NCBI RefSeq assembly: GCF_012767755.2 | Contig: NZ_AP023189.1 | Coordinates: 5,334,001-5,398,000, forward strand | Length of the DNA: 64,000 nucleotides | Source of the DNA: Pseudomonas tohonis | GTDB lineage: Bacteria > Pseudomonadota > Gammaproteobacteria > Pseudomonadales > Pseudomonadaceae | Direction of reading: 5' to 3' | Shown here: piece after piece, positions 1-64,000 of the stretch | How positions within the stretch are numbered: the first letter of the stretch is position 1 | How the letters are laid out: the number at the start of each line of letters is the position of its first letter | Notes under the pieces: model-generated | Seen by the model: only the letters and a program-made list of their open reading frames with translations | Database searches by the model: none | What the model was told of the DNA's origin: nothing | Made by a program: the position numbers and the translations under genes

Positions 1-413
1 GGGTAGTGGTGGGCCAGGGTCGCAGCGGCGCGGTTCTCGGAGGACATCAGCGTCATCAGCAGCATGTCGTGGCGAGTCGCCTGGCTGCCCAGGCGCACGC
101 GCGAGTACACGCCCTTCATTTCCCTGGTCTGGCTGATGTCCACGTCGAGGACTTCACTCATCGACTGCTTGGCATCGAGCACCACCAGGGCGGTCATCAG
201 CTTGGTGACCGAGGCGATGGGCACCACCAGGTCGGGGTTGTTGGAATAGATGACCTTGTTGGTCTTCAGGTCCAGCAACATGGCGCTGCCGGAAGCGAGT
301 TGCAGCTGCGCCGGGTCGCGCAGGGGCGTGGGGTTCTGGGCGTTGGCGGGGCTGGCGAGTGCCAGGCTGGTGCAGAGGAACAGGGCCTTGAAAAGCGAGG
401 TTCGGATTTTCAC
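1..413 (-). CDS. pbpG: D-alanyl-D-alanine endopeptidase (PBP7/PbpG), 5' part only
   Basis: The gene runs off the left edge, so only about the first 137 residues are visible. They show a signal peptide (about residues 1-25, ending near PANA-Q), then the penicillin-binding serine-peptidase motifs SVTK (69-72, catalytic Ser69 and Lys72) and SEN (126-128). The remaining KTG motif would lie outside the window. PBP7-family enzymes act in the periplasm on peptide cross-links of peptidoglycan. I see no in-frame ATG upstream before a stop, so the start is taken as the GTG at 413; its ribosome site is poor. A TATAAT-like box lies 57 bases upstream. Confidence 0.88.
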
Positions 414-469
414 GTGACGGGCTACCGGATGAAGATTGGGATGAAGATCGCCGTTGCGAACTGGTCGAG

Positions 470-500
470 ATTATAGAGAACAAAAAGCCCGCCAATTCAG
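470..500 (-). promoter_or_regulatory. Candidate promoter for pbpG
   Basis: On the minus strand a perfect TATAAT occupies 475-470. At 17-base spacing the -35 position reads GAATTG, a weak match. It overlaps the edge of a bidirectional hairpin that would isolate it from upstream transcription. Confidence 0.4.
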
Positions 501-528
501 CCCCCAGCGCTCGCCCGCAGGCTTTTTT
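482..528. terminator. Bidirectional intrinsic terminator-like hairpin
   Basis: An A5-GCC arm near 482-492 pairs with a GC-rich arm ending in GGC-T7 near 518-528. The stem is about 11 bp including one G-U pair, with runs of A and T on the two sides. It separates pbpG from the repeat-rich spacer and the small exported gene upstream. Confidence 0.5.
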
Positions 529-529
529 T

Positions 530-865
530 TCGCAGCCTGTTCGCGGCGGGAGGGGCAAGCGAAACGGGGGGATCGGGCAGAGATGCCACCGGGAGAAAAC
601 GATCGCGAATGAATTCGCTCCCACCAGAGCGACAGGGACATGACCAATGTGGAGGGTGGATGGCGCTTTTTTCATCCACCAGACGGAGTCGAATGCGGCA
701 CAGGTTGATACCGGGGCTCCGCTTTGTTCATCCACCAACGACGCCCGGCATGACCTCGATTGGTCGGCCGATGAAGCGCGGTCCACCCTGGGCTGCGGGT
801 ACACCCGCGATAGGCCGGCGGCCTGGCATCGCGAGTGAATTCACTCCCACGGAAACAACGACGGG
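530..865. repeat. Repeat-rich intergenic stretch with REP-like palindromes
   Basis: No convincing gene lies in 414-865. Two direct copies of a 22-base element occur at 603-624 and 829-850; they match at 20 of 22 bases, and each is built around a GAATTC-centred palindrome. Between them 655-680 folds as GGTGGATG / CATCCACC with a T-rich loop, and a related CATCCACC occurs again just downstream. This arrangement resembles the short interspersed palindromes found between genes in Pseudomonas genomes. It is non-coding in my reading. Confidence 0.55.
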
Positions 866-1210
866 TCACTCGCGGCGGTAGTACTGCGTGGTGCCCTGCC
901 CCGGCACCTTCTCGATGATCAGGCCGTTGGGGTATTCGGTGGTCTGGCGGATGCCGCCCCGCTGCTGGATGTCCTGGCTGCTGTAGCCGGAGCTGCTGCG
1001 GGTGGAGTTGATGTCGCTGGGCACGCGCTGCCCGCCGTACACGTCGTAGCTCTGGCTGCGCTGGTAGGTGTCGACGCTGCCGCTGGCGCCGGGGCTGACG
1101 TAGGTCTTGGGGATGACGCGGATGGTCTGCTGCCCGCTCGGTTCAGCGGCCAGCGCGGGTATCGCGCCGCTCGCCACCAGGGCCAGCAGCGCACAACGGA
1201 AGAGCTTCAT
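866..1210 (-). CDS. Small exported protein of unknown function
   Basis: This 114-residue protein begins with a clear Sec signal peptide (about residues 1-21, ending ALA-A). The mature part is rich in Ser, Gln, Tyr and Gly, with repeated polar stretches and a C-terminal Tyr-Tyr-Arg-Arg-Glu. I do not recognise a family. The start ATG has a good site (GAGG about 9 bases upstream). It is probably a periplasmic or surface protein of low complexity. It stands alone, with 340 bases of repeat-rich DNA before pbpG and a long spacer before the sigma factor gene. Confidence 0.7.
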   Translation of the reverse strand: MKLFRCALLALVASGAIPALAAEPSGQQTIRVIPKTYVSPGASGSVDTYQRSQSYDVYGGQRVPSDINSTRSSSGYSSQDIQQRGGIRQTTEYPNGLIIEKVPGQGTTQYYRRE

Positions 1211-1856
1211 GGCCTTACCTCACTCGGGATGGATGCCGATGATACGTCCGTTGGGCAACCGCTCCATGGCTGGGTTCGGGGCCATGGCGGGGTTTCGGAT
1301 CAATGGTGGGAAAGGCACGGTGGCCGGAATCCTTGGCCAAGGCTTAAGCCCAAGCTACGCCCTGACTCCAGTCCCCCCATTGGACTAGAGCCTTTCGTAG
1401 ACCACTTCAAAGCCAGCCCGGCCGCAGGCAGCAACGTCGTCGCGATCCGCACGCTCCAGCCGGTTGCGGTAGGCACGTTCAAGGCACCGCCGTTCTGCCG
1501 TGCCCTCCCCCATCATGCCCCCGCACCTTCGGCCCACCGCGGGCAGCGTTGCGGGTCTGCCGAAGCGCCAGGCCGTCCCGCCGATGCTGGAGCACGCCAT
1601 GGACAGCGCTCCGGCTGCCCTGCCGCCAGGCGGCCCGCCGGCCCAGGCCATCACCTTCGACCCGCCGCTCGCGCCCCCGCCACGGCCTTCTTGCACCCGC
1701 TCCTGAAATGCCCTCCCCTGTCGCCCGGCCCGATCAGCCCGCCGGCTAGAAACCGCTTCACAAACCCGGGCACGCCTTCGTCCTGCTTGCTTCGACCGGT
1801 CTGGCAAGGACTGCCAGTGCAGCACCTCCGCCCCCGGCGTTTAGAAGGATCACGGA
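1211..1856. other. 646-base intergenic stretch, mostly featureless
   Basis: This long GC-rich spacer separates the small exported gene (minus) from the sigma factor gene (plus). I see only one possible short gene (1385-1516, minus) and a short repeat at 1339-1359 that matches 4040-4060 (an AGGCT.AAGCCC..GCTACG pattern, common between Pseudomonas genes). Other open frames here have amino-acid compositions typical of random GC-rich DNA. Confidence 0.5.
1385..1516 (-). CDS. Possible 43-residue basic peptide
   Basis: A short minus-strand frame starts at one of two adjacent ATGs, with an AAGG about 9 bases upstream. It encodes a charged peptide whose middle part (RAYRNRLERADRDD) looks helical and whose end is FEVVYERL. 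The composition is much more protein-like than the surrounding frames, which is the only reason to list it. It could be a real small protein, the relic of a longer gene, or chance. Confidence 0.25.
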   Translation of the reverse strand: MMGEGTAERRCLERAYRNRLERADRDDVAACGRAGFEVVYERL

Positions 1857-2444
1857 ATGATTATGGCGAGCAACCTGGACGCGAGCCTGGAGCAAGGCAC
1901 GCAGAGGACACTGCTATGGAAATTTCTCATCGACCACGAACCGCTGATGCGCAAGCGCTGCCAGCAATTGACGCGCAACCCGCAGGATGCGGAGGACGCG
2001 CTCAGCGAGTTGCGCCTGCGCCTGTTCACCCTGCTCTTGCGCGAACCGGGGCGGCTGGAAGGCATCGACAATGTACCGGCCTGGCTGCGCCGGGTGGCCA
2101 GCAACCATTGCATCGACCGGCTGCGCAGCACGCCGCTCACCTGCAACCTGGACTGGCTCGACCAGCAGCTGCACGACAACGCGGCCTGGCAGCCGCACCA
2201 GTTGGGCCCGGAGCGCCAGGCCTGCCTGCAGGAGGCGGTGGAGGTGCTGGACAAGGCGCTGAACCGGCTGCCACCCAACCTCGGCCAGGCCCTGGAACAG
2301 CACTGCATCTGCGGTGTGGAGTATGTGGAGCTGGCAGGCCTGCTGCACGTCAGCGAACCCAACCTGCGCAAGCGCGTGCAACTGGCACGCCGGCAGTTGC
2401 GCGACTGGCTGGGGGCGCTGTGCGAGGCGGGTAACGAAGGCTGA
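1857..2444 (+). CDS. ECF-type RNA polymerase sigma factor (orphan)
   Basis: This 195-residue protein has the two-domain layout of group 4 sigma factors. A sigma-2-like region lies at about residues 20-95 (NPQDAEDALSELRLRLF, then PAWLRRVASNHCIDRLR). A sigma-4-like helix-turn-helix follows at about 125-185 (LNRLPPNLGQAL, YVELAGLLHVSEPNLRKRVQLAR, then RRQLRDWL). The family directs core RNA polymerase to a few stress or envelope promoters. The start ATG at 1857 has AAGGAT 8 bases upstream; a second ATG follows two codons later. No anti-sigma factor or FecR-like gene is adjacent, so its control is not evident. It converges on the EndoU gene with a 41-base gap. Confidence 0.8.
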   Translation: MIMASNLDASLEQGTQRTLLWKFLIDHEPLMRKRCQQLTRNPQDAEDALSELRLRLFTLLLREPGRLEGIDNVPAWLRRVASNHCIDRLRSTPLTCNLDWLDQQLHDNAAWQPHQLGPERQACLQEAVEVLDKALNRLPPNLGQALEQHCICGVEYVELAGLLHVSEPNLRKRVQLARRQLRDWLGALCEAGNEG

Positions 2445-2458
2445 GCCGCTGGATGGGA

Positions 2459-2479
2459 GGCCCGCCCCCTGGGCGGGCC
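2459..2479. terminator. GC hairpin between convergent genes
   Basis: A 9-bp perfect stem (GGCCCGCCC / GGGCGGGCC) with a 3-base loop lies in the gap between the convergent sigma-factor and EndoU genes. There is no T tract on either side, so intrinsic termination is uncertain. Confidence 0.35.
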
Positions 2480-2485
2480 GAACGA

Positions 2486-3157
2486 TCAGAAGTTGCCGAT
2501 CGGGTAGGCGGTGTTGAGGACCCAGGGGCCACCGCCGATCTGGTTGACGTAGCCGCCGATGGTGAAGGGAGTGCCCGCCTCACCGACGCAGTAGCCCGCC
2601 GCCGCCACCGAGGGGGCCGAAGGGCCGGTGAAGAAGTTGGCGCCGGCGCCCGGGCCGATGGCCTGGAACGGATGGGTGTAGGCGTAGCGGATCGATTCGA
2701 TCACCTGCTGCTGGCTGCAGCTGTCGGGGTAGAAGGTCGAGGCACCGGGCGGGGGCGCCTTCAAGACCATGGCCCCGGCGCCATTGACGATCTGCACCCC
2801 CAGCCCGCGATAGCGATAGGGCGCGGGATGCGCTGCGCCGGGCTGCACGAAGAACTGCTGCCCGGCGGTGATCTGCGCGGCGAAGGGCGCCATCGGCCCC
2901 ACGCCCACGCGTGGGTCATGGCTGTTGGGCCGCGAGTGGAAGCCCACCGCGTTCCCCGCGCCGTTGATCTCGCCGCAGAAGATGTGGCGCTGGTTGATCT
3001 GCGGGTTCATCCGGCTGTTGGCAAGCCCCGCGCCTATCTGCACCGGCAGCGGGTTGACCCCGGGCGCACCGGGCGCGCAGTTGATCTGGGCGAGCGCCGG
3101 CACGCTGCAGCAGGCGGCCAGCAATCCCAGGGGCAGGGTTTTCTTGAAGCATTCCAT
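2486..3157 (-). CDS. Exported EndoU-type endoribonuclease
   Basis: This 223-residue protein has a Sec signal peptide (about 1-23, ALA-Q). The mature part matches the bacterial EndoU pattern: a first His in QRHIFCGEI (His58), a second His sixteen residues later in AVGFHSRP (His74), an FYPDS..QQQVIESI segment (about 142-156), and a C-terminal WVLNTAYP with Thr216 and Tyr218. In known EndoU nucleases two histidines plus a Thr, Ser or Lys form the catalytic set, and many family members are secreted or CDI-type tRNA-cutting toxins. Here the nuclease is a free-standing secreted protein with no delivery domain and no immunity gene in an operon. It is divergent from the 3346 gene, and a strong GAAGGAG precedes the ATG. 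The function is inferred from motifs. Confidence 0.75.
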   Translation of the reverse strand: MECFKKTLPLGLLAACCSVPALAQINCAPGAPGVNPLPVQIGAGLANSRMNPQINQRHIFCGEINGAGNAVGFHSRPNSHDPRVGVGPMAPFAAQITAGQQFFVQPGAAHPAPYRYRGLGVQIVNGAGAMVLKAPPPGASTFYPDSCSQQQVIESIRYAYTHPFQAIGPGAGANFFTGPSAPSVAAAGYCVGEAGTPFTIGGYVNQIGGGPWVLNTAYPIGNF

Positions 3158-3345
3158 GGCGTATCTCCTTCATCTGTCTGGGCGGTAGGTGCCCAGCAGC
3201 AATGACGGGAGGCCGCCGCATCCGTGACGCCGGACCACCGCACGGCGGCAGTGCCATGCAGCGTTCACAGGCCGGCGGATGGGCCGTCATGGAAACAGGC
3301 CCGGACAGGTGTCGGGGCCGTAACGGAACCAAGGAGAAAGGAACC

Positions 3346-3969
3346 ATGACCACTTTCAACGTGAACTTCGCCGTGGACGACATGGAGGGCAAGACCGTGC
3401 TGGTCTTCCTCAAGCCGCAGAACCCGCAGCGCGACTACCGCGTCCACGCCTGGCAGGTGCTCACCGGGTCGGCCGGCGCCACGGAGTCCTTCGACTACGA
3501 GGCGGAGATCGAGACGGACGTGAGCAGCCTCGGCGAGAAGGCCGGCAACCAGATCATCTCGGGGCGCCGCGCCATCCTGCCCGGCCAGCTGCTGCAGGCC
3601 ATCAGCCCCAGCGGCCTGTCGCCGCAGCTGGAACCGGCGTCCACTTCGCTGGCGCTGGAGAAGCTGACGCCCCAGCAGTGCGGCGTGATCAACAAGACCA
3701 ACCCGTACACCCAGTTCGACAGCAACTGGTACGTCAACGGCCGCCCGGTGGTGACCATGCCCAAGGTCGACTCGCGCATGACCGTGAGCTTCGAGTACGA
3801 GCCCAACTTCTACTTCATGGTGGCCACCCCGCCCATGATCGGGCAGACCTACATCGTGCAGAACTTCTCGGACATGACCCGCTACGTGGCGCCCATCACC
3901 GCCACCGAGGTGGACGTGACCCTGACCCGCCCGAACGGCCTGTGGACCTTCGACTTCCTCGCCCGCTGA
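3346..3969 (+). CDS. Unrecognised protein, tandem paralog A
   Basis: A 207-residue protein with no signal peptide or membrane segment. It is closely related along its full length to the next gene product: both share EDM/DDMEGKTVLVFLKPQNPQ near residue 10-30, a central LTPQQCGVIN segment and a C-terminal NFSDMT.YVAPITATEVDV block. The predicted texture is beta-rich, with many alternating hydrophobic residues. I do not recognise the family. A faint resemblance in layout to RhiA-like rhizosphere proteins is possible but unproven. The start ATG has AAGGAG 9 bases upstream. It is divergent from the EndoU gene and is followed by its own strong terminator. Confidence 0.75.
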   Translation: MTTFNVNFAVDDMEGKTVLVFLKPQNPQRDYRVHAWQVLTGSAGATESFDYEAEIETDVSSLGEKAGNQIISGRRAILPGQLLQAISPSGLSPQLEPASTSLALEKLTPQQCGVINKTNPYTQFDSNWYVNGRPVVTMPKVDSRMTVSFEYEPNFYFMVATPPMIGQTYIVQNFSDMTRYVAPITATEVDVTLTRPNGLWTFDFLAR

Positions 3970-3992
3970 CCCGCGCGCAACTGCAGCACAGG

Positions 3993-4023
3993 AGCCCCCG
4001 GCGAGCGATCGCCGGGGGCTTTT
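3993..4023 (+). terminator. Intrinsic terminator after paralog A
   Basis: A 12-bp perfect stem (AGCCCCCGGCGA / TCGCCGGGGGCT) with a GCGA tetraloop is followed by TTTT. It lies 23 bases after the stop codon of paralog A. Confidence 0.85.
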
Positions 4024-4039
4024 CCGTCGGGCAGGCTCC

Positions 4040-4060
4040 CAGGCTGAAGCCCGGGCTACG
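4040..4060 (+). repeat. Short dispersed repeat
   Basis: The bases read CAGGCTGAAGCCCGGGCTACG and match a related element at 1339-1359. Such GGCT.AAGCC..GCTACG units are scattered between Pseudomonas genes; only these two copies were noticed in the window. Confidence 0.4.
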
Positions 4061-4159
4061 ATGCGCACAATTACTCGGCAAAGTGGCCGTTCCTGCTCCA
4101 TCATCAACGCCTGCCCAGGCAGTGGCCGGGGCGACGACGGAACCAAGGAGACAGGGACC

Positions 4160-4780
4160 ATGATCAATTTGCATTTCGCTGTAGAGGACATGGAGGGGAA
4201 AACCGTTCTGGTCTTCCTCAAGCCGCAGAACCCTCAGCGCGACTACGACATCCATGCCTGGCGGGTGCTGACCGGTTCGGCGGGGTCCACGGAGCAATTC
4301 AGCTACGAGGACCAGATCGAGACCGATCTCTCCAGCTCGGGCGATACCCCGGATGAGCAGATCATCTCCGCACGCGTGGCCGTCCAGCCCGGCCAGTTGC
4401 TGCAGGCGGTCAGCCCCGGCGGGCTGTCTCCGCGCCTGCAACCGGCGCCGACATCGCTGGCGCAGCAAAAGCTCACCCCGCAGCAGTGCGGCGTGATCAA
4501 CCAGACCAACCCCTTCATCCAGTTCACCTGCAACTGGTATGTCGGCGGCCATCCAGTGGTGAGCATGCCCAAGGTGGACCTGAACATGACGGTGAGTTTC
4601 GAGATGGTGCCGGGCCAGTTCTACTTCATGGTGGCCTCCGCACCGCTGGCGGGGCAGACCTATATCGTGCAGAACTTCTCGGACATGACCCAGTACGTGG
4701 CGCCCATCACCGCCACCGAAGTGGACGTGAACCTCACCCGCCCTGGCGGCTTGTGGACCTTCGAATTCAGCGCCAGCTGA
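4160..4780 (+). CDS. Unrecognised protein, tandem paralog B
   Basis: A 206-residue cytosolic-looking protein, clearly a duplicate of paralog A. The duplication includes the ribosome-binding region, since both starts are preceded by CGGAACCAAGGAG. It differs most between residues 45 and 75 and around the central repeat of prolines. Both copies keep the single central Cys in LTPQQCGVIN; copy B has a second Cys in its FTCNWYVGG segment where copy A has FDSNWYVNG. No catalytic motif is evident. The family could be a binding or structural domain. Function is unknown. Confidence 0.75.
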   Translation: MINLHFAVEDMEGKTVLVFLKPQNPQRDYDIHAWRVLTGSAGSTEQFSYEDQIETDLSSSGDTPDEQIISARVAVQPGQLLQAVSPGGLSPRLQPAPTSLAQQKLTPQQCGVINQTNPFIQFTCNWYVGGHPVVSMPKVDLNMTVSFEMVPGQFYFMVASAPLAGQTYIVQNFSDMTQYVAPITATEVDVNLTRPGGLWTFEFSAS

Positions 4781-4893
4781 AGCGACCTGGCGAGCGATCG
4801 CGGGGCTTCCCGGTTGCATCTGTGAACGGCCATCAATCGGCAACGGGGCGGGGACTGGCCCATGATCAGTGCCCGCCCCGTGAAGGGGGCTCG

Positions 4894-5220
4894 ATGGACA
4901 CGGGAAGCAGGGATATGAAATACGAAATCAAGATCCGCAATGAGAGCCCGCTGGACAAGGATTTAATGTTCTTTCAGAAAATCCCCCACGGGCAGAACGA
5001 CCCTCTGAGCACTGCCTGGCAGGTGATCAGCGAAACGCGGCCCCCCCTCAGGGAGATCGACTACCGTATCGACTTCAATGTCCATCCGTCCTACAGCCTC
5101 GGCAAAGTGTCCGTGCTTGCACCGGTGGACGGGACGCCCTGGGTGATCTCGCTTAAGCCGGAGAACGGTACGCCGACGTTGCCGGAACAGGACGCGGAGG
5201 GGAAAGAGAGCAGCGACTGA
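4894..5220 (+). CDS. Short divergent member of the same family
   Basis: A 108-residue protein whose first 60 residues align with the N-terminus of paralogs A and B: a Lys-rich turn, FFQKIPHGQND in place of VFLKPQNPQRD, the invariant AWQV, and an acidic IDYRIDF segment in place of the YE..IETD block. It lacks the C-terminal half of the longer copies. Two starts are possible. ATG 4894 has the better ribosome site (GAAGGGGG), while ATG 4915 gives the better alignment with the paralogs. Its codons are richer in A and T than its neighbours, which suggests a different history. It may modify or compete with the full-length proteins, but this is speculation. Confidence 0.65.
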   Translation: MDTGSRDMKYEIKIRNESPLDKDLMFFQKIPHGQNDPLSTAWQVISETRPPLREIDYRIDFNVHPSYSLGKVSVLAPVDGTPWVISLKPENGTPTLPEQDAEGKESSD

Positions 5221-5237
5221 CCCGGACAGGAGAAACG

Positions 5238-5273
5238 AAAAAGCCCCTGGCGATCACTCGCCAGGGGCTTTTC
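5238..5273. terminator. Bidirectional terminator between the accessory genes and thrC
   Basis: A near-perfect 15-bp stem (AAAAGCCCCTGGCGA / TCGCCAGGGGCTTTT) with a TCAC loop carries A on one side and T on the other. It serves the plus-strand gene ending at 5220 and the minus-strand thrC. Confidence 0.92.
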
Positions 5274-5286
5274 ATTGCCGTTCAGG

Positions 5287-6696
5287 TCAGAGCGGCTTGC
5301 CGCGGTTGCCGTGGGCGGCGACGAAGCCCTGGATGGTCTTCAGGTCGTTGGCCAGGACGGTGCAGCGTTCCTCGCGCTGGAACAGGTCGGCGAGGTGCGG
5401 TGGCAGGGCCGGGACCGCTTCGATGCCGGCCTTCTCCACCGCTTCCGGGAACTTGACCGGGTGCGCGGTGCCGAGGGTGACCATGGGGATGGACGGGCTG
5501 CGGCGGCATTCACGCGCGGCGCGGACGCCGATGGCGGTGTGCGGGTCCAGCAGCTCGCCGCATTCCGCGTAGACCTCGGCGATGGTTTCGCAGGTCTGCT
5601 CGTCGGTGACGGCGAGGGAGTCGAACAGCTTGCGCGCTTCGGTCCAGCGGTCTTGCTCGACGCTGAAGCCGCCGCCCTGGCGGAAGGTGTCCATCAGGCC
5701 GGCGATGGCGGCGCCGTTGCGGCCGTGCAGGTCGAACAGCAGGCGCTCGAAGTTGGACGAGACCATGATGTCCATGGAGGGCGACAGGGTCGGGTGCAGG
5801 GTGTCCTTGACGTACTGGTTGCCGCTCATGAAGCGGTGCAGGATGTCGTTGCGGTTGGTGGCGACGATCAGCTGGCTGATCGGCAGGCCCATGTTGCGTG
5901 CCAGGTAGCCGGCGAAGATGTCGCCGAAGTTGCCGGTGGGCACGGAGAAGGCCACGGAACGGGCCGGGCCACCGAGCTGCAGGGCCGCGTGGAAGTAGTA
6001 GACGATCTGGGCCATGATCCGCGCCCAGTTGATCGAGTTGACCGCGACCAGGCGGGTGCCCTTGAGGAAGCCCTGGTCGGCGAAGCTCGCCTTGACCATC
6101 TCCTGGCAGTCGTCGAAGTTGCCTTCCACGGCGATGTTGTGGATGTTCTCGCCGAGGATGGTGGTCATCTGCCGGCGCTGCACCTCGGACACACGGTTGT
6201 GCGGGTGCATGATGAAGATGTCGACGTGCTCGCAGGCCTTGCAGCCTTCGATGGCGGCCGAACCGGTGTCACCGGAGGTGGCGCCCATGATCACGACGCG
6301 CTCGCCGCGCTTGGACAGCACGTGGTCGAGCAGGCGGCCCAGCAGTTGCAGGGCGAAATCCTTGAAGGCCAGGGTCGGGCCGTGGAACAGCTCCAGCACC
6401 CATTCGTTGCCGTTCAGCTGGCGCAGCGGCGCCACGGCATTGTGGGCGAAGACGCCGTAGGTCTCCTCGAGGATCTTCTTGAAGTCGGCGTCATTGATGC
6501 TGCCGGCAACGAACGGGCGCATCACGCGGAAGGCCAGCTCGTGGTACGGCAGGCCGGCCCAGGAGGCGATCTCCTCGACGGTGAAGCGCGGCAGGTTTTC
6601 CGGTACGTAGAGGCCGCCATCGGTGGCGAGGCCAGCCAGCAGCACGTCTTCGAAGTTCAGGGCCGGGGCCTGGCCGCGGGTACTGATATAGCGCAT
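5287..6696 (-). CDS. thrC: Threonine synthase
   Basis: A 469-residue PLP enzyme that converts O-phosphohomoserine to threonine, the last step of threonine synthesis. It starts with the family-typical MRYISTRGQAP. It contains the PLP-lysine segment TLAFKDFALQ and the phosphate-binding ATSGDTGSAA loop, and its length is normal for the gamma-proteobacterial type. The ATG at 6696 is chosen over further upstream frames because it matches the conserved N-terminus. The gene follows hom on the same strand with a 96-base gap filled by an inverted repeat. Confidence 0.97.
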   Translation of the reverse strand: MRYISTRGQAPALNFEDVLLAGLATDGGLYVPENLPRFTVEEIASWAGLPYHELAFRVMRPFVAGSINDADFKKILEETYGVFAHNAVAPLRQLNGNEWVLELFHGPTLAFKDFALQLLGRLLDHVLSKRGERVVIMGATSGDTGSAAIEGCKACEHVDIFIMHPHNRVSEVQRRQMTTILGENIHNIAVEGNFDDCQEMVKASFADQGFLKGTRLVAVNSINWARIMAQIVYYFHAALQLGGPARSVAFSVPTGNFGDIFAGYLARNMGLPISQLIVATNRNDILHRFMSGNQYVKDTLHPTLSPSMDIMVSSNFERLLFDLHGRNGAAIAGLMDTFRQGGGFSVEQDRWTEARKLFDSLAVTDEQTCETIAEVYAECGELLDPHTAIGVRAARECRRSPSIPMVTLGTAHPVKFPEAVEKAGIEAVPALPPHLADLFQREERCTVLANDLKTIQGFVAAHGNRGKPL

Positions 6697-6715
6697 GGGT
6701 ACAAACCTTCGGTTT

Positions 6716-6788
6716 GAGCGGCAAGCTGCAAGTTTCAAGCTGCAAGCGGTACGCCCACTTGCGGCTTATGGCCTGGAGCTTGCCGCTC
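6716..6788. repeat. Inverted repeat in the hom-thrC gap
   Basis: GAGCGGCAAGCT at 6716-6727 pairs perfectly with AGCTTGCCGCTC at 6777-6788. The spacer holds further CTGCAAG/TTCAAGCTGCAAG units. A similar AAGCT-rich repeat lies between guaA and guaB. This class is common between co-directional Pseudomonas genes and could act as a processing or stability element in the hom-thrC mRNA. Confidence 0.6.
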
Positions 6789-6792
6789 CAAA

Positions 6793-8097
6793 TTAATTGA
6801 GCTGTTCGACGCGGATGCGGACTACGCTGCCGGCCACGTCGTCGAGGGCTTCCAGTGCGGCGATGGCGTCGTTAACGCGCGCTTCGACGACCCGGTGGGT
6901 AACCAGGATCATCGGCACCAGTCCGTCCTGCTCTTCGACTTCCTTCTGCATGATGGATTCGATGTTGATGCCGCGCTCGGACAGGATGGTGGCCACCTGG
7001 GCCAGTACGCCCGGGTGGTCCTTGGCCTGGATGCGCAGGTAGTAGGCGCTCTCGCAGGCGTCGATCGGGAGGATCGGGTGGTCGGACAGCGAATCCGGCT
7101 GGAAGGCCAGGTGCGGTACGTGGTTCTCCGGGTCGGCGGTCAGCGCACGGACCACGTCGACCACGTCGGCGACCACGGCGGAGGCGGTGGGCTCCATGCC
7201 GGCGCCGGGGCCGTAGTAGAGGGTGCTGCCGGCGGCGTCGCCGTTGACCATGACGGCGTTCATCACGCCGTTGACGTTGGCGATGAGGCGGTCGGCCGGG
7301 ATCAGGGTCGGGTGCACGCGCAGCTCGATGCCCTTGTCGGTACGACGGGCCACGCCCAGGTGCTTGATGCGGTAGCCCAGGGCCTCGGCGTAGTTGACGT
7401 CGGCGCTGGTGAGCCTGGAGATGCCTTCGGTATAGGCCTTGTCGAACTGCAGCGGGATGCCGAAGGCGATGGAGGCGAGGATGGTCAGCTTGTGGGCGGC
7501 ATCGATGCCTTCGACGTCGAAGGTCGGGTCGGCTTCGGCGTAGCCCAGCGCTTGCGCTTCCTTGAGCACGTCGTCGAAGGCACGGCCTTTCTCGCGCATC
7601 TCGGTGAGGATGAAGTTGCCGGTGCCGTTGATGATGCCGGCCAGCCAGTTGATGCGGTTGGCGGACAGGCCCTCGCGGATCGCCTTGATCACCGGGATGC
7701 CACCGGCGACGGCGGCCTCGAAGGCGACGATGACGCCCTTCTCGCGGGCCTTGGCGAAGATCTCGTTGCCGTGCACGGCGATCAGCGCCTTGTTGGCGGT
7801 GACCACGTGCTTGCCGTTGTCGATGGCCTTGAGCACCAGGTCGCGGGCCAGGGTGTAGCCACCGATCAGTTCGATGACGATGTCGATTTCCGGGTTGTCG
7901 ACCAGCTCGAAGATGTCTGCGGTGATGGGGGTGGTACCGGTTTCACACTTCGGATTGGGGCGACGGGCGGCAATCTGGGCAACCTCGATTCCACGCCCGG
8001 CACGGCGGGCGATCTCCTCGGCGTTGCGTTTGAGTACGTTGAAGGTGCCGCCACCGACGGTCCCCAGGCCACAGATGCCTACTTTTACCGGCTTCAC
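6793..8097 (-). CDS. hom: Homoserine dehydrogenase
   Basis: A 434-residue NAD(P)-dependent enzyme that reduces aspartate semialdehyde to homoserine, the branch point to threonine and methionine. It shows an N-terminal Rossmann motif (GICGLGTVGGG), the catalytic-domain segment GIINGTGNFIL, and a C-terminal ACT domain (about residues 350-430, YYLRIQAKDHPGVLAQVA) that normally senses threonine. The start is a GTG at 8097 with GGGGAG upstream. It is first in a hom-thrC operon. Confidence 0.97.
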   Translation of the reverse strand: MKPVKVGICGLGTVGGGTFNVLKRNAEEIARRAGRGIEVAQIAARRPNPKCETGTTPITADIFELVDNPEIDIVIELIGGYTLARDLVLKAIDNGKHVVTANKALIAVHGNEIFAKAREKGVIVAFEAAVAGGIPVIKAIREGLSANRINWLAGIINGTGNFILTEMREKGRAFDDVLKEAQALGYAEADPTFDVEGIDAAHKLTILASIAFGIPLQFDKAYTEGISRLTSADVNYAEALGYRIKHLGVARRTDKGIELRVHPTLIPADRLIANVNGVMNAVMVNGDAAGSTLYYGPGAGMEPTASAVVADVVDVVRALTADPENHVPHLAFQPDSLSDHPILPIDACESAYYLRIQAKDHPGVLAQVATILSERGINIESIMQKEVEEQDGLVPMILVTHRVVEARVNDAIAALEALDDVAGSVVRIRVEQLN

Positions 8098-8121
8098 GCT
8101 GAACTCCCCATCTTCACTGCG

Positions 8122-8149
8122 AAAAACGGCCGGGCATGGTCCCGGCCGT
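8122..8149 (-). terminator. Intrinsic terminator after dsbC
   Basis: Reading leftwards, a 9-bp stem (ACGGCCGGG / CCCGGCCGT) with a 6-base loop is followed by TTTTT. It lies between dsbC and hom, so hom should have its own promoter or depend on read-through. Confidence 0.8.
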
Positions 8150-8219
8150 GGAAAAGAGCCGCACTTTACGAAGCGGCTGATTTTTGGTCAATCGATGTGA
8201 TGCGCGCCGGGAGCCCGTG

Positions 8220-8948
8220 TTACTTGGCTTCCAGGGCGATCTTGGCCAGCTGCGGAGCCGGTTGGTAACCCGGGATCATCTGGCCGTTGCCGAGGACGAT
8301 GGCCGGCGTACCGTTGACGCCGATCATCTGGCCCAGTTCGAACTGCTTGGCCACCGGGTTGTTGCAGGTGGCGGCAGGGAGTTCCTCGCGGGACTTGGCC
8401 TTGTTCATCGCGGCCTGGCGATCCTTGCTGCACCAGACGCTGACCAGGCTGTTGTAGCCGTGGCTGCCGATGCCCTGGCGCGGGAAGGCGACGTAGCGCA
8501 CCTCGATGCCGCGGCGGTTGAGCTCGGGCACTTCGCTGTGCAGTTTCTGGCAGTAGCCGCAATCGGTGTCGGTGAACACGGTGATGTGCGCCTTGGCCGG
8601 CTCCTTGGGCGCGAAGACCACCATCTCGCTCTCGGGGATGGCGTTGATCTCCTTGGCGATGGAGCGGCTTTCGGACTGCTCAGTGAGGTTCACCGGCTTG
8701 CCGTCCTTCACGTGGTAGAGGTAGCCCTGCATCAGGTACTGGCCGTCGGCGCTGGTGTAGAGCATGCGACCGCCCTTGAGTTGCACCTGGTAGATGCCGC
8801 TCATGGGGCTTTCACCGATGGATTCGATGGGCAGGCCCAGCTCGAGGCCGTCGAGGGTCTTGCGGATGGCCTGGTCCGGATCGTCGGCAAGGCTGAAGGT
8901 GCTGACCAGGCCAAGGGCCATGGCTGCGAAAAGTCGGGTCACGCGCAT
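8220..8948 (-). CDS. dsbC: Thiol:disulfide interchange protein DsbC
   Basis: A 242-residue periplasmic disulfide isomerase. It has a signal peptide (about 1-22, FSLA-D), an N-terminal dimerisation domain (to about residue 85) and a C-terminal thioredoxin fold with the active site DTDCGYCQK. A second Cys pair (VWCSKD...ATCNN) matches the structural disulfide of DsbC. A GTPAIVLGNG cis-Pro loop is present. The ATG at 8948 has CAGGAG nicely placed upstream; the longer open frame has no ribosome site. Confidence 0.96.
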   Translation of the reverse strand: MRVTRLFAAMALGLVSTFSLADDPDQAIRKTLDGLELGLPIESIGESPMSGIYQVQLKGGRMLYTSADGQYLMQGYLYHVKDGKPVNLTEQSESRSIAKEINAIPESEMVVFAPKEPAKAHITVFTDTDCGYCQKLHSEVPELNRRGIEVRYVAFPRQGIGSHGYNSLVSVWCSKDRQAAMNKAKSREELPAATCNNPVAKQFELGQMIGVNGTPAIVLGNGQMIPGYQPAPQLAKIALEAK

Positions 8949-9089
8949 GGTTACTCCTGTGGAGCGGCGACATTCGGGCGGATGCCGAAGATTATCACAG
9001 AAGCCCCGCGGCACCGCGCCAGAGAGCCGAACGGAGGTACGGCGGGGATGTCCGGTGCGCGCAGGGGCCAATCGGGCGGGACGCGCGGC

Positions 9090-9986
9090 TCAGCCACGAG
9101 GATGGTGCTGGGCGTGCAGGTCCTTGAGCCGCGCCTGGGCGATGTGGGTGTAGATCTGCGTGGTGGACAGGTCGGTGTGCCCCAGCAGCATCTGCACCAC
9201 GCGCAGGTCGGCGCCGTGGTTGAGCAGGTGGGTGGCGAAGGCGTGGCGCAGGGTGTGGGGCGACAGCGACTTGGCGATACCGGCGACCTTGGCCTGGTGC
9301 TTGATGCGGTACCAGAAGGTCTGCCGGGTCATCTGCTCCCCGCGCTGGCTGGGGAAGAGCACGTCGCTGGGCTTGCCGTCGAGCAGGAAGGGCCGCGACT
9401 CGCGGACGTAGCGCTCGATCCAGGCGATGGCTTCCTCGCCCAGCGGCACCAGGCGTTCCTTGCTGCCCTTGCCGAAGACCTTGACCACGCCCTGGCGCAG
9501 GTTGACCTGTTCCAGGGTCAGCCCCACCAGTTCGCTGACCCGCAGCCCGCAGGCGTAGAGGACTTCGAGCATGGCGCGATCGCGCAGGCCGATGGGGTCG
9601 TCCAGCTCCGGGGCATCCAGCAGCGCTTCGACATCGGCCTCGGACAGCGACTTGGGCAGCGGCCGCCCGAGCAGCGGCAGGTCCACCTGCAGGGTCGGGT
9701 CCTCGGCGATCAGGCCCTCGGCCAGGAGAAAACGGTAGAAGCCACGCGCACCGGACAGGAAGCGCGCGGTGGAGCGCGCCTTGTAGCCCTGTTCGAGGCG
9801 CCAGGCCAGGTGGTCGAGGATCAGGTCGCGACCGGCGTGCTGCAGGCTGGCTCCGCGCTCCACCGCCCAGGCGTTGAAGTGCGCCAGGTCGCTGCGGTAG
9901 GCGGAGCGGGTATGGGGCGAGAGGCCTTTTTCAAGCCACAGGGCGTCGAGGAAACGGTCGATCAGGGGATGGTCGAGGGCAGGCAT
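9090..9986 (-). CDS. xerD: Tyrosine recombinase XerD
   Basis: At 298 residues it has exactly the usual XerD length. It has the N-terminal SAM-like core-binding domain (about 1-90) and the catalytic domain with the tyrosine-recombinase set: Arg in ACGLRVSEL, Lys in GKGSKERLVP, HTLRHAFATHLL, LLGHTDLS and the nucleophile Tyr in TTQIYTH. XerC and XerD resolve chromosome dimers at dif. It lies directly upstream of dsbC, an arrangement known in Pseudomonas, and is divergent from the antiporter gene. Confidence 0.96.
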   Translation of the reverse strand: MPALDHPLIDRFLDALWLEKGLSPHTRSAYRSDLAHFNAWAVERGASLQHAGRDLILDHLAWRLEQGYKARSTARFLSGARGFYRFLLAEGLIAEDPTLQVDLPLLGRPLPKSLSEADVEALLDAPELDDPIGLRDRAMLEVLYACGLRVSELVGLTLEQVNLRQGVVKVFGKGSKERLVPLGEEAIAWIERYVRESRPFLLDGKPSDVLFPSQRGEQMTRQTFWYRIKHQAKVAGIAKSLSPHTLRHAFATHLLNHGADLRVVQMLLGHTDLSTTQIYTHIAQARLKDLHAQHHPRG

Positions 9987-10062
9987 GGCGGAACGCTGAG
10001 GGGATGAACGGCGTCTAGTCTTCCACAAGCGTCCCGCCCTTCACCAGCGACAAGGAGTCCTG

Positions 10063-11895
10063 ATGGACGAAACCGCAATCCTCCTCGCCCTCGGCGGCAT
10101 CGGCCTGGCCGCCCTCGGCAGCCAGTGGCTGGCCTGGCGCCTGCGCCTGCCGGCCATCCTCTTCCTGCTGCTCTCGGGCATTCTCGCCGGGCCGGTGCTG
10201 GGGGTGCTGGACCCGCAGGCGCTGTTCGGCCCGCTGCTGTTTCCCCTCACCTCCCTGGCGGTGGCGCTGATCCTCTTCGAGGGCAGCCTGACGCTGCACC
10301 TCTCCGAGTGGAAGGAAATCGGCACCGTGGTGCGCCGCATGGTCACCCTGGGCGCGCTGGTGACCTGGGCGGTGATCGCGCTGGCAACGCACCTGCTGCT
10401 GGGCTTCGCCTGGGACCTGGCGCTGCTGTTCGGCTCGCTGACGCTGGTCACCGGGCCGACGGTGATCGTGCCGATGCTCCGCGTGGTGCGCCCGCGCAGC
10501 TCCATCGCCAACATCCTGCGCTGGGAGGGCATCGTCATCGACCCCATCGGCGCGCTGCTGGCGGTGGTGGTGTTCAGCTTCATCGTCAGCCGTGATCAGG
10601 GCGGCTGGAGCCAGAGCCTGGGCACCTTCGCCAGTGTGATCGCCTGCGGCTGCCTGCTCGGCGCATTCGGTGGCTGGGCCTTCGGTACGGTGCTGCGGCG
10701 CCACTGGCTGCCCGAGTACCTGCAAAACCTGGCGGCCCTGGCCGCGGTGCTGGGCGTGTTCATCGGCGCCAACCTGCTGGTGCACGAATCCGGCCTGCTG
10801 GCGGTGACGGTGATGGGCATGGGCCTGGCCAACATGCGCGGGGTGGATATCAAGCCGATTCTGCACTTCAAGGAGAACCTCAGCGTGCTGCTGATCTCCG
10901 GGCTGTTCATCCTCCTCGCCGCGCGCCTCGACCTGGCGGCGCTGATCGCCCTGGGGCCGGCGACGCTGGTGCTGCTGGCGGTGATCCAGTTCATCGCGCG
11001 GCCGCTGAACGTGGCGCTCTGCACCCTCGGCTCGCCCCTGGGCTGGCGCGAGCGCGCGCTGCTGGCCTGGATCGCGCCACGGGGAATCGTCGCCGCGGCG
11101 GTGTCGGCGATCTTCGCCCTGCGCCTGCAGCAGCACGGCAATGACCAGGCCCACCTGCTGGTGCCGCTGACCTTCCTGGTGATCATCGGCACCGTGGTGC
11201 TGCAGAGCGCCACGGCCCGCCCGCTGGCGCGCCTGCTGAAGGTCGCGGAGCCGGCCCCTGCGGGCTTCCTCATCATCGGTGCCAACCCGGTGGCACGGGA
11301 GATCGGCAAGGCGCTGCAGCAACTGGGCAGCCGCGTGCTGCTCACCGATTCCAGCTGGGAGAACATCCGCGCCGCGCGCATGGACAACCTGCCCACCTAT
11401 TTCGGCAACCCCACCTCGCAGCACGCCGACGCGCACCTCGATCTGGTCGGGCTTGGCCACCTGCTGGCGCTCTCCCCTTCCAGCGAGATGAACGCCCTGG
11501 CCTGCATGCGCTTTCGTCACGACTTCCCCGCCCTGCGCCGCTTCACGCTGCCCAGCGGCGCGGAGAGCCGGCGCACCGACAAGCACCGGGCCAGCGACCA
11601 GGTGCGCGGGCGGCCGCTGGGCTCGCCGGCACTGAGCTACCCGCAGTTCGCCAGCAAGCTCAGCCGGGGCGCGGAGATCCGCACGACCACCCTGACCACG
11701 AGCTTCGACTGGAACGCCTACCGGGCTCTGAACGGCGACCAGGCGGTGCTGCTGCTGGCCCGTGACCCGCGCGGCTGGGTGCACCTGGCGAGCGCGGAGG
11801 CGCCCCTGAAACCGGAGGCCGGCTGGAGCCTGGTGGCGCTGGTCGAAGAGGATGCCCAGGCGCCTGAGAGGCACGGCGAGGAGGCTAAGTCCTAG
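10063..11895 (+). CDS. CPA1-family cation/proton antiporter with C-terminal nucleotide-binding domain
   Basis: A 610-residue inner-membrane protein with about twelve hydrophobic helices in residues 1-390. It includes the family-typical ILFEGSL and GPTVIVPML segments, an IDPIGALLAVV helix with an acidic ion-site residue, and ARLDLAALIALGPA. From about residue 400 a soluble Rossmann-like region (GFLIIGANPVAREIGKAL) resembles an RCK/TrkA-N domain, followed by a short C-terminal domain. The likely role is Na+ or K+ extrusion in exchange for protons, regulated by a nucleotide or ion. AAGGAG lies 6 bases before the start. Confidence 0.88.
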   Translation: MDETAILLALGGIGLAALGSQWLAWRLRLPAILFLLLSGILAGPVLGVLDPQALFGPLLFPLTSLAVALILFEGSLTLHLSEWKEIGTVVRRMVTLGALVTWAVIALATHLLLGFAWDLALLFGSLTLVTGPTVIVPMLRVVRPRSSIANILRWEGIVIDPIGALLAVVVFSFIVSRDQGGWSQSLGTFASVIACGCLLGAFGGWAFGTVLRRHWLPEYLQNLAALAAVLGVFIGANLLVHESGLLAVTVMGMGLANMRGVDIKPILHFKENLSVLLISGLFILLAARLDLAALIALGPATLVLLAVIQFIARPLNVALCTLGSPLGWRERALLAWIAPRGIVAAAVSAIFALRLQQHGNDQAHLLVPLTFLVIIGTVVLQSATARPLARLLKVAEPAPAGFLIIGANPVAREIGKALQQLGSRVLLTDSSWENIRAARMDNLPTYFGNPTSQHADAHLDLVGLGHLLALSPSSEMNALACMRFRHDFPALRRFTLPSGAESRRTDKHRASDQVRGRPLGSPALSYPQFASKLSRGAEIRTTTLTTSFDWNAYRALNGDQAVLLLARDPRGWVHLASAEAPLKPEAGWSLVALVEEDAQAPERHGEEAKS

Positions 11896-11996
11896 GCACA
11901 TAGACAGGCGGTCATGTAAGCCTATCCTTTGTTTGGTGACAGCCTCTTCCTACGGGAGGATGATTTCACCTTGCCACCACTCCACCGGTCACCCCC

Positions 11997-12671
11997 ATGT
12001 CGAATCAGCAGAAATCACGCCTTGGCCAGATCCTGGTCAACAAGGGACTGATCACCAGCCAGCAGCTGGACGCTGCCATCAAACTCCAGCTGACCAGCAA
12101 CAAGCGTCTCGGCGAGGTGCTGATCGAACAGGGCCTGCTGAGCCGCCGGCAACTCGACCGGGCCTTGAAGAAACAGAGCAACCTGCGCCTCGCCGCGACC
12201 CTGGTAGCAGCGCTGATGAGCCCCTTCCAGATGGCCAGCGCCGACATCCAGCAGACGCCCAGCGCCATCAGCCAGGAGCACACGCCCAAGGGCCTGCGCC
12301 CGCTGAGCGACGCCGAGATGAGTGACGTGAGCGCCCAGGGCCTGGATGAGGTGCTGCAGGGTCTGTTCGTGCAGGCCGAAGGCGGTGACGGCATCGCCAC
12401 GGTGAAGGCCTTGAGCCGCCTGGTGATGCCGGTGCTCGACAGCCTGGAAGCCGAAACCTCGATGAAGGACGTGGTCTACGACACCCGCCACATGCGCTCG
12501 ACCGTCAACCCCGACGGCTCGATCAACGTGCGCCTGCCCAGCTCCATCGGCGAGCTGCGCTTCGACAATGTGCGGGTCGCCGGCGCGCCGCAGGGCCAGA
12601 GCTTCGGCAGCCTGACCCTGAGCAATATCGATCTCTCCCAGGCCTCGCTGAAGATCGCCCTGCGGCACTGA
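11997..12671 (+). CDS. GspE-N-like domain protein with internal export-type segment
   Basis: This 224-residue protein starts with a GspE N-terminal-type domain (residues 8-65: LGQILVNKGLITSQQL..AIKLQ and LGEVLIEQGLLSRRQLDRAL). A hydrophobic segment at about 68-84 ends in MASA-D, like a signal-peptide end. The exported-looking part carries the motif PLSDAEMSDVSAQGLD (about 103-118), found near the start of mature FilA/DUF6160-like surface proteins. The C-terminal half is beta-rich. Function is not known. It may link a secretion-type ATPase-interaction domain to a periplasmic part. Its place after the antiporter follows the Pseudomonas backbone. Confidence 0.7.
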   Translation: MSNQQKSRLGQILVNKGLITSQQLDAAIKLQLTSNKRLGEVLIEQGLLSRRQLDRALKKQSNLRLAATLVAALMSPFQMASADIQQTPSAISQEHTPKGLRPLSDAEMSDVSAQGLDEVLQGLFVQAEGGDGIATVKALSRLVMPVLDSLEAETSMKDVVYDTRHMRSTVNPDGSINVRLPSSIGELRFDNVRVAGAPQGQSFGSLTLSNIDLSQASLKIALRH

Positions 12672-12722
12672 TGGCCAGGCCCGCGACCCGGCTCGCAAGC
12701 ACGGGCCGGGCCGGCAGCGGGA

Positions 12723-13154
12723 TCAGGCGGCCGCTTCGGCGGCTGACGCCACCTCCGGCAGTACCGGCACCGGGCGCTTCTGGTCGTCGATGGCGACGAA
12801 GCTGAACACACCGGTGATGGCTTTCTCGCGGCCGTTCTCGTACATGCTCTCGACGAACACCTCTACCTCCACCTTGAGGCTGGTGTTGCCCACCTTCACC
12901 ACGCGCCCGACCAGCTCGACGATGGAGCCGGCGGGAATGGGGTGCTTGAAATCGATGCGATCGGTGGAAACCGTCACCAGCGGCAGGCGGCAGAAGCGCG
13001 TCGCGCAGATGAAGGACACCTCGTCCATCCAGGCCAGCGCCGTGCCGCCGAACAGGGTGTTGTGGTGGTTGGTGGTCGGCGGGAACACCGCCTTGGTCAC
13101 GCGGCTTTCGGACAAGGCTGTGCGCCGGGCGATTTCTTGCTCTCTCGGGGTCAT
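12723..13154 (-). CDS. Acyl-CoA thioesterase, YciA-like hotdog family
   Basis: A 143-residue single hotdog-fold protein. It contains the family segments PPTTNHHNTLFGGTALAWMDE (with Asn, His and Asp of the active region), VSTDRIDFKHPI and VGRVVKVGNTSLKVEVEVF, and ends in an Ala-rich tail. Such enzymes hydrolyse acyl-CoA esters, commonly as hexamers regulated by CoA. The ATG at 13154 matches the conserved N-terminus (MTPREQE) and is chosen over a longer open frame. Confidence 0.9.
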   Translation of the reverse strand: MTPREQEIARRTALSESRVTKAVFPPTTNHHNTLFGGTALAWMDEVSFICATRFCRLPLVTVSTDRIDFKHPIPAGSIVELVGRVVKVGNTSLKVEVEVFVESMYENGREKAITGVFSFVAIDDQKRPVPVLPEVASAAEAAA

Positions 13155-13611
13155 GCCACTACTACCTGAATGAAACCAATGTGGCTGCCACCCGTGCGGT
13201 GTCTGTTGTCGTTGTTGTGCGCGGTCGGACGGGCAGATCGGTTCCCGATGACCGCAGTTGACGGCCATTTCGCGGGAAAAGCCGTGGGGCGTGCCCCTGC
13301 GGCGGCGCGATTATTCCACAGCCCGCTCCACCCCGCAGCCTCACCTCTCGTACTCTGCGCCAGGGCGAAAGGGCCTTTCGCGCCTCGCGCACCGCTCCCT
13401 TCCCGGAAAGGCAACGCCCCTGGATGCCGGCGACCCCAGAGCCCTGCCCATCGGCCCTCAGAGCATCTCTTGTAGGAACCATGCGCAACCACCTGGGGAC
13501 ATTTCCCAAGCAGCATTTGCGGTGGCTCCAGCGTGAGCGGAATGGGCTATTTTCCGCTGCCACCGCAGTTCGACCCGGCGGTTCCCGCAACCCCGCCAAT
13601 AAGGAAGCCCC
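13155..13611. other. 457-base spacer with a structured leader before the sensor kinase
   Basis: No gene is convincing here. The notable structure is 13518-13567. TGCGGTGGC (13518-13526) pairs with GCCACCGCA (13559-13567), and inside it AGCGGAA (13536-13542) pairs with TTCCGCT (13552-13558), leaving a 9-base loop. The right-hand arm is one continuous 16-base run. This could be a leader hairpin of the kinase mRNA or an operator. Confidence 0.5.
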
Positions 13612-16600
13612 ATGCACAGAACGCGACTCGCCCGCACGCTGCCAGGCGTCCTCGTCGGCGTGCTCCTCGCCGGGCTGACAGCGAACCTCCCGGCCGAGGA
13701 ACAACTCCCCCTGCTCAGCCGCCCCTTGGCCACCGATGCCAAGGCCGAACTGGATCTCGAGGACTGGCGCTGGTTGCGGGACAAGCGCGAGCTGCGCCTG
13801 GGCATCGGCAATGACCTGCCGCCGTTCGACATCACCACCAGCGGGCGGGATTTCGAGGGCCTCACCGCCGATGTCGCCGGAGTCATCGCCGACAAGCTCG
13901 GCATCGACATCAAGGTATTGCGCTACCCCAGCCGGGAAGAGGCACTGCGAGCCCTGGAAGAGGGCCGTGTCGACCTGCTCAGCGCCTCCAACTCGTTCGA
14001 GACGAACAACCGCCAGTTGCTGCTCAGCGACACCTACGCGCCCGACCAGCCGGTGCTGGTCAGCCGCGACGACGAGCGCCGGCCGCTGTCACCGGGGCTG
14101 GTGGGCATGCACCTGGTGATGTCCGCCGACTACCAGCCGGTGGAGCGGATCCGCGCCCACTATCCGCTGGCGCGGGTCAGCACCGCAGTCGACCCCCGCT
14201 CCGCCCTGCGCGCGGTGGCCCTGGGCCGCGCCGATCTCTACCTCGGCGACCTGGTGGTGGCGAACTACCTGCTCAACCAGAGCCAGGCCGGCCCCCTGCG
14301 GCTCGCCGGCTACAGCAAGATGCCCAGCGGCGGGTTCGGCTTCGCCATGCGCGATGACCAGCCGGAACTGCGCAAGGTGGTGAACGCCGCGCTGGCCAGC
14401 ATTCCGCCGGAACGCCAGAGCGAGCTGCTCAAGCGCTGGAGCGGCGGCAACGGCCCGCTGCTGTCGGACGCCAGCCTGGTGTTCACCCAGCAGGAGCAGC
14501 GCTGGCTGCTGCAGCATCCGGTGCTGCGCATCGCCACCTTCGGCAACCTGTCGCCCGTGAGCTTCTTCGACAGCGATGGCAACTACCACGGCATCACCGC
14601 CGACGTGCTGGACCAGGTGCGCATGCGCACCGGGCTGCGCTTCGAGATCATCCGCACCAGCAGCCAGAAGGAGATGATCGAGAAGCTCAGGTCCGGCGAG
14701 GCCGATCTGATAGGCGCGCTGAACCCGGCGATCGAGAACGTGCAGGGGCTGGCCTTCACCCGTCCGTACATGAACGCGGGGCTGGTCATCGTGAGCCGCC
14801 GCGACAACGCCGATTCGGCGGAACTGGAGTCGCTGGACGGCAAGCGCATCGCAACGCCCCGCGACCCGCGACTGCACCAATGGCTGCATGAGCACTACCC
14901 CCGCGCCGTACCCGTGGAGCTGGACTCGATGCATGAGGCACTGACGCTCACGGCCGAGGGCAAAGTCGACGCCAGCATCATCCCCGGCACGGTGGCCGAG
15001 CACCTGGTGCAGCGCTTCTTCGACGAGCAGCTGTGGATATCCGATGGGGTGCCGCAGTTGCTCGAAGCCACCGCCTTCGCACTCAGGCGCGGCGACCTGG
15101 AACTGCTGTCGGTACTGGACAAGACCCTGATCAACATCCCGCCGGACGAACTGGGGGTACTGGTCAACCAGCGCTGGCGCTCCACGGTGGAGGTGGCCAG
15201 GCCGACCTGGCGCGACTACGAACGGCTCATCTACCAGGTGGGGGGCGTGGTCGGGCTGCTGCTCAGTGTGTCGCTGGTCTGGAACATCTACCTGCGCCGC
15301 CAGATGCAGCTGAGGGCGGCCGCCGAGCGTGCGCTGAACGACCAGCTGCAGCTGATGGAGACGCTGATCAACGGCACCCCACACCCCATCTATGTGCGCG
15401 ATCGCGACAACCGCCTGCTGCTGTGCAACGACAACTACCTGGCGGCACTCTCCATCGACCGCGAGCAGGCGATCGGGGCGCTGCCGCTAGAGGGCATCTT
15501 CGACGACGACGGGTGCACCCCGCATCTGCCGGAGGACTACCGTCGCGTGATGGAAAGCGGAGAAAGCCTGCAAGCCGATCGCCGGCTGAATCATCCAGAC
15601 GGGCCATTCAGCATCTTTCACTGGATCGAGCCCTTCCGCGACTCCCGGGGCATCATCCGCGGCGTGGTCGCCGGCTGGATCGACATCACCGAGCGCCTGC
15701 GCCTGGTGGCCGACCTGCAGGAGGCGAAGGAGCGGGCCGATGAGGCCAGCCGCGCCAAGAGCACGTTCCTGGCGACCATGAGTCATGAGATCCGCACGCC
15801 GATGAATGCGGTGATCGGCATGCTCGAACTGACCCTGCAGCGCGCCGACCAGGGGCAGCTGGACCGCCCGGCCATCGAGATCGCCCATGACTCGGCCAAT
15901 GGCCTGCTGGAGCTGATCGGCAACATCCTCGACATCGCCCGAATCGAGTCCGGTCGCCTGACCCTAAGCCCGGTGCGCTGCGACCTGCGCGAACAGGTGG
16001 AAGGCGTGGTGCGCGTATTCGACGGCCTGGCTCGGCAGAAGAGCCTCTCCCTGGAGCTGGAGTTCGACCCGCGGGCCGGCGTCGAGGTGCTGCTGGACCC
16101 GGTGCGTTTCAAGCAGGTGCTCTCCAACCTGGTCAGCAATGCCATCAAGTTCACCGAGCGCGGCCGGGTGAGCCTGCGGATAGCCGGGCAGCCCTGCCAG
16201 GACAAGCGCCTGGAACTGGTCGTGCAGGTGGAGGACAGCGGCCCGGGCATCGAGCCGGAAGACCTGGCCCAGCTCTTCCAGCCCTTCAGCCAGGGGCGCC
16301 ACCAGGGCACCAACACCCTGGGTGGAACCGGGCTGGGGCTGGTCATCAGCCGGACCCTCTGCGAAATGATGGGTGGCAGCATCGACATGACCAGCCAACC
16401 CGGCAAGGGGACCTGCGTGACGGTGCAGCTGACCCTGCAAGTACTCGACCCCCTGCCCCGCACCGAAATGCCATCGGCTGCCCCGATCACCGCCCCCGAG
16501 CGGCGCCTCGACATCCTGGTGGTGGACGATCACCCGGCCAACCGCGAGTTGCTCAAGCAGCAACTGCTCTTCCTGGGCCATCGGGTCCGCGATGCACAGA

Positions 16601-17241
16601 ACGGCTCCGGCGGGCTGGAGCTCTGGCAACGACAGCGCTTCGACCTGGTGATCAGCGACTGCAACATGCCGGTCATGAACGGCTACGACCTGGCCCGCGC
16701 GGTGCGCCAGCAGGAGCGACGCGACGCGCTGACACCCTGCCGCTTCATCGGCTACACCGCCAACGCTCAGAACGAAGAACACGAGCGATGCCGCCAGGCG
16801 GGCATGGATGCCTGCCTGTTCAAGCCCATCAGCCTGGCGGAGCTGGCCGCCCTGCTGGCCGGCATAGCGCCGCAGGCCAAGGGCCCCGAACCCATGCCCA
16901 TTTCCTGCGACCTGCGGGAATTCGAATACCTGGCCGGCCGCGACCCGGCCCTGCGCACGCGCCTGCTGGACACGCTGCTGCGCAGCAACCAGAGCGACCT
17001 GGCGTTGATGCGGGACTTCATCGACAAGGGCGACAGGCCGGCGATCGCGGAGGTGGCGCACAAGATCAAGGGGGCCGCGAAGATCGTCCAGGCACATCCC
17101 CTGATCACCCATTGCGAGGCACTGGAAGCCTTGTGCGAAAACCACGCGAGCGATGACGCGCTGGCCGCGCAGTTCACCGAGCTGCAATTCGAACTGGAAC
17201 GCCTGGAATGCTGCCTGGCGGAAGTCATGGACAACGCTTGA
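13612..17241 (+). CDS. BvgS-like hybrid sensor histidine kinase (two periplasmic binding domains, PAS, HisKA, HATPase, receiver, Hpt)
   Basis: A 1209-residue inner-membrane kinase. In order it has a signal peptide (about 1-29), two tandem family-3 solute-binding (VFT) domains (about 55-280 and 295-530), one transmembrane helix (about 543-562), a PAS domain (about 585-700), HisKA with SHEIRTPMN (His725), an ATPase domain (NLVSNAIKFTE, EDSGPGI, GGTGLGL), a receiver (ILVVDDH, phospho-acceptor Asp1016 in ISDCNMPVMNG) and an Hpt domain (AHKIKGAAK, His1150). This is the BvgS/EvgS phosphorelay layout. No response regulator gene is next to it, so the output partner is elsewhere. AAGGA precedes the ATG. 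It is not part of the backbone order I recall for this locus and looks inserted. Confidence 0.93.
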   Translation: MHRTRLARTLPGVLVGVLLAGLTANLPAEEQLPLLSRPLATDAKAELDLEDWRWLRDKRELRLGIGNDLPPFDITTSGRDFEGLTADVAGVIADKLGIDIKVLRYPSREEALRALEEGRVDLLSASNSFETNNRQLLLSDTYAPDQPVLVSRDDERRPLSPGLVGMHLVMSADYQPVERIRAHYPLARVSTAVDPRSALRAVALGRADLYLGDLVVANYLLNQSQAGPLRLAGYSKMPSGGFGFAMRDDQPELRKVVNAALASIPPERQSELLKRWSGGNGPLLSDASLVFTQQEQRWLLQHPVLRIATFGNLSPVSFFDSDGNYHGITADVLDQVRMRTGLRFEIIRTSSQKEMIEKLRSGEADLIGALNPAIENVQGLAFTRPYMNAGLVIVSRRDNADSAELESLDGKRIATPRDPRLHQWLHEHYPRAVPVELDSMHEALTLTAEGKVDASIIPGTVAEHLVQRFFDEQLWISDGVPQLLEATAFALRRGDLELLSVLDKTLINIPPDELGVLVNQRWRSTVEVARPTWRDYERLIYQVGGVVGLLLSVSLVWNIYLRRQMQLRAAAERALNDQLQLMETLINGTPHPIYVRDRDNRLLLCNDNYLAALSIDREQAIGALPLEGIFDDDGCTPHLPEDYRRVMESGESLQADRRLNHPDGPFSIFHWIEPFRDSRGIIRGVVAGWIDITERLRLVADLQEAKERADEASRAKSTFLATMSHEIRTPMNAVIGMLELTLQRADQGQLDRPAIEIAHDSANGLLELIGNILDIARIESGRLTLSPVRCDLREQVEGVVRVFDGLARQKSLSLELEFDPRAGVEVLLDPVRFKQVLSNLVSNAIKFTERGRVSLRIAGQPCQDKRLELVVQVEDSGPGIEPEDLAQLFQPFSQGRHQGTNTLGGTGLGLVISRTLCEMMGGSIDMTSQPGKGTCVTVQLTLQVLDPLPRTEMPSAAPITAPERRLDILVVDDHPANRELLKQQLLFLGHRVRDAQNGSGGLELWQRQRFDLVISDCNMPVMNGYDLARAVRQQERRDALTPCRFIGYTANAQNEEHERCRQAGMDACLFKPISLAELAALLAGIAPQAKGPEPMPISCDLREFEYLAGRDPALRTRLLDTLLRSNQSDLALMRDFIDKGDRPAIAEVAHKIKGAAKIVQAHPLITHCEALEALCENHASDDALAAQFTELQFELERLECCLAEVMDNA

Positions 17242-17346
17242 GCCCCGAACGTCGCGTGCATCGCTTGGCTCAGGCTCGAGCGGCGCACCAGACCCGCCAT
17301 CACACATCAGAAGGCTCGAGGGGCGAGCTGACTTTCCCGCGCCCAA

Positions 17347-17380
17347 TAAAAAGCCCGCCGCGGTTTCCCGGGGCGGGCTT
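17347..17380 (-). terminator. Terminator of the rpsP-rplS operon
   Basis: Reading leftwards, AAGCCCGCC and GGCGGGCTT arms form a 9-bp stem followed by TTTTTATT. It lies 17 bases past the rplS stop. Confidence 0.88.
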
Positions 17381-17396
17381 CTGAGGGAAGCGGTAC

Positions 17397-17747
17397 TTAG
17401 ACCAGCTTCTCCTTGATGCGAGCTGCCTTGCCGGACAGGTCGCGGAGGTAGTACAGCTTGGCCTTGCGCACGTCACCGCGGCGCTTGACGCTCAGGCTGT
17501 CGACCAGCGGGGAGTAGGTCTGGAAGGTACGCTCTACGCCTACGCCGTTGGAGATCTTGCGCACGGTGAAAGCACTGTTCAGGCCGCGGTTGCGCTTGGC
17601 GATGACAACACCTTCGAAGGCCTGCAGACGCTGACGGTCGCCTTCCTTCACTTTCACTTGCACGATCACGGTGTCGCCGGGGGCGAAAGCCGGGATCTCT
17701 TTGTTCATTTGTTCAGCTTCGAGTTGCTGAATGATCTTGTTGGTCAT
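17397..17747 (-). CDS. rplS: 50S ribosomal protein L19
   Basis: 116 residues, the normal length. It shows the L19 pattern [35 protein letters not shown] and a C-terminal [18 protein letters not shown]19 sits at the 30S-50S interface. It is the last gene of rpsP-rimM-trmD-rplS and is followed by the terminator at 17347. GGAG lies 9 bases before the ATG. Confidence 0.98.
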
Positions 17748-17789
17748 CGCTGCGCTCCTAAGACAAGCCGCCGGCCTGCCATCGATACG

Positions 17790-18542
17790 TTAACTATCGT
17801 CCCGCTGGCGGATGTATTCCGCCAACAGCTTCTTCTCTTCTCCAGAAAGCGAGCGGCTATCCAGAAGATCGGCACGACGTTCCCAGGTCCGACCAAGGGA
17901 CTGCTGCAAACGCCAACGCCGGATGTGTTCGTGGTTGCCACTGAGCAACACATCGGGAACACGCTTGTCCGCATACACCTCGGGTCGGGTGTAGTGCGGG
18001 CAATCGAGGAGACCGTCCGTGAACGAGTCTTCCTCTGCGGAGTCCGCATGGCCCAGCGCGCCGGGCAACAACCGCGTCACCGCGTCGATCAGCACCATTG
18101 CCGGCAGCTCACCGCCGGACAATACGTAGTCGCCGATCGACCATTCCTCGTCGACGTGCTCTTCGATGAAGCGCTCGTCGATACCTTCGTAGCGACCGGC
18201 GATCAGAATCAGGGATTCCGACTGGACCAGTTCGCGCACGGCCTCCTGCTTGAGCTGGCGACCCTGCGGCGAAAGGTAGATCACCTTCGCCTGCTCCCCT
18301 GCCGATGCCTTGGCTGCTGCCAGGGCCCGCTCGAGGGGCTGAATCTTCATCACCATCCCCGGGCCACCGCCGAAGGGCCGGTCGTCCACCGTCTGGTGGC
18401 GGTCCTCGGTGAAGGTCCGCGGGTTCCAGCAGGTCAGTTTGAGCAGACCCTGCTTTACCGCTCGGCTGGTGATGCCGTATTCGCTGATGGCGGCGAACAT
18501 CTCCGGAAAGATGCTGATGACCTCGACCTGCAGGCTTTTCAT
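17790..18542 (-). CDS. trmD: tRNA (guanine37-N1)-methyltransferase
   Basis: A 250-residue SPOUT methyltransferase that methylates G37 next to the anticodon and so guards against frameshifting. It has the start [11 protein letters not shown], the [12 protein letters not shown] segment, the knotted AdoMet site ([21 protein letters not shown]) and the C-terminal helical RRADLL domain. The ATG at 18542 gives the usual length and lies 10 bases after rimM; a longer open frame overlaps rimM and is rejected. Confidence 0.97.
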
Positions 18543-18552
18543 GTCATGCAGC

Positions 18553-19089
18553 TCAGAAGCCAGCGTCCCAGTCCACCTGCATCTCGCCTGTTTCCAGGTC
18601 GATCGCAAGCACGCATTGCTCCGTATAGGGCAACAGGCGCTCACGGTCATCGAGGCTGCCGGTGCAGGGCTTGACCACCATCACATCGTTGGCGCCGGTC
18701 TCCAGCAGATGATCGACCTTGCCGAGCAGTTGCCCTTGCTGGTCGATGACCTTGAGACCTTCCAACTGATGCCAGTAGTACTCGTCATCGCTGAGTTCCG
18801 GCAGCTCGCTACGGGGCACGCAAATGTCGAAGCCCGCGTAAGTACGAGCGACTTCGCGATCATCGAGACCCTTCAGCTTTGCCACCAGGACCTTGCCATG
18901 CAAGCGTCCACTGGCCAATTCGACCTGCTTTACCTCGTTATCACGCCTGAGCGTCCAACGGCGGTAATCGAGCACGTTATCCAGCGGGTCGGTAAAGGAA
19001 TACACCTTCACCTCGCCACGTACGCCATGCACCGAGAAAATCTTGCCGAGAACAATAAGATCCTCGGCCTGTGCCGGCGTCGTGCTCAT
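18553..19089 (-). CDS. rimM: Ribosome maturation factor RimM
   Basis: 178 residues with an N-terminal beta-barrel ([21 protein letters not shown]) and a C-terminal PRC-barrel ([34 protein letters not shown]). It helps maturation of the 30S head, where S19 binds. It lies between rpsP and trmD with short gaps, as in most gamma-proteobacteria. Confidence 0.97.
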
Positions 19090-19097
19090 AAAGTTGC

Positions 19098-19349
19098 TTA
19101 GGCAGCAGCCTTGGCAGCTTCCTTCAGCAGCTGAGCAACGCGCTCAGACGGCTGGGCGCCCTGGCTCAGCCAGTAGGTGGCACGCTCCTGGTTCACGGAG
19201 AGCTTCACTTCAGCACCCGAGGCGACCGGGTTGAAGAAGCCGATACGCTCTACGAAGCGACCGTCGCGCGCATTGCGGCTGTTGGTCACGGTCAGGTGGT
19301 AGAAGGGGCGCTTCTTGGAGCCGCCACGAGCAAGACGGATGGTTACCAT
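19098..19349 (-). CDS. rpsP: 30S ribosomal protein S16
   Basis: 83 residues with the S16 signature [19 protein letters not shown] and [14 protein letters not shown]. It is first in the rpsP-rimM-trmD-rplS operon. A good sigma-70 promoter lies about 75-100 bases upstream. Confidence 0.98.
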
Positions 19350-19421
19350 TGAACTTCGTTCCTATAGTCGGTGCTTTTCAAGCTGTGCACACACATGGGC
19401 CATGGGCCCGAAAGGCCGCAT

Positions 19422-19449
19422 ATTCTAAGGATTATCCGGCCGATTGCAA
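19422..19449 (-). promoter_or_regulatory. Candidate sigma-70 promoter for rpsP-rimM-trmD-rplS
   Basis: On the minus strand TTGCAA (19449-19444) and TAGAAT (19427-19422) are separated by 16 bases. This would start the ribosomal operon about 65 bases before rpsP. Confidence 0.6.
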
Positions 19450-19553
19450 ATCTCTTTTGCGAGCCACCTGTCGGTGGCCGCTGCAAGCCACAGGTTTCAG
19501 GCCACCAGGCGCTCAAGAGCCACCCGCCGGCCATCGCCTGGCGCGCCTTTCAA

Positions 19554-20930
19554 TCACATCTTCGGCATGCCGCCGCCGGGGAACATGCCGCCCATGCCGC
19601 GCATCATCTTGGCCATGCCGCCCTTGGCGGTGACCTTCTTCATCATCTTCTGCATCTGCTTGTGCTGCTTGATCAGGCGACCGACATCCTGCACCTGGGT
19701 GCCGGAGCCGAGCGCGATGCGGCGCTTGCGCGAGCCACTGATGACTTCCGGGTCGCGGCGCTCGGCGGGGGTCATCGAGTTGATGATGGCCTCCATCTGC
19801 TTGAACTGCTTCTCCGCCGCGCCCTGGGCGTTGCCCATCTGCGCCAGGTTGACGCCCCCGAGCATCGGCAGCTTGTCCATGAGGCCGCCAAGGCCGCCCA
19901 TGTTCTTCATCTGCTGCAGCTGGTCACGGAAGTCCTCGAGGTCGAAGCCCTTGCCCTTCTTGATCTTCTTCGCGAGCTTCTCGGCCTTGTCGCGATCCAT
20001 GTTCTGCTCGGCCTGCTCGATCAGGCTGAGCACGTCACCCATGCCGAGGATGCGCGAGGCGATGCGGTCCGGATGGAAGGGATCGAGCGCTTCGCTCTTC
20101 TCGCCCATGCCGAGGAACTTGATCGGCTTGCCGGTGATGGCGCGCACCGACAGCGCGGCACCGCCACGGGCGTCACCGTCGACCTTGGTCAGCACGACAC
20201 CGGTCAGCGGCAGCGCCTCGCCGAAGGCCTTGGCGGTGTTGGCGGCGTCCTGGCCGGTCATGGCGTCGACCACGAACAGCGTCTCGACGGGCTTGATCGC
20301 GGCATGCAGCGCCTGGATCTCGGCCATCATCTCGCCGTCGATGTGCAGGCGACCGGCGGTGTCCACCAGCACCACGTCGATGAACTTGAGCTTGGCCTCG
20401 CGGATCGCCGCCTCGGCGATGTCCACCGGCTTCTGGCTGATGTCGGAGGGGAAGAAGGTCACGCCGATATCGGCGGCCAGGGTTTCCAGCTGCTTGATCG
20501 CCGCGGGACGGTAGACGTCGGCCGAGACCACCAGCACGGACTTCTTCTTGCGCTCCTTGAGGAAGCGCGCCAGCTTGCCGACGGTGGTGGTCTTGCCCGC
20601 GCCCTGCAGGCCAGCCATGAGCACGACGGCAGGCGGCGCGGCGGCCAGGGACAGGTCCTCGTTGGCCGCGCCCATCAGCTCGATCAGCTCGGCCTGGACG
20701 ATCTTCACGAAGGCCTGGCCCGGCGTCAGGCTCTTCGACACCTCGGTGCCGACGGCGCGCTCTTTGACCTTGTTGACGAAGTCCTTGACCACCGGCAGGG
20801 CGACGTCGGCCTCGAGCAGGGCCATGCGGACTTCGCGCAGGGTGTCCTTGATGTTGTCCTCGGTCAGCTTGGCCTTGCCGGTGACATGGCGCAGCGTCTG
20901 TGAGAGGCGGTCTGTAAGATTTTCGAACAT
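19554..20930 (-). CDS. ffh: Signal recognition particle protein Ffh
   Basis: A 458-residue SRP GTPase that binds 4.5S RNA and signal sequences and docks with FtsY at the membrane. It has an N-domain helix bundle (MFENLTDRLSQTL), the G motifs GLQGAGKTTT, DTAGRLHID and TKVDGDARGG, and a methionine-rich M domain (about 300-458) whose tail is nearly all Met, Gly and Lys. The start ATG has AAGGAA well spaced; the longer open frame upstream is rejected. It is divergent from the CcsA-like gene. Confidence 0.98.
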   Translation of the reverse strand: MFENLTDRLSQTLRHVTGKAKLTEDNIKDTLREVRMALLEADVALPVVKDFVNKVKERAVGTEVSKSLTPGQAFVKIVQAELIELMGAANEDLSLAAAPPAVVLMAGLQGAGKTTTVGKLARFLKERKKKSVLVVSADVYRPAAIKQLETLAADIGVTFFPSDISQKPVDIAEAAIREAKLKFIDVVLVDTAGRLHIDGEMMAEIQALHAAIKPVETLFVVDAMTGQDAANTAKAFGEALPLTGVVLTKVDGDARGGAALSVRAITGKPIKFLGMGEKSEALDPFHPDRIASRILGMGDVLSLIEQAEQNMDRDKAEKLAKKIKKGKGFDLEDFRDQLQQMKNMGGLGGLMDKLPMLGGVNLAQMGNAQGAAEKQFKQMEAIINSMTPAERRDPEVISGSRKRRIALGSGTQVQDVGRLIKQHKQMQKMMKKVTAKGGMAKMMRGMGGMFPGGGMPKM

Positions 20931-20984
20931 GCACGTTCCTTTCAGGTTCGTCCGAACCGAGGGTGAGCTTGCGGCAAGCGGCGG

Positions 20985-20990
20985 ATTATA
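20985..20990 (-). promoter_or_regulatory. -10 box candidate for ffh
   Basis: A perfect TATAAT on the minus strand 55 bases before ffh. The -35 at the proper distance is weak, so only the -10 is supported. Confidence 0.4.
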
Positions 20991-21087
20991 GCGAAGTGCG
21001 GGCGGCGCCGACACCGCCTGCGGTCTTTCGTGAGCGCCCCCATCTGTGCCAAACTCAGCGCCTTTCGGGCTTGCCTTACAAGGACTT

Positions 21088-21888
21088 ATGCACCCTCTGC
21101 TGCCCAGCCTCCTGGCTGCCTTCCTCTACGCAGGCGCCACCACCTACCAGGGCCTGCGCCTTCGCCAGCGCGCCGCGCCGGACAAACGCCTGCTCGTGTC
21201 GCTCGGTGCCCTGGCGCTCCTCGCCCACGCGTTAAGCCTTTATATCCAGCTGATCACCCCGGTGGGCCTGACCCTCGACTTCTTCAACGCCGCCAGCCTG
21301 ATCGCCGCCGCCGTGATCCTCCTCACATTGCTGGCCATCTCGCGGATACCGGTGGAGAACCTGCTCCTGCTGCTCCTGCCACTGGGGCTGCTGACGGTGC
21401 TACTGGCCGCCTTCGCCCCCTCCGGGACGGTGCAGGCGATCGACGAGGAACCGGGCATCCTCGCGCACATCCTGCTGTCGATCCTGGCGTACGGCATGCT
21501 CACCATCGCCGTGTTCCAGTCGCTGCTGCTGCTGCTCCAGGACCACCAGCTCAAGCACAAGCATCCCTCCGGGCTGATCCGCAACTTCCCGGCGCTGCAG
21601 ACCATGGAGAGCCTGCTGTTCGGCTTCCTCTGGGCCGGCTGGGCCCTGCTGTCGCTGTCGCTGATCTCCGGCTGGCTGTTCGTCGAGAACCTGTTCGCCC
21701 AGCACCTGGCCCACAAGACCATCCTGTCGTGCATCGCCTGGGTGGTATTCGCCGTGCTGCTGTGGGGCCGCCACCAGTTGGGCTGGCGCGGACACAAGGC
21801 CATCCGCTGGACCCTGGCGGGCTTCTGCCTGCTGATGCTCGCCTACTTCGGCAGCAAGCTGGTCCGCGAATTCATCCTGCACATCTGA
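21088..21888 (+). CDS. CcsA/YpjD-like cytochrome c assembly-type membrane protein
   Basis: A 266-residue integral membrane protein with about eight helices. The segment EEPGILAHILLSILAYGMLTIA, the later LFVENLFAQHLAHKTILS and WGRHQLGWRGHKAIRW match the CcsA/CcmC-like family (E. coli YpjD). Conserved His residues (His in AHILLS, HLAHK, RHQLGWRGHK) could ligate haem, as in CcsA, but YpjD's role is not settled. AAGGA lies 5 bases before the ATG at 21088. It is followed one base later by the CBS-domain gene, so the two are probably co-transcribed. Confidence 0.85.
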   Translation: MHPLLPSLLAAFLYAGATTYQGLRLRQRAAPDKRLLVSLGALALLAHALSLYIQLITPVGLTLDFFNAASLIAAAVILLTLLAISRIPVENLLLLLLPLGLLTVLLAAFAPSGTVQAIDEEPGILAHILLSILAYGMLTIAVFQSLLLLLQDHQLKHKHPSGLIRNFPALQTMESLLFGFLWAGWALLSLSLISGWLFVENLFAQHLAHKTILSCIAWVVFAVLLWGRHQLGWRGHKAIRWTLAGFCLLMLAYFGSKLVREFILHI

Positions 21889-21889
21889 G

Positions 21890-22711
21890 ATGCCCATCGA
21901 CGGATTCCTCGCCGGCCTGCTGCTCGGGCTGCTGCTCGCCTGCCTCGCCGGCTCGGTGCTGGCCTGGAGCCTGTCGCGCCGGCGCCGCCAGCCGGTGCAG
22001 GTCGAACCCGAAGCGACGCCGCGCCTGCCCTCCACGCTGACCGAGGCCCTGCAACGCGTCACCATCGCCGCGATCATGGTCCCGCGCAGCGAGATCCAGG
22101 GCATCGACATCAGCCAGCCGCCGGAGCGCATCCTCGAGCTGCTGCGCACCGCCACCCACACGCGCCTGCCGGTGTACCGCGAGGACATCAACCAGATCGA
22201 GGGCATCCTGCATATCCGCCAGGTCGCCCGCCTGTTGCCCCAGGACGGCGTCAGCGCCGAAGACCTGCTGGCGGCCTGCCGCGAGACCTACTTCGTGCCG
22301 GAAAGCACCCCGCTGCTCACCCAGCTGGTGAACTTCCAGAAGGAACAACGCCGCGTCGGCATCGTGGTCGACGAATACGGCGACGTGATCGGCCTGGTCA
22401 GCCTGGAGGACATCTTCCAGGAGCTGATCGGCGAATTCGGCAGCCTCGACGACCTCGCGCCCAACCCGGCGATCCATCCCCAGGAGGACGGCCGTTTCGA
22501 GCTGGACGGCTCCCTGCACCTGCGCGAGCTCAACCGGGTGCTCGGCTGGCACCTGCCTTGCGAAGGCCCCAAGACCCTCAACGGCCTGATCACCGAAGCC
22601 CTGGAGCAGATCCCCGAGACCAGCGTGTGCCTGAAGATCGGCCCCTACCGCCTGGAGATCCTGCAGTCCGGCGAGAACCGCGTGCAGCGCGTGCTGGCCT
22701 GGCGCGCCTGA
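21890..22711 (+). CDS. CBS-domain CorC/HlyC-like protein lacking the DUF21 membrane domain
   Basis: A 273-residue protein with one N-terminal transmembrane helix (about 7-28), a linker, two CBS motifs (about 60-190, with MVPRSEIQGID, THTRLPVYREDINQIEGILHIRQV and VGIVVDEYGDVIGLVSLEDIFQELIGEF) and a C-terminal CorC_HlyC domain (about 200-270). Related CNNM/YfjD proteins have a four-helix DUF21 ion-transport domain at the front; here only one helix remains. The protein is therefore more likely a membrane-anchored regulator (possibly of Mg2+/Co2+ handling) than a transporter. Confidence 0.88.
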   Translation: MPIDGFLAGLLLGLLLACLAGSVLAWSLSRRRRQPVQVEPEATPRLPSTLTEALQRVTIAAIMVPRSEIQGIDISQPPERILELLRTATHTRLPVYREDINQIEGILHIRQVARLLPQDGVSAEDLLAACRETYFVPESTPLLTQLVNFQKEQRRVGIVVDEYGDVIGLVSLEDIFQELIGEFGSLDDLAPNPAIHPQEDGRFELDGSLHLRELNRVLGWHLPCEGPKTLNGLITEALEQIPETSVCLKIGPYRLEILQSGENRVQRVLAWRA

Positions 22712-22738
22712 GCCCCAAACGGCCTTGGCCGTAGCCCC

Positions 22739-22768
22739 TTGCCGTGGTTTTCCAGCGCTTTCTATAAT
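22739..22768 (+). promoter_or_regulatory. Sigma-70 promoter for the MFS gene
   Basis: TTGCCG (22739-22744) and a perfect TATAAT (22763-22768) are separated by 18 bases. The predicted 5' leader before the start at 23000 is about 225 bases and very GC-rich. Confidence 0.55.
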
Positions 22769-22999
22769 CCGCCCGGGCCCACCCCGCCCATCCGGCCGCC
22801 GCGGCTACCCGCCCACGCGCCACCGGCCAGCCCGCCTGGCCGCCTGAGAACCACCTGCCACGGCCCCACAGGCCCGTCCGCAGCCCGCAAGGCCCCTGAT
22901 CCGGCGACCCGCCGTATCACCCCCTTCCCTCAGCACAACACGACAGCCACGAGATTACGTCGGGCCGTGATGGCCGCGACGACCGACAGGGGACCAACA

Positions 23000-24313
23000 A
23001 TGACCACCGCCACCTTGAGCGACAGCGCAGGCGCGCCAGCGGCCAATTCGCCAGCCCGCGTCGCCACCGCCAGCTTCATCGGCACCGCCATCGAGTTCTA
23101 CGACTTCTATATCTACGCCACGGCTGCGGCCCTGGTGATCGGCCCGGTGTTCTTCCCGCAGACATCCGGCACCGCGCAGATGCTCTCGGCCTTCCTCACC
23201 TTCGGCATCGCCTTCCTCGCCCGCCCCCTGGGTTCGGCGCTGTTCGGCCACTTCGGCGACCGCATCGGACGCAAGTCGACACTGGTGGCCTCGCTGCTGC
23301 TGATGGGCGCCTCCACCACGCTGATCGGCGTACTGCCGGGCTACGACGCCATCGGAGCCTGGGCGCCGATCCTGCTGTGCCTGTTGCGCTTCGGCCAGGG
23401 CCTGGGACTGGGCGGTGAATGGGGCGGCGCGGCCCTGCTGGCCACCGAGAACGCCCCGCCCGGCAAGCGCGCCTGGTTCGGCATGTTCCCGCAGCTCGGC
23501 CCGTCGATCGGTTTCCTCGCCGCCAACGGCCTGTTCCTCACCCTGGCCCTGAGCCTGAGCGACGAGCAGTTCCGCGGCTGGGGCTGGCGCATCCCCTTCC
23601 TGCTCAGTGCCGTATTGGTACTGGTCGGCCTCTACGTACGCCTGAAGCTGGCGGAGACGCCCGTCTTCGCCAAGGCCATGGCCCAGCAGGAGCGGGTGAA
23701 GATGCCGGTGATCGAAGCCTTCGGCAGCCACTGGCGCCCGATCGTCCTCGGTGCCCTGGCGATGGTGGTGTGCTACGCGCTGTTCTACATCTCCACCGTG
23801 TTCTCCCTCAGCCACGGCGTCGCCAGCCTCGGCTACAGCCGCGAAAGCTTCCTCGGCATGCTCTGCTTCGCGGTGCTGTTCATGGCAGCGGCCACCCCGC
23901 TCTCGGCCTGGCTGAGCGACCGCTTCGGGCGCAGGCCGGTGCTGATCGTGGGCTGCTCGCTGGCGATCCTCTCCGGCTTCGCCATGCAGCCGCTGCTGAC
24001 CCAGGGCTCGACATTCTCGGTCACCCTGTTCCTCAGCATCGAACTGTTCCTGATGGGCGTGACCTTCGCCCCGATGGGGGCGCTGCTGCCGGAGCTGTTC
24101 CCCACCCACGTGCGCTACACCGGTGCCTCGGCGGCGTACAACCTCGGTGGCATCGTCGGGGCGTCGGTCGCGCCCTTCTTCGCCCAGAAGCTGGTGGCCA
24201 TGGGCGGGCTTTCCTGGGTCGGCGGCTATGTATCGGTGGCGGCGGCACTCAGCCTGCTGGCGGTGCTGTGCCTCAAGGAAACCCGCGACGACGACCTCGG
24301 CGCGGTGCGCTGA
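23000..24313 (+). CDS. MHS-family major facilitator transporter (ShiA/ProP-like)
   Basis: A 437-residue transporter with twelve predicted helices. It carries the MHS family marks GTAIEFYDFYIYATAAALVIG (helix 1), the cytoplasmic loop FGDRIGRKSTL (between helices 2 and 3), RFGQGLGLGGEWGGAALL and the second-half loop LSDRFGRRPVL. The family carries organic acids, shikimate, betaine and similar substrates with protons; the substrate here cannot be told. AGGGGA precedes the ATG. Confidence 0.9.
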   Translation: MTTATLSDSAGAPAANSPARVATASFIGTAIEFYDFYIYATAAALVIGPVFFPQTSGTAQMLSAFLTFGIAFLARPLGSALFGHFGDRIGRKSTLVASLLLMGASTTLIGVLPGYDAIGAWAPILLCLLRFGQGLGLGGEWGGAALLATENAPPGKRAWFGMFPQLGPSIGFLAANGLFLTLALSLSDEQFRGWGWRIPFLLSAVLVLVGLYVRLKLAETPVFAKAMAQQERVKMPVIEAFGSHWRPIVLGALAMVVCYALFYISTVFSLSHGVASLGYSRESFLGMLCFAVLFMAAATPLSAWLSDRFGRRPVLIVGCSLAILSGFAMQPLLTQGSTFSVTLFLSIELFLMGVTFAPMGALLPELFPTHVRYTGASAAYNLGGIVGASVAPFFAQKLVAMGGLSWVGGYVSVAAALSLLAVLCLKETRDDDLGAVR

Positions 24314-24317
24314 AACC

Positions 24318-25094
24318 TCAGGCTCCTGCCGCTTCCTCGAGGAGGCGGCAGTCGGCCCGCCCCACCCTCCCCGCCCGCACGATCCACTCCGCCAGCAAAC
24401 CGCCCCAGACACGGCAGCCCAGCTGCGAGGGGTGGTAGCCGTCCACGGCCAGGAAGTCCGCCTGCATGGCGATGGACGCGGCACAGTGCTCGGCGTCCAG
24501 TTCCCCGGCCAGCGTGCGCATCTGCTCATCGAGCAGCCGCGCGCGCCAGCCCAGCAGGCGACGCAGCAGCCAGGGCAAGGCGCTGAAGTGCTGCAGCGGC
24601 GGGACGGCTGCGAACACCACCTGGGTGCCGCGCTCGATGAAGGGTGACGCCAGCCGCCGCAGGGACTCGCGCCAGTCGCGGGTGGAGCTGAAATGGGTGG
24701 TGTCGTTGACGCCGAAGACCAGCAGCAGCAGGTCCACGGGCTCGTCCCGCACCTGCGGCAGCAGACGCTCGCAGGCCTCGCCCGCCGTGATGCCGTTCTC
24801 GCCACAGGCACGCCAGGCGACGGGGCGCTGCAACTGCAGTGAAAGAGCGGTCGCCAGTTGCCCTGGCAATGCCAGTTGCAGGCAGGAGACACCGACGCCG
24901 GCGACCGTGGATTCGCCGATCAGCAAAACGCGCAGGGGTTCGCCCGGATACTCCGCGCCCGCCAGCCCATGGTCGGGACCGGCGGCAGGAGGCAGGCGCA
25001 GGGCGGTGCGCCTGGTATACAGGGCCTGGGGCAGCACCAGGGGCATCAGCGCCAGCGCCGATGCCCACCAGAGCAACCCGGCCCCTCGGCTCAC
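24318..25094 (-). CDS. SGNH/GDSL-type hydrolase
   Basis: A 258-residue protein with a hydrophobic N-terminal anchor (about 7-25). It has the SGNH blocks: [10 protein letters not shown] (nucleophile Ser in GES), the GENGITAG block with its Gly and Asn, LLLVFGVND (Asn) and a C-terminal [10 protein letters not shown] (Asp and His of the triad). It is probably a periplasmic or membrane-anchored esterase or lipase. It starts with GTG overlapping the purT stop (GTGA), so it is translationally coupled to purT. Confidence 0.87.
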
Positions 25095-26272
25095 AGCTTG
25101 ACGTCGACGGCCTGGGCCGCGCGGGTCGCCTTGGCACGGGCCAGGTCGGTGGACTCGTCTCGCGCCAGGGCCACGCCGAGGCGGCGCTGGCCATCCACCG
25201 CCGGCTTGCCGAACAGGCGCAGCGCGGTGTCAGGCTCGGCGAGGGCGGCCGAGAGGTTGCCGAAGCTCATCTCGGTGGACTTGCCTTCCACCAGGATCAC
25301 CGCCGAGGCGGACGGGCCGGACTGGCGGATCACCGGGATCGGCAGGCCGAGGATGGCGCGGGCGTGCAGCGCGAACTCGGAGAGTTCCTGGGAGATCAGG
25401 GTGACCAGGCCGGTGTCGTGCGGGCGCGGCGACACTTCGCTGAACCATACCTGGTCACCCTTGACGAACAGCTCCACGCCGAACAGCCCGCGACCACCGA
25501 GTGCCTCGGTCACGGCCTTGGCCACGCGCTCGGACTCGGCCAGGGCCTTGGGGCTCATCGCCTGGGGCTGCCAGGACTCGTGGTAGTCGCCCTTCACCTG
25601 GCGGTGGCCGATGGGCGCGCAGAAGGTGGTACCCCCGACGTGGCGCACGGTGAGCAGGGTGATTTCGTATTCGAAGTCGATGAAGCCCTCGACTATCACG
25701 CGGCCCTTGCCGGCACGGCCGCCTTCCTGGGCGTAGTCCCAGGCGTACTGCAGGTCGTCGTCGCTCTTGAGCACCGACTGGCCCTTGCCGGAGGAACTCA
25801 TGATCGGCTTGACCACGCAGGGGTAGCCGACGCTGGCGACGGCGGCGCGGTAGTCCTCGAAGGTGTCGGCGAAGTGATAGGGGGAGGTCGGCAGGCCCAG
25901 TTCCTCGGCCGCCAGGCGGCGGATGCCCTCGCGGTTCATGGTCAGCTGCGCGGCGCGGGCGGTGGGGATCACGGTGTAGCCTTCGGCCTCCAGCTCCACC
26001 AGGGTCGCGGTGGCGATGGCCTCGATCTCCGGCACGATGTAGTGCGGCTTCTCCAGCTCGATGACCCGGCGCAGGGCCTCGCCGTCGAGCATGCTGATGA
26101 CGTGGCTGCGATGGGCGACCTGCATGGCCGGCGCATTCTCGTAGCGATCGACGGCGATCACCTCGACGCCCAGGCGCTGCAGCTCGATCACCACTTCCTT
26201 GCCCAGCTCGCCAGAGCCGCAAAGCAGTACACGGGTCGCACTCGGCGACAGCGGGGTTCCAATACGGGGCAT
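25091..26272 (-). CDS. purT: Formate-dependent phosphoribosylglycinamide formyltransferase 2
   Basis: At 393 residues it has the family's usual length. It is an ATP-grasp enzyme that uses formate and ATP to formylate GAR in purine synthesis, an alternative to PurN. It shows the N-terminal nucleotide site [20 protein letters not shown], the ATP-grasp lid SSSGKGQS, the metal-ligand segment [17 protein letters not shown] and a C-terminal domain. A well-spaced GAGG precedes the ATG at 26272. Confidence 0.97.
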
Positions 26273-26334
26273 CGGTGTTTCCTCGAAAGATGAAAGGTAT
26301 TCACGCGGCCGGCGACCGAGGGCCGACGGCTTCT

Positions 26335-26535
26335 TCAATGGGGCTGGATCAGGAACTGGCCACCGGCCCGCGCGCGCTCCATGCAGCGCACCAGCACCTC
26401 GCGGCGCTCGGTATTGTCCATGCGGCCCCAGCGGGTGATCTCGTCGACGCTGCGTTGGCAGCCGGTGCAGATGTCGTCCTCGTCCAGCGCGCAGACATGC
26501 ACGCAGGGCGAGGCGACGGGGCGTTCGCGTTCCAT
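26335..26535 (-). CDS. DUF1289 cysteine-rich small protein
   Basis: 66 residues with the DUF1289 pattern [25 protein letters not shown] and [13 protein letters not shown]. Four cysteines (CVHVC, CTGC) suggest a metal site, probably zinc. The role is unknown. Its ATG overlaps the stop of the preceding gene in a TGATG, so it is translated after the gamma-carbonic-anhydrase-like protein. Confidence 0.9.
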
Positions 26536-27059
26536 CAGTCTTCCTGTTCGACCAGTTCCCGTGCATAACGCTGGGCGTTGTGCACGTAGTGAGCGGCGCT
26601 GCCCTCGAGCATCTTCTTCTGCTGCTCGGTCAGCTCACGGACTATTTTACCGGGCGAGCCCATCACCAGCGAGCCGTCTGGGATTTCCTTGCCCTCGGGG
26701 ATCAGGGCGTTGGCGCCGATGATGCAGTACTTGCCGATCCTGGCACCGTTGAGGATCACCGCGTTGATGCCGATGAGGCTGTAGTCGCCGACGGTGCAGC
26801 CGTGGAGCATGGCGTTGTGGCCGATGGTGACGCCCTTGCCGATGTTCAGCGGGAAGCCCATGTCGGTGTGCATGACGGTGCCATCCTGCACGTTGCTGTT
26901 CTCGCCGATGTGGATGAGTTCGTTGTCACCACGCAGCACGGCGCCGAACCAGACACTGGCTCCGGCATCCAGGCGGACCTTGCCGATCACCGCCGCATCG
27001 GGGGCGATCCAGCTCTCGGGATGGGTTTCGACACGGGCGTTGCCCAGGCGGTATTTCAT
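26535..27059 (-). CDS. Gamma-class carbonic-anhydrase-like hexapeptide protein
   Basis: A 174-residue left-handed beta-helix protein (YrdA/PaaY type) with repeated hexapeptides. It carries the probable metal ligands: His in TVMHTD and the His pair in GHNAMLHGC. Gly and Asn positions typical of the family are present ([15 protein letters not shown]). Members bind zinc or iron, and only some hydrate CO2. AGGAG precedes the start at 27059; longer frames upstream are not used. It is downstream of a CoA-Nudix gene in the same direction. Confidence 0.93.
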
Positions 27060-27081
27060 CAGGCGCTCCTCGAAACGGGGC

Positions 27082-27684
27082 TCAGTTGAGTTTGACGAAG
27101 GTGGCCGGCGGCTCGCGCATCTCGATGCCGGCATCGAAGACCAGGTTGACCAGCTCCACCACCATGATCGCGGTGAGCCCCCAGATCTTGTACTGGCCGA
27201 ACTGGTAGCTGGGCACGTACCAGCTCTGGCCGAGGTAGTCGATGCGGTGGGTCATCTCGCGCGGGTCGCTGCGGAAGAACTCCAGGGGCACGCTGAAGAC
27301 CGAGTCGATCTCGCCGTCGTTGGCCTTGTACTCCACGTAGTCGGGCACGAAGCCGACGTAGGGCGTGACCTGGATGCCATGGCGCGAGACCAGGGTACTG
27401 AGCGGGCCGATGACCTCGACCAGGCCGGGCGGCAGGCCGATCTCCTCCTCCGCCTCGCGCAGGGCGGTGTGGATCAGGTCGCGGTCCTCGGGGTCGCGAC
27501 GGCCGCCCGGGAAGGCCACCTCGCCACCGTGGGTGGACAGGCCGCTGGCGCGCAGGGTGAGCACCAGCTCGGGTTCGGCGCTGCGGGTGATGGGCACCAG
27601 CACCGCCGCCTCGGGGAAGGAGCGGTCGGTCACCAGCGTCTTCGGGGAATAGCTCCGCACGCGGCGGTGCAGGTCATCCAACAT
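27082..27684 (-). CDS. CoA pyrophosphatase, NudL-type Nudix hydrolase
   Basis: 200 residues. It combines the UPF0035 signature [21 protein letters not shown] with a Nudix box ([25 protein letters not shown]), the mark of CoA and acyl-CoA diphosphatases. The catalytic acidic residues of REAEEE are intact. It is divergent from the second Nudix gene at 27831 and heads the run with the carbonic-anhydrase-like and DUF1289 genes. Confidence 0.93.
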
Positions 27685-27830
27685 GGATATTCTCGGCTTT
27701 TATTCTGCCGGGCATCATGGCACGAACCCGCAGGCCGCCCAACCCCCGAGCCGACGTTCGCAGCCCCCGTCCCGCTTGCCGTGGGGGCCCCAGCCGCGCC
27801 AAGATTGCGCCCTCGACCCGAGGATTCCCG

Positions 27831-28385
27831 ATGAAGTTCTGCAGCCAGTGCGGCGGCCCCGTGATCCAGCGCATCCCCGAAGGCGACAACCGCCTGCGCC
27901 ATGTCTGCGAGCTATGCCACACCATTCATTACCTGAACCCGCGCATCGTCGCCGGCTGCGTGCCGGTCTGGGGCGAGCAGGTGCTGCTGTGCCGCCGCGC
28001 CATCGAGCCGCGCAAGGGCTACTGGACCCTGCCCGCCGGTTTCATGGAGAACGGCGAGACCATGGAACAGGCCGCCGCGCGTGAAACCGCCGAGGAAGCC
28101 TGCGCACGGGTACGCGACCTGCAGCTGTACACCCTGTTCGACCTGCCGCACATCAGCCAGGTCTACACCTTCTTCCTCGCCCAGCTGGTCGACCTGGACT
28201 TCGCCGCCGGCGAGGAAAGCCTCGAAGTGAAGCTGTTCCACGAACGTGACATCCCTTGGTCCGAGCTGGCTTTTCCGACTGTCGGACGTACCTTAGAATG
28301 CTACTTCGCCGACCGTATCGAGCAGGTCTATCCGGTCCGCAACGAGCCGTTGGCACCCTTGCTGGCCTACTACAAGAAAGCCTGA
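27831..28385 (+). CDS. Nudix hydrolase with N-terminal zinc ribbon
   Basis: 184 residues. It starts with a four-cysteine ribbon ([19 protein letters not shown]), then a Nudix domain with the box [21 protein letters not shown]. NudC-like (NADH-pyrophosphatase-like) proteins combine such a ribbon with a Nudix domain, but this copy is shorter than NudC, and the substrate is open. The ATG follows the GAGGATTCCCG site. Confidence 0.9.
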
Positions 28386-28425
28386 ACGCACTGCCGAATT
28401 CGAACACTCTGGGGATGCTGTAGAA

Positions 28426-28929
28426 ATGCGCTGGTTGCTCCTTGCCTTCATCTTTTGCTTTACCTCCCTGTCCCACGCCAGCGCCGCCCCCAGCCTCGAA
28501 GGCAAGGGCATCGACAAGGTGCTGGTGGTCAAATCCGAGCGCAAGTTGTTGCTGATGAACCGCGGCAACATCCTCAAGAGCTACCGCATCTCCCTGGGCA
28601 AGCAGCCCAAGGGGCCGAAACTGCGCGAAGGCGACCAGCGCACGCCCGAGGGCTTCTACTGGATCGACTGGCGCAAGACCAGCGACAAGTACAACCTGGC
28701 GATGCACATCTCCTACCCCAATGCCCGCGACTCCCTGCAGGCGCGCCAGAAGGGCGTGCCCGCCGGGGGCATGATCATGATCCACGGCACCCCGCTGGAC
28801 GAGGAATACCCCGAGTGGTACTTCCACACCCTGGACTGGACCGAGGGCTGCATCGCCATGAAGAACGCCGACATGCGCGAGATATGGAGCCTGGTGAAGG
28901 ACGGCACGCTGATCGAGATCCGCCCCTGA
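28426..28929 (+). CDS. L,D-transpeptidase (YkuD family), exported
   Basis: 167 residues with a signal peptide (about 1-20, ending ASA-A). The YkuD domain has the catalytic His in MIMIHGTPL and Cys in DWTEGCIAMKN; the Ser/Thr-x-Gly-Cys part is TEGC, a variant of the SHGC form seen in many Gram-negative members. Such enzymes make or hydrolyse 3-3 peptidoglycan or lipoprotein links in the periplasm. It is followed directly by a strong terminator and preceded by the Nudix gene. Confidence 0.93.
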   Translation: MRWLLLAFIFCFTSLSHASAAPSLEGKGIDKVLVVKSERKLLLMNRGNILKSYRISLGKQPKGPKLREGDQRTPEGFYWIDWRKTSDKYNLAMHISYPNARDSLQARQKGVPAGGMIMIHGTPLDEEYPEWYFHTLDWTEGCIAMKNADMREIWSLVKDGTLIEIRP

Positions 28930-28949
28930 AGGAGCGAGCGGCAGGCATG

Positions 28950-28977
28950 AAAAGGCGCCCCGGGGCGCCTTTTTTCA
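28950..28977 (+). terminator. Intrinsic terminator after the L,D-transpeptidase
   Basis: AAAAGGCGCC-CCGG-GGCGCCTTTT: the 10-bp outer stem is perfect, the whole run is palindromic, and T6 follows. It could work for both strands but is 65 bases from the end of the minus-strand gene. Confidence 0.9.
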
Positions 28978-29041
28978 TTCAGTGGTTCCCCGCGTGGTGG
29001 GATGGCGGGGAACAGCCCCGCACGCCGCGAGGGTGGGCGAC

Positions 29042-29359
29042 TCAGAACACCAGGTCGGACAGGCGCCAGACCTCATAGGCCGGCGTCTCATAGGGGTGCG
29101 TCTGCTTGAGGGCGCGCACGGCATCGTGGATCAGCTCGTCGGCGACGACCATCTCCACCTTCCACTCGGACACATGCTCCACCCGGCCCACCTCGCCGAT
29201 GAAGGGGTCGGCTTCGGCCAGCGGGCGGAACTGGCCCTGGCCCAGGCTCTGCCAGCAGCAACTGTCATAGGCACCGATTCGGCCACCACCCGCCGCGAAG
29301 ACCGCTTTCTTGACCGGCTCGAGGTGGGACTCCGGAACGTAGAAGCACAGCTTGTACAT
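29042..29359 (-). CDS. YqfO/NIF3 insertion-domain-like protein (PII/CutA-like fold)
   Basis: A 105-residue protein that corresponds to the PII/CutA-like domain inserted in NIF3/YqfO proteins, here free-standing. It contains YKLCFYVPESHLEPVKKAVF, a GGGRIGAYDSCCWQSLGQGQFRP loop and HPYETPAYEVWRL, all typical. The role is unknown; a metal- or nucleotide-binding function is likely. GGAG lies 6 bases before the ATG at 29359. Confidence 0.88.
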   Translation of the reverse strand: MYKLCFYVPESHLEPVKKAVFAAGGGRIGAYDSCCWQSLGQGQFRPLAEADPFIGEVGRVEHVSEWKVEMVVADELIHDAVRALKQTHPYETPAYEVWRLSDLVF

Positions 29360-29362
29360 CAA

Positions 29363-29585
29363 TCACTCCACAGGCAATTACAGGCTGGACGCTAGTGGCC
29401 AGATGATGCCACCGGAAGATGGCACTTCGCCAATACTTTGTCGCGACCAGCGTCACGATACCGGCATTCGACTGGCTGCCGGTCAAAGTGTTCAGCGCTG
29501 CCATAGAGCAGTTGGCCATAAGCGGGGCCAGCCTGAGCGCCCCGGGTGGAGCGCGATGGAGCCCGGGGGCGAGCCGGGCTTGCGG
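29363..29585. other. Spacer without a supported gene
   Basis: Contains a GCCCGG...CCGGGC hairpin near 29560-29580, downstream of the CDGSH gene on the minus strand but without a T tract. Open frames here have ordinary non-coding composition. Confidence 0.4.
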
Positions 29586-29900
29586 TCAGCCGCCCTGCCA
29601 GAACCGACGCCACTTGTCCTTCAGCGAAGGCGCGGCGGGGGCGTGGCTGCCATCGCAATACGGCAAGCGTTGCGACAGGCCGCAGCGGCAGAGGATGAGC
29701 AGTTGCTGGCGTTCGATGTGAAGCGAGAGGCCCTGTCGGCAGTCGCCTGGGCAATCGGGAAGCCGGGGCGAGTGCCCGCAGCGGCAAAGCAGGAGGTTGG
29801 CGCCGGGTTCGACCCGGCGCACCTCCGGTAGCGAAGCGCCCTCCCCCGTGTCCGGAAGCGGGCGCTCGCCGGCGTCGTCAGTCGACCCAGACGCGGGCAT
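29586..29900 (-). CDS. CDGSH-type iron-sulfur protein with two CDGSH units
   Basis: A 104-residue protein with two MitoNEET-type units. The first is degenerate ([16 protein letters not shown]; the usual D-G-S-H is replaced by P-G-D-C). The second is intact ([16 protein letters not shown]). CDGSH proteins hold a 2Fe-2S cluster with three Cys and one His ligand. The second unit meets this rule, while in the first a Cys takes the His place. The start is chosen at the ATG 29900, overlapping the end of purL by 23 bases; the GTG at 29822 would give a shorter form. Confidence 0.85.
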
Positions 29901-32900
29901 TGCGGAACATGCGCAGCCAGCCGCCGTCTTCCTGCCACTCGTCGGGGCGCCAGGAGTTCTGCACGGCACGGAACACGCGCTCCGGGTGCGGCATCATGAT
30001 GGTCACGCGACCATCGCGGCTGGTGAGGCCGGTGATGCCACGGGGCGAGCCGTTCGGGTTGGCCGGATAGCTCTCGGTGACCTTGCCGTGGTTGTCGACG
30101 AAGCGCATGGCCACGCAACCGGAAAGGTCGGCTTCCAGCAGGGCTTCCTCGCTCTCGAACTCGGCATGGCCTTCGCCGTGGGCGATGGCGATGGGCATGC
30201 GCGAGCCGGCCATGCCACGCAGGAAGATCGACGCCGACTCCTGCACCTGGACCATGGCCACGCGGGCCTCGAACTGCTCGGAGCGGTTGCGCACGAAGTG
30301 CGGCCAGAACTCGCTGCCCGGGATCAGCTCGTGCAGGTTGGACATCATCTGGCAACCGTTGCACACGCCGAGGGCGAAGCTGTCCTTGCGCTCGAAGAAG
30401 GCCTGGAAGCCGTCACGGGCACGGGCGTTGAACAGCACCGACTTGGCCCAGCCCTCACCGGCGCCGAGCACGTCACCGTAGGAGAAGCCGCCGCAGGCCA
30501 CCAGGCCCTTGAACTCTTCCAGGCTGACGCGGCCGGCGAGGATGTCGCTCATGTGCACATCGATGGCGGCGAAGCCGGCACGGTCGAAGGCGGCCGCCAT
30601 CTCGACCTGGCCGTTGACGCCCTGCTCACGCAGCACGGCGACTTTGGGACGCGCGCCCTTCTTTATATAGGGAGCGGCGATGTCCTGGTTGACGTCGAAG
30701 CTGAGCTTCACCGACAGGCCGGGGTTGTCTTCGTCCAGCAGGACGTCGAACTCCTGGTCGGCACAGGCGGCGTTGTCGCGCAGGCGCTGGATCTGGTAGC
30801 TGGTCTCGGTCCACTGGCGCTGCAGCATGCGGCGCTCACCGGCGAACACCGGCTCGCCGTTGAAGGCGACGGCGACGTCGGCACCATTGACCGGCTGGCC
30901 GATGACGGCCACGCAGTCGCCCAGGCCGGCGGCGCTGAACTGGGCCAGCACTTCCGCGGTGGCGCCCTGCTGGACCTGGATGACCGCACCCAGCTCTTCG
31001 TTGAACAGCACGGCCGCCAGCTCGTCGGCGGAATCGGCCAGGGCATCGAGTTGCAGGTCGAGACCGCAATGACCGGCGAAGGCCATTTCCAGCACGGTGG
31101 TCAGCAGGCCGCCGTCGGAACGGTCGTGGTAGGCCAGCAGCAGGCCGTCCTGGTTCAGGCCCTGGATCACGGCGAAGAAGGCCTTGAGGTCTTCGGCATC
31201 GTCGACGTCCGGCACGGCCTGGCCGAGCTTGGCGTAGGTCTGGGCGAGGATCGAGCCGCCCATGCGGTTCTGGCCACGGCCAAGGTCGACCAGGATCAGG
31301 TCGGTCTCGCCCTTGTCCAGGCGCAGTTGCGGGTTGAGGGTGCGGCGTACGTCCTGCACCGGGGCGAAGCCGGAGATCACCAGGGACAGCGGCGAGGTCA
31401 CGGACTTGTCCACGCCCTCGTCCTGCCAGCGGGTCTTCATGGACATGGAGTCCTTGCCCACCGGGATGGTGATGCCCAGCGCCGGGCACAGCTCCATGCC
31501 CACGGCCTTGACCGTGTCGTACAGGCGCGCGTCCTCGCCCGGGTGGCCAGCGGCGGCCATCCAGTTGGCGGACAGGCGGATGTCGGAAATCTTCTCGATG
31601 CGTGCCGCCGCCAGGTTGGTGATGGTCTCGCCGACCGCCATGCGGCCCGAGGCCGGGGCGTCCAGCAGGGCCAGCGGGGTGCGCTCGCCCATGGCCATCG
31701 CCTCGCCGGTGTAGACGTCGAAGCTGGTGGCGGTGACGGCGCAGTCGGCCACCGGTACCTGCCACGGGCCGACCATCTGGTCGCGAGCCACGAGGCCGGT
31801 GATGGTGCGGTCGCCGATGGTGATCAGGAAGCTCTTGCTGGCCACGGCCGGGTGGTGCAGCACACGGCTGACCGCGTCGGCGATGTCGACACGGGCGGCG
31901 TCGAAGTCATCGCCCTGCTCGGCTTCGCGGGTCACGCTGCGGTGCATGCGCGGCGGCTTGCCCAGCAGGACGTTGAGCGGCATGTCCACCGGCTTGTTGC
32001 CGAAGTGGCTGTCGGCGACGGTCAGGTGCGGCTCCTCGATGGCCTCGCCGACCACCGCGAAGGGGCAGCGCTCGCGTTCGCAGATGGCCTTGAAGCGCTC
32101 GAAGTCGGCGGCGTCCACCGACATCACGTAGCGTTCCTGGGACTCGTTGCACCAGATTTCCAGCGGGCTCATGCCCGGCTCGTCGTTGGGCACGGCGCGC
32201 AGCTCGAAACGGCCGCCGCGGCCACCGTCGTTGATCAGTTCCGGCAGGGCGTTGGAGATGCCGCCGGCCCCCACGTCATGGATGAACTTGATGGGGTTCT
32301 CGGCACCCAGCTGCCAGCAGCGGTCGATCACTTCCTGGCAACGGCGCTCCATTTCCGGGTTGTCGCGCTGCACGGAGGCGAAGTCCAGGTCGGCGGAACT
32401 GGCACCGGTGGCCATGGAGGAAGCGGCACCACCGCCCAGGCCGATGAGCATGGCCGGGCCACCGAGGACGATCAGCTTGGCGCCGACCGAGATCTCGCCT
32501 TTCTGCACGTGCTCGGCGCGGATGTTGCCCATGCCGCCGGCGAGCATGATCGGCTTGTGGTAGCCGCGCACTTCTTCACCGTGGGGGGTGTCGATGGCCT
32601 GCTCGAAGGTACGGAAGTAGCCGTTCAGCGCGGGACGGCCGAACTCGTTGTTGAACGCGGCGCCGCCCAGCGGGCCCTCGATCATGATGTCCAGCGCGGT
32701 GACGATGCGCTCGGGCTTGCCATAGGGCTTCTCCCAGGGCTGCTCGAAACCGGGGATCTGCAGGTTGGAGACGGTGAAGCCGGTCAGGCCCGCCTTGGGC
32801 TTGGCACCACGGCCGGTGGCACCTTCGTCGCGGATCTCGCCGCCGGAGCCGGTGGAAGCACCGGGGAAGGGAGCGATGGCGGTCGGGTGGTTGTGGGTCT

Positions 32901-33774
32901 CCACCTTCATCAGGATGTGCACCGGCTCCTCGGTCGCGCCGTACTGGCGGGTTTCCGGGTTGGGGAAGAAACGCCCGGCGGTGAAGCCCTCGATGACCGA
33001 CGCGTTGTCCTTGTAGGCGGACAGCACGCCTTCGCGGTTCATCTCGTAGGTGTTCTTGATCATGCCGAACAGGCTCTTCTCCTGCGCCTGGCCGTCGATG
33101 TCCCAGCTGGCGTTGAAGATCTTGTGGCGGCAGTGCTCGGAGTTGGCCTGGGCGAACATCATCAGCTCGACGTCATGGGGGTTGCGCCCCATCTCGCTGA
33201 AGCTCTTCACCAGGTAGTCGATCTCGTCGTCGGCCAGGGCCAGGCCCAGCTCGACGTTGGCGCGGGCCAGGGCATCGCGGCCACCGCCGAGGATGTCGAC
33301 CACGGTAAGCGCCTTGGGCTGCGCGTGGCTGAACAGGCCCGAGGCCTCTTCCAGGGCGCCCAGCACCAGTTGGGTCATGCGGTCATGCAGCGCGCTGGCG
33401 ATCAGTTGCGCCTCGGCGTCGGAGAACTGGCCGGCGACGTAGTAGGCGATGCCGCGCTCGATGCGCTCGATCTTGGCCAGGCCGCAGTTGCGGGCGATGT
33501 CGGTGGCCTTGCTCGACCAGGGCGAGATGGTGCCCAAGCGCGGCAGGACCAGGAACAGGCGGCCGGACGGCTCCTGCACCGGGACGCTGGGCCCGTACTT
33601 GAGCAGGCGCGCCAGGACCTTTTCCTCGTCGGCGGTAAGAACGCCGGTGACTTCGGCAAAGTGGGCGAACTCGGCGTAAAGACCGGTGACGGCGGGAACC
33701 TTCTGGGTCAGTTGCTCGAGCAGTTTGCCGTGGCGAAAGGCGGAAAGGGCGGGGGCACCGCGCAGGATCAACAT
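29878..33774 (-). CDS. purL: Phosphoribosylformylglycinamidine synthase
   Basis: The large single-chain PurL (1298 residues), which converts FGAR to FGAM with glutamine and ATP in purine synthesis. It has an N-terminal domain, two AIRS-like halves with ATP sites ([35 protein letters not shown]) and a C-terminal glutaminase domain with Cys in [14 protein letters not shown] and a conserved HGEGHAEF. The start ATG at 33774 fits the family N-terminus [11 protein letters not shown]. The stop overlaps the CDGSH gene start, so the two are probably co-translated. Confidence 0.98.
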
Positions 33775-33808
33775 CTTCTGGACAGCCTCTGGGAAGGGGT
33801 GTGCTTAG

Positions 33809-35455
<1,647 letters not shown>

Positions 35456-35473
35456 CCGCGCACGACGCGTCCT

Positions 35474-35959
35474 TCAGCCCTTCAGCGAACGCCGCGCCTT
35501 GAAGAACTCGCTGAGGATCGCGCCGCACTCCCCCGCCAGCACCCCGCCCTCCACCAGCACCCGGTGGTTGAGGAAGTCCTGGGTGAAGAACTGGCCCCGG
35601 CTGATCGCCACGCCCGCCTTGGGCTCGGTGGCGCCATAGACCACGCGCGCCACGCGTGAATGGACGATGAGCCCGGCGCACATACTGCAGGGCTCCAGGG
35701 TCACGTACAGCGTACTGCCCACCAGCCGGTAGTTTTCCAGCGCCAGCGCCGCATCGCGGATGGCGACCATCTCGGCGTGGGCACTGGGGTCGTGCCGTGA
35801 GATCGGGCAGTTGAAGCCGCGCCCGATCACCCGGCCATCCTGCACCAGCACCGCGCCGACCGGCACCTCGCCCAGGGCCGCGCCCTCGGCGGCGAGGGCC
35901 AGGGCCTCACGCATGAAGTCCTCGTCACGGCTGCGGTCGACGATCATCGGCTGGCGCAT
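35474..35959 (-). CDS. tadA: tRNA-specific adenosine deaminase
   Basis: 161 residues. It has the cytidine-deaminase-like zinc site HAE (DPSAHAEMVAIR) and PCSMC, and the N-terminal REALALAAEGAALGEVPVGAV. TadA makes inosine at the wobble position of tRNA-Arg(ACG). The start at 35959 is the first of two possible (second at 35947); it lies one base after the stop of the multicopper oxidase gene. Confidence 0.96.
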   Translation of the reverse strand: MRQPMIVDRSRDEDFMREALALAAEGAALGEVPVGAVLVQDGRVIGRGFNCPISRHDPSAHAEMVAIRDAALALENYRLVGSTLYVTLEPCSMCAGLIVHSRVARVVYGATEPKAGVAISRGQFFTQDFLNHRVLVEGGVLAGECGAILSEFFKARRSLKG

Positions 35960-35960
35960 C

Positions 35961-37325
35961 TCAGGCCACCTCGATCGCGGCCATCAGGCCGGTCTCCATG
36001 TGGTCGATGACATGGCAGTGGAACATCCACACGCCGGGGTTATCGGCCACCAGGGCGATGCGCGCGGTCTCGTTCTTGCCCAGCAGGTAGGTATCGGTGA
36101 AGTAGGGAACGATGTCCTTGCGGTCCGAGCCGATCACCTTGAAAGCCATGCCGTGCAGGTGGATGGGGTGCAGGTACTGGGCCATGTTGCGCAGCTCGAA
36201 GATGTAGTGGCCGCCCTTCTTCAACGTGGCGATGGGGCGATCGGCGCAGGTCTTGTCCTGGATGTCCCAGGCCTTGCCGTTGATCTGCCAGTAGTTGCTC
36301 GGCCGGCCGGCGGCGCTGGTCAGGGTCGCCGCCCACTCGAACTTGAAGCTGAGGGTCTCGGCCTTCTCCAGGTCCGGCTCCGGCACCGGGTTGGCCGGCA
36401 GCGCGGGCGGCCAGTCGCCGGCCGGCTCCTGGCTCGCCACGCTCTTGAGCGTCGCCAGGCGCAGCGGCCCGTTGCGCAGCGGCAGTTCCTGGCCGGCGGC
36501 GGGCACCTTGAGCGCCAGCTCGATGCGCATGCCCGGGCCGAGCCAGTACTCCTTGCCCAGCTCGCGCGGCGCGATGGGGTGGCCGTCCAGGGAATAGATG
36601 CGCACCTCCGCGCCCGGCATGTTCAGGCGGTAGGTGATGGTGCTGTCGAGGTTCAGCACGCGCAGGCGCACCACCTGCCCGGCGGGCAGCTCCAGGGTCG
36701 GTGCCGGCGTGCCGTTGATGGTGGTCAGGCGCCCCCGGGTGCCTTCGCGGGCCGCCTCGCGGGGCACGCTGAACTGGGTGAAGGCGCCCTCCTCGTCCAC
36801 GTGCCAGGTCTTCAGGCTGAGTACGCGCTCGTGACGGAAGCCGCTGGGCTCGCGCTCTTCGACGATCAGCGGGCCGACCAGGCCGCGCCCCAGCTGCTCG
36901 GCGCTGGACAGGTGCGGGTGGTACCAGAAGCTGCCGGCGTCATCGGTACGGAAGCGGTAGTCGAAGTATTCGCCCGGCAACACCGGCAGCTGCGAGACAT
37001 AGGGCACGCCGTCCATCTCCAGCGGCAGGCGGATGCCGTGCCAGTGGATGGTGGTGGGCTCGTCGAGCTTGTTGATGAAGCGCACGCGCAGCCAGTCGCC
37101 CTGGCGTGAACGCAGCTCCACGCCCGGCGCCTGGCCGCCATAGGCCCAGGCCGGGGTGACGTGGCCGGACACCAGCTCGAGGTCCAGCGGCGCGGCGATC
37201 AGCTCGTAGTCGTGGGTCTTGGCATCGAGGTTGCGGCCCAGCCAGTAGCGGGTGCCGCCGGCGCCGAGGCCGACCACGCCGAGGCCGACCAGGCCGCCGA
37301 GAATCTGTCTGCGGGTGAATGACAC
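35961..37325 (-). CDS. Tat-exported multicopper oxidase
   Basis: A 454-residue three-cupredoxin-domain oxidase. The N-terminus has a twin-arginine signal (TRRQILGG followed by a Gly/Val/Leu-rich stretch). The copper ligands are all visible: HWHGIRL, WYHPHLS, LHPIHLHGM and FHCHVIDHMETG (T1 copper Cys plus His and axial Met). It is similar to the PAO1 metallo-oxidoreductase next to tadA. It could be a ferroxidase, cuprous oxidase or phenol oxidase. The GTG at 37325 is chosen since AGGAG lies 10 bases upstream. The iron transporter lies upstream on the same strand. Confidence 0.9.
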   Translation of the reverse strand: MSFTRRQILGGLVGLGVVGLGAGGTRYWLGRNLDAKTHDYELIAAPLDLELVSGHVTPAWAYGGQAPGVELRSRQGDWLRVRFINKLDEPTTIHWHGIRLPLEMDGVPYVSQLPVLPGEYFDYRFRTDDAGSFWYHPHLSSAEQLGRGLVGPLIVEEREPSGFRHERVLSLKTWHVDEEGAFTQFSVPREAAREGTRGRLTTINGTPAPTLELPAGQVVRLRVLNLDSTITYRLNMPGAEVRIYSLDGHPIAPRELGKEYWLGPGMRIELALKVPAAGQELPLRNGPLRLATLKSVASQEPAGDWPPALPANPVPEPDLEKAETLSFKFEWAATLTSAAGRPSNYWQINGKAWDIQDKTCADRPIATLKKGGHYIFELRNMAQYLHPIHLHGMAFKVIGSDRKDIVPYFTDTYLLGKNETARIALVADNPGVWMFHCHVIDHMETGLMAAIEVA

Positions 37326-37494
37326 GGAATCCAGGCTCCTGTGAGTAATGCTTCGCGGGGCCATCAGGCGGTGCGTTGTCGCTCTGCGGCGACAGGAAGG
37401 GCCGGCCTGCATGGGCCGGCTCACGGGTGGCACATTCTGGCACAGCCCCCTTGCATCAGGGCAGCGCCGGGCCGTGGCCAGATGCCACAGCCGC

Positions 37495-39075
37495 CTAGCG
37501 GTTGCGCCCCAGGTAGGCGCGGGTGGTCAGCAGGTACACCGGCAGCCCGGACACCAGCACGATCAGCGCGGCATAGGGCGCGGCAGCGGCGTATTCCAGG
37601 TTGGCGGTGTGCGACCACACGGCGGTGGCCAGGGTGTCCAGCCCGGTGGGGCCGAGGATCAGGGTGGCCGTCAGCTCCTTCATGCAATCGAGGAACACCA
37701 GCACGAAGCCGGCGCCGATGGCCGGGAAGATGATCGGCAGGGTCACCCGGAAGAAGGCCCTGAGCGGCGTCTGCCCGAGGGTGCGCGCGGCCTCCTCCAG
37801 CTGCGGCGAGGCCTTCTCCAGTGCCACGCGGATGGGCGACTGGGCCATCGGCATGAACAGCAGGGCATAGGCCACCAGCAGCAGCAGCGTGGTCTGGTAC
37901 AGCGCCGGCGCATAACCCAGGGCGAAGAACACCAGGGACAGCGCGATCACCAGCCCCGGCAACGCGTGCAGCAGGAAGGGCAGGCGCTCGGCCAGGCGCG
38001 CGAGGCGCCCGTGGTAGCGCACCACCACCAGCCCCACCGGCAATGCCAGCAGGCAACTGATCAGCGCGCCGCCGAAGGACAGGTACAGCGAAGAACCCAG
38101 GGTGCGCAGGATGTCCATCAGCGGGAAGGCGGCCGAGCTGCCCTCGTGGATCCAGAAGCCGAGCATGGCCAGCGGCGTGCCCGAGCCGACCACCACCAGC
38201 GCCACCAGCAGCGCCTGGATCGGCCAGTCCCACAGGCCCAGGCGCACCGGCGCGGTGCGCCGCGCGACGCCTTGCCCGGTACGGGCGAAACCGCGCCCAC
38301 GCAGGCGCAGCTCCATGCCCATCATCAGCATGCACAGGGCCAGCAGCAGCGCCGAGAGCATCGCCGCGTTGGCGTTGCTGAATTCCAGCTCGAACTGCTG
38401 GTAGATGGCCGTGGTGAAGGTCTGGTAGCGCATGATCGACGGCGCGCCGAATTCCACCAGCATGTGCAGCGCCACCAGCAGCCCGGTGCCCATCAGGGTC
38501 GGGCGCAGCAGCGGCAGGGTGACCCGCCAGAACACCTGGCGCCGGGTGTAGCCGAGCATGCGCGCGGACTCCTCCAGCGCCGGGTCGAGGTTGCGCAGGG
38601 TCGCCACCACCGGCAGGTAGATCAACGGGTACTTGGACAGGATCATCACCAGCGCCGTGCCGCCGAGGCCTTCGAACACCGGGCTGATGGAAATCCACGA
38701 GAAGCCGGCGACGAAGGCCGGGATCGCGAACGGCAGGCACAGCAGCACGTTCCACTGGCGACGCCAGCGCAGGTCGCTGCGTTCCACCAGCCAGGCCAGG
38801 GCCAGGCCGAGCAGCACGCAACCGGCGGTCACCAGCACCATCAGCTTCATGGTGTTGGCCAGCAAGTGGAACACGAAGGGGCGCCACAGCAGCTGCCAGG
38901 CGGTGTGCCAGCCGGATTCCCAGCTGCGCACGGCGACGTAGAACAGGGGCAGCGCGGCGACCAGCAGCAAAGCCAGGACCGGCACCTGCAGCCAGATGGG
39001 CGGGGTGCGGCGACGGCGGCCGAAGGGTTTCGACGTGGAGGCCGCCAGGGCCGGGTCCAGGACTTCTGATTGCAT
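37495..39075 (-). CDS. fbpB: Iron(III) ABC transporter permease, FbpB/HitB type
   Basis: A 526-residue permease with two fused halves, each of about six helices and each with an EAA-type loop (first LEESARMLGYTRRQVFWRVTL, second LEEAARTLGQTPLRAFFRVTL). The fused two-half layout is normal for FbpB/SfuB. Its ATG overlaps the fbpA stop (TGATG), so translation is coupled. No ATPase gene is nearby. Confidence 0.92.
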   Translation of the reverse strand: MQSEVLDPALAASTSKPFGRRRRTPPIWLQVPVLALLLVAALPLFYVAVRSWESGWHTAWQLLWRPFVFHLLANTMKLMVLVTAGCVLLGLALAWLVERSDLRWRRQWNVLLCLPFAIPAFVAGFSWISISPVFEGLGGTALVMILSKYPLIYLPVVATLRNLDPALEESARMLGYTRRQVFWRVTLPLLRPTLMGTGLLVALHMLVEFGAPSIMRYQTFTTAIYQQFELEFSNANAAMLSALLLALCMLMMGMELRLRGRGFARTGQGVARRTAPVRLGLWDWPIQALLVALVVVGSGTPLAMLGFWIHEGSSAAFPLMDILRTLGSSLYLSFGGALISCLLALPVGLVVVRYHGRLARLAERLPFLLHALPGLVIALSLVFFALGYAPALYQTTLLLLVAYALLFMPMAQSPIRVALEKASPQLEEAARTLGQTPLRAFFRVTLPIIFPAIGAGFVLVFLDCMKELTATLILGPTGLDTLATAVWSHTANLEYAAAAPYAALIVLVSGLPVYLLTTRAYLGRNR

Positions 39076-40094
39076 CAGTTCAGCCCGACCTCGCGCTCCA
39101 GTTCCAGGGCGTCCTCGGCCAGGCCGATGTCGGCGGCGGTGAGCTTGGGCGGGCGCAGCTGGTCATAGGGCTTGAGCAGCGGGTCGGCCGGCACCTTCTG
39201 GTTCACCGGGTACTCGGCGGACTGGCTGAGGATGGCCTTCTGGCCCTCTTCGCTGAGCATGAAGGCGACGAACTGCTGGGCCTCCTTCGGGTGCTTGCTG
39301 GCCTTCACCACCGCCACGCCGGACACGCTGGCCAGGCCACCGGCATCGCCGTCGGCGAAGTAGTGCAGCTTGCTCTTGAGCTCGCCCTTCTCCTTCTTCA
39401 GGGCCATCCAGTAGTAGCTGTTGATCAGTGCGGCGGCGACTTCGCCGTTCTCCACCGCCTTCATGGCGATGACGTTGTTGGTGTAGGTGGAGCCGAAGGC
39501 CTTGAGGCCGGTCAACCACTCCTCGGCCTTCTCGCGGCCCTGGAGCTTGATGATCGCGGCCACCTGGCCGAGGAACTCACCGCTGCTGGGCACGAAGGCG
39601 ATCTTGCCGCTCCACTCAGGGTCGGCCACCTCGAGCACGCTCTGCGGCAGGGGCTGGTCGCCCAGCTCCTCGGGGTTGTAGGCCAGCACGCGCACGCGCG
39701 AGGTGACGCCGATCCAGTTGCCGGCGGGGTCGGCGAACTGCGGCTCGACCTGCTTCAGGGCGCTGTCGTCCACCTTGGCCAGCAGGCCCTGGCCCGCCAG
39801 CTTGATCAGCGGCGGCGCCTCTTCGGTGTAGATGATGTCGGCGGGCGAGCGCTCGCCTTCCTCGGCGATCTGGTTGGCCAACTGGCCACCACCGCCCTTG
39901 CGGATGCGCACCTGGATGCCGGTGGCTTTGGTGAAGGCCTCGGCGACGGCCTTGCCGGTCGCTTCGTGTTGCCCGTTGTACAGAGTCAGGGTCACTGCGT
40001 CGTCGGCCCGGGCCGCCAGGGGCAGCAGCAGGCCGAGGGACAGAACACCCGCGCCGCAGGCGCGGGCCAACGCAGTTACGAGACGTGCCGACAT
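39075..40094 (-). CDS. fbpA: Periplasmic iron(III)-binding protein, FbpA/HitA type
   Basis: A 339-residue exported protein (signal about 1-30, LAARA-D) of the transferrin-like FbpA family. It shows LTLYNGQHEATGKAV near the mature start and the dityrosine SYYW (Tyr227, Tyr228) that binds ferric iron. The mature protein delivers Fe3+ to the permease. AGGAG lies 8 bases before the ATG. A palindromic operator-like site overlaps the promoter. Confidence 0.92.
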   Translation of the reverse strand: MSARLVTALARACGAGVLSLGLLLPLAARADDAVTLTLYNGQHEATGKAVAEAFTKATGIQVRIRKGGGGQLANQIAEEGERSPADIIYTEEAPPLIKLAGQGLLAKVDDSALKQVEPQFADPAGNWIGVTSRVRVLAYNPEELGDQPLPQSVLEVADPEWSGKIAFVPSSGEFLGQVAAIIKLQGREKAEEWLTGLKAFGSTYTNNVIAMKAVENGEVAAALINSYYWMALKKEKGELKSKLHYFADGDAGGLASVSGVAVVKASKHPKEAQQFVAFMLSEEGQKAILSQSAEYPVNQKVPADPLLKPYDQLRPPKLTAADIGLAEDALELEREVGLN

Positions 40095-40117
40095 AAGCCA
40101 CTCCTATCAACTCAGCA

Positions 40118-40161
40118 ATAATCGGAAACGATTATACGGACCAACTGCGCTTCATTCTCAA
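40118..40161 (-). promoter_or_regulatory. Promoter with Fur-like palindrome for fbpAB
   Basis: On the minus strand TTGAGA (40161-40156) and TATAAT (40136-40131) are separated by 19 bases. The 18-base palindrome ATAATCGGAAACGATTAT (40118-40135) covers the -10. It resembles the AT-rich Fur box type (GATAAT..ATTATC), but is not a close match; iron control is an inference from the gene function. Confidence 0.45.
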
Positions 40162-40215
40162 GAAAAGGCTGCGACAGGTTGCTGCGGCAGATGAGAGGAA
40201 GCCGGGGCAGATATG

Positions 40216-40247
40216 AAAAAGGCGCGGACCGCATGCGGTCCGCGCCT
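40216..40247 (-). terminator. Terminator of guaA
   Basis: A perfect 28-base palindrome made of two 14-base halves (AGGCGCGGACCGCA / TGCGGTCCGCGCCT) followed, on the minus strand, by TTTTTC. It lies 28 bases past the guaA stop. Confidence 0.9.
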
Positions 40248-40274
40248 CCGACGCTTGCCTTCAGGCGCGCGCCA

Positions 40275-41855
<1,581 letters not shown>

Positions 41856-41857
41856 GA

Positions 41858-41957
41858 GCTTTCCTTCGGAAAGAGCTTGAAGCTGAAAGCCGGAAGCTGG
41901 AAGTGCAGGGCGAAAGTCATGCTTCCGGCCTCCAGCTTCCAGCTTCCAGCACCTGTT
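41858..41957. repeat. AAGCTGGAAGC-type repeat between guaA and guaB
   Basis: The guaA-guaB gap holds many tandem-like GCTTGAAGCTGAAAGCCGGAAG units facing inverted copies (CTTCCGGCCTCCAGCTTCCAGC). It folds into a long imperfect hairpin. The same class lies between hom and thrC at 6716. It may influence relative expression of the two genes. Confidence 0.6.
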
Positions 41958-41967
41958 ACGGGACCAC

Positions 41968-43578
<1,611 letters not shown>

Positions 43579-43580
<2 letters not shown>

Positions 43581-44352
43581 ATGCCGCCAGGTAACGCCAC
43601 ACCAGCGCCACGCCGCTGCACAGCACCAACCAGGTGACCAGGCGCACGAAGGCCTCGCGGGAGAGACGCAGGGTCAGGCGCCGCCCTGTCCACAGTCCCA
43701 GCGCCATGGCCGGCAACAGGCACAGGGCGAGCAGCAGGATCTGCCGGTCGGCGTAGAGCCCCGCGATGACGAACAACCCCAGGCGCACCAGGGTGCTGCA
43801 GCCGATCAACGCGCTCTGGGTGGCGCGGATCTGCTCCTTGGCTTGCAGGCGGCCGCTCAGGTAGAGCGCATAAAGGAAGCCGCCACTGCCGAACAGCGCC
43901 CCGAAAGTGCCGCCGAAGACGCCGAAGGGCACCACCCAGAAGGGCTTCATCGGCGCCTGCCGCACCGGCTGCAGGAACAGCGACCAGATGGCATAGGCGC
44001 AGACGAACAGGCCGAACAGCAGCATCAGCAGTTCGGCATCCAGGTTCACCAGCCCGTAGGCACCGATGGCGCAGCCCAGCGCCATGCAGGGCAGCAACCG
44101 GCGCAGCTCGGTGCCGGCCACCGCGCGCCGGGCCGACAGCCAGCTACCGGCGGAGGCGACGAAATCCAGCAGCACCAGCAGCGGAATGATCCGCGCCATG
44201 GGCAGGCTGCCCACCAGCAGCGGCCCGGCCACCAGCGCCGTGCCGAAGCCGGCGATACCGAACACCACGTAGGCCAGGGCGATGGCGCCGGCGATCAACA
44301 ACCAGTCGGTCGGCGAGAACGGCAGGAGGGCGAACTGGCTTGCGAAACTCAT
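43579..44352 (-). CDS. TSUP (TauE/SafE) family membrane transporter
   Basis: A 257-residue membrane protein with about eight helices in two related halves. Typical segments are YVVFGIAGFGTALVAGPLLV and PFGVFGGTFGALFGSGGFLY, with conserved Gly-rich helices. TSUP proteins export or import sulfur-containing organic anions. It is divergent from the LysR gene at 44462, which probably controls it. Confidence 0.88.
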
Positions 44353-44461
44353 GGAACGGCGCTCGGCAGGGGAAGGCCTTCAATCTAGCGAGCGCAGCGG
44401 GCACGGGACCAATACAATCCACGCCCTCATCCCATCTCCAAAAGGCATGGCAGGAGCCTCC

Positions 44462-45379
44462 GTGATCTCATTACGACAACTGCGCACCTTCATCGCGATC
44501 GTCGAGAGCGGCAGCTTCAGCCGTGCCGCAGAACGCCTGTTCATCGCCCAGTCAGCCCTCAGCCGGCAGATGCGCGAGCTGGAGACCCACCTGGCCACCC
44601 CCTTGCTGGAGCGCGGCCCCCGCCAGGTCGAGCTGACTCCGGCAGGGCGCGCCTTCCACCCCTTGGCGCAACGGCTGCTGCAGGACCTGGAAGCCGCCGG
44701 CAACCTGGCCCGCGAGGTCGGCCAGGGCCAGCACGGCACCCTGCGTCTCAGCCACTCCAGCTCGGTCCCCCTGGCCGCACCGCTACAGGCCCCCCTGCGC
44801 AGCTACCTGGACCTGCACCCGGGGGTGAATCTGGAGATCGTCCAGCAATCCTCCGAGCAACAGCTGGCCGACCTGCAGGAAGGCCGCCTGGATGTCTGCC
44901 TGCTGCGCCTGCCGGTGCTGCGCCAGTACCCCGGCCTCGCCCTGCAGCCGCTGTACCGCGAAGCCCTGCTGCTCGCCGTCGCCGCCGACCACCCGCTGGC
45001 CGCCGAGGAACGCCCGGTCGCCCTCGCCCGCCTGGCGGACGAACCCTTCGTCTCGGTGCCGCACATGCAGCGTGGCGGCCTGAGCTACCGCGCCGCCGAG
45101 CTGTGCCTGCGCCAGGGCTTCTTCCCCCGCGCGGCCCGCGCCGTATCGCGCAAGACCAGCCAGCTGCAGCTGATCGAAGCCGGTATCGGCGTCGCCCTGG
45201 TACCGGCCTCGATGCGCGCCATCGCCCCGGTCGGGGTGCGCTTCCTGGCCCTGGCCGAGGCCGATTGCGACAGCGAGGTGGCCCTGGCCTGGCGCCATGG
45301 CGATACCCCCCTGAGCCTGGGCCTGGTGGAACACTTCCGCCTGCAACTGGGCGAAGCCGATCCGTCGCCCCGAGGTTGA
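44462..45379 (+). CDS. LysR-family transcriptional regulator
   Basis: A 305-residue regulator with the N-terminal winged helix-turn-helix (ISLRQLRTFIAIVESGSFSRAAERLFIAQSALSRQMRELETHL) and a C-terminal effector-binding domain. The GTG at 44462 has AGGAG 5 bases upstream and starts the protein in the usual place; an ATG at 44447 has no spaced ribosome site. It is divergent from the TSUP gene, the classic layout for a LysR target. The effector is unknown. Confidence 0.92.
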   Translation: MISLRQLRTFIAIVESGSFSRAAERLFIAQSALSRQMRELETHLATPLLERGPRQVELTPAGRAFHPLAQRLLQDLEAAGNLAREVGQGQHGTLRLSHSSSVPLAAPLQAPLRSYLDLHPGVNLEIVQQSSEQQLADLQEGRLDVCLLRLPVLRQYPGLALQPLYREALLLAVAADHPLAAEERPVALARLADEPFVSVPHMQRGGLSYRAAELCLRQGFFPRAARAVSRKTSQLQLIEAGIGVALVPASMRAIAPVGVRFLALAEADCDSEVALAWRHGDTPLSLGLVEHFRLQLGEADPSPRG

Positions 45380-45432
45380 CGGCGGCAGGCCGACGGTTAA
45401 GCTGCGCGGCCCCCGATCCATCGGAGCACCCC

Positions 45433-45984
45433 GTGGAAACCCGTCAGCTGATCCTCGTCCCGCAGATATCCAGCGTGCCCGGCCATCACGCCCTGGCAGG
45501 CCGCATGCTGCGCTGGCTGGTCCGCCAGGACGTGGTCGAAGCCCTGCCCAGTGCCTTCGCTCGCGGCGGCAACCGCATGGTCCACGCCCTCGCGCCGGGG
45601 GCCCGCAAGGTCGCCGAACACCCCGGGCATGTGCCCCTGGGCCAGCCGCGCACCGGCCTGGAGATCGTCGACAAGCGCTGCATCTATACCCCCGCGCGCG
45701 GTTTTCTCGGCGAGGCCGGCTGCCCGGACTGCCGCCGCGAGATCGGCGAGCCGCTGTTCGAAAGCCTGGAGAACTGGTGGCCGGGCGAGACCGACAACTT
45801 CACCTGTCCCGAATGTGGCTTCGAGGACGACATCAACGGCTTCCTCTTCCTCCAGCCCTGTGGCTTCTCCAACCTGGCGTTCATCTTCAACGGCTGCACC
45901 GAGGCCGGCTTCGATCGCGCCTTCCTCGCCGCCTTCGCCGATCGCCTCGGCTACCCCGTGCGCGTGGTGCGGGTGGAAGACTGA
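45433..45984 (+). CDS. Protein of unknown function with two CxxC zinc ribbons
   Basis: A 183-residue protein. Two CxxC pairs (CPDC and CPEC, with a third single Cys in FLQPCGF) suggest a zinc ribbon. The rest has an aromatic-rich helical texture (FESLENWWPGETDNFT, INGFLFLQPCGFSN). Similar proteins occur in other Pseudomonas, often mislabelled as transporter ATPases; there is no ATPase motif here. The start is a GTG with GGAG 8 bases upstream. Confidence 0.8.
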   Translation: METRQLILVPQISSVPGHHALAGRMLRWLVRQDVVEALPSAFARGGNRMVHALAPGARKVAEHPGHVPLGQPRTGLEIVDKRCIYTPARGFLGEAGCPDCRREIGEPLFESLENWWPGETDNFTCPECGFEDDINGFLFLQPCGFSNLAFIFNGCTEAGFDRAFLAAFADRLGYPVRVVRVED

Positions 45985-46022
45985 ACCGCGCGCATTGAGC
46001 GCGGGCCTTCGCCGCCCGTATC

Positions 46023-47411
46023 ATGCCGCCCATGTTCAAAGACCCTTTCCAACGGCTCGGCCTCGACCGCGAGGTGCTGACCGTCAGCCAGCTCAACCAG
46101 CGTGCCCGCCACCTGCTGGAGGACGTGTTCCCCCAGGTCTGGGTGGAGGGCGAGATCTCCAACCTGGCCAAGCCCGCTTCCGGCCACCTCTACTTCACCC
46201 TCAAGGACAGCCAGGCCCAGGTGCGCTGCGCGCTGTTCCGGCAGAACGCCGCCAAGGTGCGCCAGGCGCTGCGTGACGGCCTCGCGGTGAAGGTGCGCGG
46301 CAAGGTCTCGCTGTTCGAGGGCCGTGGCGACTACCAGTTGATCGCCGACGCCGTGGAGCCCGCCGGCGACGGCGCCCTGCGCCTGGCCTTCGAGGCACTG
46401 AAGGAAAAGCTCGCCGCCGAGGGCCTGTTCGACGCCGGGGCCAAGCGCCCGCTGCCCGTCCACCCGCAACGCATCGGCATCGTCAGCTCGCCCACGGGCG
46501 CGGTGATCCGCGACATCATCAGCGTGTTCCGCCGCCGCGCCCCGCAGGTGGAACTGACCCTGGTGCCCACCGCCGTGCAGGGCCGCGAGGCCACCGCGCA
46601 GATCGTCCGCGCCATCGAGCGGGCCGATGCCCAGGGCTTCGACGCGCTGATCCTCGCCCGTGGCGGCGGCTCGCTGGAAGACCTCTGGTGCTTCAACGAG
46701 GAAGCCGTGGCCCGCGCCGTGGCGGCCTGCCGTACCCCCATCGTCAGCGCCGTGGGGCACGAGACGGACGTCTCCATCGCCGACTTCGTCGCCGACGTCC
46801 GCGCGCCCACGCCCTCCGCTGCCGCCGAACTCCTGGCCCCGGACTCCAGCAACCTGCGCCAGCGCCTGGAGAGCCTGCAGCGACGCCTGGTGCTGCGCAT
46901 GCAGCAACAGATCGCCCATCACCACCTGCGCATCGAGGGCCTGGCCCGCCGCCTGCGCCACCCGGGCGAGCGCCTGCGCCAGCAGGCCCAGCGCCTCGAC
47001 GACCTGGAAATGCGCCTGCAACGCGCCCTCGACCGCCAGCTGAGCACCCGCCGGGAACGCTTCGCGCGCCTGGAGACGCGCCTGGCCGCGCAACACCCGG
47101 GCCGCGCCCTGAGCCTGTTGCGCCAGCGCCTGGACAGCCTCGCCGCGCGCCTGCCCCGTGCGATGCAGGAAGGCCTCAAGGAGCGCCGCCTGCAGCTGCA
47201 GAGCCAGGTGCAGACGCTCAATGTCGTCAGCCCGCTGGCGACCCTCGGCCGGGGCTACAGCATCCTGCTCGACGAGCGCGGCCAGGCCATCCGCAACGCC
47301 GCCCAGACCCGCCCCGGCCAGCGCCTCAAGGCCCGGCTGGGTGAGGGCGAGCTCGACGTGCGGGTCGAAGACAACCACCTCACCCCGGTCACCCTCTCCC
47401 TGCTGGATTGA
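46023..47411 (+). CDS. xseA: Exodeoxyribonuclease VII large subunit
   Basis: A 462-residue subunit with an N-terminal OB-fold (LTVSQLNQRARHLLEDVF..VWVEGEISNLAKPASGHLYFTLKD), the catalytic domain (IGIVSSPTGAVIRDI and DALILARGGGSLEDLWCFNEE, VGHETDVSIADFVAD) and a long C-terminal coiled coil. With XseB it degrades single-stranded DNA. Two in-frame starts (46023, 46032) exist; neither has a clear ribosome site, and the family usually begins near the second. Confidence 0.95.
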   Translation: MPPMFKDPFQRLGLDREVLTVSQLNQRARHLLEDVFPQVWVEGEISNLAKPASGHLYFTLKDSQAQVRCALFRQNAAKVRQALRDGLAVKVRGKVSLFEGRGDYQLIADAVEPAGDGALRLAFEALKEKLAAEGLFDAGAKRPLPVHPQRIGIVSSPTGAVIRDIISVFRRRAPQVELTLVPTAVQGREATAQIVRAIERADAQGFDALILARGGGSLEDLWCFNEEAVARAVAACRTPIVSAVGHETDVSIADFVADVRAPTPSAAAELLAPDSSNLRQRLESLQRRLVLRMQQQIAHHHLRIEGLARRLRHPGERLRQQAQRLDDLEMRLQRALDRQLSTRRERFARLETRLAAQHPGRALSLLRQRLDSLAARLPRAMQEGLKERRLQLQSQVQTLNVVSPLATLGRGYSILLDERGQAIRNAAQTRPGQRLKARLGEGELDVRVEDNHLTPVTLSLLD

Positions 47412-47414
47412 CAG

Positions 47415-48236
47415 ATGCGCCTGCTGCTCGCCCTGCTCCTCGCCGTCACCCTCCCCGCCCAGGCCGAAGGCTTCATCAGCCGCCTGCTGAACAAACCGGT
47501 GCCCGGCGGCGTCGCCGTGGTGCAGCTGGGCCAGGGTGCCCAGGCACCGACGGCGCGCTTCCAGGACAAGCCGGTGCTGGTGGTCAAGGAGGAAGGCCGC
47601 GACTGGATCGCCATCGTCGGTATCCCGCTCGGCACCCCGGCCGGCACCCAGCAGGTGAAGGTGAGCGATGGCCGCAGCCTGGCCTTCAGCGTCGGCAAGA
47701 AGCATTACAAGGAGCAGCGCATCACCCTGAAGAACACCCGCCAGGTGAACCCGCTGCCCGAGGACCTCAAGCGCATCGACCGCGAACTGGCCGAGCAGAC
47801 CCGCGCCTACCGCAGCTTCACCCCGGGCACGCCGAGCAACCTGCTGTTCGACAAGCCGGTGAACGGGCCGCTCTCCAGCCCCTTCGGCCTGCGCCGCTTC
47901 TTCAATGGCGAGGAACGCAACCCGCATTCGGGCCTGGACTTCGCCGTGGGTGCCGGCACGCCGATCAAGGCCCCGGCGGCAGGCAAGGTGGTGCTCATCG
48001 GCGACTACTTCTTCAACGGCAAGACGGTGTTCGTGGACCACGGCCAGGGGCTGATCAGCATGTTCTGCCACATGTCCCGGGTGGACGTGAAACTCGGCCA
48101 GCAGCTGCCACGCGGCGGCGTGGTCGGGCGTGTCGGCGCCACCGGCCGGGCCACCGGGCCGCACATGCACTGGAACGTCAGCCTCAATGACGTACGCGTC
48201 GACCCGGCCATCTTCATCGGGGCCTTCAAGCCCTGA
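47415..48236 (+). CDS. Exported M23-family peptidase (LytM-type)
   Basis: A 273-residue secreted protein with a signal peptide (about 1-17, AQA-E). The C-terminal M23 domain has zinc ligands HSGLDFAVG (His, Asp) and HMHWNVS (HxH). Such proteins are endopeptidases of peptidoglycan or activators of amidases. It follows xseA by 3 bases, but the functional link is unclear. Confidence 0.93.
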   Translation: MRLLLALLLAVTLPAQAEGFISRLLNKPVPGGVAVVQLGQGAQAPTARFQDKPVLVVKEEGRDWIAIVGIPLGTPAGTQQVKVSDGRSLAFSVGKKHYKEQRITLKNTRQVNPLPEDLKRIDRELAEQTRAYRSFTPGTPSNLLFDKPVNGPLSSPFGLRRFFNGEERNPHSGLDFAVGAGTPIKAPAAGKVVLIGDYFFNGKTVFVDHGQGLISMFCHMSRVDVKLGQQLPRGGVVGRVGATGRATGPHMHWNVSLNDVRVDPAIFIGAFKP

Positions 48237-48389
48237 CGACGGGCACGGGGCCACCCGAGCCCGGCGCCGCCATACAACTCCCCTTACAGACGCCGCCTGG
48301 GCCGTGCGGCGCATTTTTGCTAAGGTCCGCCAGCTCCGGAGGCCCGCCGCAACGGCCGGCCCGATCACACCGCTGACATGGAGCCGCAT

Positions 48390-49673
48390 ATGCCCCACGA
48401 GCTGGCAACCTGGATGGACTGGCTGAAGGGCCACCCCGAACTCCTCACCCTCTGCGCCTCCACCCTGCTGGTGCTGGGCGCCTGGCTGGCCAACTGGATG
48501 GTCAAGCGCATCCTCGTGCGCGGGCTCTATCGCCTGGTCGCCACCGGCCTCAACGGCGGTGCGAAGCTGCAGGACCACGGCCTGATCAAGCGCCTGGCCA
48601 ACGTGGTGCCGGCCCTGGTGCTGGCGAGCGGGGTCAAGGTCATCCCGGGCCTGCCGACGTCCCTGGTGACGGTGGTCACCAATGTCTGCGCCGCCTTCAT
48701 CATCCTCACCCTCGCACTGGCCCTGAGCGCGGTGCTGGATATCGTCAACGGCCTCTACCAGCGCCGCCCCGATGCCCACCTGCGGCCGATCAAGGGCTAC
48801 CTGCAGGTGCTGAAGATCGCCGTGTTCGCCATCGCCGCCATCCTCATGGTGGCCAGCCTGATCGACCGCTCGCCGCTGATCCTGCTCTCCGGCCTCGGCG
48901 CCATGGCCGCGGTGCTGATGCTGATCTTCCAGGACACCCTGCTGTCACTGGTGGCCAGCGTGCAGATCACCTCCAACGACATCATCCGCGTCGGCGACTG
49001 GGTGGAGATGCCCCAGCTCAACGCCGACGGCGACGTGATCGACATCGCCCTGCACACGGTGAAGGTGCAGAACTGGGACAAGACCATCACCACCATCCCC
49101 ACCAAGCGCTTCATCACCGACTCGTTCAAGAACTGGCGCGGCATGCAGGAATCCGGCGGCCGACGCATCAAGCGCAGCCTGTTCCTCGACCAGAACAGCG
49201 TGCACTTCCTCGATGCCGACGACCTGGCCCGGCTGCACCGCTTCCGCCTGCTCGACGGCTACCTCAAGGCCAAGGAAAGCGAGCTGCTCAGCTGGAACGC
49301 GCAACTGGACGAATCCAGCCGCCTGCCGATCAACAGCCGCCAGCTGACCAACATCGGCACCTTCCGCGCCTACGTGGAGAACTACCTGCGCCACAGCGGC
49401 GACATCCGCCAGGACATGACCCTGCTGGTGCGGCAGATGGCGCCCACCGCCGACGGCCTGCCGCTGGAGCTCTACTGCTTCACCAACACCACCGCCTGGG
49501 CGCGCTACGAGGCCATCCAGTCGGACATCTTCGACCACCTGCTGGCGATCCTCCCGGAGTTCGGCCTGCGCGTGTTCCAGCACCCGAGCGGAGCCGACAT
49601 GCGCGAGCTGCGGCTGCCCGCGCAATCGCCACAGGCCACGCCCGCCGCAGCCTTCGACCACTCGTCGGGCTGA
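48390..49673 (+). CDS. MscS-family mechanosensitive channel (YbdG-like)
   Basis: A 427-residue membrane protein close in length to E. coli YbdG. It has about five hydrophobic helices, the last amphipathic pore helix before QITSNDIIRVGDWVEMP, the MscS beta domain and a long C-terminal region. The family opens under osmotic downshock. The ATG at 48390 is chosen because GGAG lies 8 bases upstream; the ATG at 48378 has no site. It is followed by the proteolytic flagellin gene. Confidence 0.88.
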   Translation: MPHELATWMDWLKGHPELLTLCASTLLVLGAWLANWMVKRILVRGLYRLVATGLNGGAKLQDHGLIKRLANVVPALVLASGVKVIPGLPTSLVTVVTNVCAAFIILTLALALSAVLDIVNGLYQRRPDAHLRPIKGYLQVLKIAVFAIAAILMVASLIDRSPLILLSGLGAMAAVLMLIFQDTLLSLVASVQITSNDIIRVGDWVEMPQLNADGDVIDIALHTVKVQNWDKTITTIPTKRFITDSFKNWRGMQESGGRRIKRSLFLDQNSVHFLDADDLARLHRFRLLDGYLKAKESELLSWNAQLDESSRLPINSRQLTNIGTFRAYVENYLRHSGDIRQDMTLLVRQMAPTADGLPLELYCFTNTTAWARYEAIQSDIFDHLLAILPEFGLRVFQHPSGADMRELRLPAQSPQATPAAAFDHSSG

Positions 49674-49686
49674 AACCGCAGCGGCA

Positions 49687-49711
49687 TCAAGAAGCCAGTA
49701 CGCCCGCCGAT
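49687..49711 (+). promoter_or_regulatory. Candidate sigma-28 (FliA) promoter for the proteolytic flagellin
   Basis: TCAAG (49687-49691), a spacer of exactly 14 bases, then GCCGAT (49706-49711). This is the class-3 flagellin promoter pattern (TCAAG-N14-GCCGATA in Pseudomonas; TAAAG-N14-GCCGATAA in E. coli). It lies 45 bases before the flagellin ATG. Confidence 0.7.
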
Positions 49712-49721
49712 GCAGTGTCGA

Positions 49722-49738
49722 TACCGGAATTTCCGGTA
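49722..49738 (+). promoter_or_regulatory. 17-base palindrome in the flagellin leader
   Basis: TACCGGAA-T-TTCCGGTA is a perfect palindrome with an 8-bp arm. It lies just downstream of the predicted transcription start and 18 bases before the ATG. It could be an operator or an RNA hairpin that covers the 5' end of the transcript. Confidence 0.45.
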
Positions 49739-49756
49739 GTGCGAGCGAGAGACAGG

Positions 49757-51427
49757 ATGCTGACGGTCAATACCAACATCGCCTCCTCGTTCACGCGAAG
49801 ACAGTTGAGCACCACGGACAATGCACTGGGCAAGACCTTGCAGCGTCTGTCGACCGGCCAGCGCATCAACAGCGCCAAGGACGACGCCGCCGGCCTGCAG
49901 ATCTCCAATGCCCTGACATCCCAGGTGCGCGGGCTCAACGTCGCCACGCGGAACGCGAATGACGGCATGTCGATGCTGCAGGTGGGGGAAGGTGCGCTGC
50001 AAAGCGTGACGTCCGCGCTGCAGCGCATCCGCACGCTCGGCCTGCAGGCCATGAACGGCTCCAACTCCGAGACCGACCGCGCCGCACTGAACCAGGAGGC
50101 GCAGAAGCTCCTGGAGGAGATCAACCGGGTCAACGAGACCACCACCTTCGGCGGCCGCAAGATCTTCAGCCAGGACAGCGGCTCGCAGCTGGGCAAGCTC
50201 GACGAGCGCGCGGTGCTCAATTCGCTCAAGGGCTTCTGGATCAGCGAGGGCGAGCAGCGCGTCTTCGACGCCTACGGGATCAAGGCCGACGGCGCCACGC
50301 TGAAGATCACCCTGAGCAACGACCCGTCCAGCACCACCCTGGCCTCGGTCGCAGGCTCCCCCGGCGCCGGTGGCAAGTACTACAACCAGGTGCTCGACGT
50401 GAACATGGCCTACTTCGATGGGTCGAGCCTGCCCAACGGCGGCAACAACCCCGGCCAGTACACCGACCGCGTCCTCGCCCACGAGATGACCCACGCGGTG
50501 ATGGGCCGGGCGATGAACTTCAATGCCCTGCCCGGCTGGTTCAAGGAAGGCACGGCGGAGGCGGTGCAGGGTGCCGACGAGCGCCTGCGCAGCGACATCG
50601 CCGCCAGCAGCATCGGCGCGGTGGTCGGTGCCTTCGGCGGCATCGGCAGCAGCGCCGGCTATTCCGCCTCCTACGCCGCGGTGCGCTACATGCACGCGGA
50701 GATCAAGGCGGCCGGCGGCAACGGCATCAAGGACGTGATGCAGTACCTGGCCGGCCACGCCAACTCCACCCTCGACGACGCCCTGGCCAACGCCAGCCAT
50801 GGCGCCTTCGCCAGCGCCGCCGACTTCGGCACCCAGTTCTCCGCCAATGGCGCGGCCTTCATCGCCGGGATGGACCTGACCAACGAGGACACCGGCGCCA
50901 TCGGCGGCTTCGATGCCGACGGCGGCGATGTGCTCACCGCCGAGGACGTGTTGCCCAACCGCGGCACCGGCACGCCCGGCTCCCTGGGCTTCAAGCTGGA
51001 AGAGCCCAAGCTGTTCGATGCCAACGCCACCGGTGGAGGCGTGCAGACCTCGCTGCAGGTCGGCGCCAACGCCTGGGAAACCATCGACGTCGGCCTCGCC
51101 TCCTTCAACACCGGGGCGATGGCGCTGAACAACGTCAACCTGATCAAGACCCCCGGCCTCGCGGTGATGGACATCGACGACGCCCTCGCCTACGTGGACC
51201 GCCAGCGCGCGTACATGGGCGCCATCCAGAACCGCCTCGACAACACGGTCAGCAACCTGCAGAACATCTCCGAGAACGCCAGCGCCAGCCGCTCGCGCAT
51301 CACCGATGCCGACTTCGCCGCCGAATCGGCCACCCTCGCCTCGAAGCAGATCCTCCGGCAGGCAGCGCAGAGCATGCTGGTGCAGGCCAACCAGATGCCC
51401 CAGGCCGTTCTCTCGCTCCTGGGCTGA
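49757..51427 (+). CDS. Flagellin with embedded HExxH metallopeptidase (flagellinolysin type)
   Basis: A 556-residue flagellin. The conserved N-terminal D0-D1 part (1 to about 145: MLTVNTNIASSFTRRQLS, LSTGQRINSAKDDAAGLQI) and C-terminal D1-D0 part (about 429-556: LQVGANAWETI, RAYMGAIQNRLDNT, ASRSRITDADFAAE, ANQMPQAVLSLLG) are complete. The variable middle (about 146-428) is a peptidase domain with HEMTH (His242, Glu243, His246) and a third zinc ligand candidate Glu264 in WFKEGTAEAVQG, the same EG-xA-E context seen in collagenase-like M9-type enzymes. Known flagellinolysins form filaments with thousands of active proteases. No stop or frameshift is seen. The ATG is preceded by GAGAGACAGG, with a sigma-28-like promoter upstream. 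No flagellar gene lies nearby. Confidence 0.92.
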   Translation: MLTVNTNIASSFTRRQLSTTDNALGKTLQRLSTGQRINSAKDDAAGLQISNALTSQVRGLNVATRNANDGMSMLQVGEGALQSVTSALQRIRTLGLQAMNGSNSETDRAALNQEAQKLLEEINRVNETTTFGGRKIFSQDSGSQLGKLDERAVLNSLKGFWISEGEQRVFDAYGIKADGATLKITLSNDPSSTTLASVAGSPGAGGKYYNQVLDVNMAYFDGSSLPNGGNNPGQYTDRVLAHEMTHAVMGRAMNFNALPGWFKEGTAEAVQGADERLRSDIAASSIGAVVGAFGGIGSSAGYSASYAAVRYMHAEIKAAGGNGIKDVMQYLAGHANSTLDDALANASHGAFASAADFGTQFSANGAAFIAGMDLTNEDTGAIGGFDADGGDVLTAEDVLPNRGTGTPGSLGFKLEEPKLFDANATGGGVQTSLQVGANAWETIDVGLASFNTGAMALNNVNLIKTPGLAVMDIDDALAYVDRQRAYMGAIQNRLDNTVSNLQNISENASASRSRITDADFAAESATLASKQILRQAAQSMLVQANQMPQAVLSLLG

Positions 51428-51556
51428 CGCGCAATTCCCGCTACATTTCGCCGCCACCCGAGCAAAAAACCATCGCCCAGATCCAACCAACGCACGAAAT
51501 CACCAATTTTCCGACAAGCCTTGCCATATTCAACCCAAGCCAATAGGGTTGTCGGC

Positions 51557-51634
51557 ATGAAAGCCTCTCACACCCTCATCCTCCTGCGTCAACACGCCTG
51601 CCTACGCCTGGTCAGCCCACGACTGCGTAGCTGA
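51557..51634 (+). CDS. Leucine-rich leader peptide for leuA
   Basis: A 25-residue peptide (26 codons with the stop) ends 77 bases before leuA. Six of 25 residues are Leu (CTC, CTC, CTG, CTA, CTG, CTG), clustered as LILLR and CLRLV; Ile and Val are also present. One codon is CTA, rare in such a GC-rich genome. AGGG lies 8 bases upstream of the ATG. Inside, CTACGC (51602-51607) pairs with GCGTAG (51625-51630) and overlaps the stop region. This looks like a translational attenuator that senses leucine supply. No U-tract terminator is evident, so the mechanism is open. Confidence 0.6.
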
Positions 51635-51711
51635 ATCGCGACGCCCCGCTCCACCCCGCATTTCATTTGGCCGGCCGCCGTCATCAGGCCCATCAGAACA
51701 AGGATTGCCCC

Positions 51712-53382
51712 ATGAGCATGCTCAAAGACCCGTCTCGCAAATACCGCGCCTTCCCCGCCATCAACCTGCCCGACCGCACCTGGCCGTCGAAGACCATCAC
51801 CGAGGTGCCGATCTGGTGCAGCTCCGACCTGCGCGACGGCAACCAGTCGCTGATCGAGCCGATGGACGCGCAGAAGAAGATGCGTTTCTTCAAGACTCTG
51901 GTGCAGGTGGGCCTGAAGGAAATCGAGGTGGCCTTCCCCTCCGCCTCGCAGACCGACTTCGACTTCGTCCGCGAACTGATCGAGAACGGCCATATCCCCG
52001 ATGACGTGACCATCCAGGTGCTGACCCAGGCCCGCGAAGACCTGATCACCCGCACCTTCGAATCCCTCAAGGGCGCGAAGAAGGCCATCGTCCACGTCTA
52101 CAACGCCACCGCGCCGTCCTTCCGCCGCATCGTCTTCAACCAGGACCGCCAGGGCGTGATCGACATCGCCACCGGCGCCGCCCGCCTGATCAAGCAGCTC
52201 GCCGCCAGGCAGCCCGAGACCCAGTGGACGTTCCAGTACTCGCCGGAAATCTTCAGCTCCACCGAGCAGGACTTCTCCCTGGAGGTGTGCAACGCGGTGA
52301 TCGACGTCTGGGAACCGACCCCGGCCAACAAGATCATCCTCAACCTGCCCGCCACCGTTGAGTGCGCCACGCCGAACGTCTACGCCGACCAGATCGAATG
52401 GTTCGGCCGCCACATCAACAAGCGTGACAGCGTGATCATCAGCCTGCACACCCACAACGACCGTGGCACCGGCGTGGCCGCCACCGAGCTGGGCCTGATG
52501 GCCGGCGCCGACCGCGTCGAAGGCTGCCTGTTCGGCAACGGCGAGCGCACCGGCAACGTCGACCTGGTGACCCTGGCGCTGAACATGTACACCCAGGGCC
52601 TGCACCCGCAGCTGGACTTCTCCGACATCGATGCCGTGCGCAAGGTGGTGGAAGAGTGCAACCAGCTGCCGGTCCACCCGCGCCATCCCTACGTGGGTGA
52701 CCTGGTGCACACCGCCTTCTCCGGCTCGCACCAGGACGCCATCCGCAAGGGCTTCGCCCAGCAGCAGGACGGCGCGCTCTGGGAAGTGCCCTACCTGCCG
52801 ATCGACCCGGCCGACATCGGCCGCAGCTACGAGGCGGTCATCCGCGTCAACAGCCAGTCGGGCAAGGGTGGCATCACCTTCCTCCTGGAGCAGGAATACG
52901 GCATCAGCCTGCCGCGCCGCATGCAGATCGAGTTCAGCCAGGTGGTGCAGCGCGAGACCGATCGCCTCGGCCTCGAAATGACTGCCGAGCAGATCTACAA
53001 GCTGCTCGACAGCGAGTACCTGCAGGCCACCACGCCCTACACCCTGAAAGGCCATCGCCTGCAGGAAGAGAACGGCACCAGCGCGGTGGACATCGAAGTC
53101 CAGGTCAAGGGCGAGACCCAGCACCTGCGCGGCATGGGCAAGGGTCCGCTGGAGGCCCTGGTGGCCAGCCTGCCGGTGAAGGTGGAGATCATGGACTACT
53201 CCGAGCACGCCATCGGTGGCGGCGCCAACGCCAAGGCCGCCGCCTATATCGAGCTGCGCCTGGAAGGGGGCCGCGCGCTGCACGGCATCGGCATCGACGA
53301 GAACATCACCACCGCCAGCTTCCGGGCCCTGTTCAGCGCCCTCAACCGCGCCCTGAGCCAGACCGAGGCCGAAGCGGCCTGA
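51712..53382 (+). CDS. leuA: 2-isopropylmalate synthase (long type)
   Basis: A 556-residue DRE-TIM enzyme that condenses acetyl-CoA with 2-ketoisovalerate, the first step of leucine synthesis. It carries [14 protein letters not shown] near the N-terminus, the [15 protein letters not shown] metal site and a C-terminal regulatory domain (about 430-550). The ATG at 51712 has AAGGATT upstream and starts the conserved [14 protein letters not shown]; a longer open frame runs back from there but is not used. Confidence 0.97.
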
Positions 53383-53399
53383 CGCTCGCGACGGAAACG

Positions 53400-53427
53400 A
53401 AAAACCCCGCCTCGGCGGGGTTTTTCC
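53400..53427. terminator. Bidirectional terminator between leuA and the HxlR gene
   Basis: AAAAACCCCGCC and GGCGGGGTTTTT arms form a 12-bp stem with a 2-base loop. A and T runs on both sides fit the convergent genes. Confidence 0.92.
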
Positions 53428-53449
53428 TTTGTGGCAGGACGAGCGTCGG

Positions 53450-53815
53450 CTAGCCCTGCTGCTGCCAGTGGCAGCGGCCCCAGGCGCACATCGCCTCCAG
53501 CACCGGCTGCAGGCTCGCGCCGTGCTCGGTGAGGCGGTACTCCACACGCGGCGGCACCTCGGCGAACACGGTGCGCGAGAGCACGCCGTCATGCTCCAGC
53601 TCGCGCAGCTGCTGGGTCAGCATCTTCTCGGTGATGCCCGGTACGCGGCGCTTGAGCTCCGAGAAGCGCAGCGCCTCCTTCATCAGGTGATACACCAGCA
53701 GCGACTTCCACTTGCCGCCGATCACGTCCAGCGTCACCTCCACCGGCGTGTTGTAGACCTTGTCGCCCGAAACCAGGCGCTTGGTTTCGGTGGTGATCGG
53801 CTCGTGCTCGCTCAT
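53450..53815 (-). CDS. HxlR-family transcriptional regulator
   Basis: A 121-residue winged helix-turn-helix protein with the HxlR signature (TLDVIGGKWKSLLVYHLM..LRFSELKRRVPGITEKMLTQQLRELEHDGVLSR). Members often sense redox or reactive species, and one or more Cys can act as sensors; here the only cysteine is near the end (AMCAWGRCHW). It is divergent from the old-yellow-enzyme gene. Confidence 0.92.
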   Translation of the reverse strand: MSEHEPITTETKRLVSGDKVYNTPVEVTLDVIGGKWKSLLVYHLMKEALRFSELKRRVPGITEKMLTQQLRELEHDGVLSRTVFAEVPPRVEYRLTEHGASLQPVLEAMCAWGRCHWQQQG

Positions 53816-53819
53816 ATTG

Positions 53820-53835
53820 CTTACCCATCAGTAAG
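53820..53835. promoter_or_regulatory. Operator-like palindrome in the HxlR-reductase gap
   Basis: CTTAC-CCATCA-GTAAG lies 4 bases upstream of the HxlR start. The position is suitable for autoregulation and for control of the divergent reductase gene. Confidence 0.4.
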
Positions 53836-53857
53836 TGACTGCCGGAATCGTACGTAC

Positions 53858-53885
53858 TTGTCAGCCAGATTGCCACCGGCATAAT
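53858..53885 (+). promoter_or_regulatory. Promoter for the old-yellow-enzyme gene
   Basis: TTGTCA (53858-53863), a 16-base spacer, and CATAAT (53880-53885). It lies 45 bases before the start. Confidence 0.5.
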
Positions 53886-53930
53886 CGACCGCCACATTCA
53901 TGCCGAATGCAGCCGATGGAGATCGAACCG

Positions 53931-55034
53931 ATGACCACACGTAACCTGTTCCAGCCCACCCGCCTGGGCAGCCTCGAGCTTCCCAACGCAGTGGTGATGG
54001 CGCCCCTCACCCGCCAGCGCAGCCTGCAACCCGGCAACATCCCCAGCGAACTCAACGCCACCTATTACGCCCAGCGCGCCAGCGCCGGCCTGATCATCAG
54101 CGAGGCCACCCAGGTCTGCCCCGAAGGCCAGGGCTACGCCTGGACTCCCGGTATCCACAGCGCCGAGCAGGTCGAGGGCTGGAAGAAGGTCACCCGGGCG
54201 GTGCACGACAAGGGCGGCCGCATCGTCCTGCAACTCTGGCACGTGGGGCGCATCTCCCACCCGCTGCTGCAGCCGGACGGCGTCGATCCCGTTGCCCCGT
54301 CCGCCATCCAGGCCAAGGCCGACTGCTATGTGCAGGAAGCCGATGGCAGCCACCACCGCGAGCCCACCGCCAAGCCGCGCGCCCTGGCGCTCGATGAAAT
54401 CCCCGGCGTGGTCGCCGCCTACGCCCAGGGTGCGGCCAACGCCCTGCGTGCCGGCTTCGACGGCGTCGAGGTGCACGCGGCCAACGGCTACCTGCTGGAC
54501 CAGTTCCTCTGCTCCGGCAGCAACCAGCGCACCGATGCCTACGGCGGCTCTGCGGCCAACCGCGCGCGCCTGGTGCTGCAGGTGATCGACGCCGTGATCG
54601 CCACCACCGGCGACAGCGGCCGCGTGGGCGTGCGCATCTCGCCGATGGGCACCTTCGGCGACATCAGCGACGCCAACCCGCGCGAGACCTTCGGCTACCT
54701 GGTGGAGCAACTGAACAGCCGCAACCTCGCCTACCTGCACATCAACAAGCCGGACTGGCTGGGCGGCACCTTCGAGGGCTTCGACGACCTGCTGCGCGAA
54801 CTGCGCGACCGCTACCAGGGCAGGATCATCCTCGCCGGCGGCCTGGACAGCAGCAGTGCCGAGCAGGCCCTGGCCAGCGGCCTCGCCGATGCCGTGGCCT
54901 TCGGCCGGCCCTACATCGCCAACCCCGACCTGGTCGAGCGCTTGCGCCAGGGCGCCGCTCTCAACCAGCCGGACGCCAACACCTTCTACGGCGGCGCCGA
55001 AGCCGGTTATACCGACTACCCGACGCTGGGGTGA
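53931..55034 (+). CDS. Old-yellow-enzyme family NADH:flavin oxidoreductase (NemA-like)
   Basis: A 367-residue FMN enzyme of the OYE family that reduces activated C=C bonds and some nitro compounds. It shows the start NLFQPTRLGSLELPNAVVMAPLTR, LQLWHVGRISHP, the FMN/substrate-site segment VEVHAANGYLLDQFL and YGGSAANRARLVLQV. The ATG at 53931 has GGAGA upstream. The divergent HxlR regulator next door probably controls it, as in other HxlR-OYE pairs. Confidence 0.93.
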   Translation: MTTRNLFQPTRLGSLELPNAVVMAPLTRQRSLQPGNIPSELNATYYAQRASAGLIISEATQVCPEGQGYAWTPGIHSAEQVEGWKKVTRAVHDKGGRIVLQLWHVGRISHPLLQPDGVDPVAPSAIQAKADCYVQEADGSHHREPTAKPRALALDEIPGVVAAYAQGAANALRAGFDGVEVHAANGYLLDQFLCSGSNQRTDAYGGSAANRARLVLQVIDAVIATTGDSGRVGVRISPMGTFGDISDANPRETFGYLVEQLNSRNLAYLHINKPDWLGGTFEGFDDLLRELRDRYQGRIILAGGLDSSSAEQALASGLADAVAFGRPYIANPDLVERLRQGAALNQPDANTFYGGAEAGYTDYPTLG

Positions 55035-55048
55035 CGGGCGCAGGAACG

Positions 55049-55076
55049 AAAACGCCGGGCATCGCCCGGCGTTTTT
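55049..55076. terminator. Bidirectional terminator after the reductase
   Basis: AAAACGCCGGGC / GCCCGGCGTTTT with a 3-base loop; the 12-bp stem is perfect and is followed by TTTTT. Confidence 0.92.
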
Positions 55077-55088
55077 CATGGCTGCGGC

Positions 55089-55553
55089 TCAGACGAGCCC
55101 GAACAGCAGCAGGATCGGCACCATGGCGACGATGAACGCCAGCAGGAACAGCAGGCCGATCCCTACGCTCCGCCACAACGAGAAGAATGCGCCACCCGCG
55201 GCCTTGTGCCGGTCCAGTGGCGTGCCGAACAACTGCCGCGCATAGGCGTTCATCGCCATCACCTGGACCACGCCGAAGACGATGGCGGGGACGTTCTCCG
55301 GCAACAGTGCACCCGCGACGATTATCGCGATGAAGAACACGATCGAGACGGCCCACAGCTTCCCGGTCTCGGCACCCCGGCCCATGGCCTTTAGGTTGGC
55401 GGCGGTGACATAGGCCCCGGCCAGTGGCGTGCCGAAGAAGGTGGCCAGACCGACGCCGGGGATGCTGTAGAGGCACAGGTGCTCGCTGCCGGTCGTCGGT
55501 GCGAGCAGCTCGGCGGTGGGGGTCTGGAAGGGGTTTTCGGCTTCCGTGCTCAT
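55089..55553 (-). CDS. Membrane protein of unknown function
   Basis: A 154-residue protein with four likely helices (about 32-52, 68-82, 88-102 and 130-153), a polar N-terminal region and a short loop with FGTPLDRHKAAGG. The segment SIPGVGLATFFGTPLAGAY may be the family core. I do not recognise it. GGAG lies 8 bases before the ATG. Confidence 0.7.
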   Translation of the reverse strand: MSTEAENPFQTPTAELLAPTTGSEHLCLYSIPGVGLATFFGTPLAGAYVTAANLKAMGRGAETGKLWAVSIVFFIAIIVAGALLPENVPAIVFGVVQVMAMNAYARQLFGTPLDRHKAAGGAFFSLWRSVGIGLLFLLAFIVAMVPILLLFGLV

Positions 55554-55693
55554 GTCGGGCTCCTTGGATAGCGGCAGGAAATGGATTGAGGGGCCCCATC
55601 ATAGGGAGACTCCCTGGTGCGCGATTCCACCGCGCTGTAACAGATACCCGCGAATGCGACGAGGGCGACCACAGCCGCCCTCGCTCCCGTGGA

Positions 55694-56488
55694 TCAGGGC
55701 GTGAGCCGGAACCCATCGGCATCAAGGTTGGCGGGGAAGCGATCACGGTAGCTCGCCAGGACACTGCCACTGAGGGCGATCTGGAACACGCCGTCCCGCG
55801 CGCCGGCATCGAGCAGCGTCTCGCCCTGGAAGTCCAGGACCTGGCTGTCTCCACTGTAGGGGTGGCCCTTGCCGTCCTCACCCACGCGGTTCACCGCCGC
55901 CACGTAGCAGAGGTTCTCGATGGCGCGCGCCGGCAGCAGGCGGTTCCAGTGATGACGACGCGCGGCGGGCCAGTTGGCGGTATAGAGCAACAGGTCGGTG
56001 TCGTGGGGATCACGGCTCCAGACCGGGAAGCGCAGGTCGTAGCAGACCAGCGGGCGCACCCGCCAGCCCTTGACCTCGAACAGCGCCTGGGCCTCGCCCG
56101 GCGTGTAGTGCTTGTGCTCGCCGGCCATGCGGAACAGGTGGCGCTTGTCGTAGTGCAGCATTTCGCCGTCGGGGCGCGCCCAGAGCAGGCGGTTGCGGTG
56201 GCTGCCGTCGGCGGCGCGGATGATCACGCTGCCGGTCACCACCGCGTCGAGACGACGGGCCTGCTCGCGCAGCCAGGCGTAGGTGGGGCCCTCCTCCTCT
56301 TCGGCGAGGGCGGCCGACTCCATGGAGAAGCCGGTGGTGAACATCTCCGGCAGCACGATCAGGTCGGCGCCACGGGCCTGCTCCAGCAGGGCCTCGAAGT
56401 GCCTGTGGTTGGCGTCGGCGTCGTGCCAGGCCAGGGTGGTCTGCACCAGGGCCAGCTGCAGGTCGGGCAATGAACTCAGATCGCGCAT
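55694..56488 (-). CDS. Omega-amidase (nitrilase/YafV family)
   Basis: A 264-residue carbon-nitrogen hydrolase with the Glu-Lys-Cys triad in place: LIVLPEMFTTGF (Glu), YDKRHLF (Lys) and LVCYDLRFP (Cys). It overlaps by 13 bases the end of an aminotransferase that resembles the methionine/glutamine transaminase YbdL. The pair would convert 2-oxoglutaramate or the 2-oxo-succinamate made by the transaminase, as in methionine salvage. The link is inferred from the pairing. Confidence 0.92.
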   Translation of the reverse strand: MRDLSSLPDLQLALVQTTLAWHDADANHRHFEALLEQARGADLIVLPEMFTTGFSMESAALAEEEEGPTYAWLREQARRLDAVVTGSVIIRAADGSHRNRLLWARPDGEMLHYDKRHLFRMAGEHKHYTPGEAQALFEVKGWRVRPLVCYDLRFPVWSRDPHDTDLLLYTANWPAARRHHWNRLLPARAIENLCYVAAVNRVGEDGKGHPYSGDSQVLDFQGETLLDAGARDGVFQIALSGSVLASYRDRFPANLDADGFRLTP

Positions 56489-57624
56489 AGCTTCTCCGCT
56501 GCCTGGCGCAGCGTCTCCTCTCGTTTGGCGAAGCAGAAGCGCACCAGTCGCAGGTCGCGCGGGGCGCTCTGGTAGAACACCGACACGGGAATAGCGGCCA
56601 CGCCGTGTTCACGGGTCAGCCATTCGGCCATGGCCACGTCGTCCAGCTCGGGGCGGATGGCGCTGTAGTCGACCAGCTGGAAATAGGTACCGGCGGCGCG
56701 GGTGAAACCGAAGCGCGATCCGCCCAGCAGGTCGCAGAACAGGTCGCGCTTGGCCTGGTAGAAACCGGGCAGCTCGGTGAGGTGCTCGGGGTGGTCGGCC
56801 ATGAAGTCGGCCAGCGCCCACTGCAACGGCGTGACGCCGCAGAAGTTGACGTACTGGTGCACCTTGCGCAGCTCGGCGGAGAGGGCCGGCGGCGCGACCA
56901 CGTAGCCGGTCTTCCAGCCGGTGACGTGGTAGGTCTTGCCGAAGGAGCTGACCACGAAGGCGCGGGCATACAGCTCGTCATGGGACAGCACGCTGACATG
57001 GGCCTGGCCATCGAACACCAGGTGCTCGTAGACCTCGTCGCTGACCAGGTAGATGTCGCGCCCCCGGATGAGCGCCGCCAACCGGTCCAGTTCGGCCCGG
57101 GAGATCAGAGCGCCGCTGGGGTTGTGCGGGCTGTTGAGGATAATCATCCGGGTGCGCTCGCTGAGCGCGTCGGTCATGCGTTGCCAGTCGATGGCGAAGC
57201 CCGGCAGGGCCAGGGGCACATGCACGCAGCGGCCGCCGGCCAGCTCCACCGAAGGCTCGTAGCTGTCGTAGCAGGGGTCGAGGACGATGACCTCGTCGCC
57301 GGCGCGCACCACCGCCTGGATCGCGCAGAAGATCGCCTCGGTAGCGCCGGGGGTGACCGTGACCTCGCTGTCGATATCGACCTGGCGGCCATAGTAGGCC
57401 TGGACCTTGGCCGCCACCTGCTGGCGCAGCGCGGGCAGGCCGGTCATGGGGGCGTACTGGTTGTGGCCGGCACCGATATGGCGGGCCACCGCATCGCAGA
57501 GTGCGGCGGGCGCGGAGAAATCCGGGAAGCCCTGGGACAGGTTGATGGCGCCGGTTTCGGCGGCGAGCTGGGACATGCGGGTGAAGATGGTGGTGCCGAC
57601 GTTGGGCAACTTGCTGGCGATCAT
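56476..57624 (-). CDS. Class I PLP aminotransferase (YbdL/MtnE type)
   Basis: A 382-residue fold-type I aminotransferase. It has the SQGFPDF start of the family, the DSYEPSVEL and LNSPHNPSG segments, the PLP lysine in SSFGKTYHVTGWKTGY and the C-terminal RLVRFCFAKREE. The likely role is transamination of KMTB to methionine with glutamine as donor, consistent with the overlapping omega-amidase gene. Confidence 0.93.
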   Translation of the reverse strand: MIASKLPNVGTTIFTRMSQLAAETGAINLSQGFPDFSAPAALCDAVARHIGAGHNQYAPMTGLPALRQQVAAKVQAYYGRQVDIDSEVTVTPGATEAIFCAIQAVVRAGDEVIVLDPCYDSYEPSVELAGGRCVHVPLALPGFAIDWQRMTDALSERTRMIILNSPHNPSGALISRAELDRLAALIRGRDIYLVSDEVYEHLVFDGQAHVSVLSHDELYARAFVVSSFGKTYHVTGWKTGYVVAPPALSAELRKVHQYVNFCGVTPLQWALADFMADHPEHLTELPGFYQAKRDLFCDLLGGSRFGFTRAAGTYFQLVDYSAIRPELDDVAMAEWLTREHGVAAIPVSVFYQSAPRDLRLVRFCFAKREETLRQAAEKLCAI

Positions 57625-57746
57625 TTCTTCAGGCTGCTGGCGACTGGGGATGGCGCTAGCTTAAGGCCTGGCGGGCTCACGACCAAGATGAAAGCAGGCG
57701 TTGCGGCAAGGTGCTGCCGGCCGCCCCGATGGCCACCGCCCGGAAC

Positions 57747-57772
57747 GAAAAAGGGCGCCCATGGGCGCCCTC
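57747..57772 (-). terminator. Terminator of der
   Basis: Reading leftwards, AGGGCGCCC-AT-GGGCGCCCT forms a 9-bp stem followed by TTTTTCG. It lies 18 bases past the der stop. Confidence 0.85.
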
Positions 57773-57789
57773 TTGCGGTTGCACGGGAA

Positions 57790-59265
57790 TCAGCGTTTGT
57801 CGCGACGCTTCTTCTCGGCCTTCTTGTGGTGCGACATGAGGCGGCGCTTCTTGTTCACCTGGCGATCGGTCAGGGTGTTCTTCTTGCCCTCGAAGGGGTT
57901 GTCGCCCCCCTTGTACTCGATGCGGATCGGCGTACCCACCAGCTTCAGCACGCGCCGATAGGTGTTCTCCAGGTAGCGCGAGTAGGACTTGGGGACCGAC
58001 TCGACCTGGTTGCCGTGGATCACGATCAGCGGCGGGTTGGCACCACCGAGGTGGGCATAGCGCAGCTTGATGCGGCGACCGTTGACCAAAGGCGGCTGGT
58101 GCTCCTGCACCGCGCCTTCGAGGATCTGGGTCAGGCGGCTGGTGGGCCAGCGGGTGATGGCGGACTTGAAGGAGGCCTGAACCGACTTGTACAGGTTGCC
58201 CACACCGGTGCCATGCAGCGCGGAGATGAAGTGGATGTCGGCGAAGTCGACGAAGAACAGCCGGCGCTCCAGTTCGGTCTTCACGTAGTCGCGCTCGCCC
58301 GACTCCATGCCGTCCCACTTGTTCAGGGCGATGACCAGTGCGCGACCGGTCTCCAGCACGAAGCCCAGCAGGTTGAGGTCGTGCTCGACCACGCCTTCGC
58401 GGGCATCCATGACGAAGATCACCACATTGGCGTCCTGGATCGCCTGCAGCGTCTTGACCACGGAGAACTTCTCCACGGCCTCGAAGATCTTGCCGCGACG
58501 GCGCACGCCGGCGGTGTCGATCAGGGTGTATTTCTCTTCGTTGCGCTCGAAGGGAATGTAGATGCTGTCGCGCGTGGTGCCGGCCTGGTCATAGACGATG
58601 ACCCGCTCCTCGCCGAGCATGCGGTTGACCAGCGTCGACTTGCCGACGTTGGGGCGACCGATGATGGCGATCTTGATCCCGTCCTTCTCGCTCGGCCCGG
58701 GAATGCGGCTCTGCTCCTCGCCTTCGGCGACGTCCTCGGCCTGCGCGGCGGCGTCTTCTTCGACCGCATCGTCACGGGGGAAATCACCCAGGGCTTCCTG
58801 CAGCATCTGGCTGATGCCGCGACCATGGGCGGCGGCGATGGGCAGGGCGTCGCCCAGGCCCAGCGGGCTGAACTCGGCGCGGGCAAGATCCGGGTCGATG
58901 GTGTCGACCTTGTTCGCCACCAGGTAGGTCTTCTTGTTGCGCTTGCGCAGGTGTTCCGCGATCGACTGGTCGGCGGCGCTCATGCCGGCACGGGAGTCGA
59001 CCATGAACAGCACCGCATCGGCCTCTTCGATGGCCTGCAGGGACTGTTCGGCCATCTTCGCGTCGATGCCCTGCTCGTCACCCGAGATACCGCCGGTATC
59101 GATGACGATGAAGGTGCGGCCGTTCCACTTCGCCTCGCCGTACTGGCGGTCACGGGTCAGACCGGCGTACTCCGCGACGATGGCGTCACGGGTCTTGGTC
59201 AGGCGGTTGAACAGGGTGGACTTGCCGACGTTCGGGCGGCCCACCAGGGCAATTACGGGAACCAT
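57790..59265 (-). CDS. der: GTPase Der (EngA)
   Basis: A 491-residue ribosome-assembly GTPase with two tandem G domains (each GRPNVGKST; the second at about residue 205) and a C-terminal KH-like domain ending in a Lys/Arg-rich tail. A linker rich in Asp and Glu (about 165-200) separates the domains. The ATG at 59265 has GGAGAG upstream; a longer frame has no site. It is the last gene of the hisS-bamB run. Confidence 0.97.
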
Positions 59266-59291
59266 GAGGCTCTCCACTATTCGTTATTTCA

Positions 59292-59330
59292 GAAAACACA
59301 ACGGCCGCTGCCGTCGGACGGCAGCGGCCG
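59292..59330 (-). terminator. Long palindrome between bamB and der, terminator-like
   Basis: A 29-base near-perfect palindrome (14-bp arms around one central base) at 59302-59330 is followed on the minus strand by TTGTGTTTTC. It may reduce read-through from bamB into der. Confidence 0.55.
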
Positions 59331-59346
59331 GACACTATTTTTCAGC

Positions 59347-60498
59347 TTAGCGGATGGTCAGCGCGACCAGTTTCCCGCCGTTGCCGAAGGCGTACAGCAT
59401 GTCGCCGATCACCAGCGGACGCGCACGCAAGCCGTCGCCGTCGATCTTCTCGCGGCCGACGAAGTGGCCATCCACCTGGCTGAGCAGGTGCAGGTAGCCT
59501 TCGAAGTCGCCGACCGCCACGTAGCTGGAGAACACCTCCGGCGCCGAGAGCTGGCGGCGGGCCAGGGAGTCGTTGCTCCACAGCGCCGAGGACGAACGCT
59601 CGTCGATACCTTCGACAGTGCCGCTGGCCTGGCTCACGTAGACGTTGCCGAAGCCCTGGGCGACGCCCACGTAGCTGGAAGCCTCGCGCTGCCAGAGCAC
59701 GCGGCCGCTGTCCAGATCGAGGCCGGCGACGCGACCCTGGTAGGTGGCGACGTACAGGGTGCCGCCGGACAGCAGCAGGCCACCGTCGATGTCGACCACG
59801 CGATCTAGCTCGGAGCGGCCTTGCGGCACGGCCACGCGCTGTTCCCACACCGGCAGGCCACGCTGCACGTCCACGGCGATGACCTTGCCGGAGGACAGGC
59901 CGGCCACGGCCAGGCGGTTGGTCACGATCGGCGCGCCTGTGCCACGCAGCGTCAGCACGGCCGGGGTGTTCTCGTAGATCCAGCGCTGGTTGCCGGTCGC
60001 GGCATCGAAGCCGAACAGGGTGTCGTTCTGGGTCTGCACCACCACCACGTCACCGTTGGTGGCCGGCGGGGCGAGGACTTCGCCGTTGACCCGGGCGCGC
60101 CATTTTTCTTCGCCGTTGCTGGCGTCGAGGGCGATCACCTCACCTTTCAGGGTGCCGACCAGCACCAGGCCGTAGCCCGCGCCGACCGCGCCGGATACCG
60201 GCAGGTCCAGCTCCTGCTCCCACAGCTTGTCGCCGCTCATGCGGTCGATGGCGACCACCAGGCCTTCGACGTCACCGGCATAGATCACGTCGCCGTCGAC
60301 GGCGGGAACCAGCATGTTGTAGGACTCGCCCTGGCCTTCGCCGATGGAGCGGCTCCAGACTTCCTTGAGCTGAACTTCCTCGGTGATGTCGGGCAGTTCG
60401 GCAGGCGGCAGTTCCTTCTTGCTATTGCTGCTGCAACCTGCGGCCAGAACGGCCAGGGCCAGCAGTGCGGCAAATTTCCAGCGCATCACGTCACGCAT
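59347..60498 (-). CDS. bamB: Outer membrane assembly lipoprotein BamB
   Basis: A 383-residue lipoprotein with a short signal and lipobox (LAVLAAGC) and an eight-bladed beta-propeller made of PQQ-like repeats (IYAGDVEGLVVAIDRMSGDKLWE and others). BamB helps insert beta-barrel proteins with BamA. Two starts are possible: 60498 (overlaps the yfgM stop by 8 bases) and 60486 (MRWKF). The first is used since related proteins often begin MRDV; the ribosome site fits neither well. Confidence 0.95.
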   Translation of the reverse strand: MRDVMRWKFAALLALAVLAAGCSSNSKKELPPAELPDITEEVQLKEVWSRSIGEGQGESYNMLVPAVDGDVIYAGDVEGLVVAIDRMSGDKLWEQELDLPVSGAVGAGYGLVLVGTLKGEVIALDASNGEEKWRARVNGEVLAPPATNGDVVVVQTQNDTLFGFDAATGNQRWIYENTPAVLTLRGTGAPIVTNRLAVAGLSSGKVIAVDVQRGLPVWEQRVAVPQGRSELDRVVDIDGGLLLSGGTLYVATYQGRVAGLDLDSGRVLWQREASSYVGVAQGFGNVYVSQASGTVEGIDERSSSALWSNDSLARRQLSAPEVFSSYVAVGDFEGYLHLLSQVDGHFVGREKIDGDGLRARPLVIGDMLYAFGNGGKLVALTIR

Positions 60499-61135
60499 CC
60501 CCTTTGGCCAGGTCGTCGAGCTTCATCTGCAAGCCACCGACCGCTGCGTCTTCCGTCAGCGCGGCCTTGGCCTTCTCATAGGCGGCATGCGCCTCGTCGG
60601 AACGACCCAGCTGTACCAGCAGGTCGCCTTTCAGTTCTTCACGGCTGGCCAGGAAGGCCTTGCCGGCATCGCCTTCGAGCAGCTTCAGGGCGTCGTCGAC
60701 CTTGCCCTGGGCGGCCAGGACACGGGCCAGGCGCTGGCGCGCCAGCTCACCGAGGGTGGCGTCGGCAGGCTTGTCCACCACGGCCTTGAGCTCGGCCGCG
60801 GCGTCATCGAGCTTGCCGGATTCGACCGCCACCTTGGCGACGAACAGGCTGCCGTACTGGGCGTAGTGGGTGCCGCCGAAGTCGGTCTTCAGCTTGGTGG
60901 CCAGCTCGGCGACCTTGCCGGCATCGGGCTTGCCGGACGGGTTGAGCGCGGTTTCCAGCAATTGCTGGTAGACCTGGGACGCGCCCTGGGCCTGGTTGGT
61001 CTGGTGCTTCTGCCAGGCCTGCCAACCGAAGACCACCACCAGCGCGAGGGCGCCGCCGGTGAGCAGGGGCTTGCCATTGCGCTGCCACCAATCCTTGATC
61101 GCCGCCAGCTCTTCATCTTCGGTACGCGTGCTCAC
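60491..61135 (-). CDS. yfgM: YfgM-like tetratricopeptide membrane protein
   Basis: A 214-residue protein with one transmembrane helix (about 24-42) and a periplasmic TPR domain (about 50-214). In E. coli YfgM works with PpiD near the SecYEG exit. It sits between hisS and bamB as in most gamma-proteobacteria. The start is GTG at 61135 with GGAG 9 bases upstream. Its stop is inside the bamB start region, so translation is coupled. Confidence 0.93.
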   Translation of the reverse strand: MSTRTEDEELAAIKDWWQRNGKPLLTGGALALVVVFGWQAWQKHQTNQAQGASQVYQQLLETALNPSGKPDAGKVAELATKLKTDFGGTHYAQYGSLFVAKVAVESGKLDDAAAELKAVVDKPADATLGELARQRLARVLAAQGKVDDALKLLEGDAGKAFLASREELKGDLLVQLGRSDEAHAAYEKAKAALTEDAAVGGLQMKLDDLAKGDA

Positions 61136-61160
61136 CCCAATACTCCTATGTTCTAAAGGC

Positions 61161-62450
61161 TCAAGCCTGATCGATGCAGGCCGCCAGGCGCTCTGCGAGA
61201 GCGTCCCAGGCGATGTTCTGTTGTTCGCTGTCGTCGCGCAGGGGTTTGAAACCTACCACGCGGTTGGCCAGTTCGTCCTCACCCAGGATCAGGGCGAAGC
61301 GCGCGCCGCTCTTGTCGGCTTTCTTGAACTGGCTCTTGAAGCTGCCGGCACCGGAATTGACCAGCATGCGCAGGCCGGGGACGGCGTCGCGCAGTTGCTC
61401 GGCCAGGGCCAAGGCGGCGAGCTCGGCGGGTTCGCCGAAGGCGCAGATGTAGGCATGCGCGGGGGCGCTGAGCTCGGCCGGGACCAGGTCCAGGGTTTCC
61501 AGCAGCAGCACCAGGCGCTCGACGCCCATGGCGAAGCCGACGCCCGGGGTCGGCTTGCCACCGAACTGGGTGATCAGGCCGTCATAGCGGCCACCGCCGC
61601 AGACGGTGCCCTGGGAGCCGAGCTTGTCGGTGACCCACTCGAAGGCGGTGCGGCTGTAGTAGTCCAGGCCGCGAACCAGCTTCTGGTTGATCTCGTAGCG
61701 GATGCCGACCGCGTCGAGGCGCGCCTTGAGCCCCTCGAAGTGGGCCACGGACTCGGCGTCCAGGTAGTCGTGCAGGCGCGGGGCGTCGACCAGCAGGGCC
61801 TGGGTTTCCGGCACCTTGCTGTCGAGGATGCGCAGCGGGTTGGTGGTCATGCGCCGCTGGCTGTCTTCGTCGAGACGATCGAAGCGCTCCTGCAGGTAGG
61901 CCACCAGGGCGTCGCGATAGGCGACACGCGCCTCGCTGGAGCCCAGGCTGTTGAGCTGCAGGGTCACGGCGTCGCCGAGACCGAGCTTCTTCCACAGGCG
62001 CCAGGTGAGCACGATCAGCTCTGCATCGATGTCCGGACCGGGCAGGTTGAAGACTTCCACGCCGATCTGGTGGAACTGGCGGTAGCGGCCCTTCTGCGGT
62101 TTCTCGTAGCGGAACATCGGGCCCGCGTACCACAGCTTCTGCACCTGGCCGCCGCCGGTCATGCCGTGCTCCAGCACGGCACGCACGCAACCCGCGGTGC
62201 CTTCGGGGCGCAGGGTCAGGGATTCTTCGTTGCGGTCGAGGAAGGTGTACATCTCCTTGTCGACCACATCGGTGCCCTCGCCGATGCCGCGGGCGAAGAG
62301 TTCGGTGAACTCGAGGATCGGCAGGCGGATCTCGCGGTAACCGTAGCTGTCCAGCAGGTCTGCCAGGGTGCGTTCCAGGTAACGCCAGGCAGGGGTCTGC
62401 TCCGGCAGGATGTCGTTCATGCCACGAATGGCTTGCAGCGTCTTGCTCAC
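61161..62450 (-). CDS. hisS: Histidine-tRNA ligase
   Basis: A 429-residue class II synthetase. It has motif 1 near the start ([19 protein letters not shown]), the [14 protein letters not shown] motif 2, the histidine-specific [12 protein letters not shown] and [15 protein letters not shown], and a C-terminal anticodon-binding domain. It starts with GTG at 62450 with AAGGA upstream. It follows ispG by 12 bases. Confidence 0.98.
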
Positions 62451-62462
62451 TCGGAATCCTTA

Positions 62463-63575
62463 TCAGCTGCGGGCGATGACGGCCGCGTCAGCTTCGACCT
62501 TTTCAGCCGCTTTGCGGCGGATCAGCTTTTCCAGCTCTTCCACCAGGTTGTCATTGTTCAGCTTCTGCGCCGGCTTGCCGTCGATGTAGATGAGGTTGTT
62601 CGGCGTGCCGCCGGTCAGCCCCACATGGGCTTCCTTGGCTTCGCCGGGCCCGTTCACCACGCAGCCGATCACGGCGACGTCCAGCGGGACCAGCAGGTCC
62701 TCGAGGCGGCCTTCCAGTTCGTTCATGGTCTTGACCACGTCGAAGTTCTGCCGCGAGCAGCTCGGGCAGGCGATGAAGTTGATGCCACGGGAACGAAGGC
62801 GCAGGGACTTGAGGATGTCGTAGCCGACCTTGATCTCTTCCACCGGGTCGGCGGCCAGCGAGATGCGGATGGTATCGCCAATCCCGTCGGCGAGCAGCAT
62901 GCCCAGGCCCACGGCGGATTTCACCGTGCCGGAGCGCAGGCCGCCGGCTTCGGTGATGCCCAGGTGCAGCGGCTGGACGATCTGGGTGGCCAGCAGGCGG
63001 TAGGCTTCCACCGCCATGAACACGTCGGACGCCTTGACGCTGACCTTGAAGTCCTGGAAGTCCAGGCGGTCCAGGTGCTCGACATGGCGCAGCGCGGACT
63101 CCACCAGGGCTTGCGGGGTGGGCTCGCCGTACTTCTTCTGCAGGTCCTTTTCCAGCGAGCCGGCGTTGACGCCGATGCGGATCGGGATGCCACGGTCACG
63201 GGCGGCATCGACCACGGCACGCACGCGGTCTTCACGGCCGATGTTGCCCGGGTTGATGCGCAGGCAGTCGACGCCCAGCTCCGCCACGCGCAGGGCGATG
63301 GTGTAGTCGAAATGGATGTCGGCGACCAGGGGAACGCGGACCTGCTGCTTGATCTTGCCGAAGGCCTCGGCGGCCTCCATGTCCGGCACCGAGACGCGGA
63401 CGATATCGGCACCCGCCTCTTCCAGCCGGCGGATCTGGCCGACGGTGGCGGCGACGTCGCAGGTATCGGTATTGGTCATGCTCTGGACGGCGATCGGGGC
63501 GTCGCCGCCCACGGGCACGGAGCCGACCCAGATCTTGCGGGACTGGCGGCGTTTGATCGGGGATTCGCAATGCAT
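62463..63575 (-). CDS. ispG: 4-hydroxy-3-methylbut-2-enyl diphosphate synthase (flavodoxin)
   Basis: A 370-residue enzyme of the MEP isoprenoid pathway. It has the N-terminal TIM barrel ([29 protein letters not shown]) and a C-terminal 4Fe-4S domain with [10 protein letters not shown] and the third Cys in [15 protein letters not shown]. Length is normal. It lies 3 bases after rodZ and before hisS, a conserved Pseudomonas order. Confidence 0.98.
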
Positions 63576-63578
63576 GGC

Positions 63579-64000
63579 TTATTGCCCCAGTTTCAGGCGA
63601 GCGGTCTCACCGTGGGTGTAGGGCGCCACATCGACGGCCTGGCCGTTGTAGCTGACCTGGGCGCCACGGGCGTAACCCAGGCGCAGCTCGAACGGCGGCC
63701 TGCCGGCCAGCTCGACCGACTCGCCGCTGCGCTTCAGGGCGCTGAGCAGGACCTTGCCATCGGCGTCGGTCACCTGGGTCCAGCAATTGGCGACGAACTG
63801 GATGCGCACCAGGCCCTGCCCGGCGGCAGCGACCACCGGAGCCTGTGCAGGTGCGGCAGGCGCGGTGGCGGCAGGAGCCGTGGGCGCAGCAGGCGCCACG
63901 GGAGCGGCCGGAGTGGTGGCCGTGGCGGCGCTCGGTGCAACGGGGGCGCTGGTGGCCGGCGCACTGGACTGGGGCAGGGGCAGGGCCTGGGTCGGCGCGG
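63579..64000 (-). CDS. rodZ: Cytoskeleton protein RodZ, 3' part only
   Basis: Only the last 140 residues are present. They show a long Ala/Pro/Thr-rich linker (about 65 residues) and the C-terminal RodZ domain (DUF4115): VRIQFVANCWTQVTDADGKVLLSAL, RPPFELRLGYARGAQVSYNG and a C-terminal ETARLKLGQ. RodZ links MreB to the membrane in cell-shape control. The N-terminal helix-turn-helix and membrane segment would lie outside the window. Confidence 0.93.
   Translation of the reverse strand, partial: APTQALPLPQSSAPATSAPVAPSAATATTPAAPVAPAAPTAPAATAPAAPAQAPVVAAAGQGLVRIQFVANCWTQVTDADGKVLLSALKRSGESVELAGRPPFELRLGYARGAQVSYNGQAVDVAPYTHGETARLKLGQ

Follow-up and report, generated by a model that had tools for sequence, protein, structure and literature searches.

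Within the window, the whole stretch of 64,000 nucleotides of Pseudomonas tohonis DNA that was analysed, an open reading frame on the forward strand (49757-51427) begins with ATG, contains no internal stops and encodes a protein of 556 aa, and is flanked upstream by a gene which we take from its sequence to be mscS-like and downstream by one presumed on the same basis to be leuA. A GTG at 49715 could serve mechanically as an alternative start, but homology extends only from the ATG onward. The nearest named records are those of P. alcaligenes MRY13-0052 (97% over the protein) and P. otitidis (83%). A prior sequence-only reading had described a complete flagellin in an intact frame between mscS and leuA, carrying a HEMTH motif and a further Glu in WFKEGTAE; these statements, together with the residue numbers and coordinates, proved correct. 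The relevant features of the gene are as follows:

49757..51427, forward strand: flagellinolysin, a flagellin with an inserted metallopeptidase, 556 aa (NF033876 at 409 bits, cut-off 205; ORF listing)
49766..50173, forward strand: N-terminal flagellin D0-D1, residues 4-139 (PF00669, E 9.1e-41)
50183..50956, forward strand: inserted gluzincin-like metallopeptidase domain, residues 143-400 as modelled
50480..50494, forward strand: HEMTH zinc-binding and catalytic motif (His242, Glu243, His246), the three residues invariant in 53/53 proteins
50546..50548, forward strand: Glu264, predicted third zinc ligand, on the helix following the HExxH helix, invariant in 53/53
51173..51421, forward strand: C-terminal flagellin D1-D0, residues 473-555 (PF00700, E 4.3e-25)

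Family membership and the protease domain

A search of flagellinolysin profiles supported the identity proposed previously: the NCBIfam equivalog NF033876 matched over its full model (1-384) against residues 111-487 at twice its curated cut-off, and scored 302 bits against the excised insert alone. The insert is flanked by both flagellin terminal domains and presents HExxH (the HEMTH of residues 242-246), a distal Glu (Glu264, the first Glu in the WFKEGTAE that starts at residue 261) and the 'basement' Ala (A267). Across 53 aligned proteins, selected from a set of 241, the residues H242, E243, H246, E264, A267 and E268 were identical in every row. The gene is thus a real flagellinolysin, a member of a family published in 2017 (PMC5595980) and 2020 (PMC7643111), and public annotation (NCBI) already uses that name for Pseudomonas relatives, with some other relatives (such as P0054 and P0116) annotated just as 'flagellin'.

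Because searches with a model of the full protein returned only flagellin-type rows, the insert was modelled by itself, and the resultant model (pLDDT 92.7) resembled gluzincin peptidases, with a fold related to collagenase peptidase domains. Given that fold, His242, His246 and Glu264 likely converge on one zinc. Resemblance to M9 peptidases is confined to the fold: PF01752 (M9 collagenase) gave no match to the window protein at E ≤ 1, although it was matched by 44 of the 53 aligned proteins at E ≤ 0.01. Searched by sequence against solved structures, the insert on its own gave two rows at E ≤ 1, both irrelevant.

One further position in the domain was found to vary. Judged by spacing rather than by alignment, column 216 is probably the counterpart of Asp206, the calcium-site acid near the active site of FliA(H) of Clostridium haemolyticum (PMC5595980). 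The residue was Asp in 35 of the 53 rows and Glu in 3; the other 15, that of the window protein among them, have Asn. Asn occupied 14 of the 18 rows comprising the window protein and the members of the first homologue search (the exceptions, P0114, P0118, P0120 and P0121, have Asp), and only one (P0204) of the remaining 35.

A second flagellin with its own sigma28-type promoter sequence

Flagellin_N was matched by three proteins of the genome (6.83 Mb, one contig): that of the window gene, a FliC of 488 aa (L001), and one of 434 aa (L003) that looks like FlgL from its sequence. The fliC gene, at about 4371 kb, lies some 1.0 Mb from the window gene at 5384 kb, with fliS approximately 3.5 kb from it; the window gene is therefore a second flagellin situated away from flagellar genes, as had been supposed, and the main fliC which the earlier reading had proposed looking for elsewhere was duly located. 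The window protein is 65% identical to this FliC over residues 2-137 and 58% identical over residues 450-555, values consistent with co-assembly of the two. The earlier proposition that such proteins build filaments with a protease on every subunit was too strong, since the existence of a separate fliC leads one to expect a mixed filament, comparable to that of C. haemolyticum (PMC5595980).

Two features precede the gene:

49687..49711, forward strand: sigma28 (FliA)-type promoter, -35 TCAAG, 14-nt spacer, -10 GCCGAT (pattern match, conservation in orthologues)
49722..49738, forward strand: possible 5' UTR hairpin, 7-bp stem, 3-nt loop (position in orthologues)

The promoter sequence, which begins 70 nt before the ATG, was the sole match in the window, on both strands, to TNAAG-N13-15-GCCGA[TA], while T[CT]AAG-N14-GCCGA gave three matches on the forward strand and none on the reverse. 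The sigma28 consensus matches the fliC promoter of this genome (TAAAG-N14-GCCGAT). Across the whole genome TNAAG-N14-GCCGAT occurs 63 times and its reversed control 24 times; taken by itself the motif is therefore not specific, and the argument is carried by its conservation in orthologues.

The pattern applied at first was stricter and fitted 23 of the 31 orthologue upstreams. Once the -35 element had been widened to T[CT][AC]AG after inspection of the non-matching upstreams, T[CT][AC]AG-N14-GCCGA was present in all 20 distinct upstreams, with conserved boxes at a spacing of exactly 14 nt and a first base 62-78 nt before the start codon; the background for this pattern, true sites counted, was 78 of 10,872 overlapping 90-nt windows drawn from 12 loci. 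These 20 were taken from 32 upstreams (the window plus 31 loci, L065 being outside the set), and the twelve omitted (L005, L006, L007, L023, L063, L066, L068, L070, L072, L073, L074 and L075) repeat kept ones, L023 with one change. Among six distant flagellinolysin loci the start was found in four, and in two of these a less strict pattern picked out a comparable motif. The motif fits FliA control. Since poor conservation of the sigma28-type promoter accompanies near silence in a duplicate flagellin of P. kilonensis (PMC9927476), the good motif recorded here argues for expression.

As regards the possible hairpin, the best stem lay 10-12 nt after the -10 element in 17 of the 20 upstreams, with arms that differ between species, and the fraction of shuffles reaching the observed stem length ranged from 0.02 to 0.98, exceeding 0.05 in 19 of the 20.

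Selection on the flagellinolysin gene is purifying, as judged from dN/dS ratios which are simple Nei-Gojobori counts and near saturation in places. Relative to the orthologue of P. alcaligenes MRY13-0052 the ratio was 0.074 overall and 0.031 for residues 155-400, and relative to that of P. otitidis it was 0.22 overall and 0.19 for the protease; in both these comparisons, as in that with locus L007, the protease was the most constrained part. The equivalent overall and protease values were 0.17 and 0.20 with P. anguilliseptica, and 0.32 and 0.38 with P. guguanensis, the flagellin ends being more constrained in each case.

The chromosomal slot and its history

Matches above the flagellinolysin cut-off were recorded in 4 of 18 genomes of the genus, in 19 of 398 genomes of the family (those four included), and in 7 of 369 in a class-wide draw that contained the genome under study, an eighth match falling below the cut-off. 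At least one gene of an xseA-M23-mscS-leuA slot adjoins the flagellinolysin in 18 of the 19 family positives, among which mscS may lie before the gene, after it, or remain unseen. All 14 insert-matching loci (L021-L034, of 40 loci) have leuA downstream, with mscS in between in L033 and L034. A single family positive of the 19, locus L062 of genome G042, lies outside the leuA slot.

For the genus's 14 negative genomes, tblastn of the stretch examined detected no counterpart of the gene (E ≤ 1e-3), and the mscS and leuA matches were invariably 244-363 bp apart (14/14). One of these genomes, G016, has mscS in two pieces on two contigs, the 3' piece adjoining leuA.

Recent transfer between genera is not supported, as the gene is no less diverged at synonymous sites than its flanks when set against orthologues in the other main positive genus: compared with L034, the value was 1.15 for the flagellinolysin and 0.55-0.80 for the flanks, and in 7/7 comparisons with that genus the flagellinolysin was the most divergent at synonymous sites of the genes found. 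The four positive genomes of the genus formed one clade both in a leuA tree of 40 rows (99/98) and in a flagellinolysin tree of 38 rows (100/100); in the latter, L088 bears the wrong label g1neg, for it belongs to the positive genome G004 as that genome's mscS locus, and G004 thus appears twice. Trees and synonymous distances fit an old residence rather than a recent transfer. It is probable that the gene has long resided at one slot near leuA, with many related species lacking it; this may reflect either one old insertion followed by repeated loss or gain by way of shared flanks. A search of 72,556 plasmid records returned no match at E ≤ 1e-60.

Two further observations concern the surrounding genes. 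The mscS-like gene (48378-49673, forward strand) shares just 86% identity with the corresponding gene of P. alcaligenes MRY13-0052 (L024), against 97-98% for the surrounding xseA, M23, flagellinolysin and leuA genes, a discrepancy which suggests that it was separately replaced. Upstream of leuA, a 25-codon ORF (51557-51634, forward strand) that may encode a leader peptide recurs with few changes in the 14 genus genomes scored as negative, and is also found in the same position in 6 of 12 positive loci scanned. Rfam gave no match at gathering score anywhere in the window, the region of this ORF included, and the literature titles searched named nothing akin to a 25-codon leuA leader.

Proposed role and relation to known proteolytic flagellins

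The computed basis for an interpretation consists of the intact gene, its residues, the fold model, the separate fliC with fliS, the promoter sequence, purifying selection and location. On that basis we regard it as probable that the gene specifies an accessory flagellin with an active-looking gluzincin protease, long established at the leuA slot, which is switched on by FliA, exported and co-polymerised into a mixed filament that displays the protease. FliA would turn the gene on together with fliC after completion of the hook, the subunit would be exported via the flagellar secretion channel, and its D0-D1 domains would co-polymerise with FliC, so that a broad-specificity protease would be shown along the mixed filament and proteins touched by the flagellum would be subject to zinc-dependent digestion. 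The most likely arrangement is thus co-expression with fliC under FliA and incorporation of the protein as a minor protease-bearing subunit, its activity and incorporation being predictions; the putative role of the flagellum as a surface-degrading organelle, raised in the sequence-only reading, is plausible. A broader formulation, which we would advance only tentatively and consider rather less than an even prospect, is that a FliA-controlled minor protease flagellin giving mixed filaments is of long standing at one orphan slot in several Pseudomonadaceae clades, and that the main Pseudomonas clade has lost both the calcium-site acid and calcium dependence.

The explanations that compete with a protease-displaying mixed filament differ considerably in their standing. 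That this is an ordinary flagellin whose variable region contains HExxH by chance might be entertained because the motif is short and the variable regions of flagellins are diverse, but against it stand the full-length profile match, the invariance of E264, A267 and E268, and the gluzincin-like fold model, and its probability is negligible. That this accessory flagellin is a relic, comparable to fliC-2 of P. kilonensis in being silent or inactive, is a notion lent some substance by the patchy distribution noted above (14 of 18 genomes of the genus have no match above the cut-off, and 19 of 398 in the family have one) and by the precedent of a duplicate Pseudomonas flagellin that can be nearly silent (PMC9927476). 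It nevertheless appears very unlikely, given that the frame is intact, dN/dS in the protease domain is 0.03-0.19 against three orthologues of the genus, the promoter boxes have been kept while the spacer drifts, and no variation is seen in the catalytic residues. The chance-motif and pseudogene readings were rejected on the strength of the profile match, residue invariance, selection and the promoter.

A more substantial rival is that the subunit passes through the flagellar channel and then works chiefly as a secreted protease in solution, or that its outer domain is shed, instead of its remaining a stable component of the filament. This option was raised by the authors of the Hylemonella gracilis study, in which a shift of 1-2 kDa was read as self-cleavage (PMC7643111), and we judge it improbable, though appreciably less so than a relic.

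Should the orthologue behave as predicted, it would offer an aerobic organism related to well-developed Pseudomonas models, where the gene could be removed with the main flagellin untouched, and its biological role in nutrition, biofilm or competition would be testable. The promoter evidence further suggests an orphan flagellin wired into flagellar control and not a stray insertion. As of 2020 only two flagellinolysins had been biochemically characterised, with the role in the living cell left open (PMC7643111). Among the titles listed on proteolytic flagellins none concerned a Pseudomonas flagellinolysin, though Pseudomonas may figure among the 86 sequences listed in 2017. Three features were not found in the portions of the flagellinolysin literature consulted: conservation of the orphan slot, the promoter of sigma28 type, and the change at the probable calcium-site residue.

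Of the known systems, clostridial collagenases (M9), M30 lugdulysin and M1 aminopeptidases are without flagellin domains, unlike the window protein. FliA(H) of C. haemolyticum shares with it flagellin domains at both ends, a gluzincin insert with HExxH, distal Glu and 'basement' Ala, and the status of a second flagellin alongside a structural one (PMC5595980); in filaments of that organism it ranked second in protein abundance, and activity was shown (PMC5595980). The clostridial gene, however, lies in a flagellar cluster (PMC7643111), whereas the window gene is an orphan near leuA, and Asn216 is, judged by spacing, the probable counterpart of Asp206 in FliA(H). HgrFlaMP of H. gracilis resembles the window protein in coming from a Gram-negative organism, in being encoded by an orphan gene off the flagellar clusters, and in its domain layout (PMC7643111). 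Its outer domain degraded casein and a flagellin, and the full-length protein had minor casein activity; the accessible parts of its description contain no promoter analysis (PMC7643111). The neighbours of HgrFlaMP include NUDIX and MarR genes (PMC7643111), as against xseA, M23, mscS and leuA here. The nearest equivalents are the Pseudomonadaceae records already named flagellinolysin, namely P0003 ('MULTISPECIES [Pseudomonadaceae]'), P0064 (P. anguilliseptica) and P0097 (Ectopseudomonas guguanensis), whose inserts are 66-83% identical to that of the window protein; they are orthologues with no essential difference from it, and the P. anguilliseptica and P. guguanensis loci occupy the same chromosomal slot.
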